This document shows, one piece after another, positions 1 through 38,424 of a stretch of DNA of 38,424 nt (the first letter of the stretch is position 1; every line of letters starts with the position of its first letter). The DNA lies in IMG/VR virus record IMGVR_UViG_3300046009_001454, positions 1 through 38,424 of that record. One strand, given 5' to 3'. The notes under the pieces are model-generated. The model was not told where the DNA came from and made no database searches. It saw nothing but the letters and a program-made list of their open reading frames with translations. Source of the DNA: a virus. The position numbers and the translations under genes were made by a program.

Positions 1-1238
1 GTGATTACCAAGATAAAAATAACTTTAGACAAATTAAAGAAGGCATCGACAGTGCTGTTGTTAAGGTATGTAATTATCTTGAAGAAAACTCTATTAATGT
101 AGAAGGTAATATGATTGACCAGATAGCTACGATATCAACAAATAACGACGCTATTTTAGGTGGTGTTATTGGTGATGCTTTTAGAAGCGTTGGTGATACT
201 GGTATTGTAATGATGGAAACTTCAGAAGACGGTACTACTTTCGTAGAGGTTGTTGATGGTATACAATATGACAAAGGTTTAACTAATTCACATTTTATAA
301 CTAATCAATCTAAAAAGACAGCAGAACTAGAAAACCCTCTTGTATTGATAGTGGAATCTCCAGTAGATAACATTAGACAAATACAATTGGTTTTAGAATA
401 CGTTATAAAGAATAACAAACCATTATTAATTATAGCTGATTTAGATCCAACTGTTATAGCTGCTTTAGCTATGAACAAGATAAAGGGTAATATAAAAGTA
501 AACGTAATAAACGCTCCTACATTTGGAGTTAATAAAAAAGAAATATTAGATGATTTAGCTATCTTAACAGGAGCTACAATCATAAATGAAGACTTAGGCG
601 ATGAAATGGATATGATACAACTAGAACATCTAGGTACATGTTTAAAATCAATAACAGACAATCAAGAAACTGTTATCAAAATAGAGAACGCTGAAGAAAA
701 AACAAAAGAATTATTAGAAGAAGTAAAGGAAAAACTTAAGCATGCTACTAATCCATACGAAGTAGTTAAGTTGGAAAAAAGAATAGCTAGACTATCAGCT
801 AAAGTAGCTGTTGTTAAAGTTGGTGCTAATTCAGAAGTAGAACTTAAAGAAAAAGTAGATAGAGTAGAAGACGCTATATGCGCTACTAAAGCAGCTATAA
901 AAGAAGGTATAGTTCCTGGTGGAGGAATAGCTTTACTAAATGCTTCTAAAAATATTAAAGCAGAGAACCTTGGTGAAGAGATACTTTTAAAAGCCATACA
1001 AGATCCATTTTATAAGATATTGAGTAATGCTGGTATTGAAGTTATAAAGGAGGAAATGAAAAATGGCGAAGGTTTAAACGTTATAACAGGTGAATATGTT
1101 AACATGGTAGAAAGTGGTATAATCGATCCTTTATTAGTAACAAAAAGCGCTTTAAAAAACGCAGCATCAGTCGCTACAACTATATTATCTACGAATTGTG
1201 TAATCAATAACTTAAGAGTAAATGAGAGCGGTAGGTAA
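1..1238 (+). CDS. groEL: Chaperonin GroEL, 5'-truncated by window edge
   Basis: This is the large subunit of a group I chaperonin, an ATP-driven folding cage that here probably folds phage structural proteins. The open frame starts at base 3 and gives 411 residues to the stop; about the first 105 residues of a normal GroEL lie upstream, including the GDGTTT ATP-site loop. Family marks that are visible are KEGIDSAV, ATISTNNDA, the apical domain with KPLLIIADL, PGGGIALL and GIIDPLLVTKSAL. In the last, the Asp at 1125-1127 corresponds to the ATP-hydrolysing Asp398 of E. coli GroEL. The Gly-Gly-Met tail of bacterial GroEL is missing; the protein ends in NNLRVNESGR. The stop overlaps the groES start by 17 bases, so the order is groEL-groES, the reverse of the usual bacterial operon. 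The family call is very secure; the folding clients are unknown. Confidence 0.97.
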   Translation, partial: DYQDKNNFRQIKEGIDSAVVKVCNYLEENSINVEGNMIDQIATISTNNDAILGGVIGDAFRSVGDTGIVMMETSEDGTTFVEVVDGIQYDKGLTNSHFITNQSKKTAELENPLVLIVESPVDNIRQIQLVLEYVIKNNKPLLIIADLDPTVIAALAMNKIKGNIKVNVINAPTFGVNKKEILDDLAILTGATIINEDLGDEMDMIQLEHLGTCLKSITDNQETVIKIENAEEKTKELLEEVKEKLKHATNPYEVVKLEKRIARLSAKVAVVKVGANSEVELKEKVDRVEDAICATKAAIKEGIVPGGGIALLNASKNIKAENLGEEILLKAIQDPFYKILSNAGIEVIKEEMKNGEGLNVITGEYVNMVESGIIDPLLVTKSALKNAASVATTILSTNCVINNLRVNESGR

Positions 1239-1485
1239 GGCAATAGTTATACAGACAGAAAAAGATGTTGTTGAAAGAACAAAAGGAGGTTTATTACTAG
1301 ACTCTAAGAACAGAGAAGATATAAGATATAGTGACGCTACTGTAATATCAGTAGGAGAACTAATACCTGATACTGTTTTAAAGGTTGGTGATAAAATAAA
1401 ATATGATAAACATGCTGGTCATGGTTTAGATAATGAGAAATCGTATAAAGTTATACGTTTAGAAGACGTTGTAATAGTTTTATGA
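1222..1485 (+). CDS. groES: Co-chaperonin GroES
   Basis: An 87-residue co-chaperonin, the lid of the GroEL cage. It begins MRAVGKAIVIQ and has a mobile loop around residues 17-26 (RTKGGLLLDS) whose GGLLL matches the GGIVL segment that docks onto GroEL. A barrel strand VGDKIKYDKHAG and a C-terminal DVVIVL strand follow, as in the family. Length is slightly below the usual 95-100 residues. It overlaps the end of groEL by 17 bases, and the following gene starts inside its stop codon (ATGA), so the three are probably translationally coupled. Because phage GroEL and GroES sit together, the phage may bring a matched pair rather than only replace the host lid as T4 gp31 does. The family assignment is secure. 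Confidence 0.95.
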   Translation: MRAVGKAIVIQTEKDVVERTKGGLLLDSKNREDIRYSDATVISVGELIPDTVLKVGDKIKYDKHAGHGLDNEKSYKVIRLEDVVIVL

Positions 1486-1928
1486 GAAAGCCAAAAGCAA
1501 GTGACATAAGAGAAATGAATTTGCTTAAACATTACCGAATAATACGAAAATGGGCTTGTAAAAACAATAATATATCTGATGCAGATCTAGAGCTTTTAAT
1601 ATATCTAGACTGCATGGATTTCTTTACTAAACATGATTTTGAAATAGGTTCATACTCTTACAGTTGGGATAATAGACGTTGGAACAGATTATTGAAAGAA
1701 GGTTGGATAACCGTTTGGAGAAGTAGAAATAATACTACCCAGAAATACAATATATACAAAGTTTCTTTTAAATGTAAACAACTAATAAGTAGAATGTACC
1801 GAATAATGTTAGGTGAAGAAGATATACCTACAAGTGAACATAGAAATAAAATAATGAGAGGTAAAACATATACAGACAAAGTTTTAAAGACCTCTATAAG
1901 TAATGTTAACAAAGATAAAACTAGATAA
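1482..1928 (+). CDS. Winged-helix-like protein, possible late regulator
   Basis: A 148-residue basic protein, starting in the ATGA overlap with groES. Residues about 35-100 read as a winged-helix (MarR-like) unit: a helix DADLELLIYLDCMDFF, a likely recognition segment WNRLLKEGWITVWR, and a beta-wing QKYNIYKVSFK. The C-terminal third has GEEDIPTSEHRN and a conserved-looking TYTDKV. I have seen this pattern in marine Bacteroidetes phages without an assigned role. DNA binding is inferred from fold and charge only; it could equally be a small virion protein. Its coupling to the chaperonins places it in the morphogenesis operon. Confidence 0.6.
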   Translation: MRKPKASDIREMNLLKHYRIIRKWACKNNNISDADLELLIYLDCMDFFTKHDFEIGSYSYSWDNRRWNRLLKEGWITVWRSRNNTTQKYNIYKVSFKCKQLISRMYRIMLGEEDIPTSEHRNKIMRGKTYTDKVLKTSISNVNKDKTR

Positions 1929-1932
1929 TAAA

Positions 1933-2316
1933 ATGGAAGAATTTGATCCAATCACAGGAGAACCTATCATGGGTATGCCTGCAACAGGTATGGAAGATAT
2001 GCAACAAGTGCCAATGGCACAACCGCCATTAATGCAACAATCAGAACCAAGAACTTTTGATCCGTCGCGTATCAATCCGAAAGCTTTTTCTAGCATGAAT
2101 ACCATTAAAACATTATTTAATCCGACGATGCCTGGATCAAGTATAGGTGGAACTGGAATGGGATTAGGAAATAGTTTCGGGTTTGGTCAACCAGTTATAC
2201 CTAGACGTAACCCTAATATGCCTAGACCAGGAATGTTTGGTTCTGGTAAAGGACAAGCAGTTGGATCAACAGTGGGTCTTAGTAATTTTTTAGCAAATAA
2301 AAATATTAATAGATAA
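1933..2316 (+). CDS. Small Met/Pro/Gly-rich protein, unknown
   Basis: A 127-residue protein of unknown function. I chose the ATG at 1933, four bases after the previous stop and preceded by A-rich sequence, over the in-frame ATG at 1903, which would overlap the upstream gene and add a non-matching MLTKIKLDNK leader. The sequence is low in complexity: the N-terminal half is acidic and rich in Met, Pro and Gln, the C-terminal half is rich in Gly, Pro and Phe, with a basic end. No enzyme motif, membrane segment or signal peptide is seen. Such flexible proteins in a structural operon are often minor virion or assembly proteins, but nothing here proves it. Confidence 0.6.
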   Translation: MEEFDPITGEPIMGMPATGMEDMQQVPMAQPPLMQQSEPRTFDPSRINPKAFSSMNTIKTLFNPTMPGSSIGGTGMGLGNSFGFGQPVIPRRNPNMPRPGMFGSGKGQAVGSTVGLSNFLANKNINR

Positions 2317-2317
2317 T

Positions 2318-2536
2318 ATGGAAATAAATATAAACAAAAAAGATCCTCATACAGTGAAAATGGAAAGACCTGGAACATCTGGGTTAAATCATTTATGGGA
2401 CGGGCCACTAGATACTACTCACTTTCCAAAAGGTAAAGGTTCTAGTAGCGGTAAATATGGTATTGTTTTAAAACAAGCTGATTGTGGTTGTGCTAGTAAG
2501 ACTGGACCAATAACGCAGCGAGCTAAATGTTACTAA
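2318..2536 (+). CDS. Small Cys-containing protein, unknown
   Basis: A 72-residue protein, one base after the previous stop. The C-terminal part has three cysteines (DCGCASKTG and a Cys two residues from the end), and the middle is Gly/Ser/Lys-rich. The three cysteines could bind a metal or form a disulfide, but the pattern matches no zinc-finger family I know. It lies in a series of tightly packed small genes of similar base composition, so I take it as real. Function is unknown. Confidence 0.55.
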   Translation: MEININKKDPHTVKMERPGTSGLNHLWDGPLDTTHFPKGKGSSSGKYGIVLKQADCGCASKTGPITQRAKCY

Positions 2537-2537
2537 A

Positions 2538-2711
2538 ATGACGTTCACAGATTTTAAAATTTATCTATTAAACACAACTGTGTTCTTAGCTACTTTATCT
2601 GAAATAGAACCTATTTTAAAAGTGTCACTTTTGATTGTTTCTATTGGATATACATTGAACAGATGGTTTGTTTTAAATTTAAACAAAAAGAAAAATGAAG
2701 ATAATAAATAA
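2538..2711 (+). CDS. 57-residue membrane peptide (holin-like candidate)
   Basis: A short open frame: the ATG follows the previous stop directly, and its end overlaps the next gene by 17 bases. The translation starts MTFTDFKIYLLN and has two hydrophobic stretches, about residues 9-21 and 27-47 (with LLIVSIGYTLNRW). It ends in a very basic tail, LNKKKNEDNK. Size, hydrophobicity and charged tail fit a small holin or another phage membrane peptide. No lysis enzyme was recognised next to it, so a lysis role is only a guess. Confidence 0.6.
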   Translation: MTFTDFKIYLLNTTVFLATLSEIEPILKVSLLIVSIGYTLNRWFVLNLNKKKNEDNK

Positions 2712-3132
2712 TAATATCTCTTCGCCTTTTAAATTAACTAGAAGTATAGTTCCTCAATCAGGAGAAGGTGGTGCTTATGAATCTGGAGGTTATGATCCGG
2801 ATTCTTACGATAGAAGTGGTGATATAATAAACTCTTCTATAGAAGGAATGGGAAGGATTGTTGGTGCTGCTTTAGGTTCTAGAACAAAAGGTGATCTAAA
2901 TAGACAAGATGTTAAGTCTAATGAAATGAGAACTAATAGAGTAGAGAGGATAAATAAAAGAATAGAAAAAAATACTGGAGAAAAAGGTTCTGAAGACAAG
3001 AAAGCTAGACTTACAAAAAGAAAAGAACGTATACAGGGTAGAATAGATAAAACAGATAAGAGAATAAAGGATTATAATAGTAGTATGTTGACTTCTAATA
3101 ATTTTCTTAACAATCAAAGAGAGGAAAACTAA
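2695..3132 (+). CDS. Basic helical protein, unknown
   Basis: A 145-residue protein. The N-terminus is polar and Gly/Tyr/Ser-rich (GGAYESGGYDPDSYD); a short Gly/Ala-rich helix follows (GRIVGAALGS, about residues 53-62). The C-terminal 80 residues are strongly charged, with many Lys, Arg and Glu in heptad-like spacing (ERINKRIEKN, RIQGRIDKTDKRI), suggesting a coiled coil. Such basic coiled-coil proteins may bind nucleic acid or act as small virion components. It overlaps the membrane peptide gene by 17 bases and is followed after one base by the metallopeptidase-like gene. Function is unknown. Confidence 0.6.
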   Translation: MKIINNNISSPFKLTRSIVPQSGEGGAYESGGYDPDSYDRSGDIINSSIEGMGRIVGAALGSRTKGDLNRQDVKSNEMRTNRVERINKRIEKNTGEKGSEDKKARLTKRKERIQGRIDKTDKRIKDYNSSMLTSNNFLNNQREEN

Positions 3133-3133
3133 C

Positions 3134-3448
3134 ATGGCTTTTAAACTAAGGAGTTCTAGTTTTGAAATAGATAATACACCAATATATAACGTAGACATGA
3201 ACGACAACGTCTTGGGAATGGCTCAAAATAATGGTTCTATACTAATAAACAAAAATGTTTCACCTTTAGAGATAAAAAAAAATAAAACAGTGTCTCACGA
3301 AAAAGTGCATATAAATCAAATGAGAAGAGGAGATTTAGACTATACTGATACTGATGTTTTTTGGAAAGGTAAAAAGTATTCTAGATCAAAAATGAAAGAG
3401 GGTGCTAAAAACTTACCATGGGAAAAAGAAGCTTATAAAAAGCAATAA
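3134..3448 (+). CDS. Small HExxH metallopeptidase-like protein
   Basis: A 104-residue protein. At about residues 55-59 it has HEKVH, preceded by Ser and followed by INQMRRGDLDY. An acidic candidate for the third zinc ligand lies downstream in LPWEKEAY, near residues 94-101. HExxH plus a later Glu in an E-x-E-A-type helix is the layout of gluzincin-type minimal peptidases such as the DUF4157 group. Between them lies a short beta-like piece, DVFWKGKKYSR. Zinc binding and peptidase activity are inferred from this motif alone, and the chain is very short for a full protease. It may act on virion proteins or cell wall peptides. The start follows the previous stop by one base. Confidence 0.6.
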   Translation: MAFKLRSSSFEIDNTPIYNVDMNDNVLGMAQNNGSILINKNVSPLEIKKNKTVSHEKVHINQMRRGDLDYTDTDVFWKGKKYSRSKMKEGAKNLPWEKEAYKKQ

Positions 3449-3489
3449 AAACATGTGATAATAATATTATAACTTTAATTAAATTAATT

Positions 3490-3849
3490 ATGAGAAATTT
3501 ATTATTAACAATCGTTTTTGTTTTAGGGTGTTTACAAGTTAATGCTCAAAAATTAACCCCTAAGTTTTTAGAAGGTAATTGGGAAACAGAATTTCACAAT
3601 GTGGAATTTAAAGGTCAAACCAAAAAAGATTTTACAATAACTATAACTTTAAAAGAAACTGGTGAAAAAGTAAATATTGTAAACTATGGTTTTGACAAAA
3701 ACAATTTATATATAGAAACATATTACGAACCAAACGACTGGAAAGCTATTGGCAAAGTAATATTAGTTGATGAAAACACTATGGTTGAAGATGTTTTTTC
3801 TGAATACCCTGGTATATTAATTTACAAAAGAAAATTAACAAACAATTAA
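3490..3849 (+). CDS. Secreted lipocalin-like small protein
   Basis: A 119-residue protein with a clear signal peptide: charged start MRNLL, hydrophobic core LTIVFVLG, and likely cleavage after VNA (residue 19), leaving Gln first, a common Bacteroidetes form. A Cys at residue 14 in VLGC gives a weak alternative lipoprotein site, but the hydrophobic core before it is short. The mature part starts KLTPKFLEGNWETEF, like the first strand of lipocalin-type barrels, and continues as alternating beta strands. A 41-base AT-rich spacer precedes it, the first real gap in this gene run, so it may have its own promoter. It would act in the periplasm or outer membrane; superinfection exclusion or envelope change is speculation. 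Confidence 0.65.
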   Translation: MRNLLLTIVFVLGCLQVNAQKLTPKFLEGNWETEFHNVEFKGQTKKDFTITITLKETGEKVNIVNYGFDKNNLYIETYYEPNDWKAIGKVILVDENTMVEDVFSEYPGILIYKRKLTNN

Positions 3850-3860
3850 AAAAAGAAAAA

Positions 3861-4388
3861 ATGGCTTACAAACAATCACCAGGCAGAATGGCTATGCCTA
3901 AAACAGGTAGAGGAATTTCTCCTGCTATGATGGGAAACTGCGGTTCTCCGATGAAACAAGATTTAACAGCACAGGGAGCAAGATCTAGATCTAGAGTTAT
4001 CGCTGGAGAGAAAAAAAGAATGGAATCTAAAAACGACAATATAGTAATAGATCCAAAAACAGGAGTAGCTGCTCCTAAACCTTACGGTAAGAAGTTTCTA
4101 GGGGGAGAAGCTGAAAGTAGTAATAAGAAAGTTCCAACAGATCCTAAAAGATCAAACGCAATGGTAGTTGACAGTAGTGGAAAAAAAGTTAAGGAAGCTA
4201 AAAAAGGTCAAGGAAAAAGGTCAAATGAAGAACTTTATAAAGAATATCAAAGAGATAGTACAAATACTATGAGTGCTAATAAAAAAGCTGCTAGATTCTA
4301 TAACGTACAATCAGGTAGAGCTCAAGCTAGTAACAATGAATTAGCAGAAGGACAAAACAGAGGTTTTTTTGCTAGAAATCAAGGATAA
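3861..4388 (+). CDS. Basic low-complexity phage protein, unknown
   Basis: A 175-residue protein, 11 bases after the previous gene. It starts MAYKQSPGRMAMPKTGRG, followed by a Met/Gly/Cys segment (MMGNCGSPMKQ), a start I recognise as recurring in Bacteroidetes phage structural operons. The rest is strongly basic and polar, probably disordered, with a Ser/Lys-rich middle and a C-terminal RGFFARNQG. No catalytic motif is visible. A DNA-associated minor virion protein is plausible, but function is unknown. Confidence 0.6.
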   Translation: MAYKQSPGRMAMPKTGRGISPAMMGNCGSPMKQDLTAQGARSRSRVIAGEKKRMESKNDNIVIDPKTGVAAPKPYGKKFLGGEAESSNKKVPTDPKRSNAMVVDSSGKKVKEAKKGQGKRSNEELYKEYQRDSTNTMSANKKAARFYNVQSGRAQASNNELAEGQNRGFFARNQG

Positions 4389-4394
4389 ATAACT

Positions 4395-4637
4395 ATGAAT
4401 ATATCTAAAACAGGCTATAAGAAAAATAGCAAAGACAAAAATAATCCTTATAATATTATACCAAGTGGTAATATAACAATGGAAGATGTAGAGTTTGATG
4501 TTTTAGGCATAGACAATTTGGGTAATAAAAAAACAATGAAGCCAGGGAATGATTATACGTTTCCTGGTGATATTGTTTTAGAGATACCTATAAAAAAACA
4601 ATCATTATATAATAAGTATTTTTCAAAAAACAAATAA
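4395..4637 (+). CDS. Small conserved phage protein, unknown
   Basis: An 80-residue protein, starting six bases after the previous stop. The core, residues about 23-68, has the pattern PSGNITMEDV, then VLGIDNLGNKK, then MKPGNDYTFPGD and VLEIP. I recognise this G-N-I-T-M / V-L-G / P-G-x-x-Y-x-F-P-G-D pattern from related marine phage contigs, always as a small unknown protein next to tail or decoration genes. The N-terminus is basic and polar. Function is not known. Confidence 0.6.
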   Translation: MNISKTGYKKNSKDKNNPYNIIPSGNITMEDVEFDVLGIDNLGNKKTMKPGNDYTFPGDIVLEIPIKKQSLYNKYFSKNK

Positions 4638-4649
4638 AAAAAAAACAAA

Positions 4650-4961
4650 ATGGCAAAATTTATTTCTGTTCCTGTAACAGCAGCTGCTTCTTTAGAAAGT
4701 GGTATACGTTTAATCAATGTTGATTCAATTATAACAGTTAATCAGACAGCAGCAACAACTACTACGATTACTGTTAACAGTGGTGCATCTGCTTCTTCAG
4801 ATATTTTTACTTTAACACATACTTCTACTACAGCTTTATACGGAACAACTCCGGTAGTTAAAAATGCTATCAACGCGGCTCTTATAGCTGTTCCTGGAGG
4901 TCAAAACGTTCTTGTAGGTTTACCTGCTGGAATTGATGTTACAGCTATTGCATTAGCATAA
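4650..4961 (+). CDS. Small beta-rich virion protein candidate
   Basis: A 103-residue protein preceded by an A-tract. It is rich in Thr, Ser, Val and Ala, with alternating hydrophobic residues (IRLINVDSIITVNQ, TTTITVNSG, DIFTLTHTST) that predict beta strands, then a helix VVKNAINAAL and a final strand. It has few charged residues and no signal peptide. This composition is usual for head decoration or small spike proteins of phages. A strong hairpin follows the gene. Confidence 0.6.
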   Translation: MAKFISVPVTAAASLESGIRLINVDSIITVNQTAATTTTITVNSGASASSDIFTLTHTSTTALYGTTPVVKNAINAALIAVPGGQNVLVGLPAGIDVTAIALA

Positions 4962-4982
4962 TTAATAAAATAAATAATATTG

Positions 4983-5019
4983 TTAAATTCCCTATAGATT
5001 ATTTCTGTAGGGAGTTTAA
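4983..5019 (+). terminator. Intrinsic terminator-like hairpin
   Basis: Bases 4983-4997 pair with 5005-5019 around a seven-base loop (ATTATTT). The 15-pair stem has two wobbles and includes CCCTA/TAGGG. It lies between the stop at 4961 and the start at 5049. There is only a weak T-run after the stem, so it may act as an attenuator or RNA-end protector rather than a full terminator. Confidence 0.65.
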
Positions 5020-5048
5020 TAGTATATATAAACAAATAAATAAAAAAA

Positions 5049-5318
5049 ATGGGACAATACGGTAATCAACCAGATTTTGCTACAACAGTAGATACTATTT
5101 CAGGATATCCTACTAATAACATAAGATCAGCAGCTATATATATTGGAGCTGTAACGGATCCAGATTTAACAACCACGTCTATAACTGTTAGACCAGTGGG
5201 AAATACAACTGACGTTACATTTACAGGATTAACTAGTGGTAGTTTTTTACCTGTTATAGTTACAAAAATAACATCCGCTGTTAACATTCCATTTAGCAGT
5301 GTTTTATTAGTATATTAA
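5049..5318 (+). CDS. Spike-base-like small virion protein
   Basis: An 89-residue protein after the hairpin, with an A-rich leader before the ATG. It starts MGQYGNQPDFATT and is all beta in appearance. The C-terminal part, VTFTGLTSGSFLPVIVTKI followed by a hydrophobic VLLVY end, matches a pattern in small phage and GTA spike-base-type proteins (F-x-G-x-x-x-G-S-x-L-P-V). It sits between a beta-rich protein and the tail fibre, consistent with a tail-tip or head-spike part. The assignment is from motif likeness only. Confidence 0.55.
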   Translation: MGQYGNQPDFATTVDTISGYPTNNIRSAAIYIGAVTDPDLTTTSITVRPVGNTTDVTFTGLTSGSFLPVIVTKITSAVNIPFSSVLLVY

Positions 5319-5319
5319 A

Positions 5320-5490
5320 ATGATAGAGTTAGGTTTATCAATTGGCTGGAAAGATAATTCAAAAAATAATCAAAGTTACGTAAACTCACTCATAATACAG
5401 TTTAAAGATAGAGTGATAGCTGATGGAGGATTTTTTGAAGCACAAGCTTGTTTAAAAGCTACATTAACAGTATTAAATAATATCAATTAA
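5320..5490 (+). CDS. 56-residue phage protein next to tail fibre
   Basis: A short open frame starting one base after the previous stop and ending two bases before the tail fibre start. The translation begins MIELGLSIGWKDNS and ends with ADGGFFEAQACLKATL. The form I-G-W, then I-A-D-G-G-x-F-E-A-x-x-C-L, is one I recognise from small genes beside phage tail fibres. It probably forms two strands and a helix. Function is unknown, but the tight packing and motif support it as a real gene. Confidence 0.7.
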   Translation: MIELGLSIGWKDNSKNNQSYVNSLIIQFKDRVIADGGFFEAQACLKATLTVLNNIN

Positions 5491-5492
5491 TT

Positions 5493-7283
5493 ATGAGTTT
5501 ATTACAAGACGCTTCATTAGTACTAACACCAAATGCATATAAAATTTCTAAATTATATAGCATCATTCCTTCTAATGGAAATGGAGATTTTACATTTTTT
5601 AGAGCAGGAAGTGCTACTGAAACTGCTTCAAATGGATTAGTAGAAGATGTTCCTTATAACTTATTCAATTATAGTGAGGAATTTTCTAATGCTTACTGGA
5701 ACAAATCAAGTGGGACAATTACTTCAAATGTAATTACTGCTCCTGATGGAACTCTAACAGCAGACTTATTTACTAAAACTTCTAATGTTAATACGGTATC
5801 AAACATAAGTAGAACTTCAACAACTTTTTATTTAGGAGTATTAACTCTAAGTATCTATATTAAACAAAATGTAGGTAATTTAGCAGGAATTAGATTTGCA
5901 GCAGGGACACAAGTAACTTATAATTTTAGTACAGACAGTTTTCAAGATATTCAAGGAACTCTTTTAGATTATGATTCTGAGTCTGTTGGAAATGGTTGGA
6001 TAAGAATTTTTATCACAGCTGATATTTCAACAGCTATTGGTCCATTACCACTTAATATGTTTTCCGCAGCTTTAAATGATAGTGTATATGTTTGGGGAGC
6101 TCAACTTAATAAAGGTTATATTAAACCTTATGTAAGAACAACTGATAGAACTAATATACCAAGATTAAATTATACTTTAGGAACTTGTCCTACAATAGAA
6201 TTAGAACCATCAAGAACTAACCTGATTACATTTAGTGAGGATATGACTCAAACAAGTGTATATACACCTTCAGAAGTCAGTATTTCTGTTAATCAAATTG
6301 TAGCTCCTGATGGAAATACAACAGCAGACAAAGTTATACCAAGTGTTGTTAATGGTAATCATAGAATTAGATTAAACACTTATGGATATAATGCAACAGC
6401 TTCAACAGTTACTATTTCAGTTTTTGCAAAAAAAGGAGAATTAACAAAATTTAGATTAGGACTAAGTGCATCAGGAGCAATAGGAGCTTTATTTGATTTA
6501 GACAATGGAACTTTTACTAACGTTAGTACAGGAGTAGGTAGGATAACTGCTTACCCAAATGGGTGGTATAGATGTTCTGTTACAGGAGCATCTGGTTCTG
6601 TTGCGGATACTTTACTAACAGATAATTCAGGAAATATAGCTTTTGCAGGAAATGGTACTGATGGATTATATTTATGGGGTTGGCAATTTGAACAATGGCC
6701 CGGAGTAGGACTTACAACTACAAGTGTATTTTATGCAACTTCTTATATTCCTACTTATGGAACAGCAGTTACAAGAGCAAATGAAGCAATAAGCCTTTCA
6801 AATTTAGTGGCAAACAATATAGTTTCTGCAACAGGAGGAACTTGGTTTATTCATATAATAGATAATATTCCAATAACTAGAGAAGCGGCAACACCTACAG
6901 ATAGAGGTTTATTTATAGGAGATACTGCAGCAGGTTCATCAAATTCTATTCTAATAAGAAGAGTAGTTTCAGGAACATTACTTAGATCGTCTATTGCTAA
7001 ATCAATTAGTGGCGTAACAACTGGAAATATATACACAACTACTTCTAATGAAGTAAAATTAGTAATTAGATATAGTATTGGTGTTGCTGGAAGTTTTGAT
7101 GTTTTTGAAAATGGAGTGAAGGTTGTTACTGCTAATGCTTTTACAGGTAATAGTCCTTTAACTTATGTTGGGACAAGAACTTCTGCTACAGTTTCAGAAT
7201 CTCCATTTACAAACATAAAATCAATGGCTTTATTTAATACACAATTAAGTGATGCGGAATGTTTAGCCTTATCAACCTTATAA
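5493..7283 (+). CDS. Tail fibre with tandem lectin-like modules
   Basis: A 596-residue adhesin, likely the receptor-binding fibre. Residues 33-55 contain FFRAGSATETASNGLVEDV, a fibre start motif. Two homologous modules follow: about 56-220 (NLFNYSEEFS, APDGTLTAD, YVWGAQL, PYVRTTDRT) and 243-430 (NLITFSEDMT, APDGNTTAD, LYLWGWQFE, SYIPTYGTAVTRANE). Each looks like a carbohydrate-binding jelly roll. Residues about 445-596 form a third, laminin-G/concanavalin-like module ending FNTQLSDAECLAL. No enzyme motif is seen. The small genes on both sides may be fibre assembly or tip parts. Binding of a surface glycan is inferred from the module type. Confidence 0.85.
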   Translation: MSLLQDASLVLTPNAYKISKLYSIIPSNGNGDFTFFRAGSATETASNGLVEDVPYNLFNYSEEFSNAYWNKSSGTITSNVITAPDGTLTADLFTKTSNVNTVSNISRTSTTFYLGVLTLSIYIKQNVGNLAGIRFAAGTQVTYNFSTDSFQDIQGTLLDYDSESVGNGWIRIFITADISTAIGPLPLNMFSAALNDSVYVWGAQLNKGYIKPYVRTTDRTNIPRLNYTLGTCPTIELEPSRTNLITFSEDMTQTSVYTPSEVSISVNQIVAPDGNTTADKVIPSVVNGNHRIRLNTYGYNATASTVTISVFAKKGELTKFRLGLSASGAIGALFDLDNGTFTNVSTGVGRITAYPNGWYRCSVTGASGSVADTLLTDNSGNIAFAGNGTDGLYLWGWQFEQWPGVGLTTTSVFYATSYIPTYGTAVTRANEAISLSNLVANNIVSATGGTWFIHIIDNIPITREAATPTDRGLFIGDTAAGSSNSILIRRVVSGTLLRSSIAKSISGVTTGNIYTTTSNEVKLVIRYSIGVAGSFDVFENGVKVVTANAFTGNSPLTYVGTRTSATVSESPFTNIKSMALFNTQLSDAECLALSTL

Positions 7284-7285
7284 CT

Positions 7286-7525
7286 ATGTATTCATACAAA
7301 TTAAAATACCAGAATAATGAACAAGCTTTGCAAGATTTATTATCAAAGCAAGTTCTTACTATTGAAGAAGAAAAATATTCTTTAGGTCAAAACATAAATT
7401 GTGTTGTAGAACTAGGAAGAATAGAAGGAGTAGAGGGGTATCATTATGATGTTCTTAGTGTAGTAGAAGTAAATTTTGGAGATAAAGAAATTTTACCAAA
7501 CAACCCTAAACATAAATTTTTGTAA
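7286..7525 (+). CDS. Small protein after tail fibre, unknown
   Basis: A 79-residue protein. I use the ATG at 7286, two bases after the fibre stop, not the in-frame ATG at 7259 that lies inside the fibre gene. The start MYSYKLKYQN and the end VNFGDKEILPNNPKHKFL form a pattern (F-G-x-x-E-I-x-P-x-N-P-K-H-x-F) that I recognise in phage operons next to fibres. It is probably a compact alpha/beta protein. It could be a fibre chaperone, by position only. Confidence 0.65.
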   Translation: MYSYKLKYQNNEQALQDLLSKQVLTIEEEKYSLGQNINCVVELGRIEGVEGYHYDVLSVVEVNFGDKEILPNNPKHKFL

Positions 7526-7527
7526 AA

Positions 7528-7773
7528 ATGAAGAAGAAATTATATAATCTATTTTTAAAGTACTCTGATAAATTGGCACACGCTTTTTATGGTACTTTAT
7601 TTTATTTATTTTTGAATTTATTTTTAATTTCAGAGTTAGCGTTGTTCTTGACATTTGCATTGGCTACTGGAGTAGAGATTTACGATAAACATAAAGGAGG
7701 AAAAGCAGACGTATTGGATTTTATGGCAACGGTTTTAATACCAGCAATTTTATTCATACTAAATATAAAATAA
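7528..7773 (+). CDS. Three-helix membrane protein (VanZ-like pattern)
   Basis: An 81-residue membrane protein. The N-terminus is basic (MKKKLYN), followed by hydrophobic helices at about residues 18-33, 35-49 and 64-79. Polar residues are placed at helix ends: D14, K15, H18; E50 and D53; D61 and D64. This DK-x-x-H / E-x-x-D / D-x-x-D layout resembles small VanZ-like proteins of Bacteroidetes. It lies two bases after the previous gene. A holin or envelope-modifying role is possible; the buried charged residues argue for more than a simple pore. Confidence 0.65.
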   Translation: MKKKLYNLFLKYSDKLAHAFYGTLFYLFLNLFLISELALFLTFALATGVEIYDKHKGGKADVLDFMATVLIPAILFILNIK

Positions 7774-7803
7774 AAACATTAATTAACAATTAAATTAAAT
7801 AAA

Positions 7804-8046
7804 ATGGAAGTAGTAAAACAAATTACACAAGAACAATTAGAGACTATTAAAAAACACCAAATAGAATTGAACGATGCTTTATTAAGAATAGGTGTTCTTG
7901 AATCACAGAAACATGGAGCATTACATTCTTTAGCTGAAACAAATAGAACAGTTGAAGAATACAAGAAATTGCTAGAACAAGAATATGGTTCTGTTAATAT
8001 AAATTTAGAAGACGGTACTTATACTAATATAGAAAAGAAGGATTAA
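7804..8046 (+). CDS. Coiled-coil phage protein, unknown
   Basis: An 80-residue protein. Residues 1-62 are one long amphipathic helix (QEQLETIKKHQIELNDALL, then EEYKKLLEQEYG); the C-terminus has a conserved-looking hairpin VNINLEDGTYTNI. The helix-then-N-I-N-L-x-D-G-x-Y arrangement recurs in Bacteroidetes phages. It may oligomerise as a coiled coil. A 30-base AT-rich gap precedes it, without visible structure. Role unknown. Confidence 0.65.
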   Translation: MEVVKQITQEQLETIKKHQIELNDALLRIGVLESQKHGALHSLAETNRTVEEYKKLLEQEYGSVNINLEDGTYTNIEKKD

Positions 8047-8047
8047 A

Positions 8048-8272
8048 ATGGAGTTGATAAGAAAAATAAGTATAGGTTCTGATTACAAAAATGATGCAAT
8101 GCATTATTCTGTAGGTCAGACAGTTTACGGTGGACACGAAGTTCACTGTATATTGTTTGAAGAGGAAGATGGTTCTTATAACATATACATAGAAAAAAAC
8201 AATGAAGTTCTTCCTTGGAAAAAGTTTAATAAAAACATGTCTATATCTGTAGAGTACGATTTAGAGTATTAA
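8048..8272 (+). CDS. Small beta protein, unknown
   Basis: A 74-residue protein starting one base after the previous stop and ending one base before the next start. It begins MELIRKISIG and has AMHYSVGQTVYGG, followed by HCILFEEEDGSYNIYIE and a C-terminal VLPWKKFN and VEYDLEY. The strand pattern suggests a small barrel or sandwich. I recognise the family shape from marine phages but no function for it. Confidence 0.65.
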   Translation: MELIRKISIGSDYKNDAMHYSVGQTVYGGHEVHCILFEEEDGSYNIYIEKNNEVLPWKKFNKNMSISVEYDLEY

Positions 8273-8273
8273 T

Positions 8274-8900
8274 ATGAGATCTATTTTTGACTTTATAGTT
8301 AAACCTGTTGGAGAGAGATATGATAACTCTAAAAAAATAGGTGATAAAGAATTAGTATTAAATACTAAGATAGAAAGTTTTAAGTTCGTTAATAATATAG
8401 CTGAAGTAATAGCTGTTCCTCTAGTTTTAAAAACAAACATAAAAGTAGGTGATAAAGTAGTAATACATCACAACGTTTTTAGAAGATTTTATGACATTAG
8501 AGGCGATCAAAAAAACAGTAGAGCTTACTATAAAGAAGACATGTATTTTGTTACTGACGATCAAATATATCTATATGGTGAACCTAATAAATGGACAACA
8601 AACAGAGAAAGATGCTTTGTTAAACCATTAAAAAATAAAAACACTTTTAGTTTAGATAAAGAACAAAAACACATTGGCGTATTAAAGTATGGTAATGAGT
8701 CTTTAGATAAACTTGGTGTTAATGTTGGTGATTTTGTTGGATTCAAACCAAATAGTGAGTTTGAATTTATAATAGATGGCCAAAGATTGTATTGTATGAA
8801 ATCTAATGATATTGTAATTAAGTATGGACATAAAGGAGACGAAACTGAATATAATCCAAGCTGGGCACAAAGCGGTATTGGAGCTGATAAAGGTAGCTGA
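8274..8900 (+). CDS. Tandem GroES-like barrel protein, before terminase
   Basis: A 208-residue protein. The N-terminal half reads like a GroES barrel: IVKPVGERY (compare KPLGDRV), EVIAVPLVLKTNIKVGDKVVIHH (compare the VxVGxG then VKVGDxVLF strands). The second half repeats this: HIGVLKYG, VNVGDFVGF, then DGQRLYCMKSNDIVIKY, like the GroES end in which an Asp-Ile-Leu strand closes the barrel. Between them is HHNVFRRFYDIRGD. The likeness is structural and weak in identity, so a co-chaperonin role is only a suggestion; a head-completion or terminase-associated role is as likely. The 3' end overlaps the next gene by 77 bases. Confidence 0.6.
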   Translation: MRSIFDFIVKPVGERYDNSKKIGDKELVLNTKIESFKFVNNIAEVIAVPLVLKTNIKVGDKVVIHHNVFRRFYDIRGDQKNSRAYYKEDMYFVTDDQIYLYGEPNKWTTNRERCFVKPLKNKNTFSLDKEQKHIGVLKYGNESLDKLGVNVGDFVGFKPNSEFEFIIDGQRLYCMKSNDIVIKYGHKGDETEYNPSWAQSGIGADKGS

Positions 8901-9099
8901 AGAAGCTATCCTTAATAATGGAGAAGATGATTTGTCTGCAGATAAACTAAAGAATGCAGCTGCTACAAAAAAGTTAGCTATATTTGATGCTTTTGAAATA
9001 CTAAGCAGAATACAGGAAGAGGAAAGAATGATTGAAGAATCAGAAAAACCAGTTGATACTAAAGTTTTTAAAGGTTTTGCAGAAGGGAGATCTAAATAA
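8824..9099 (+). CDS. Terminase small subunit candidate
   Basis: A 91-residue, almost wholly helical protein (KLNIIQAGHKAVLELIKVA, DLSADKLKNAAATKKLAIF, DAFEILSRIQEEE) with a basic end GFAEGRSK. Its last base is the first base of the terminase large subunit start (TAATG). The position directly before the large subunit, the size and the helical nature fit a small terminase subunit, but no DNA-binding motif is clear. The start overlaps the previous gene by 77 bases; the family resemblance of the N-terminal NIIQAG region suggests that the long overlap is real. Confidence 0.55.
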   Translation: MDIKETKLNIIQAGHKAVLELIKVAEEAILNNGEDDLSADKLKNAAATKKLAIFDAFEILSRIQEEERMIEESEKPVDTKVFKGFAEGRSK

Positions 9100-11321
9100 T
9101 GTACGAGCAAACCTTAGTAAAAGTATTAACAGATCATATAAAAGAACCTGTAATAAACAGATTAAATAGATCTAAAAAATGGGAGTATGGTTATAACAAA
9201 GAACACGATGTCGTTGTTATAAGCAAGACTGGAAAGATAGGTGATATATATGAAATACAAAACCTAAAAATAGCTTTACCATTAATAGAGAATTGTTATA
9301 AAAGATCTAATAAGAAAGAAGAGCAATACTGGGAACAAAAACAATACCCAAAAGATTTAGACAGAATAAAAAGTGTATTTGATTGGAATAAACATCCAGA
9401 AAGTTTTAAAGAAAGTTGGTATGATTACATAGACAATGAGTTTAAAAATAGAGACGAAGGTTTTTCTTTTTACAACAATGGTCTACAAACATATATAACA
9501 GGAACTCACTATATGTACTTACAATGGAGTAAGATAGATGTTGGTGCAGCTGACTTTAGGGAATCTAACAGATTATTCTTTATATTTTGGGAAGCTTGTA
9601 AAGCAGATAATAGAAGTTACGGAATGTGTTATTTAAAAAATAGACGTTCTGGATTTTCTTTTATGTCTTCTGCTGAATTAGTTAATCAAGCAACGATTAG
9701 TTCAGATGCTCGTTTTGGTATATTATCAAAGTCAGGAGCTGATGCTAAGAAGATGTTTACAGATAAAGTAGTTCCAATATCTACTAATTATCCTTTTTTC
9801 TTTAAACCAATACAAGACGGTATGGACCGTCCAAAAACAGAATTAGCATACAGGGTTCCTGCTTCTAAATTAACTAGAAGAAAACTTGATTCACAGGAGA
9901 GACTAGAAGATATAGAAGGTTTAGATACTACTATTGACTGGAAGAATACTGGAGACAATAGTTATGATGGTGAAAAATTAAAACTATTAGTACATGATGA
10001 AAGTGGTAAATGGGAAAGACCAGATAATATTCTAAATAACTGGCGTGTTACAAAAACATGTGTAAGGTTAGGTAGTAAGATTGTTGGTAAATGCATGATG
10101 GGTTCAACATCAAATGCCTTAGACAAAGGTGGTGAGAACTTTAAAAAATTATATTATAGTTCAGACGTTACAAAACGAAACAAAAATGGCCAGACTAGTT
10201 CTGGTTTATATTCTTTGTTTATACCTATGGAATGGAACTTCGAAGGTTACATAGATAGATATGGTATACCAGTTTTTGATACGCCTGAGAAAGATGTTAT
10301 ATCCGCTGATGGTTCTATTATAGACATGGGAGTTATAGAACATTGGCAAAATGAAGTAGATGGTCTTAAACAAGATCAAGATGCTTTAAACGAATATTAT
10401 AGACAGTTTCCAAGAACAGAGCAACACGCTTTTAGAGATGAAGCTAAGCAGTCTATATTTAATTTAACTAAAATATACGAGCAAATAGATTACAATGAAG
10501 ACTTAAGAAATACCGATATATTAACTAGAGGTAGTTTTCATTGGGAGCAAGGAATAAAAGACAGTAATGTTATATTTACGCCAAATAAAGATGGTAGATT
10601 TTTAATTTCTTGGGTTCCACCTAAACATCTGCAAAATCGTGTAATAATAAAGAACGGAGTGAAACATCCAGGTAACGAGCATTTAGGTGCTTTTGGATGT
10701 GACCCTTACGATATATCTGGTACAATAGACAGTAGAGGTTCAAATGGTTCTCTACACGGTCTTACCAAATTTTCAATGGAAGATGTTCCACCTAATAGGT
10801 TTTTTCTAGAATACATAGCTAGACCACAAACTTCTGAGATATTCTTTGAAGATGTTTTAATGGCTTGTATATTTTATGGAATGCCTATATTAGCAGAGAA
10901 TAATAAACCAAGGTTACTTTACTATTTTAAAAGAAGAGGTTATAGAGGTTACTCTATGAATAGACCTGATAGAGTTTGGAATAAGTTATCTATAACAGAG
11001 AGAGAAATTGGTGGAATACCAAACTCAAGTGAAGATATCAAACAAGCTCACGCTTCAGCTATAGAATCTTATATAGAAAGATACATTGGTTTATGTGAAT
11101 ACGGTTATGGAGATATGTATTTTAATAAAACACTTAATGACTGGGCTAGATTTAATATAAATAATAGAACTTCTCATGATGCTTCTATTAGTTCTGGTTT
11201 AGCTATTATGGCTTGCAACAAACACTTATATACTCCAATAGCTGAAATACAAAAACAAGTTTACGACTTAGGTATAAAAAAATATGATAACAGAGGTTCT
11301 TTATCAAAAATGACAAAATAA
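9099..11321 (+). CDS. terL: Terminase large subunit
   Basis: A 740-residue packaging motor and nuclease. The ATPase part has a Walker B box LKLLVHDESGKW with D300 and E301. In the Walker A position is KNRRSGFSF (residues 180-188), where the usual GKS/GKT lysine is replaced by Phe. The nuclease part shows three acidic stations: D535 in FGCDPYD, E600 in ILAENNK, and D694 in SHDASISSG, the normal RNase H-like triad layout. Length is larger than the common 450-600. It starts in the stop of the small-subunit candidate and its stop abuts the portal ATG. It should cut the concatemer and drive DNA into the capsid through the portal. The family call is secure; the altered P-loop is noteworthy. Confidence 0.9.
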   Translation: MYEQTLVKVLTDHIKEPVINRLNRSKKWEYGYNKEHDVVVISKTGKIGDIYEIQNLKIALPLIENCYKRSNKKEEQYWEQKQYPKDLDRIKSVFDWNKHPESFKESWYDYIDNEFKNRDEGFSFYNNGLQTYITGTHYMYLQWSKIDVGAADFRESNRLFFIFWEACKADNRSYGMCYLKNRRSGFSFMSSAELVNQATISSDARFGILSKSGADAKKMFTDKVVPISTNYPFFFKPIQDGMDRPKTELAYRVPASKLTRRKLDSQERLEDIEGLDTTIDWKNTGDNSYDGEKLKLLVHDESGKWERPDNILNNWRVTKTCVRLGSKIVGKCMMGSTSNALDKGGENFKKLYYSSDVTKRNKNGQTSSGLYSLFIPMEWNFEGYIDRYGIPVFDTPEKDVISADGSIIDMGVIEHWQNEVDGLKQDQDALNEYYRQFPRTEQHAFRDEAKQSIFNLTKIYEQIDYNEDLRNTDILTRGSFHWEQGIKDSNVIFTPNKDGRFLISWVPPKHLQNRVIIKNGVKHPGNEHLGAFGCDPYDISGTIDSRGSNGSLHGLTKFSMEDVPPNRFFLEYIARPQTSEIFFEDVLMACIFYGMPILAENNKPRLLYYFKRRGYRGYSMNRPDRVWNKLSITEREIGGIPNSSEDIKQAHASAIESYIERYIGLCEYGYGDMYFNKTLNDWARFNINNRTSHDASISSGLAIMACNKHLYTPIAEIQKQVYDLGIKKYDNRGSLSKMTK

Positions 11322-13733
11322 ATGAAAGTATACACAAACACAAATAGTTCTTTTCCGAGTCAAGTAGTAAGTGATGCTGAAAAGGCTACTTACGAATATG
11401 GTCTCCAGGTGTCAAACGCTATAGAGAAAGAATGGTTTGATGGAGGTAGAGTTAACGGTAATAGATATTTAACTAATTGGAATAATTTTCACCAATTAAG
11501 ATTGTATGCTAGAGGAGAACAATCTGTTCAAAAATACAAAGATGAATTAGCTATTAATGGTGATTTATCTTATTTAAACATCGACTGGAAACCAGTTCCT
11601 ATCATACCTAAGTTTGTTGATATAGTAGTTAATGGTATTTCTCAAAAAGAATACGAGATAAAAGCTTATGCTCAAGATCCTGAATCAATGAAGCAAAGAA
11701 CTGAATATGCTCAGTCTATATTAAGAGATATGTATTCTAAGGATCTTATTAATAAAGCTAACGCTTTAACTGGTCAAGATTTTTTTAACTCTCCATTACC
11801 TCAAGAACAATTACCTGAAAGTAAAGAAGAGTTAGACTTACACATGCAATTGAGTTATAAACAATCTGTTGAATTAGCTCAAGAAGAAGTTATAAATACT
11901 GTGTTAGATGCTAATAAATATGATTTAGTAAAAAGTAGATTAGTTTATGATTTAACTGTATTAGGCATAAGTTGTGTTAAAACAAACTTTAATGTAAGTG
12001 AGGGAGTAAAAGTAGAATATGTTGATCCAGCATATTTAGTTTATTCTTATACAGAAGATCCTAATTTTGAAGATATCTATTATGTTGGAGAAGTTAAATC
12101 AATAACTATTCCAGAATTAAAAAAACAATTCCCTAATATATCAGAAGAGGAATTATATAGAATACAACAAATGCCAGGTAATAGACAATACATTACTGGT
12201 TTTGGTAATTACGATGAAAATACAGTTCAGGTTTTATATTTTGAATATAAGACATATATGAACCAGGTTTTTAAAATAAAATATGGTGATAATGGTTTAG
12301 AGAAAGTTCTGGAAAAAACAGATGAATTTAATCCACCACCAAGCGATAAGTTTGAAAGAGTTTCAAGAACAATTGAAGTTCTTTATACTGGAGCAAAAAT
12401 ATTAGGAACAGGTACTATGTTAGAATGGAAATTGTCTGAGAATATGACAAGACCATTTTCAGATACTACTAAAGTAGAAATGAACTACGCTATAACTGCT
12501 CCAAGAATGTACAAAGGTAGAATAGAGTCTTTAGTTAGTAGAATAACTGGTTTTGCAGATATGATACAGATAACTCATTTAAAACTACAACAAGTACTTT
12601 CTAAGATAGTTCCTGATGGGGTGTTTTTAGATGTAGATGGTTTAGCTGAAGTTGATTTAGGTAATGGCACAAATTACAATCCAGCAGAAGCTTTAAATAT
12701 GTACTTCCAAACAGGTAGTGTTGTTGGTAGATCAATGACACAAGATGGTTCTATGAACGCTGGTAAAGTACCAATACAAGAATTATCAAGTTCTTCTGGA
12801 GGTGCTAAAATACAATCTTTAATACAAACGTATCAATATTATCTACAGATGATTAGAGATACAACTGGATTAAATGAAGCAAGAGATGGTAGTGCTCCAG
12901 AGAGAGACGCTTTAGTAGGATTGCAGAAGATGGCCGCTAACGCATCAAATACTGCAACTAGACACATATTACAGTCTTGTCTGTTTCTGACCCTTAGAAC
13001 GTGCGAGAACATATCTTTAAGAATAGCTGATTGCTTAGCTTTCCCTTTGCTTGCTAAAACATTGGAAGAAAGTATAACAAGTTATAACGTTTCTACATTA
13101 AGAGAGATAAGTAAGTTAAACTTACATGATTTTGGTATATTCTTAGAATTAGAACCTGATGACGAAGAAAAAGCTATGTTAGAACAAAATATACAAATAG
13201 CTTTACAAGCTGGAGGTATAGATTTAGACGATGCTATAGATATCAGACAGATTAGAAATTTAAAACTAGCTAATCAAACTCTTAAGTTTAGAAAAGCTAA
13301 AAAGAGAGAAGCTGATCAAGCTGCTCAAATGGCTAATATACAAGCACAAGCTCAAGCTAACCAACAAACAGCAGAGAAAGCTGCTTTGTTCGAAGTTCAA
13401 AAACAACAAGCTCTAACTCAAGAGACTGTTAATATAGAACAAGCTAAGTCTAAGTTTGAAATCCAGAAGCTACAAATGGAAGCTCAATTAAAGCAACAAC
13501 TAATGGAACAAGAGTTTCAGTATAATATGCAGTTGGCTAACGCTAAGTATCAAGGAGAAAAACAAGTTGCTGATAATAGTGAGAACAGAAAAGACCAAAG
13601 AGCTAAATTACAAGGAACTTTGCAAAGTAAACATATAGAGCAAAGATTAAACAATACTGTTCCTCAAGACTTCGAATCAGCAGGTTTTGATGGAATGGGA
13701 GGTTTTGGATTAGAGCAATTCGAACCTAAATAA
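11322..13733 (+). CDS. Portal protein
   Basis: An 803-residue portal, the dodecameric ring at the capsid vertex through which DNA enters and leaves. The N-terminal part has WKPVPIIPKFVDIVVNGIS, a portal hallmark in Bacteroidetes podophages. A long clip/wing/stem region follows, with IQSLIQTYQYYLQMIRDTTG (tunnel-loop region) and GLNEARDGSAPERDALVG. Residues about 650-770 are Gln/Ala-rich helix (QAAQMANIQAQAQANQQ and beyond), which could form an internal barrel extension. The acidic end is Gly-rich. It directly follows terL and precedes the scaffold candidate, the standard order. Arginines are mostly AGA. Assignment is strong from sequence pattern and position. Confidence 0.88.
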   Translation: MKVYTNTNSSFPSQVVSDAEKATYEYGLQVSNAIEKEWFDGGRVNGNRYLTNWNNFHQLRLYARGEQSVQKYKDELAINGDLSYLNIDWKPVPIIPKFVDIVVNGISQKEYEIKAYAQDPESMKQRTEYAQSILRDMYSKDLINKANALTGQDFFNSPLPQEQLPESKEELDLHMQLSYKQSVELAQEEVINTVLDANKYDLVKSRLVYDLTVLGISCVKTNFNVSEGVKVEYVDPAYLVYSYTEDPNFEDIYYVGEVKSITIPELKKQFPNISEEELYRIQQMPGNRQYITGFGNYDENTVQVLYFEYKTYMNQVFKIKYGDNGLEKVLEKTDEFNPPPSDKFERVSRTIEVLYTGAKILGTGTMLEWKLSENMTRPFSDTTKVEMNYAITAPRMYKGRIESLVSRITGFADMIQITHLKLQQVLSKIVPDGVFLDVDGLAEVDLGNGTNYNPAEALNMYFQTGSVVGRSMTQDGSMNAGKVPIQELSSSSGGAKIQSLIQTYQYYLQMIRDTTGLNEARDGSAPERDALVGLQKMAANASNTATRHILQSCLFLTLRTCENISLRIADCLAFPLLAKTLEESITSYNVSTLREISKLNLHDFGIFLELEPDDEEKAMLEQNIQIALQAGGIDLDDAIDIRQIRNLKLANQTLKFRKAKKREADQAAQMANIQAQAQANQQTAEKAALFEVQKQQALTQETVNIEQAKSKFEIQKLQMEAQLKQQLMEQEFQYNMQLANAKYQGEKQVADNSENRKDQRAKLQGTLQSKHIEQRLNNTVPQDFESAGFDGMGGFGLEQFEPK

Positions 13734-13758
13734 AAAAATAACTTAATTATATTATATC

Positions 13759-14889
13759 ATGTCAGAAGTAAAACAAGAAGGAGAGTTTAAAATACAAAAG
13801 AACACTAGTCCTAAAAAATTTAAAAACAGAGACGAAGTTATCAAGGTTGATTTATCTAATCCACCTGCTAACAAAGTAGAAGAGACTATTACAAAAGTAG
13901 TTATGCCTTCAACTGAAGAACCTAAAGAAACTGTAGTTACAGATAATAATTTAGAGAATACAGTTATTATAGAAGAGATAATCAAAACAGAAGATTTAGC
14001 AGTAGAAACAAAAGAGTTACAGAATCAAGTAATAGAATCTATTGAAAAACAAGAGACTCAAGGTAAGAAATTGCCTGAGAATATACAGAAACTTGTTTCG
14101 TTTATGGAAGAGACTGGTGGAACAGTAGAAGACTACGTTAGATTAAATACAGATTACTCTAATGTTAATGAAGAAGCTTTATTAAAAGAATATTATAAAA
14201 AAACAAAACCTTATTTAAGTAAAGAAGAAATAGATTTTACTATCGAAGACTCTTTTTACTATGATGAGGATTTAGAAGAAGAGCGAGATATAAAAAAGAA
14301 AAAACTTGCTTTCAAAGAAGAGGTTGAAAAAGCTAAAGGCTTTTTAGAAGGTGTTAAGAATAAATATTATGAAGAGATCAAGATGAACTCTAATAATTCA
14401 CCTGAAAGAAATGAAGCAATTGAGTTTTTCAACAGATACAAAGAAGGTCAAGAAAAAGCTAAATCTAGTCACGAAAGATTTAAACTTGATACCAAGAAGT
14501 TTTTCAACAGTGAATTCAAAGGTTTTGAATATGGAGTTGGAGATAAACAATTTAGATATGGTATCACTAATAATGAACAAGTGGCTGAAAAACAAACTGA
14601 TATTAATAACTTTGTTGGGAAGTTTCTCGACAGCGACGGAAATGTTATTGATACAGCTGGTTACCACAAAGCTTTATATACCGCTATGAATGCAGACAAA
14701 GTAGCTCAACATTTTTATGAACAAGGAAAAGCAGATGCAGTTAAAGAAGTTATCTCTAACTCAAAAAATCCTAGCTTATCACAACCTAGACAAACGTCTG
14801 GAGAAGTTTTTATAAATGGTTTGAAAGTTAAATCTGTAAGTGGTTTTGATTCTTCTAAATTAAGAATAAAAACAAAAAAATTTAACTAA
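13759..14889 (+). CDS. Scaffold protein candidate
   Basis: A 376-residue, highly charged and mainly helical protein between portal and major capsid genes, the usual place for a scaffold. The first 110 residues are rich in Glu, Thr, Val and Lys and probably disordered. Residues 95-125 (KLPENIQKLVSFMEETGGT) and 180-250 are charged helices; the middle has KKTKPYLSKEEIDFTIED. The C-terminus is basic (SKLRIKTKKF), as in scaffolds that bind capsid subunits through a short basic helix. No protease motif is present. Low conservation is expected for this class, so the call rests on context and composition. Confidence 0.75.
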   Translation: MSEVKQEGEFKIQKNTSPKKFKNRDEVIKVDLSNPPANKVEETITKVVMPSTEEPKETVVTDNNLENTVIIEEIIKTEDLAVETKELQNQVIESIEKQETQGKKLPENIQKLVSFMEETGGTVEDYVRLNTDYSNVNEEALLKEYYKKTKPYLSKEEIDFTIEDSFYYDEDLEEERDIKKKKLAFKEEVEKAKGFLEGVKNKYYEEIKMNSNNSPERNEAIEFFNRYKEGQEKAKSSHERFKLDTKKFFNSEFKGFEYGVGDKQFRYGITNNEQVAEKQTDINNFVGKFLDSDGNVIDTAGYHKALYTAMNADKVAQHFYEQGKADAVKEVISNSKNPSLSQPRQTSGEVFINGLKVKSVSGFDSSKLRIKTKKFN

Positions 14890-14905
14890 TTAAAAAACAA
14901 AAATT

Positions 14906-16366
14906 ATGGCATTAAGTCCTGTTTATGGTTCTATAGTACCATCTCAGAAGCAACAAGCTTTAGAGACAAACTATTTAAACTTCACTGATGGAAGTGGAAA
15001 TAATTTCGCTCAACAATATTTACCAGAAGTTTACGAAGCTGAAGTAGAGCGTTACGGAAATAGAACATTATCTGGTTTCTTACGTATGGTTGGTGCTGAA
15101 ATGCCAATGTCTTCTGATCAGGTTGTATGGTCTGAACAAAACAGATTACATATCGCTTACACAGACGTAACTTGTGCTTCTGCTACAACTTTAACATTTG
15201 TTTTAAATGCTAACCCAGCTTCAGGACCTATTGTTCAAAATGTAGTATCTATCAACCAAACGTTGGTTGTAATGAATCCTGCTACAGGTGAAGAGTTAAA
15301 AGTGTTAGTTACAAATAGTGTTGACACATCGTCTACATTAGCTACTTTAACAGTTTATCCTTATACTCAATTAGATTTGACTACAGGCGCAGGTAACTCT
15401 GTTAATTTCGCTTCTGCTACAAATCTTAAAATCTTCGTTTATGGTTCTGAGTACAAAAAAGGAACTAGAGATACAGATATTAAATCAGTAACACCTACTT
15501 TCACTCAATATAGTAATTCACCAATTATTATTAAAGAGAAATATGTTGTTAATGGATCTGACACCGCTCAAATTGGTTGGGTTGAAGTTGCAACAGAAGA
15601 TGGTACTAGTGGTTACTTATGGTATTTAAAAGCTGAATCTGAAACTCGTTTACGTTTTGAAGATTACTTAGAAATGTCTGTAATTGAAGGTGAATTAGCT
15701 GCTGCTGGATCAGGAGTTATTGGTTTAGCTGGATCAGTTGATTACAAAGGTACGCAAGGTTTGTTTGCTGCTGTTAAAGAAAGAGGTAATGTACTTAGTG
15801 GATTTACAGCTGCTAATGGTTTAGTTGATTTTGACGAAATCCTTAAGAACTTAGATACTCAAGGAGCTATCGAAGAAAACATGCTTTTCTTAAACCGTCA
15901 AACATCTTTAGATTTCGATGATATGTTAGCTTCATTATCTTCTGGCGCTGCTGGAGGTGTTGCTTACGGTTTATTCGAAAACTCTGAAGAAATGGCATTG
16001 AATTTAGGTTTCTCAGGTTTCCGTAGAGGATCTTATGATTTCTACAAAACTGATTGGAAATATTTGAACGATGCATCGACTCGTGGTGGTATGGCTAATA
16101 GCAGTATTGATGGTATATTAGTTCCTGCTGGTACATCTACAGTTTACGATCAAATCTTAGGAACAAACATCCGTAGACCTTTCTTACACGTTCGTTATAG
16201 AGCTTCTCAAGCTGATGACCGTAGAATGAAATCTTGGATCACAGGTTCTGTTGGTGGAGCTTACACATCTGATCTTGATGCAATGGAGGTACACTTCTTA
16301 TCAGAAAGATGTTTAGTAGTTCAAGGAGCTAACAACTTCGTATTATTCACTGCTGCTGCAGCATAG
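14906..16366 (+). CDS. Major capsid protein
   Basis: A 486-residue capsid subunit, expected to have the HK97 fold. The N-terminus (MALSPVYGSIVPSQKQQALE) leads into a helix with EVERYGNRTLSGFLRM. There is a spine-like segment SETRLRFEDYLEMSVIEGEL and a C-terminal ADDRRMKSWITGSVGG and LSERCLVVQGANNFVLF, a pattern typical of Bacteroidetes podophage capsids. A beta-rich insertion around residues 90-180 may be a surface domain. About half of its 19 arginines use CGT (10 by my count), whereas neighbours use AGA almost throughout, a sign of high expression. It is followed by a structured 126-base gap. The call is secure. Confidence 0.9.
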   Translation: MALSPVYGSIVPSQKQQALETNYLNFTDGSGNNFAQQYLPEVYEAEVERYGNRTLSGFLRMVGAEMPMSSDQVVWSEQNRLHIAYTDVTCASATTLTFVLNANPASGPIVQNVVSINQTLVVMNPATGEELKVLVTNSVDTSSTLATLTVYPYTQLDLTTGAGNSVNFASATNLKIFVYGSEYKKGTRDTDIKSVTPTFTQYSNSPIIIKEKYVVNGSDTAQIGWVEVATEDGTSGYLWYLKAESETRLRFEDYLEMSVIEGELAAAGSGVIGLAGSVDYKGTQGLFAAVKERGNVLSGFTAANGLVDFDEILKNLDTQGAIEENMLFLNRQTSLDFDDMLASLSSGAAGGVAYGLFENSEEMALNLGFSGFRRGSYDFYKTDWKYLNDASTRGGMANSSIDGILVPAGTSTVYDQILGTNIRRPFLHVRYRASQADDRRMKSWITGSVGGAYTSDLDAMEVHFLSERCLVVQGANNFVLFTAAAA

Positions 16367-16378
16367 TACAAAAAATAA

Positions 16379-16462
16379 CAGTTATATCCCTCGTCTTATC
16401 GGCGGGGGATTGAAACTGTGACAATAGGCCCTTACTGAATAATATAACAGCCTAATGTCACA
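16379..16462 (+). other. Structured intergenic RNA after capsid gene
   Basis: The 126 bases between capsid stop and next start hold two stem-loops. Stem 1: 16379-16383 with 16414-16418 (CAGTT/AACTG) and 16386-16393 with 16403-16410 (ATCCCTCG/CGGGGGAT, one wobble). Stem 2: 16417-16429 with 16450-16462 (12 of 13 pairs; TGTGACA and TAGGC arms). The stems share two bases at 16417-16418. Neither is followed by a T-run, so this is not a classic terminator. It could protect the capsid mRNA 3' end, be a processing site, or act as a small RNA. Confidence 0.7.
16381..16416 (+). repeat. Solitary CRISPR-repeat-like unit
   Basis: Within stem 1, 36 bases have the form of a type I/III CRISPR repeat: GTT at the 5' end, a GC-rich hairpin (CCCTCG ... 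CGGGGG), and ATTGAAAC as the last eight bases, the common 5' tag of Cas6-made crRNAs. There is one copy only and no spacer array. It may be a single repeat mimic, or coincidence in a hairpin. Confidence 0.35.
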
Positions 16463-16492
16463 CAAACAATAAATATTAAATTATATCATATT

Positions 16493-17374
16493 ATGGCTAC
16501 AAACCAAAAACAAACAAAAAAAGAAATCATTGAAGACGTTAATGATTTAGTTGTTGAATCATCTGTTGATGAAAACATTGTTAAAGAAAAAGATGTTACA
16601 CAAGTAAAATCTGAAATTCAAAAAACAAAAATTAAAGATACATGGGAAATTAAAGATAGAACATATTATCTAAAAGGAAACATTATACCACTTACTTTTA
16701 CTTTAAATAGTAAGCATAATTTAAGATACCCTTTGCTTTGGTTTGATGAAGCAACTGGAAATCAAAGAGAGATTAGATATGCTACTAACCAAAACTCTCC
16801 ATTAGTTGATGAGCAAAAAGGACAAGTAACATTAGGTCATATTGTTTTTAGAGATGGTGTTTTAACTGTTCCTAAAACAAAACAAAATTTACAAAAATTA
16901 TTATCTATATATCACCCTGCTTTAAATAAGAAGTATATAGAGTTTAATCCTATTGCTCAAGCAGAAGATGAATTAGAAGATATAGAACTAGAAGTAGAAG
17001 CATTAAATATGGCTTTAGAAATGGACATCGACCAAGCTGAAGCTATAATTAGAGTAGAGATCGGTTCTAGAGTTAGTAAGATGAGTTCTAAGGAGATTAA
17101 AAGAGATTTGTTACTGTTAGCCAGAAGAAATCCATATTTGTTCTTAGAATTAGCGAATGATGAAAACGTTCAATTAAGAAATGTTGCAATCGTAGCTTCT
17201 GAAAATAATATTATAGTTTTATCTCAAGATCAAAGAACATTTACTTGGGGTGAAAATGGAAGAAAACTTATGACAGTTCCATTTGATGAAAACCCATACT
17301 CAGCTATGGCAGCTTTCTTTAAAACAGATGAAGGTGTTCAAGTTTTTAGATCTATAGAAAAAAGATTAAAATAA
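16493..17374 (+). CDS. Post-capsid virion protein, probable head completion
   Basis: A 293-residue protein directly after the capsid gene. An acidic, disordered first 45 residues lead to a beta domain with YYLKGNIIPLTFTLNSKH and LLWFDEATGNQREIRYATNQ, then QVTLGHIVFRDGVLTVPK. The second half is helical (DELEDIELEVEALNMALEM) and has SSKEIKRDLLLLARRNPYLF, then GRKLMTVPFDENPYSA. This combination recurs after the capsid gene in marine Bacteroidetes phages. The role is probably structural, as head completion or decoration; no enzyme motif is seen. A terminator with a GAAA loop follows. Confidence 0.65.
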   Translation: MATNQKQTKKEIIEDVNDLVVESSVDENIVKEKDVTQVKSEIQKTKIKDTWEIKDRTYYLKGNIIPLTFTLNSKHNLRYPLLWFDEATGNQREIRYATNQNSPLVDEQKGQVTLGHIVFRDGVLTVPKTKQNLQKLLSIYHPALNKKYIEFNPIAQAEDELEDIELEVEALNMALEMDIDQAEAIIRVEIGSRVSKMSSKEIKRDLLLLARRNPYLFLELANDENVQLRNVAIVASENNIIVLSQDQRTFTWGENGRKLMTVPFDENPYSAMAAFFKTDEGVQVFRSIEKRLK

Positions 17375-17393
17375 AAACAACATTGTAATAATT

Positions 17394-17413
17394 AAGCCAT
17401 CGAAAGGTGGCTT
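17394..17413 (+). terminator. Intrinsic terminator, GAAA tetraloop
   Basis: AAGCCATC (17394-17401) pairs with GGTGGCTT (17406-17413), with one wobble and a GAAA tetraloop, followed by a T-rich run TATTATT. It lies between the stop at 17374 and the next start at 17444. A good candidate for partial termination between head and ring genes. Confidence 0.85.
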
Positions 17414-17443
17414 TATTATTATATATACATAAAAAACATAAAA

Positions 17444-18190
17444 ATGGCAGTAAGCGTTGATACAGTATACAAAACAGTTCTATCTATACTAAACAAAGAA
17501 CAAAGAGGTTATATGACTCCTGATGAGTTTAATAAAACAGCTACACAAGTTCAGTTAGAAATTTTTGAATCTTACTTTGATGATCTTAATCAACAATTAA
17601 GAGTACAACAATCAGACACTGAATATGCCGATAGACAAAAAAATATAGATAGTAAGTTATCGATATTTAAGACATTTGGTAATTGTACATTGGCAGTAAG
17701 TCAAGAGTATTTTACCGTACCCACAAACCTACACAAAATAGGTACAGTTATATATAAAGACGAAGTAGAAGTTGAAAGAGTTCAAAAAAACGATCTATTA
17801 TATATAAACTTATCTCCTCTAACAAAGCCAACTACTAGTTTTCCTATATACACATACGAAAATTCAACAGTAGGAACTGGTGGTTCAAACACTTCTAATC
17901 CAAAAATATACGTATATCCTAATACTATAAAAAGCAATATAAGTGTTTCTTATATAAGAAGACCAAACAATGTGGTTTGGGGATTTACTGGTATTGGTGG
18001 TGTTACTTGGACTTCTGGTCCTTATATATATAGTCCAACTGCATCTGTACAGTTTGAATTAGACGCTTCTGAACAAACTAATATAATAATAAGAATATTA
18101 ACTTATGCTGGAGTTATAATTAGAGATCAAGAAATAGTACAAGCTGCTACCCAAAAAATTCAAGCAAAAGAAATTAACTCTAAAAATTAA
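17444..18190 (+). CDS. Head-tail adaptor / ring protein candidate
   Basis: A 248-residue protein, first after the terminator. It starts with a helical head: VDTVYKTVLSILNKEQRGYMTPDEFNKTATQVQLEIFESYFDD, which matches a pattern seen in Bacteroidetes podophage neck proteins (L-N-K-E-Q-R-G-Y, then P-x-E-F-N). A beta part follows with EYFTVPTNLHKIGTVIYK and KIYVYPN, then SYIRRPNNVVWGF. Positional analogy to crAss-like ring proteins, between capsid and stabilisation proteins, suggests that it sits at the portal-tail junction. I cannot assign the exact ring. Confidence 0.65.
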   Translation: MAVSVDTVYKTVLSILNKEQRGYMTPDEFNKTATQVQLEIFESYFDDLNQQLRVQQSDTEYADRQKNIDSKLSIFKTFGNCTLAVSQEYFTVPTNLHKIGTVIYKDEVEVERVQKNDLLYINLSPLTKPTTSFPIYTYENSTVGTGGSNTSNPKIYVYPNTIKSNISVSYIRRPNNVVWGFTGIGGVTWTSGPYIYSPTASVQFELDASEQTNIIIRILTYAGVIIRDQEIVQAATQKIQAKEINSKN

Positions 18191-18195
18191 TAAAT

Positions 18196-19431
18196 ATGCC
18201 AATGCCTAATGGCGGTTTAATTACCGAAACAAACAGACAATATTACGAAGGTGTTCAAAGTTTTATTGGAGATGGTTTTGAAAATAATTTTGTTGCTACT
18301 TTTAATACAGACCTTCAATTTTACTCTTGGGATCCAAGCGATGAAAATTACCCTTTAAATAATTTTAAAGTATATATTAGCGATACTGGATTACCAAATA
18401 GTTTCGTTGAATGCTTTGAAGAATTTACAGTAGAAAATAATGCTATAAATTTTGTTTATTTTGTACCAGACGATGGAGCTGTTTTAGTTATTCAATTAAA
18501 AACACTAGACGGTGGTAACTACGGTGACGAAGATGCTTATGGTAATACAGTAGAAGAAAACTACGGAGGTTATCAATACATAAAGTTAGTTGACATTGTT
18601 AACAACTTCATGATGGCATACGTCGGCAATGGTAAATTGATACCAGATGTAAAAAGAACAGACGTTATATTTCATGCTAAAAGAGGATTACAAGAATTTA
18701 GTTATGATACATTAAAAACTATAAAAGCACAAGAACTAACTGTTCCACCATCTTTAAGCGTGGTTATACCTCAAGACTATGTTAACTATGTTAAAATATC
18801 ATGGGTAGATAGACAGGGTAGAAAACGACCAATATATCCAGCAAACAACTTAACTTCAAATCCTTCTGAAATGCCATTGCAAGATGATCGTGGAGTACCA
18901 GTACAGGATCAATTTAACGACAATATACAAACCGACTCTATAATGGAAGAGAGATGGAGAAGAGCAAACCAAGGTATCGTTAACGGTCTTTATTTTCCTT
19001 TTCAACAGAACGATAATGTAGACCAACTAGGTTATGGTTGGGATAGAGATAATTATGTTGGTTTTGGTAGATTATACGGACTAGATCCACAGTTTGCTAA
19101 TATAAATGGTTGGTTTACTATAAACAGTAGAGAAAATAAAATATCTTTTTCTAGCAATCTAGTAGGGGCAAATATTGTTATAGATTATGTTTCTGATGGC
19201 TTAGCTTACGATCTTGATTCTAGACTGCCTAAAATGGCCGAGGAGGCTATGTACGCACATATATTACATGCTGTTATAGCTACAAGATCTTCTTCTCCTG
19301 AATATTTAGTTCAGAGATTAAAACACGAAAGAAGTGCTAAACTTCGAAACACAAAAATAAGATTATCTAATATTAAAATAGAAGAGATAACTCAAGTTTT
19401 AAGAGGACAATCTAAATGGATAAAACACTAA
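18196..19431 (+). CDS. Ring / tail adaptor protein with N-terminal beta domain
   Basis: A 411-residue neck or tail protein. Residues 1-105 form a beta-rich module (ITETNRQYYEGVQSFIGDG, ATFNTDLQFYSW) that looks immunoglobulin-like. Residues 130-215 carry KLVDIVNNFMMAYVGNGK, then DVIFHAKRGLQEFSYDTLK and VIPQDYVNYVKISWVDRQGR, a hallmark of crAss-like ring-type proteins. The C-terminal part has INSRENKISFSSNL and VIDYVSDGLAYDLD, then a basic helix YLVQRLKHERSAKLRNTK. It follows the adaptor by five bases and precedes the stabilisation protein by four. The class is supported by pattern; exact placement is not. Confidence 0.7.
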   Translation: MPMPNGGLITETNRQYYEGVQSFIGDGFENNFVATFNTDLQFYSWDPSDENYPLNNFKVYISDTGLPNSFVECFEEFTVENNAINFVYFVPDDGAVLVIQLKTLDGGNYGDEDAYGNTVEENYGGYQYIKLVDIVNNFMMAYVGNGKLIPDVKRTDVIFHAKRGLQEFSYDTLKTIKAQELTVPPSLSVVIPQDYVNYVKISWVDRQGRKRPIYPANNLTSNPSEMPLQDDRGVPVQDQFNDNIQTDSIMEERWRRANQGIVNGLYFPFQQNDNVDQLGYGWDRDNYVGFGRLYGLDPQFANINGWFTINSRENKISFSSNLVGANIVIDYVSDGLAYDLDSRLPKMAEEAMYAHILHAVIATRSSSPEYLVQRLKHERSAKLRNTKIRLSNIKIEEITQVLRGQSKWIKH

Positions 19432-19435
19432 AATT

Positions 19436-22400
19436 ATGGCTGAAGTTAAAAATTTTTTCTTAGGCGCAAAAATGAATAAAGATTTAGACGATAGGATTTT
19501 GCCTAAAAATGAATATCGTAATGCTGTTAACTTACAAATAAATAAATCAGAAAACTCTGACGTTGGAACTTTACAAACTATTTTGGGGAATGAATTAGTT
19601 ATTAATTTTAATTCTTTAACAGGTAGCGAAGGTTTAGATTGTATAGGTTATCTTACTGATACGGCTAACAATAGAGTTTTTTTATTTTTAACAAACTATA
19701 CTGACACATCTGCTAATATAACATATTCTACAGAAGCTAGAAACTATATATATGAATACGATGTTTCTCAAAATTTATCTCCAACAAATCCAAAGCAATT
19801 AGTTTCGGGTGCTTTTTTAAACTTTTCAAAAAACTCACCAGTAATAGGAGTAAATCTTTTAGAAGACTTATTGTTTTGGACAGATAACAGAAATCAACCA
19901 AGAAAAATAAATGTATTAAAAGCAAACCCTGCAGCAGCAACAACTGCTACTTATTATGTTAACGAAGATCAAATATCGGTAGCAAAAATAAATCCTGTAT
20001 ATGCTCCTGATTTATTTAATGTTTCTGATTTTCAAATTTCATTAGCATCAACTGCAACTGTAGGAGCGGTTACCGGCAGTGACCCGTATACTGCTACAAT
20101 AACACCGGGTATTCCATTTTTATCAAGTTTATTATCAGTAGGAGATACTGTTCAAGCAACAGCTGATACGTCTAATTTTACAAAAGGAGACGTAGTTAGT
20201 GTTACTACAGCGGGATCAAACATAACTTCTTTCGTTGTTTCTTCTGTTACAGCTTTTACTAGCGGATCCATATCTTTATTACACGCACTGCAATATGAAA
20301 CTTCAATGTATGATGTTGTTAGTGAGTTTTTACCACCGTATGGTTTGTCAGCTACAGTAAATGGAGCAGTAACTACTCCTTCTAATACTTTTGTGATAGA
20401 TAATCCTGGAGCAGGATTTTTACCTCAAGTAGGGCAATTAGTTTCTACTTTAGACGTTGGTCCTGTTATACCTGACGGTGTTAGAGTAGTTTCATATAAT
20501 CCAACAACTTTTACTGTTGTTGTTAGTTCAAATATAACTTTAAACAATGATCAAGCAATAAAGTTCAATGCTAATCCTTATTATGATGAAACATTTATTG
20601 GTGATCCTACATATTTAGAAGACAAGTTTGTAAGGTTTAGTTATAGATATAAGTTTGAAGAAAACGAATATTCTATATTTGCTCCTTTTACACAAGTTGC
20701 ATATATACCAAAACAAGATGGGTACTTCATGTATGAACCTAATCCTGATCCATTGTTAGAACCTATCATAGATGATGAGACAGCTGCTTATAGAAGTACA
20801 GTTGTTTCGTTTATGTATAATAAAGTTAACAATATATTTTTACAAATAAAACTTCCTTGTCCAGCTAATCAATTACAATCACTACTTAAAATAGCATATA
20901 TAGAAATACTATATAAAGAATCTGATGGTTTAGCAGTTCAAGTTATAGATGTTATAACTGCATCGGAAATAGCTGCACAAGCAGAAACTGAAGATGTTTA
21001 TGTTTATAATTATCAATCTAAAAAACCATTTAAAACATTACCAGAAAGAGAAACTGTAAGAGTTTACGATAAAACACCAGTTAGAGCTTTAAGTCAAGAA
21101 ATAATAAGTAATAGAGTAGTGTATGGTAACTATCAAGACAAAAATGGTTATCCTAAATTTTTAAATTATAATGTTGCTTGTAATGATAAGTATGAATTTA
21201 GTACAGCTGAAAACAGTACTAGTATAATAGAATATCCAAATCATTCTGTAAAACAAAATAGAAACTATCAAGTCGGCGTTGTTTTAGGAGATAGATTCGG
21301 AAGACAATCAGGAGTTATACTATCAAATTCAACAACTACTTTTGATCCAACTTTTGGAGCATCATCTTTATATGTACCATATAAATCAGACAATCCAACA
21401 GGAAGTGGTATACCAGAAGGTGATATAGTTAATCAGTGGCCTGGTTATTCTCTAAAAGTATTGTTTAATGATACTATCAACGGAGGACCTTCTACGGTTG
21501 GTTGGCCTGGTATATACAATGGAGATTCAGATAGTGAAGACTACAATCCTCTTGGTTGGTATTCTTACAAAATAGTTGTAAAACAAACAGAGCAAGATTA
21601 CTACAATGTATATTTACCTGGAGTAATGGCTGCTTATCCAACTAGTGACACTCAGGAATTAGGGAAAACATCACATGTAGTTTTAATCGGAGACAACATA
21701 AACAAAGTACCTAGAGATCTAAACGAAGTAAGTAGTACTCAAGAACAATATAGAAGTAGTGTTAGATTATTTGCTAGAGTAAATAATGTTACAGAAGACT
21801 GGGATAATCAACAATATTATCCATATAATACTTCTTCTTTTGTAACTACTATAGCTACTAATACTTCTTTATTTTCCCCAATAACACCTTTACCAACTGG
21901 TTATGATCAATTTTATCAAGTTGATTCAAATCCTTTGATAGGTAGATTGAATACTCCTAGTCAACTAGGAACTGTAGCAACTGATTTAAAAGTTCAAAGA
22001 TTAGCGATATATGAAACAGAACCTTTCGATTCAAGATTAGATATATATTGGGAGACATCTACGTCTGGAATAATAAGTGAATTAAACGAGGAAGTTATAA
22101 GTGGTTCTGGAGCTCCTTACGGTATAACCAATTGGAATTTTACATTGAATGAAGGTTTTGATGTTGGTGAAGACGTAGCTCGTAATTTTTATTTTTCAGA
22201 CATTAATAATAATTTAATAGTAATACCTATTGGAGATGTTTCTTTAAATGTGTTAAACTCTCTTGGGGAACAAAGAACAGCTTGGTTTAACTTAGTTCCT
22301 GGTGATGATTTTGGTGAATTTACTATAACTACTAATGATTATTTTTATTATGGATTTAACGCTAACGTGTTAGAAAGTTATACTTTTTATTTCACAGTAA

Positions 22401-23095
22401 ACACATATTTACCAAATCCAATAACTACATATATAAATAAATTAGGTTCTTTATCAAACGTACAACCAATAATACTAAATCCACCAACAAGAACAATACG
22501 TAGATATATCACTGAAGTTAATTTATACGATTTTAACGGTGAAAATGGTTCTAATCCAGGAGGAAACAAAGAAACAGATGATTTAACATGGTCATTAATT
22601 GGAGCTGATCCAGCTTTTTCTATAAATTCAAGTGGTATGCTTCAACAATCTGTTCTTGAAACTGTTCCTGGTGTTTACGAATTCACTGTTAGATTGACAG
22701 ACGCTGGTGGTTTGTTTGTTGACTGTGTTGTAGAAGTAGACATATATGGTGAAGTAGAAGGTGTTTGGTTTGAAGTTTTAGAAGGTGGTCCTTTTGTTAC
22801 AGAAACACAAGGTGTTGGTACTTGGTACGCTGCTGGTTTTATAAATGTTTCACCTGGTTATTTTATAGAAATTAAAGCAGGTGCTTTTCCAGCAAACACC
22901 GGAGGAGTTGATTCATCAGTGGATGTTTTAATCGATGGAGTAACATATACAGTAACTAAATCAGCTATGGGTGTTGAAAATGGTGGATATTCATTAGATT
23001 CTATAATCTTAACTGAAGGTTCTTATGAATTTCAAGTTTTCTGTGAGTACTCTGGAACAGGTGGTGAGGGTGGTTTATACCCTTTTAATCTTTAA
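19436..23095 (+). CDS. Tail stabilisation protein with Ig-like C-terminal extension
   Basis: A 1219-residue tail protein, starting MAEVKNFFLGAKMNKDLDDR then LPKNEYRNAVNLQINKSENS and DVGTLQTILGNE. This start is typical of the large stabilisation (gp10-like) proteins of Bacteroidetes podophages, which close the portal and build the tail tip. The middle has YSIFAPFTQVAYIPKQDGY, VVYGNYQDKNGYP and VKQNRNYQVGVVLGDRFGRQ, a family signature. Residues about 1010-1105 form a cadherin/Ig-like module (LTWSLIGADPAFSINSSGML, YEFTVRLTDAGG), and the last 110 residues a further beta domain rich in Gly. Those end modules probably reach outward and may contact the cell or fibres. A hairpin terminator follows. 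Confidence 0.8.
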   Translation: MAEVKNFFLGAKMNKDLDDRILPKNEYRNAVNLQINKSENSDVGTLQTILGNELVINFNSLTGSEGLDCIGYLTDTANNRVFLFLTNYTDTSANITYSTEARNYIYEYDVSQNLSPTNPKQLVSGAFLNFSKNSPVIGVNLLEDLLFWTDNRNQPRKINVLKANPAAATTATYYVNEDQISVAKINPVYAPDLFNVSDFQISLASTATVGAVTGSDPYTATITPGIPFLSSLLSVGDTVQATADTSNFTKGDVVSVTTAGSNITSFVVSSVTAFTSGSISLLHALQYETSMYDVVSEFLPPYGLSATVNGAVTTPSNTFVIDNPGAGFLPQVGQLVSTLDVGPVIPDGVRVVSYNPTTFTVVVSSNITLNNDQAIKFNANPYYDETFIGDPTYLEDKFVRFSYRYKFEENEYSIFAPFTQVAYIPKQDGYFMYEPNPDPLLEPIIDDETAAYRSTVVSFMYNKVNNIFLQIKLPCPANQLQSLLKIAYIEILYKESDGLAVQVIDVITASEIAAQAETEDVYVYNYQSKKPFKTLPERETVRVYDKTPVRALSQEIISNRVVYGNYQDKNGYPKFLNYNVACNDKYEFSTAENSTSIIEYPNHSVKQNRNYQVGVVLGDRFGRQSGVILSNSTTTFDPTFGASSLYVPYKSDNPTGSGIPEGDIVNQWPGYSLKVLFNDTINGGPSTVGWPGIYNGDSDSEDYNPLGWYSYKIVVKQTEQDYYNVYLPGVMAAYPTSDTQELGKTSHVVLIGDNINKVPRDLNEVSSTQEQYRSSVRLFARVNNVTEDWDNQQYYPYNTSSFVTTIATNTSLFSPITPLPTGYDQFYQVDSNPLIGRLNTPSQLGTVATDLKVQRLAIYETEPFDSRLDIYWETSTSGIISELNEEVISGSGAPYGITNWNFTLNEGFDVGEDVARNFYFSDINNNLIVIPIGDVSLNVLNSLGEQRTAWFNLVPGDDFGEFTITTNDYFYYGFNANVLESYTFYFTVNTYLPNPITTYINKLGSLSNVQPIILNPPTRTIRRYITEVNLYDFNGENGSNPGGNKETDDLTWSLIGADPAFSINSSGMLQQSVLETVPGVYEFTVRLTDAGGLFVDCVVEVDIYGEVEGVWFEVLEGGPFVTETQGVGTWYAAGFINVSPGYFIEIKAGAFPANTGGVDSSVDVLIDGVTYTVTKSAMGVENGGYSLDSIILTEGSYEFQVFCEYSGTGGEGGLYPFNL

Positions 23096-23118
23096 CATTT
23101 TACATATATAATATAAAA

Positions 23119-23152
23119 AATAGAGCGATGTGTTTATACATGTCGCTCTATT
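23119..23152 (+). terminator. Intrinsic terminator-like hairpin
   Basis: AATAGAGCGA (23119-23128) pairs perfectly with TCGCTCTATT (23143-23152); four more pairs, two of them wobbles, extend the stem inward around a six-base loop. It lies between the stop at 23095 and the start at 23187. A short TT at the stem end gives a weak U-tract. Confidence 0.75.
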
Positions 23153-23186
23153 GTAATTAATACAATAAATAAGTGATAATAAACGT

Positions 23187-24638
23187 ATGGCAGCAATAGT
23201 AGAAGTAAAGTATTTTAACACTTTTTTACTAAAAAAAGTAATATCAGATACTCCAGAAGATTATAAACCAGTATATGGTGGTTCTAGAGGAATACCAGAA
23301 GTTATAGGAGGTTATCCTACGGCAAACCTTATAGATACTGAGAACGAAAAAGAATGGGTTATAGAGGAATCTAGAATACAAGGTGGATACAACGATGTTA
23401 TAGTTGATCTAGGAGTTAAAGCTTACGTAGTAGATGAAGACACAGGAGCTTCTGTTAGAGATAATTCTTTAATATATTCTGGAGTTTATAACTCAAGAAC
23501 AGGTACTAACAATACTAATCAATTCTCAATAGCTGAAGATATAACTAAAAGTGTAGATCCGGCAAATGGTTCTATTCAAAAACTATATGCTGAAGATACA
23601 AATTTACTTATATTTCAGGAAAATAAAGTTAGTAGAGCTTTGGTAGACAAAGACGCTATATATTCGGCAGAAGGAGGAGGTACAGTAACTTCATCTAACG
23701 CTGTAATTGGAGATATTCAAGCTTACGCTGGTAATTACGGTATAAGTAAAGATCCAACTAGTTTTGCTGTGTTTGGATATAGGAAATACTTCACTGATAG
23801 ATATAGAAATTCTGTATTAAGATTATCTCAAGACGGTATAACTGAAATATCTGAATACGGAATGAATGATTTTTTTAGAGATTCTTTCAACGATATAAGT
23901 TCACCTCAATATGGTCAAGGAAATATAATAGGTGGTTGGGATACATATAATAAACAATATATTTTATCTTTACAAACACCTGCATCTAATCCAGTAAGTA
24001 GATATAGTACTTTAAATTTTGATGATAATGTTAATGGTTTTACTAGTTTGTTTACTTTTAAGCCATCTCAAGTACTAAGTATAAGAAGTAACATGTATAC
24101 ATTGAACTCTGGTAGTCTATGGAAACACTATAGCACTTCTTCTCCTGTAGGTTCTTTTTACGGAGCAACAAACAATTCATCTATAACTTTTGTATTTAAT
24201 GAAAATGTTTCTGTTGCTAAAAACTTTAAAACAGTAAATTACGAAGGAGACAACGGTTGGCAGGTAGATACTTTTATATCTGATGCACAGAAATATGATC
24301 CTTCAAGTGTAATAGGTCAATGGATGTCTTCGTCAGATACAACTGCTTTAGTTCCTAGTTACATAAAAGGAGCTTACGATGAAACTGGAGCAGCATTTCC
24401 TAGTGTTTTAGTTCCTCCTGTTTATCACTATGGTTTCGATAGGAAAGAAAACAAATATTACGCTAACTTAACAAACAATAGTACCGCTAATAACGAAGAA
24501 GTTATATATGGTAGTTACATGTCTGGTATAAAAGGTAGATATGCTACAGTGACGATGTCAACAGATAATGTGACTAATCCTGGTGGATTAAAAGAATTAT
24601 GGAGTGTTGGCTCTGAATATGTAATGTCTAGTTATTAA
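23187..24638 (+). CDS. Second stabilisation / tail hub protein
   Basis: A 483-residue protein with a very recognisable pattern of crAss-like and related phages: ESRIQGGYNDVIVDLGVKAY, then SLIYSGVYNSRTGTNNTNQF, SIAEDITKSVDPANGSIQKL, TNLLIFQENKVSRALVDKD, and YGYRKYFTD-like and SQDGITEISEYGMNDFFRD. These describe beta-propeller-like blades in a tail hub or stabilisation protein. It ends in beta-rich sequence with DNVTNPGGLKELWSVGSEY. In some relatives this region is joined to the stabilisation protein; here the two are separate genes with a hairpin between them. It probably forms the tail core together with the preceding gene. Confidence 0.75.
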   Translation: MAAIVEVKYFNTFLLKKVISDTPEDYKPVYGGSRGIPEVIGGYPTANLIDTENEKEWVIEESRIQGGYNDVIVDLGVKAYVVDEDTGASVRDNSLIYSGVYNSRTGTNNTNQFSIAEDITKSVDPANGSIQKLYAEDTNLLIFQENKVSRALVDKDAIYSAEGGGTVTSSNAVIGDIQAYAGNYGISKDPTSFAVFGYRKYFTDRYRNSVLRLSQDGITEISEYGMNDFFRDSFNDISSPQYGQGNIIGGWDTYNKQYILSLQTPASNPVSRYSTLNFDDNVNGFTSLFTFKPSQVLSIRSNMYTLNSGSLWKHYSTSSPVGSFYGATNNSSITFVFNENVSVAKNFKTVNYEGDNGWQVDTFISDAQKYDPSSVIGQWMSSSDTTALVPSYIKGAYDETGAAFPSVLVPPVYHYGFDRKENKYYANLTNNSTANNEEVIYGSYMSGIKGRYATVTMSTDNVTNPGGLKELWSVGSEYVMSSY

Positions 24639-24654
24639 TATAAAATTAAATTAA

Positions 24655-25068
24655 ATGGAATTAAGTATAAGAGAATTAAGAGAGTCTGATTGGGATACAT
24701 TAACAACCTTTTGGAAAAGTTGGCCAGAATGGAAAACACATCCAACAAAAGAATTGTTACCAATGAATGGTTGTGGTGGTGTTATGGTACTTAAAGGAGA
24801 AGAACCAGTTATGGCTGGTTTTCTCTATTTAACAAACTCCAAGGTTGCTTGGTTAGAATGGATTGTTTCAAATCCAGATTATAGACAAGATGATAGAAAA
24901 GAGGCTTTAGAATTATTAATAAATACATTAGAAAGCGTAGCTATCAATCAGGGTTATGAAATAATACTTAGTATAGGTAGAAATAGTGGTTTAATAGAAA
25001 CACATAAGAAGTTGGGTTACACAGTAGACGATAAACCATCTTATGAAATATCAAAAAAAATAATTTAA
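24655..25068 (+). CDS. GNAT-family acetyltransferase
   Basis: A 137-residue protein with the GNAT layout: MELSIRELRESDWDTLTTFW (strand and helix 1), VMAGFLYLTNSKVAWLEWIV (strands 3-4), then helix 3, and a final LIETHKKLGY with a last strand YEISKKI. The acetyl-CoA loop position, about residues 77-84 (RQDDRKEA), lacks the usual glycine-rich Q-x-x-G-x-G/A form, so cofactor binding may be altered. GNAT enzymes move an acetyl group from acetyl-CoA to an amine. It sits 16 bases after the tail hub gene and one base before an internal protein gene. The substrate may be a virion or host protein, but this is not shown. The fold call is good. Confidence 0.8.
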   Translation: MELSIRELRESDWDTLTTFWKSWPEWKTHPTKELLPMNGCGGVMVLKGEEPVMAGFLYLTNSKVAWLEWIVSNPDYRQDDRKEALELLINTLESVAINQGYEIILSIGRNSGLIETHKKLGYTVDDKPSYEISKKII

Positions 25069-25069
25069 A

Positions 25070-25804
25070 ATGGCAGTAGTAACAGCAGTAGCAGCCGGCG
25101 TGGCTGTAGCAGCAACGGTTGGAGGAGGATTAGTATCCGCTAATCAAGCTAAACAACAAGCTAAAGGTTTCAAAAACGAAGCAGCTAGAAAAGAATGGGA
25201 AATACAACAGATAGAAGAGAATAGACAATCAATACCAAACCCTTATGCTAATGTGACCAATCTTAGTGGTTTAGCATCTGATCTTTCTGGAATGATGAAT
25301 AATCCTTTTGCTAGTTTAGGTGTAGCTACTCAAGCCGCAGAGTTTCAAGCTGAAGAAGCAGACATTTCATTGGCTAATACTTTAGACACTTTAAGATCTA
25401 CAGGCGCTAGTGCTGGTGGAGCAACAGCTCTTGCTCAAGCTGCGTTACAGAGTAAAAGAGGTGTTTCAGCAAGTATACAACAACAAGAAGCAGACATACA
25501 AAAAATGAAAGCTGAAGGAGAAGCTGGCTTAATGCAAGCTAAAGTAAACGAACAGCAAAGATTACAAAACATAAACATGTCTGAAGCTATGAGAGTTCAA
25601 GCAGCAGAATCTCAAGGTATATTGTTCAAATATGGAGAACAAGAATCTAGAGATATATCTAAACTAAATAGATTATCTGGTCAACAAGCTCAAGCACAGA
25701 ATAACGCTAATAGAGCAAAAGAAAGTCAAGCAGCAGCTTATGGAAGTATGTTCTCTGGTATAGGTAATATAGCTGGAGGTTTCATCGGTGGTGGTGGAGG
25801 TTAA
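25070..25804 (+). CDS. Internal virion (ejection) protein candidate
   Basis: A 244-residue protein. The N-terminus has a hydrophobic, Ala/Val/Gly-rich segment (AVAAGVAVAATVGGGLV, residues 6-22) and the C-terminus another Gly-rich segment (MFSGIGNIAGGFIGGGGG). Between them lies a long Gln/Ala-rich helical part. A membrane-active segment plus Ala/Gln-rich helices is the composition of podophage ejection proteins such as T7 gp14 and P22 gp7-type. It starts one base after the GNAT stop and lies before two larger candidates, matching the three-protein ejection sets known in podophages. The call is from composition and order only. Confidence 0.65.
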   Translation: MAVVTAVAAGVAVAATVGGGLVSANQAKQQAKGFKNEAARKEWEIQQIEENRQSIPNPYANVTNLSGLASDLSGMMNNPFASLGVATQAAEFQAEEADISLANTLDTLRSTGASAGGATALAQAALQSKRGVSASIQQQEADIQKMKAEGEAGLMQAKVNEQQRLQNINMSEAMRVQAAESQGILFKYGEQESRDISKLNRLSGQQAQAQNNANRAKESQAAAYGSMFSGIGNIAGGFIGGGGG

Positions 25805-25855
25805 TAAATACATTGTTAACAGTTTTTGTTTAAGTATTAAAAAATATATATAAAA

Positions 25856-27595
25856 ATGGGATATTACGAAAATCCACCTATGATAGAACCAGATAGAAGT
25901 GGTATGATCATAGCTGATAGCATATTAAAATCTTCAGAAGCCATAGCCAGAGGTTTTATGGAACGAGGCGAAAGAAGAAGACAGGAAGAAAAAGAAAATA
26001 AATTAACTATCCAAAAGTTACAAGATAGAAAAAATGCTGTAGACTTACATTATAACACTATGTTATCTAATTGGTCTAAAGAAACTGCTAATCAAAATAA
26101 GGGATTAAACGATGAGATTATCGGTATTGTTCAACAAAAGTTAACTCTAGCTGCTGATTCTCAAATAGCATTGATATCAGAAACAGATCAAAAGAAAAGA
26201 CAAGAATTATTAACTAATATAAGAAATGCTGATAGTTTTTTAAACAACTCAGCTGAATTTGGTAAGGCATTAGCTTTGCAAACAGCTACATGGAGAGAAG
26301 GTGCTAAAGCTTTAAAAGTTGGCGTTCCTGGTGGATTTATTGTTAATGGAGAAACAGACGAGCAGATATTAGATAACACAGCCGCGGTAGAGATACTAGG
26401 TGGAATGAATCAAGGTTACAAAAACTCTAGTGTAAAGGTAACACCAGATTCACAAGGAGATGGTGTTTTACTTACTGTAACTGGTACACACGAAGATGGT
26501 AGAGACTTTTCGGTAGTAATAAACTCTAAAGAATACATGTCGGCAGAAAAAGCTGGAGACGGTGGACTTATTTTGCCTGTAGAGAAAATAGATGATTTTA
26601 GAGCTGAACAAACAAAATTGTTTTCAAACGAACAAGGAATGTTACCAGCTTATTTAAGTCAAGTAACTCAAACAGTCGATATACCTAGTTCTGGTGGTGA
26701 TATTTACCAATATAAGAACGCTAAGTTTGTCGAAGAGGATTTAGTTAAGTCTAAAATGAAAGAAAAGTCAGATGCTAGAGCTTCTGGTGTTCTTGCTTCT
26801 TACCCTACTTCTTCATTGAGAGCATTTGTTGATTACACTTTAGGTAATGGACCAGGTTACTATGATAGCAAGTTTAAAACAATAGCTGATCCAAACGTAC
26901 AAAAAGCAGAACTATCAAGAATGTTAACAGATAATTCTTTTGATACTATGGTTAAAGAGTTTGATAGAACTGTAGATAAAAAAACAGGTAAAACACTTTA
27001 TTGGAATCCAACTAAAGATATATCTATAAAAGAAAAACCAAAAGCTTCCAAAGAAGAAGAAGAAAAAGAAAAACCGTTTACTTATAAAGAAGAGTATTAC
27101 GATCAAATTATTACTGGTTTAAATCCTGCTACTACAAGTACAGATGCTAATGTAGCTGCTTACGAAGATAGAACTAATTTAGTTCAAAATCTTAATAAGT
27201 TAGATGGTAATAATAAGTTTGTTACAAGAGATGAAGTGTACGAAATGTGGAAAAATAATCCGTATGGAGACACTAAGAAAACAAACGCAGAACAATACGA
27301 AGGAGACGAAACTAAAATGAGAGCTTGGTTTTCTCAAAGTTATCCACATAAAAACGGATATGTATACAAAGAAACAAGCGCAGGTATATTTGATCCTTTA
27401 AAAGGTTATAATTTAAAATCTGCTGAAGGTAGAATAAAACTTGCATTAGATCATACGTCTGAAGCAGGTGAAAGAAAAATACTTCAAAAGAAATTAAAAG
27501 ATGCTAAGTTTTATGATTGGACTAAAAACAATCCTAGAAAGAAAAACGAAACATTACAACAATACAGTGAAAGAGCTATGAAAGCTGGATTTTAA
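25856..27595 (+). CDS. Internal virion protein, large helical
   Basis: A 579-residue protein, preceded by a 51-base AT-rich gap. Residues 30-150 are charged helices (ARGFMERGERRRQEEKENK). A small beta part at about 185-225 (KVTPDSQGDGVLLTVTGTHE) follows. The middle has LASYPTSSLRAFVDYTLG and a Lys/Glu-rich linker (residues about 387-403). The C-terminal 150 residues are basic, with KNGYVYKETSAGIFDPLKG. No catalytic motif is seen. Placement between the small and the giant internal proteins suggests a member of the ejectosome. It is 13 bases from the giant gene. Confidence 0.6.
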   Translation: MGYYENPPMIEPDRSGMIIADSILKSSEAIARGFMERGERRRQEEKENKLTIQKLQDRKNAVDLHYNTMLSNWSKETANQNKGLNDEIIGIVQQKLTLAADSQIALISETDQKKRQELLTNIRNADSFLNNSAEFGKALALQTATWREGAKALKVGVPGGFIVNGETDEQILDNTAAVEILGGMNQGYKNSSVKVTPDSQGDGVLLTVTGTHEDGRDFSVVINSKEYMSAEKAGDGGLILPVEKIDDFRAEQTKLFSNEQGMLPAYLSQVTQTVDIPSSGGDIYQYKNAKFVEEDLVKSKMKEKSDARASGVLASYPTSSLRAFVDYTLGNGPGYYDSKFKTIADPNVQKAELSRMLTDNSFDTMVKEFDRTVDKKTGKTLYWNPTKDISIKEKPKASKEEEEKEKPFTYKEEYYDQIITGLNPATTSTDANVAAYEDRTNLVQNLNKLDGNNKFVTRDEVYEMWKNNPYGDTKKTNAEQYEGDETKMRAWFSQSYPHKNGYVYKETSAGIFDPLKGYNLKSAEGRIKLALDHTSEAGERKILQKKLKDAKFYDWTKNNPRKKNETLQQYSERAMKAGF

Positions 27596-27608
27596 TTAAA
27601 ATAAACAA

Positions 27609-30600
27609 ATGGAAGAAATTTATATCTTAGAAGATGGTACGCAAGTAGATTTATCAAAATATTCTGATTTTGAGAAAGTAAAATTTATAAAAGCAAATCC
27701 TAGCGCAAAAAAGAAAAAAGACACTGCAACGGGTGCGAGTGCGGTGTCTCAGAAAAAGACAGCACCAAGTACGGGTTCGTCTTTGGGAAAATCTTCTTCG
27801 GGTTCGAGAAGCAAGTTTAGACTAGCTAACGATGAAGACTTTGAAAAACAAAAACAGACTCAACCTAATAAACCTACATACGGTGTAGAAAAGAAACAAG
27901 GGAATGCTTACGAAGATTACTATAACTTAAAACCTCAAACAACTCAACCAACTGCTAAACAAGAATTAGTATATGATGAGAAAGCAAATAGAGAGTTTAT
28001 TAGTAATTTAGAAAAGAAAAACACTGGTTATTTAGGATTAAAGAAATTGAAACCAGAAGAAGTACAGAATGATGTAAATATTCAAAATGCATTGACTAGT
28101 GGTTATCTTACTCAAGATGACCTAGTCAAAGCTGGTATAACTCAGTCTCAAGATCCTATGTCTTCTTTAAATGTTACTAGTCAAAAAGATATAAACAATG
28201 CTATAAAGAAAGTAAATGCTTTCAGAACTAAAAGACCTGATGAAATAGAAACGTATATAAACGTATCTAAACTAAATACTCCTTATATATATGAAGACTA
28301 TAACGAAGGAGATGATTTTGTTTCTACTTTGTTTGATTCTAATGAACTTGCTTCTAGAAATATAAATCTAAATGACTTTAATGGTTTCTTAACCGAGAAA
28401 GGTTACAAAGATGATATTAAAAGAATGAAAGAACTAGAATTAGACACCGATAATTACGGACAAGGTTATGATGTTAGTTTAAGTTTAGAAAAAAGAAAGA
28501 TACAATATCTTAATATGTATATAAATGACCAGATACAGAGAGATATTAAAAGACAGAAATTAGATTACGAAAAGAAAACTGGAGTTGATCCTGACTTTGC
28601 TGGTATAAAATTTAAACCAAGCAAATGGTCAGCAAACATCGACTTAAGTAATTATCAAGATTTATTAAAGAAAGAAGCTCCTAACTTAACTGCCAAAATG
28701 ATGGAAGTTGATGAGACTAATCTTGAAAACTATAAAAAACTAATACAGTCTAAAGGAAACGTTAGTGCTGGTAAGTTTTTAACTGATGTGCTTAGTAATG
28801 GTTGGAATGGTTTAACTGGAGCTGTAAATGATTTTTCAGCCTCTGTTTATGGTCTATTACCTGGTGATTATTTCGAAGGAGTATCTGAATCTATTAGAGA
28901 GAATAAGTCTATAGATGAAATGCTTAAAGGAGATGAATTTAGATACGTTACTGCTGATGGGTATAAAACAACCGTCAATGGAGTACAATATATATCTAAT
29001 GAGCAAGGTGTTTATGATATAACTAACAAAGTAAACGTAACAAACATTCTACCAGCTCAAGAGTTAGAAAAAATAAAAGACAAAGCTAGAGCAGAAGGAG
29101 TTAGAGATAAATCTGTAAGTGCTATAGGTACTAGTTACCAAGGTGCTAACGTTGTTGGTGATTTGATATTTCAACTTGCAATGACAAGAGGTACGGGTAA
29201 TGGTTTAAAAGCTGTTGGTGGATTTACAGAAGGATTAGGTGTTTTAGGAAAAACAAAAGGTTTTCTTAAATCTGTTCCTATTAAGAAATCTATAGCAGAA
29301 GCTACTATAGCTCAAAGTACTTTAGGTTTTAGCAAAGGATATGAATCTACGTTAAAAATGGCTAGAGAAGCTGGTATAAGAGATTCTGAAGCAAAGGAAT
29401 TAGCTTCATTAGCTTCTATTGAAACTGGCGCTTGGTATGCTATGACAGCTTGGATAAACCCACAAACTAAAACAACTGATATGTTGTTTGGTAAATCTAA
29501 GAACGAAGTTATTGAAAACGCTTTAAATGCTTATGTTAAAGACGGTAAAAAAGGATTTCTTAACTCTCTTAGAGGTTATGGTAAAGATTTTTTAAATGTA
29601 AGTGGAGAAGGTTTAGCTGAAGTTTTTCAAGAAAATATTCAACAAGCAGGTGAGACGTTTGTAGTAAATAAAGATGTCAATGAATTAGCTGGTCAACAAT
29701 TATTAAAAGACACTATGTCTTTGCAAGACTTCATGGATACCTCTGTTTTGTCTTTTGTTGCTGGATCAATTATACCTGGAGCAGGTGCTGGAGTTAATCA
29801 AACAAAGAAAACCGCCAGACAGTTGCTAGGAATGCAAGGGGTTGACAGATTTAATTCCCTAAGCACTTTGGCTTCCAATAAGGACAAAGTTGTTAATTTG
29901 TTGTCTAAACAAGTTACTCAAGGTCTTTACACTCAAGAACAAATGAACGATGTTATAGGCGAGATAGAAGCTTATAGTGGAGCTATAAATAAAGTACCTC
30001 AAGATATTTCAGCTGAAGCAGCAGAAGAGATCTTAGAGGATATAACTAATTTATCTAAATTAGAACAAAAGAAAAAAAGCTTAGATAAATCTTTTCATAG
30101 CGCTATAGATGAAGAGATGGATGTTTTAAGAAATAAAATTAGTAGAACATACTATGATGATATAACTAGTAAAAGAACTTCTACTATTAAAAAAGCAATA
30201 CAAGAAGGAAGAGTAGGTAATATGGAATATAGAGAATTCGATAGTGCTGAAGACTTGAAAAGTGTACTTATTAATGAGTTTAATTACTCAGAAAAAGATG
30301 CTAGTAATATTTCTTCTAATCCAGGTTTTATATTAACTGAAGATAATTTAAAAACACTTTTACCAGAAGACAAGTTTGTTCCTGGTAAAAAAGTAATTTT
30401 CATTAACAACGATGCTGCTTCTAGTATGTCTCAGTTCTCTGTTAATAAACACGAATTCTTACATGGAATTATATATGAAACTATAAAAGAAGATAAAGAG
30501 GCTCAAGTTTTACTTGGTAAAGCTTTAGCTGGTGAAATATTAAATATACAACAAGAAATATCTGCTGGAAATAGAGGTGGCGTAGCTGCTCCCGTTGCTT

Positions 30601-33600
30601 TTTTAAAGAGATTTAATCAATATATTAATAAATACTCTAAATTAATACAACAACAGAAATCTAGATTAGATGCTGGTATGATAAACCAAGATGAGTATAA
30701 CAATATTGTAGATACTTATTTAGGTAATCAATGGGAAGAAGTATTAACTCTTTACTCTGATGCTATAGATAATGGTAGTGTTGTTTTTGATGAAGATGTT
30801 TTTACTAAAATAGGAGACATGATAAGAAGAGTTTTACAAAGACTTGGTATTAAAAATGTAGAATTCAATTCAGGTAAAGATGTATATAACTTTGTTAAAG
30901 ATTACAATAGAAGTATAGAGAAAGGTACTTTCGGTGGGTTATTAGGTAAGAAAAGTGCTTTCGAAAAACTATCAACAAGTAAAGCTAGTATAGATAAAGA
31001 AGCTTTAAGAAAAGAAGTTAAAATGCCTTCAGAAGATAAAAAACCTACTAAACCATCTACTTCTACTGCTGTTGAAAAAAGTGAAAAGAGATTCTCTACT
31101 ACTGAGAAATTCTCTTTAAAAGATAATACACCAAGTCAAGATAAATTCAAAAAAGAAATAAATGATCTTTATGACAGAGACAAGTGGGGTTTTAATTATA
31201 AACCAGACGGAGATAGAAACTACGTAAATAGAGTTTTAGATGAAATACTTACAAAATATGGTATAACGATCGCTCAAAAAGGTAGAGGATACGGTTGGGA
31301 TGTAAAACTACCTGATTATAGCGAGTATGATTTGATTGCGGAAACGCAAACTGCTTTAATTCCAGTAATACGTAACTTTAATAAAGAGTTCTTTACTTTA
31401 AGACAAGAATATAAACAAGAGTTAGAAAAGAGAGGTTTAAAAGAAGGAACTAAAGAGTTTAAAGAAGCTTTAGACCAACAAGACGCTAAAGGTTACAAAG
31501 GTAAAAAAGGTGTAGTAAAAGAAAACAACGATCTAAACGCTTACATAAATAGTTTACTTAGATTTAAGATGTACGATGCTCTTAAAACTGGATATGTAAC
31601 ATCAAAAGTATTTACAAGTAATATAGATGACGAAGCGTTTAAAGAATCGTCTATGGAAAGTTTTGACTACTACGAGACTTCAGAAGAAATGTTAGATGAC
31701 ATCGACACTTTATTGAACGAACAAGAGTCTTTTGAAGCAGAACAAAACAAATTAGCTGTATTACTAAAAGATCCAATATTTGGTTTTACTGATGAAGATG
31801 GTAATTTCATAGAAATAGAAACAATACCACTTGGTCTTAGTTTTATATCTGATATAAACGACCCTATAATACCTGCTAATAAAAAATTAAATAGAACAAC
31901 TGATCCTAAAGAAATACAAGTTTTAAAAGAACAATTATCTAAATTAAAAAGAGGTTTAGAACTTGAATCTAAAGAAGATATTACTCCTGAAGAAAAAGAA
32001 GAATTAAAGTCTTTAAAGTCTTTTAAATCTTATAATTTATCTACAGGTGGAATGGTTAACACGTATGAAGCATTTTCTTCAGTAGATATTCCAGCTAAAA
32101 TTATAACAGAGGAAATATCTAGAGAAATACTTAGAGTACCTAATATAGAGACCTTAGAATATAGAAACTTTAAAGATAAATTATCTTTAACAGCTCAAAC
32201 AATGGCTAGAAGAATGACTTTTAAAAATAGTGATTCTTTGAATAAATTCATGTATGACAATTGGGAAACTATATACGGTGTTATAAATAACCCAGTAGAT
32301 CCAGTTTCTGGAGAATCTAGTTATGCTTCTAAGAAACTACCTCCTAGATTAAAAGAGTTAGATGAAAATGGCAACTTTATAAAGCGTAAGAACATGAATA
32401 GAGCTTTGTTCTTACAGTCTTATTTTGGAGACGAAGATGCTAAAAAAATAATAGAACAATATTCTAAAAACCCTGGTAGTCAAACAAAACTATTTGAAGA
32501 TCCAGAGGTTAACGAGAAGACTGGTAAAAAATTATGGCCAACAGCTTATTTTGATAGACGTACGGCTCTTATGGAATTATTTGGTGATGTTTTAGTTTTA
32601 CAAGAAGCTAGAAGATTGTTAAGAAACGAAGCTTTTTTAGAATCTGTAAAAGACAGAAACCAAAACTTATACGAAGCATTAAAAGACGATATTACTAGAA
32701 ACGCTATATTAAATAATATGGCAAAAGGGAAGAGTGATATTGTTAAGTTTAGTTTAAGTTTTGCGCCTAATAATGAAGTAGAAGATATAGATATAACTAC
32801 TACAAAAAGAGTTATAAGCGAAAAATATGTAAAAGAATCAGTTAACAGTATATCTAACAATCCTATAAACAAATTATTAAAACCTAGTAGTATAGAAGAA
32901 ACTGTTAAATACAGTTTAAAAGATTTAACTTCTAAAAAACTAGAGGGTTATAATAAGAAATATGAAAACAACTATAAAGAAGTAGAAGGCAAAGGTAAAT
33001 TTACTAGTAAAAAATCTAGAGACAATTGGTTTGAAAAAGAAAAGAAAGATTATGTTAAAGTGTTAATGTTATCTGATTTAAAAGATCAAGTACCTGGAAC
33101 AAAACTACATACTTTAAGAAGTTTTGATGAAGTAACTAAAGAAGTAGAAAAAAGAATTGACTTCATGGTTCAAAGCATGCTATCTACTGCTAATGAAGAA
33201 ACCGTGGATCTTGGATTAGACTACAAACCTATATATTTATACACTGGAGCTGACGTTAACATAGAGAGTCTAAATGTAGATGAAAGAGATTTAAGGATAA
33301 ATGAGATAACAAATATTAGATTAGAACAAAATTACATGTTAAATCAAGTAGTTGATCTAATTACACAAAGAGATTATGGGCAAAGAAATATTGACAAAAA
33401 AAAATATAAGTATAATATATTTTACACTTATTTGTTTTTAGAAGATGTATTATCTAATAGATATGATTTAGATTATAATAACAAAGATATACAAAGAAAG
33501 AAATTCAAACAAAGTGACTATGCTAGAACAAGATTACCTATAAATGCTCCTAGTGAAACGTTCTTGAAGGAATCTTTAGATACTTTTTATGATTCAGATA

Positions 33601-36600
33601 CTTTATATCCATTAGCGGCGTATAACTTATATAAAATAGAAAAAGAAGAAGAATTCATAAAAGAATGGGATAAACAAAGAATGTTTTTGCCAGAACTTAG
33701 CAATGAACATAAAGCCTATAAGTTTAATCAAAGTGACAGACAAGAAGATATATTTTCTTTACATGTATTTGCTTCTAGAAATAATAAATCTAAATGGTGT
33801 ACTGGTCAAGCTTTGTCTTATGCTGAAAATCAATTATCTGGAGGTGATTTTTATATAATATCAGATAAAAACTATAATCCTGTTATAGCTTTTAGAATGG
33901 AAACAAACGAAAACACTGGCGATGTAAAGATAGGAGAAATAGTAGGTGTCCACGAATATGATTCTTATACACAAAGAATAAAGAAAGAAGAAACAACTTT
34001 GTTAATTGAACTTTATAATGCAATTGTTTCGAAAGAAAAAGACTTTAATAAAGAAGTTAACGACATTAGTTTGGTTTTAAATAATATTGACAATATATTA
34101 AAATACGAAGATTCTAGTGATGATACTTTTATATACGATAAAGAAACTTTTTTAAAGCAAGTAGCAAAATTTGTTGCTACAAAAATAAACTTAGAAGATT
34201 CAAAACACATTAAATCAAAACTGACTTCAATTAAATTTGATATTAAAGGTGGTAATGATATAGGTACTATAGCAGATTTTATAGATTACGATGATGAGGT
34301 TGAAGTTATTGTAAACCTTGATGATACTATTAAAATTGATGCTAACGGCATGGTTTCTGGTGATTTAATCGACTTGCTTAGTTCTTTTAATGACATTGAA
34401 CAAGATATCACTGACAGCGCATTAGCGTTTAATGCAGATGCTGGTCAATTTTCTTTTAGAATAGAGAACACTGTAGATTTACAAAACAGAATAAGAGGCG
34501 GTTTATCTTTAGATAATATAGTTACAACTACCGGACTTATTAATGTTACTTTTTCTGGATTTAACTCGTATGAATTTAATAATCTAGAAGAAGGAGGTAT
34601 GTCACAATTTTACGCAAATGTTAATGGTTTAGACCCTGTTTTAACAGTAAAAGAAAATGCCGAATTTGAGATTGTTGATTTTAATCTAATCGTAGATAAA
34701 TCTGATCTTATTCTTCAATACAGCAAGAACGAAGAATTATATATTGAATTATCGCAAAATAAAGTTTTAGCTTCAATGGCTAATATAACTATAAAAGAAG
34801 AAGTTGTACCTACAGTTGTGCTTGCAGAAAATGTAGACACAACAGAAATTAGATTAAACGGTAATTTTGAAGTGTTTTTAAATGAAAATGTAGAAGAAAT
34901 AGTTTTATCAGATTCTTCACAATCAAAAATTAATTTATTAAATGACTTAAATAAATTAAAAATATATTTATTTGAAGAAGATGCTGATAATTTATCTATT
35001 GATAATATAGAAGTTTTATTTCCTAAAGAAAAAAGAGGTAAAAATTTATATATAGAAACAATAAATAAACTTATTTTAGATAACACATTTTTAACAGAAA
35101 TAGCAAACTCTAAATTAACAGAAGGTTTCGATAATGTCTACGTAAATTCCGTTTATAGTGAAGAAAAAAGGATTGAAATAGTTTTAAAAGAAGGTGGAAA
35201 ATTAAAAAACGATTCTTCAAGCAATGCTGATAACATTAAATTTAGTCTAGCAGAAGAAAACAATGCTAAATATTCTGTGTACATGGAAAATTTTGGCATC
35301 AAAGACCAGTTTGAAATTGCTAGAATATTAGATGATGCTGTTTTTAAAGCTAGAACTATATCTAAGAATCCAAAAACTTTTAAAGTTCCTAATCTTGAAG
35401 GTATGAATGATAAAGCAATATCGTTTTACTTAATAGATAAAGTTTCTAAAGGTTATAATGACTTTGAATTTTTAAACAAAGATAATTCTAAAGGTAATTT
35501 AACAAATGACGTTTTAAATGTTTCAGATATTAAGTTTAGTATTGCTAATGAGAATGCGGAAGAAAACGACAATCTAGATGCTGAATTTAGTGGTTTCATA
35601 GAAAGTAGATATAATAGTAATCCTGAAATTGGTTTAAACGAAATAATAGAGGAAAATAAGAAAATTCCATCAACTCAAAAATTCTCTCCAGAAACTGCTA
35701 AAAACAGAGGAAAGAATATTGGTAGACACGATATATGGCTACCTCCACAAGATGAAGATTTTTCTGGACTATTATATAGATTAGCTTCTGCTAAAGGAAA
35801 AGTTGGTGAAGCTCAAAAAGACTTCTTTGACAAACACTTAATAAATCCTTATAGTGACGCTATGTTGAATCTAATGCATGCTAGACAAGCAATGTACAGA
35901 GATTGGACTAATCTTATAAATAAAAAATATAAAGGTATAAGCAAGAGACTTAAAAAAGATTCTGGATATGAAGGTTATACTCTTGACCAAGCTGTTAGAG
36001 TTTTTATTTGGGATTATAATGGATTTGAAATACCTGGATTAGATGCTAAAGATCAACGTACTTTAAGAGATATAGTTAGAAAAGACAAAGAATTAAGAGC
36101 TTTTGCTAGTGATATATCTATACTATCAAAACAAGCTAATGGTTATATAGAACCAGATCACAATTGGGGTTTTGGTACTGTTGTTGGTGATATAAATAAT
36201 GTTATATCTAAATCAAACAGAGATAAATTCTTAGAACAGTGGCAACACAATATTGATAAGATATTCTCTAAAGATAATTTAAGTAAAATAGAAGCTGTAT
36301 ACGGTAGAGTTTATGTAAGTGCTTTAAAGAACATGCTACAGAGAATGAAGACAGGTTCTAATAGAGCAGAAGGTTCTAACGATGAATTTATGAATTGGTT
36401 GAATGGAGCTACTGGTGTTACGATGTTCTTCAACATGAGATCTGCTTTGTTACAAACTATATCTGCTAGTAACTTTATAAATACTACAGATAATAATGTG
36501 GTTAAGATAGGTATGAGAATGGTTGATTTACCTCAGTTTAGCAAAGACTTTAGTGAATTATGGAATTCTGATTATTTAAAAGACAGAAGGTCTGGTTTAA

Positions 36601-37670
36601 TGAATGACGTTGCTGAAGCGGAGTTAGCACAGGTAATGAATGATCCTCGTAATAAAAACGTGTTGGATAAATTCAAAGCTGCTAACTATTGGATATTGAA
36701 GCAAGGTTTCTTACCTACTAGAATGGCTGATAGTTTTGCAATAGCTTTTGGAGGTGCTAGTTTTTATAGAAACAGAATAAACACATATAAAAAGCAAGGT
36801 TTAAGTGAAGAAGATGCTAAGAAGAAAGCTATGAGAGATTTCTATGAAACATCGGAAGTATCTCAACAGTCTGCTGACGTTTCTAGAATATCTCAAAACC
36901 AAGCTAGCGTTAAAGGTAGACTTATATTTGCGTTTCAAAACACTCCTTTACAATACAGTAGAATTATAAAGAAATCTGTTATAGATATTGCTAAAGGTAG
37001 AGGTAGTTTAATTAACAATGCTGCAAAAATATTATATTATTCTACTATTCAAAACGTATTCTTTAACTTTATGCAAAATGCTTTATTTAGAGTTTTATGG
37101 GACGATGATGATGAACAGAAAGAAGCTGGTTTAACTAAAGACAAAGTTAGAGCTGCTAATGGAGTTTTAGATACTCTACTTAGAGGTTCCGGTATGAAGG
37201 GTGTCATTATATCTACAGTAAAAAACATAGTTGCTAAATGGTATGAGAAACACGGTGATCAAAGTGCTGGTGGTGAAGTGTTAGTAGAAGCTTTGAATAT
37301 ATCTCCTCCAATAGGTATTAAAGCTAGAAAGCTAATGCAATCATATAAGACTGTAGAATGGAATATTGATGAAATAAAAGAAAAAGGTTTTAGTATAGAA
37401 AACAAATACGCTTTAGAAGCTACTTCTACTATTACATCTGGAGTTTTTAATATTCCTGTAGATAGACTTTATGTGAAGACAAATAATGTTGCTGATGCTT
37501 TAAACTCTGAATATGGCACTTGGGACAGAATATTCTTCGCTCTTGGATATAATAAATATAACTTAGACGTGGAAGAAGATGAAGATAGTGGAACTGGAGT
37601 TGTTTCTAGGAAGATAATAAAACAATCTTTAGATAAACAAAAGTTAAGCAGAAAGAAATTAGTTAGATAA
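27609..37670 (+). CDS. Giant internal virion / polyvalent protein (3353 aa)
   Basis: The last and largest gene of the operon. Residues 2-37 carry an N-terminal pattern DGTQVDLSKYSDFEKVKF, then a basic low-complexity linker to about residue 75. Residues about 505-730 are Gly/Ala-rich helices likely to touch membranes (STLGFSKGYESTLKMAREAG, SVLSFVAGSIIPGAGAGV). HEFLH at 948-952 fits the zinc peptidases often found in such proteins. Residues about 1241-1326 resemble sigma-70 region 2. WCTG at 2063-2066 begins a PcfJ-like WCT domain, followed by a beta-rich repeat region to about 2540. Residues 2692-3353 form a helical end domain with RLIFAFQNTPLQYSRIIKKS, typical of large polyvalent proteins. 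[KR][FY]S motifs at 1161, 1167, 1713, 1767, 2544, 2554, 2642 and 2691 mark boundaries. It is probably ejected into the host; individual activities are inferred. Confidence 0.8.
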   Translation: MEEIYILEDGTQVDLSKYSDFEKVKFIKANPSAKKKKDTATGASAVSQKKTAPSTGSSLGKSSSGSRSKFRLANDEDFEKQKQTQPNKPTYGVEKKQGNAYEDYYNLKPQTTQPTAKQELVYDEKANREFISNLEKKNTGYLGLKKLKPEEVQNDVNIQNALTSGYLTQDDLVKAGITQSQDPMSSLNVTSQKDINNAIKKVNAFRTKRPDEIETYINVSKLNTPYIYEDYNEGDDFVSTLFDSNELASRNINLNDFNGFLTEKGYKDDIKRMKELELDTDNYGQGYDVSLSLEKRKIQYLNMYINDQIQRDIKRQKLDYEKKTGVDPDFAGIKFKPSKWSANIDLSNYQDLLKKEAPNLTAKMMEVDETNLENYKKLIQSKGNVSAGKFLTDVLSNGWNGLTGAVNDFSASVYGLLPGDYFEGVSESIRENKSIDEMLKGDEFRYVTADGYKTTVNGVQYISNEQGVYDITNKVNVTNILPAQELEKIKDKARAEGVRDKSVSAIGTSYQGANVVGDLIFQLAMTRGTGNGLKAVGGFTEGLGVLGKTKGFLKSVPIKKSIAEATIAQSTLGFSKGYESTLKMAREAGIRDSEAKELASLASIETGAWYAMTAWINPQTKTTDMLFGKSKNEVIENALNAYVKDGKKGFLNSLRGYGKDFLNVSGEGLAEVFQENIQQAGETFVVNKDVNELAGQQLLKDTMSLQDFMDTSVLSFVAGSIIPGAGAGVNQTKKTARQLLGMQGVDRFNSLSTLASNKDKVVNLLSKQVTQGLYTQEQMNDVIGEIEAYSGAINKVPQDISAEAAEEILEDITNLSKLEQKKKSLDKSFHSAIDEEMDVLRNKISRTYYDDITSKRTSTIKKAIQEGRVGNMEYREFDSAEDLKSVLINEFNYSEKDASNISSNPGFILTEDNLKTLLPEDKFVPGKKVIFINNDAASSMSQFSVNKHEFLHGIIYETIKEDKEAQVLLGKALAGEILNIQQEISAGNRGGVAAPVAFLKRFNQYINKYSKLIQQQKSRLDAGMINQDEYNNIVDTYLGNQWEEVLTLYSDAIDNGSVVFDEDVFTKIGDMIRRVLQRLGIKNVEFNSGKDVYNFVKDYNRSIEKGTFGGLLGKKSAFEKLSTSKASIDKEALRKEVKMPSEDKKPTKPSTSTAVEKSEKRFSTTEKFSLKDNTPSQDKFKKEINDLYDRDKWGFNYKPDGDRNYVNRVLDEILTKYGITIAQKGRGYGWDVKLPDYSEYDLIAETQTALIPVIRNFNKEFFTLRQEYKQELEKRGLKEGTKEFKEALDQQDAKGYKGKKGVVKENNDLNAYINSLLRFKMYDALKTGYVTSKVFTSNIDDEAFKESSMESFDYYETSEEMLDDIDTLLNEQESFEAEQNKLAVLLKDPIFGFTDEDGNFIEIETIPLGLSFISDINDPIIPANKKLNRTTDPKEIQVLKEQLSKLKRGLELESKEDITPEEKEELKSLKSFKSYNLSTGGMVNTYEAFSSVDIPAKIITEEISREILRVPNIETLEYRNFKDKLSLTAQTMARRMTFKNSDSLNKFMYDNWETIYGVINNPVDPVSGESSYASKKLPPRLKELDENGNFIKRKNMNRALFLQSYFGDEDAKKIIEQYSKNPGSQTKLFEDPEVNEKTGKKLWPTAYFDRRTALMELFGDVLVLQEARRLLRNEAFLESVKDRNQNLYEALKDDITRNAILNNMAKGKSDIVKFSLSFAPNNEVEDIDITTTKRVISEKYVKESVNSISNNPINKLLKPSSIEETVKYSLKDLTSKKLEGYNKKYENNYKEVEGKGKFTSKKSRDNWFEKEKKDYVKVLMLSDLKDQVPGTKLHTLRSFDEVTKEVEKRIDFMVQSMLSTANEETVDLGLDYKPIYLYTGADVNIESLNVDERDLRINEITNIRLEQNYMLNQVVDLITQRDYGQRNIDKKKYKYNIFYTYLFLEDVLSNRYDLDYNNKDIQRKKFKQSDYARTRLPINAPSETFLKESLDTFYDSDTLYPLAAYNLYKIEKEEEFIKEWDKQRMFLPELSNEHKAYKFNQSDRQEDIFSLHVFASRNNKSKWCTGQALSYAENQLSGGDFYIISDKNYNPVIAFRMETNENTGDVKIGEIVGVHEYDSYTQRIKKEETTLLIELYNAIVSKEKDFNKEVNDISLVLNNIDNILKYEDSSDDTFIYDKETFLKQVAKFVATKINLEDSKHIKSKLTSIKFDIKGGNDIGTIADFIDYDDEVEVIVNLDDTIKIDANGMVSGDLIDLLSSFNDIEQDITDSALAFNADAGQFSFRIENTVDLQNRIRGGLSLDNIVTTTGLINVTFSGFNSYEFNNLEEGGMSQFYANVNGLDPVLTVKENAEFEIVDFNLIVDKSDLILQYSKNEELYIELSQNKVLASMANITIKEEVVPTVVLAENVDTTEIRLNGNFEVFLNENVEEIVLSDSSQSKINLLNDLNKLKIYLFEEDADNLSIDNIEVLFPKEKRGKNLYIETINKLILDNTFLTEIANSKLTEGFDNVYVNSVYSEEKRIEIVLKEGGKLKNDSSSNADNIKFSLAEENNAKYSVYMENFGIKDQFEIARILDDAVFKARTISKNPKTFKVPNLEGMNDKAISFYLIDKVSKGYNDFEFLNKDNSKGNLTNDVLNVSDIKFSIANENAEENDNLDAEFSGFIESRYNSNPEIGLNEIIEENKKIPSTQKFSPETAKNRGKNIGRHDIWLPPQDEDFSGLLYRLASAKGKVGEAQKDFFDKHLINPYSDAMLNLMHARQAMYRDWTNLINKKYKGISKRLKKDSGYEGYTLDQAVRVFIWDYNGFEIPGLDAKDQRTLRDIVRKDKELRAFASDISILSKQANGYIEPDHNWGFGTVVGDINNVISKSNRDKFLEQWQHNIDKIFSKDNLSKIEAVYGRVYVSALKNMLQRMKTGSNRAEGSNDEFMNWLNGATGVTMFFNMRSALLQTISASNFINTTDNNVVKIGMRMVDLPQFSKDFSELWNSDYLKDRRSGLMNDVAEAELAQVMNDPRNKNVLDKFKAANYWILKQGFLPTRMADSFAIAFGGASFYRNRINTYKKQGLSEEDAKKKAMRDFYETSEVSQQSADVSRISQNQASVKGRLIFAFQNTPLQYSRIIKKSVIDIAKGRGSLINNAAKILYYSTIQNVFFNFMQNALFRVLWDDDDEQKEAGLTKDKVRAANGVLDTLLRGSGMKGVIISTVKNIVAKWYEKHGDQSAGGEVLVEALNISPPIGIKARKLMQSYKTVEWNIDEIKEKGFSIENKYALEATSTITSGVFNIPVDRLYVKTNNVADALNSEYGTWDRIFFALGYNKYNLDVEEDEDSGTGVVSRKIIKQSLDKQKLSRKKLVR
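30450..30464 (+). other. HEFLH zinc-peptidase motif in giant protein
   Basis: Codons for His-Glu-Phe-Leu-His, residues 948-952, preceded by Lys and followed by Gly-Ile-Ile. The motif fits HExxH zincins such as the peptidase domains of polyvalent proteins. The third ligand is not certain; acidic residues follow within 20 positions (KEDKEAQ). Confidence 0.6.
31326..31590 (+). other. Sigma-70 region-2-like segment in giant protein
   Basis: Residues 1240-1260 read YDLIAETQTALIPVIRNFN, and residues 1307-1326 NDLNAYINSLLRFKMYDALK, like the D-L-x-Q-E...A-I-x-x-F and F-x-x-Y-x-x-x-x-I-R...A-L pair of helices in sigma factors. The two are separated by a Lys/Glu-rich stretch where sigma factors have only a short turn. 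The likeness is from pattern only. Confidence 0.4.
33786..33920 (+). other. WCT (PcfJ-like) domain core in giant protein
   Basis: W2063, C2064 and T2065, followed by a beta hairpin GGDFYIISDKNYNPVIAF and then GEIVGVHE. This W-C-T...(Y/F)x-I-x-x-x-x-x-x-P-V-I layout recurs in PcfJ-like and polyvalent phage proteins. Its activity is unknown. Confidence 0.45.
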
Positions 37671-37713
37671 ACGGAACGATATAAACTGAGCAACATACTC
37701 AATGTTCCAATAA

Positions 37714-37752
37714 AAAGAAAAGGGGATTCACGAATAGTGGTCCCCTTTCTTT
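37714..37752. terminator. Bidirectional terminator between convergent genes
   Basis: AAAGGGGA (37719-37726) pairs with TCCCCTTT (37741-37748), extended outward by AAAG/CTTT with one bulged A, and inward by CAC/GTG around a five-base loop. A T-run flanks it on each strand (CTTTATTC on plus; CTTTTTATT on minus). It lies between the giant gene, which ends at 37670, and the minus-strand genes. Confidence 0.85.
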
Positions 37753-37793
37753 ATTCTTAGTATTTTCGTTGCTGAACTATTAATTTCGTCTAA

Positions 37794-37815
37794 GATAAGG
37801 AATAATAACCTTATC
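37794..37815 (-). terminator. Hairpin downstream of minus-strand gene
   Basis: GATAAGG pairs with CCTTATC (seven perfect pairs, eight-base loop), 33 bases past the stop of the minus-strand small gene. No clear T-run follows on either strand, so it may be an RNA-end structure instead of a full terminator. Confidence 0.45.
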
Positions 37816-37848
37816 GCACTGGTACGATTTACTAAGTAGTGTATAGCA

Positions 37849-38052
37849 TCAAGCAACTTGTTCTTCTGAATCCTTAGCGGCTTTATCAGTTAAGTTTTTA
37901 ATAGCTTTTTTATATGCTGGCATTTCTTTTATAGTTTGAAAAGTACCTACAGATAAAGTTTTAACCGCTTCTAGTTCTTTTAGCATGAACTCAGAAACTC
38001 TAGCTAGAGACTCTATCTTTCTTTTCATTTCAATTAATTCACTTTCTTTCAT
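37849..38052 (-). CDS. Small coiled-coil protein, unknown
   Basis: A 67-residue, helical and charged protein: MKESELIEMKRKIESLARV, then SEFMLKELEAVKTL and IKEMPAYKKAIKNL. Heptad spacing of Leu, Ile and Met suggests a coiled coil. It is the first feature on the minus strand and overlaps the stop of the oxygenase-like gene upstream by 14 bases, so they are probably co-translated. Function is unknown. It lies outside the rightward structural operon. Confidence 0.6.
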   Translation of the reverse strand: MKESELIEMKRKIESLARVSEFMLKELEAVKTLSVGTFQTIKEMPAYKKAIKNLTDKAAKDSEEQVA

Positions 38053-38424
38053 CTTTATTTATTTTATAAAACATTACAAAAACCTTTCTACTGTCGTTAA
38101 ACTCGTTAGGATATTTACTATGGAAGTAATCACATGGGTAAGATATTAATCTATTCTTTTTATGACCTATGATAGTCTTTACATTCCATAAATCTAAATT
38201 ATTAGAATCTTCTATTAGAATTCTATTAAATTCTTCTGGACTTGATTTTTGAAATCTATCACCATATTTCTTATGTTCCCAAAAAGCAGTACCATTTAAA
38301 CCTTCTTGTATATCGTCTGAGATATATAAAACAGCTGCTCTATCAGGTTGTTGATTGTTTATTATAGAATCATTATGAATTCTCCAATCATTATCTTGAC
38401 CTTTTTTAGCTTCTCTGAAAATTT
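38039..38424 (-). CDS. 2OG-Fe(II) oxygenase-like protein, 5' end outside window
   Basis: The minus strand is open from the window edge to a stop at 38039, giving 127 residues of the C-terminal part. The visible parts fit a 2-oxoglutarate and iron dioxygenase of the DUF6445/prolyl hydroxylase type: RIHND gives the H-x-D iron ligands, AAVLYISDD and NGTAFWEHKKYG the central strands, NRLISYPCDYFHS the second iron histidine, and SRKVFVMFYKI the Arg strand that binds 2-oxoglutarate. Such enzymes hydroxylate proteins, sugars or nucleic acid bases; in marine phages they are frequent, with mostly unknown substrates. The 3' end overlaps the small coiled-coil gene. Confidence 0.75.
   Translation of the reverse strand, partial: IFREAKKGQDNDWRIHNDSIINNQQPDRAAVLYISDDIQEGLNGTAFWEHKKYGDRFQKSSPEEFNRILIEDSNNLDLWNVKTIIGHKKNRLISYPCDYFHSKYPNEFNDSRKVFVMFYKINKDERK

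Follow-up and report, generated by a model that had tools for sequence, protein, structure and literature searches.

A short conserved motif at the module borders of a giant phage protein, placed C-terminal to a predicted zincin-like peptidase domain, as a possible self-cleavage tag

Does the giant protein encoded at this locus cut itself into pieces, and if so, where along the chain? The question is raised by a single open reading frame of 3353 aa (27609..37670, on the plus strand, as are all features described here), which carries an HExxH peptidase signature and repeats of the short motif [KR][FY]S. The window, i.e., the whole stretch of DNA that was analysed, is a linear IMG/VR fragment of 38,424 bases, and by its gene content it belongs to an uncultured, podovirus-like phage of Bacteroidota. 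Its terminase shares 64% identity with the terminase of MW202828.1 and 43% with those of Flavobacterium elemoviruses, and weaker terminase relatives are found in Cellulophaga, Tenacibaculum and Maribacter phages. The window also encodes a crAss-type muzzle domain. The structural operon runs in the order terminase, portal, structural proteins, muzzle and giant, and this last slot holds a giant in relatives as well. In elemoE and phi38:1 the protein in the giant slot carries a structural annotation, and sequence links from these two to the window giant are weak or absent. A single chain of this size within a phage structural operon is the arrangement expected of the polyvalent MPTase proteins. 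Elsewhere in the window, genes assigned by eye as GroEL-like (truncated by the window start) and GroES-like lie at 3-1485, and both GroEL and GroES are also annotated in MW202828.1 and elemoE. An acetyltransferase-like gene, likewise assigned by eye, adjoins the muzzle gene (24655-25068); the corresponding gene of MW202828.1 bears the annotation N-terminal acetyltransferase subunit.

A preliminary description of this DNA, made from the letters alone, reported eight [KR][FY]S motifs in the giant together with HEFLH at residues 948-952, and proposed that the motifs are cleavage sites of a self-processing polyprotein. HEFLH and all eight positions (residues 1161, 1167, 1713, 1767, 2544, 2554, 2642 and 2691) were recovered. 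The tally itself was short by two, at residues 17 and 1008, neither of which marks a border. The resulting ten matches compare with 3.1 expected from composition (P = 0.0015, 2000 shuffles). A strict form of the motif, [IVLM][KRMQ][FY]S[KRLMI], was defined post hoc from relatives. It occurs six times in the window giant against 0.29 expected, and 0 of 3000 shuffles reach six; one of the six (3115) falls within the conserved C-terminal core and another (2370) at no known border. The pattern [IV][KR]FS[KLRM] stands at 14 times expectation in giants and at 1.0 times in the other ORFs of the same phages. The excess of the strict form is likewise absent from shuffles and from those other ORFs.

About 120 giant relatives were gathered, first by way of the terminase and then by alignment of the C-terminal core. 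Statistics were computed on a first set of 77 non-redundant giants. The pattern was then held fixed and applied to 43 further giants (the second set), drawn after matches to the first at 70% identity over half the length had been removed; 40 of these 43 have HExxH or HExxxH. A tblastn search of the giant against the phage collection gave no relatives, nor did scanning viral contigs with the optional module or the C-terminal part as single sequences. The phage collection likewise yielded no cultured relative that bears the motif. The conserved core itself (residues 2690-3323, 35676..37577) aligns to nine giants at 39-68% identity (alignment A1). Some of these phage contigs (L182-L197) sit in bacterial, and even archaeal, MAG bins, making host labels there unreliable.

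Within the nine-member clade that includes the window, motif positions are conserved and the flanks are variable. The preliminary description had named in advance a lack of positional conservation among homologues as the outcome that would speak against its proposal, and on this comparison the proposal is not refuted. Five sites at module borders hold their positions, a sixth does so in part, and two do not. Site 1167 (KFSL, 31107..31115) lies between the peptidase part and module 1 and reads K-F-[SA]-L in all nine members, with KFAL in L100, L104 and L106. Site 1713 (KFSL, 32745..32753), at the end of module 1, reads [VI][KR]FS[LMI] in all nine as well. At the start of an optional module, shared within the clade by the window and L091 alone, site 1767 (KYSL, 32907..32915) is KFSL in L091, and at the end of the module, site 2544 (KFSL, 35238..35246) is kept where a module is present, with RFTL in L104. 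Site 2642 (KFSI, 35532..35540), just ahead of the C-terminal core, is KFS in six of nine. Site 2691 (KFSP, 35679..35687) retains [FY]S in eight of nine, with the preceding K only in L091 and the window. The motifs at 1161 (RFS, 31089..31097) and 2554 (KYS, 35268..35276) are unconserved in the clade, as are those at 17 and 1008. The residue after the motif is L in the window clade and K elsewhere; otherwise there is no clear split by type of HExxH. A short sequence conserved at module borders is the feature expected of a self-processing polyprotein, found here at the level of sequence.

These data bear directly on the simplest alternative, i.e., that chance or composition accounts for the motifs. 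The chain is rich in Lys and Ser, two of the ten matches are plainly incidental, and a further two are unconserved. Such an origin is nonetheless scarcely credible: the excess in the giant, the shuffles of the strict form, the conservation by position and the replication in the second set all argue against it, and it is contradicted by the conservation of sites 1167 and 1713 throughout the clade.

The motifs had also been described as lying between recognisable segments and not inside them. Where this could be tested it holds, given that sites 1161 and 1167 (in protein residues 1139-1174, model residues 290-325) and sites 1713 and 1767 (in protein residues 1707-1800, model residues 858-951) fall at pLDDT below 50 in model A, with site 1713 at about 30; the overlooked motif at 1008 is an exception, falling on a helix within the region predicted as peptidase. 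Model B also scores below 50 at 2544, 2642 and 2691, but its mean is only 45 overall, so little weight is placed on these low scores. The linkers that carry the motif are predicted to be flexible.

Comparison among relatives shows that the presence or absence of whole modules is delimited exactly by a pair of motifs. For example, in L102 (GKSSIVKFSLAEEEN) the left half of site 1713 joins directly to the right half of site 2544, such that the two sites have become one. Between the same two tags there are 194 residues in L103 and 831 in the window. The direct join and the length difference together indicate that modules come and go between tags. Across the 77 giants, homologues whose alignment ends within 25 aa of [KR][FY]S number 2.2 times expectation, a value as high as this being found in 0 of 5000 circular shifts. 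In the second set alignment ends lie near [KR][FY]S at 2.8 times expectation and near the strict form at 3.7 times. A motif is found within 25 aa in approximately 20% of 110 module indel junctions versus 5% of random positions. The second set also has the form [KR][FY]T in excess at borders, at 2.5 times expectation, suggesting that the serine may not be strict.

Exchange of modules at the motif could also mean that the motif is solely an evolutionary seam, where recombination occurred at short stretches of similar linker DNA and the peptide has no role. Sites 1713, 1767 and 2544 of the window have near-identical codons with AGT for serine in each, and L102 resembles a clean join. Both families of serine codons are in use, however, which argues against this reading. 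The serine is TCN at site 1167, both TCN and AGY at site 2642 within the clade, and TCN in 26 of 87 strict sites across the giants. It is the amino acids that are conserved at the motif, not the codons, and the peptide is retained where no module is missing. The AGT shared by three sites suggests that linker recombination may contribute to the pattern without explaining all of it; as the sole origin of the motif it is improbable.

Pfam and PHROGs searches of the whole chain and of its pieces gave nothing over the cut-off, including no polymerase domain, and a profile search of solved structures returned nothing notable. Module 1 (residues 1170-1712, 31116..32744) lies between sites 1167 and 1713. 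For its N-terminal part, at approximately residues 1170-1330 (31116-31598), three weak lines agree on a sigma-70 region-2-like segment: structure matches to several RpoD chains at Z 5.0-5.7, an hhalign comparison to sigma-70 at E 0.07 and a Sigma70_r2 match at E 0.12 in one member. The likeness is suggestive only. Within the optional module (residues 1770-2543), residues 2003-2167 (33615..34109) weakly resemble a GNAT or MYST acetyltransferase, with structure matches to many acetyltransferases at Z 6-7, under the trust line of 8 for the tool. The candidate effector or nucleic-acid domains of the giant are sigma-70-like and GNAT-like, both at weak Z only.

The putative protease within the chain is a predicted zincin-like metallopeptidase domain at residues 850-1100 (30156..30908), with the conserved HEFLH at 30450..30464. 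In model A the HExxH helix (pLDDT about 60-71) comes after three strands modelled at about 77-90, and a WEE helix roughly 94 residues past HEFLH, conserved in the window clade, is a candidate for the third ligand. HExxH or HExxxH is found in 77 of 77 first-set giants, indicating that a peptidase signature embedded in the chain is conserved across the family. A Foldseek search with the peptidase model A gave no match with E below 0.001, so assignment of the fold draws on the signature and the model. A weak match (Z 5.1 over 182 residues) relates residues 857-1101 to residues 2158-2366 of the N4 vRNAP, gp50.

The position of the motif relative to this domain is strongly polar. In the 77 giants, with the last 830 aa excluded, the strict motif is found twice upstream and 47 times downstream of HExxH (P 2e-11). 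The 40 new giants of the second set repeat the pattern, with one upstream and 38 downstream (P 2e-8), and control patterns are even on both sides. This polarity helps to weigh a further explanation, in which the tag is never cut and acts, once per module, as a docking or packaging signal, with the capsid interior, the portal, the ejection machinery or a chaperone as its partner. Binding would account equally well for a short motif that is conserved in flexible linkers and precedes unrelated modules. In addition, the peptidase region has its sole weak structural match in the N4 vRNAP, a protein that has an MPTase domain and enters the virion without being processed (PMC5512222). By itself, docking leaves the placement of the motif on the far side of the peptidase unexplained, and it is rather doubtful, while deserving real consideration.

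Cleavage in trans by another protease, either of the host or encoded elsewhere in the phage, would also yield cut sites at module borders. The window has a candidate in a small HEKVH protein of 104 aa (3134-3448), zincin-like by signature. A small HExxH protein of this kind is found in at least 25 fetched relatives, mostly at terminase loci. No excess of the strict motif is found in other ORFs of these phages, and the placement of the motif is tied to the in-chain HExxH, making cutting in trans quite unlikely. Some weight is left to both docking and trans cleavage because the N4 protein with such a domain is packaged uncut.

The reading in which the in-chain zincin of the giant cuts at the tag is possible, judged just short of evenly balanced. 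We infer that cutting occurs, that the zincin performs it, that the bond cut lies at the tag and that the protein is ejected. The chain would be arranged as [N-terminal region - zincin] - KFS - module - KFS - optional modules - KFS - C-terminal core, where h-K-F-S-[LK] in flexible linkers would be the recognition site for the zincin carrying HEFLH. Cutting might happen while the protein is being packaged or once it is inside the host, and it would detach modules from both the peptidase part and the core of a polyvalent protein that is probably packaged in the virion and ejected. Multiple observations count against self-cleavage. The N4 vRNAP is packaged whole, the strict motif is missing from 45 of 117 HExxH giants, borders of the second set show an excess of [KR][FY]T too, the Foldseek result for the peptidase model is null, the giants of MW202828.1 and elemoE are nearly free of the motif and the link between HHDxxH and tag loss is weak.

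The last two of these points concern exceptional members of the family. HHDxxH is found in three second-set giants, and the tag ahead of the core is lost or altered in all three and kept by their close relatives. The replacement of HExxH by HHDxxH with a changed pre-core tag was noted in L227, L242, L243 and L259. The association is striking among close relatives and not significant over the whole set, with the strict motif in 0 of 3 HHDxxH giants versus 72 of 117 HExxH giants (P 0.06), and noncanonical forms of the pre-core site are common among HExxH giants too; a link between HHDxxH and tag loss was set aside. The giants of MW202828.1 and elemoE (L082 and L083) have HExxH and almost no KFS tag, and they may use another code or none.

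Broadened to the family, the proposal is of giants with an in-chain cleavage code, in which the tag appears only after the zincin and modules can be added between tags and released, in parallel with the polyproteins of RNA viruses. This wider view is held tentatively, at somewhat below an even chance. A conserved tag in a clear position with respect to the peptidase points to exact bonds for testing; the sources read name no cut site. The tag would also allow products to be predicted in many uncultured phages, and it would reveal how new modules are built into a giant virion protein by phages.

Known systems share separate attributes with the window giant. In SPN3US, head proteins and ejection proteins are matured by the gp245 prohead protease, which cleaves at a short motif (PMC10052503), so that short-motif proteolysis is common to both, but there the protease is a separate protein that cuts after AXE. 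P1 DdrB is an HExxH protein processed to ~76 kDa before packaging (PMC5512222); unlike the window giant, it has 995 aa, and its single KRFS at 756 has no obvious fit to the product and could be chance. The N4 gp50 protein is ~3500 aa, is ejected, and its HExxH lies in the C1 domain (2124-2375), beyond which comes a large C-terminal domain (PMC12633501; PDB 9pnt). The weak fold match of the window giant falls inside C1. The two differ in that N4 gp50 is packaged unprocessed, no sequence match was found, and the Pfam and PHROGs searches showed no RNA polymerase in the window giant. A parallel in architecture is with the polyvalent proteins of phages and conjugative elements, in which Iyer et al. 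in 2017 described a zincin-like MPTase, with HExxxH variants noted, and proposed self-processing (PMC5512222). When 395 genomes of one phylum were surveyed for ART-PolyVal proteins, only 4 had a match, too few for an independent test. Unlike those proteins, as far as the accessible sections of that paper describe them, the giants have a border motif, and the window protein has no Pfam domain at the cut-off. The literature searched, mostly outside subscription papers, holds no earlier description of the motif or its polarity. The giants and the polyvalent MPTase proteins are alike in being phage-encoded multidomain chains of great size, with an HExxH domain and interchangeable modules. Processing itself has been proposed since 2017; the addition here is a border tag that is specific and conserved and holds a fixed position with respect to the peptidase.
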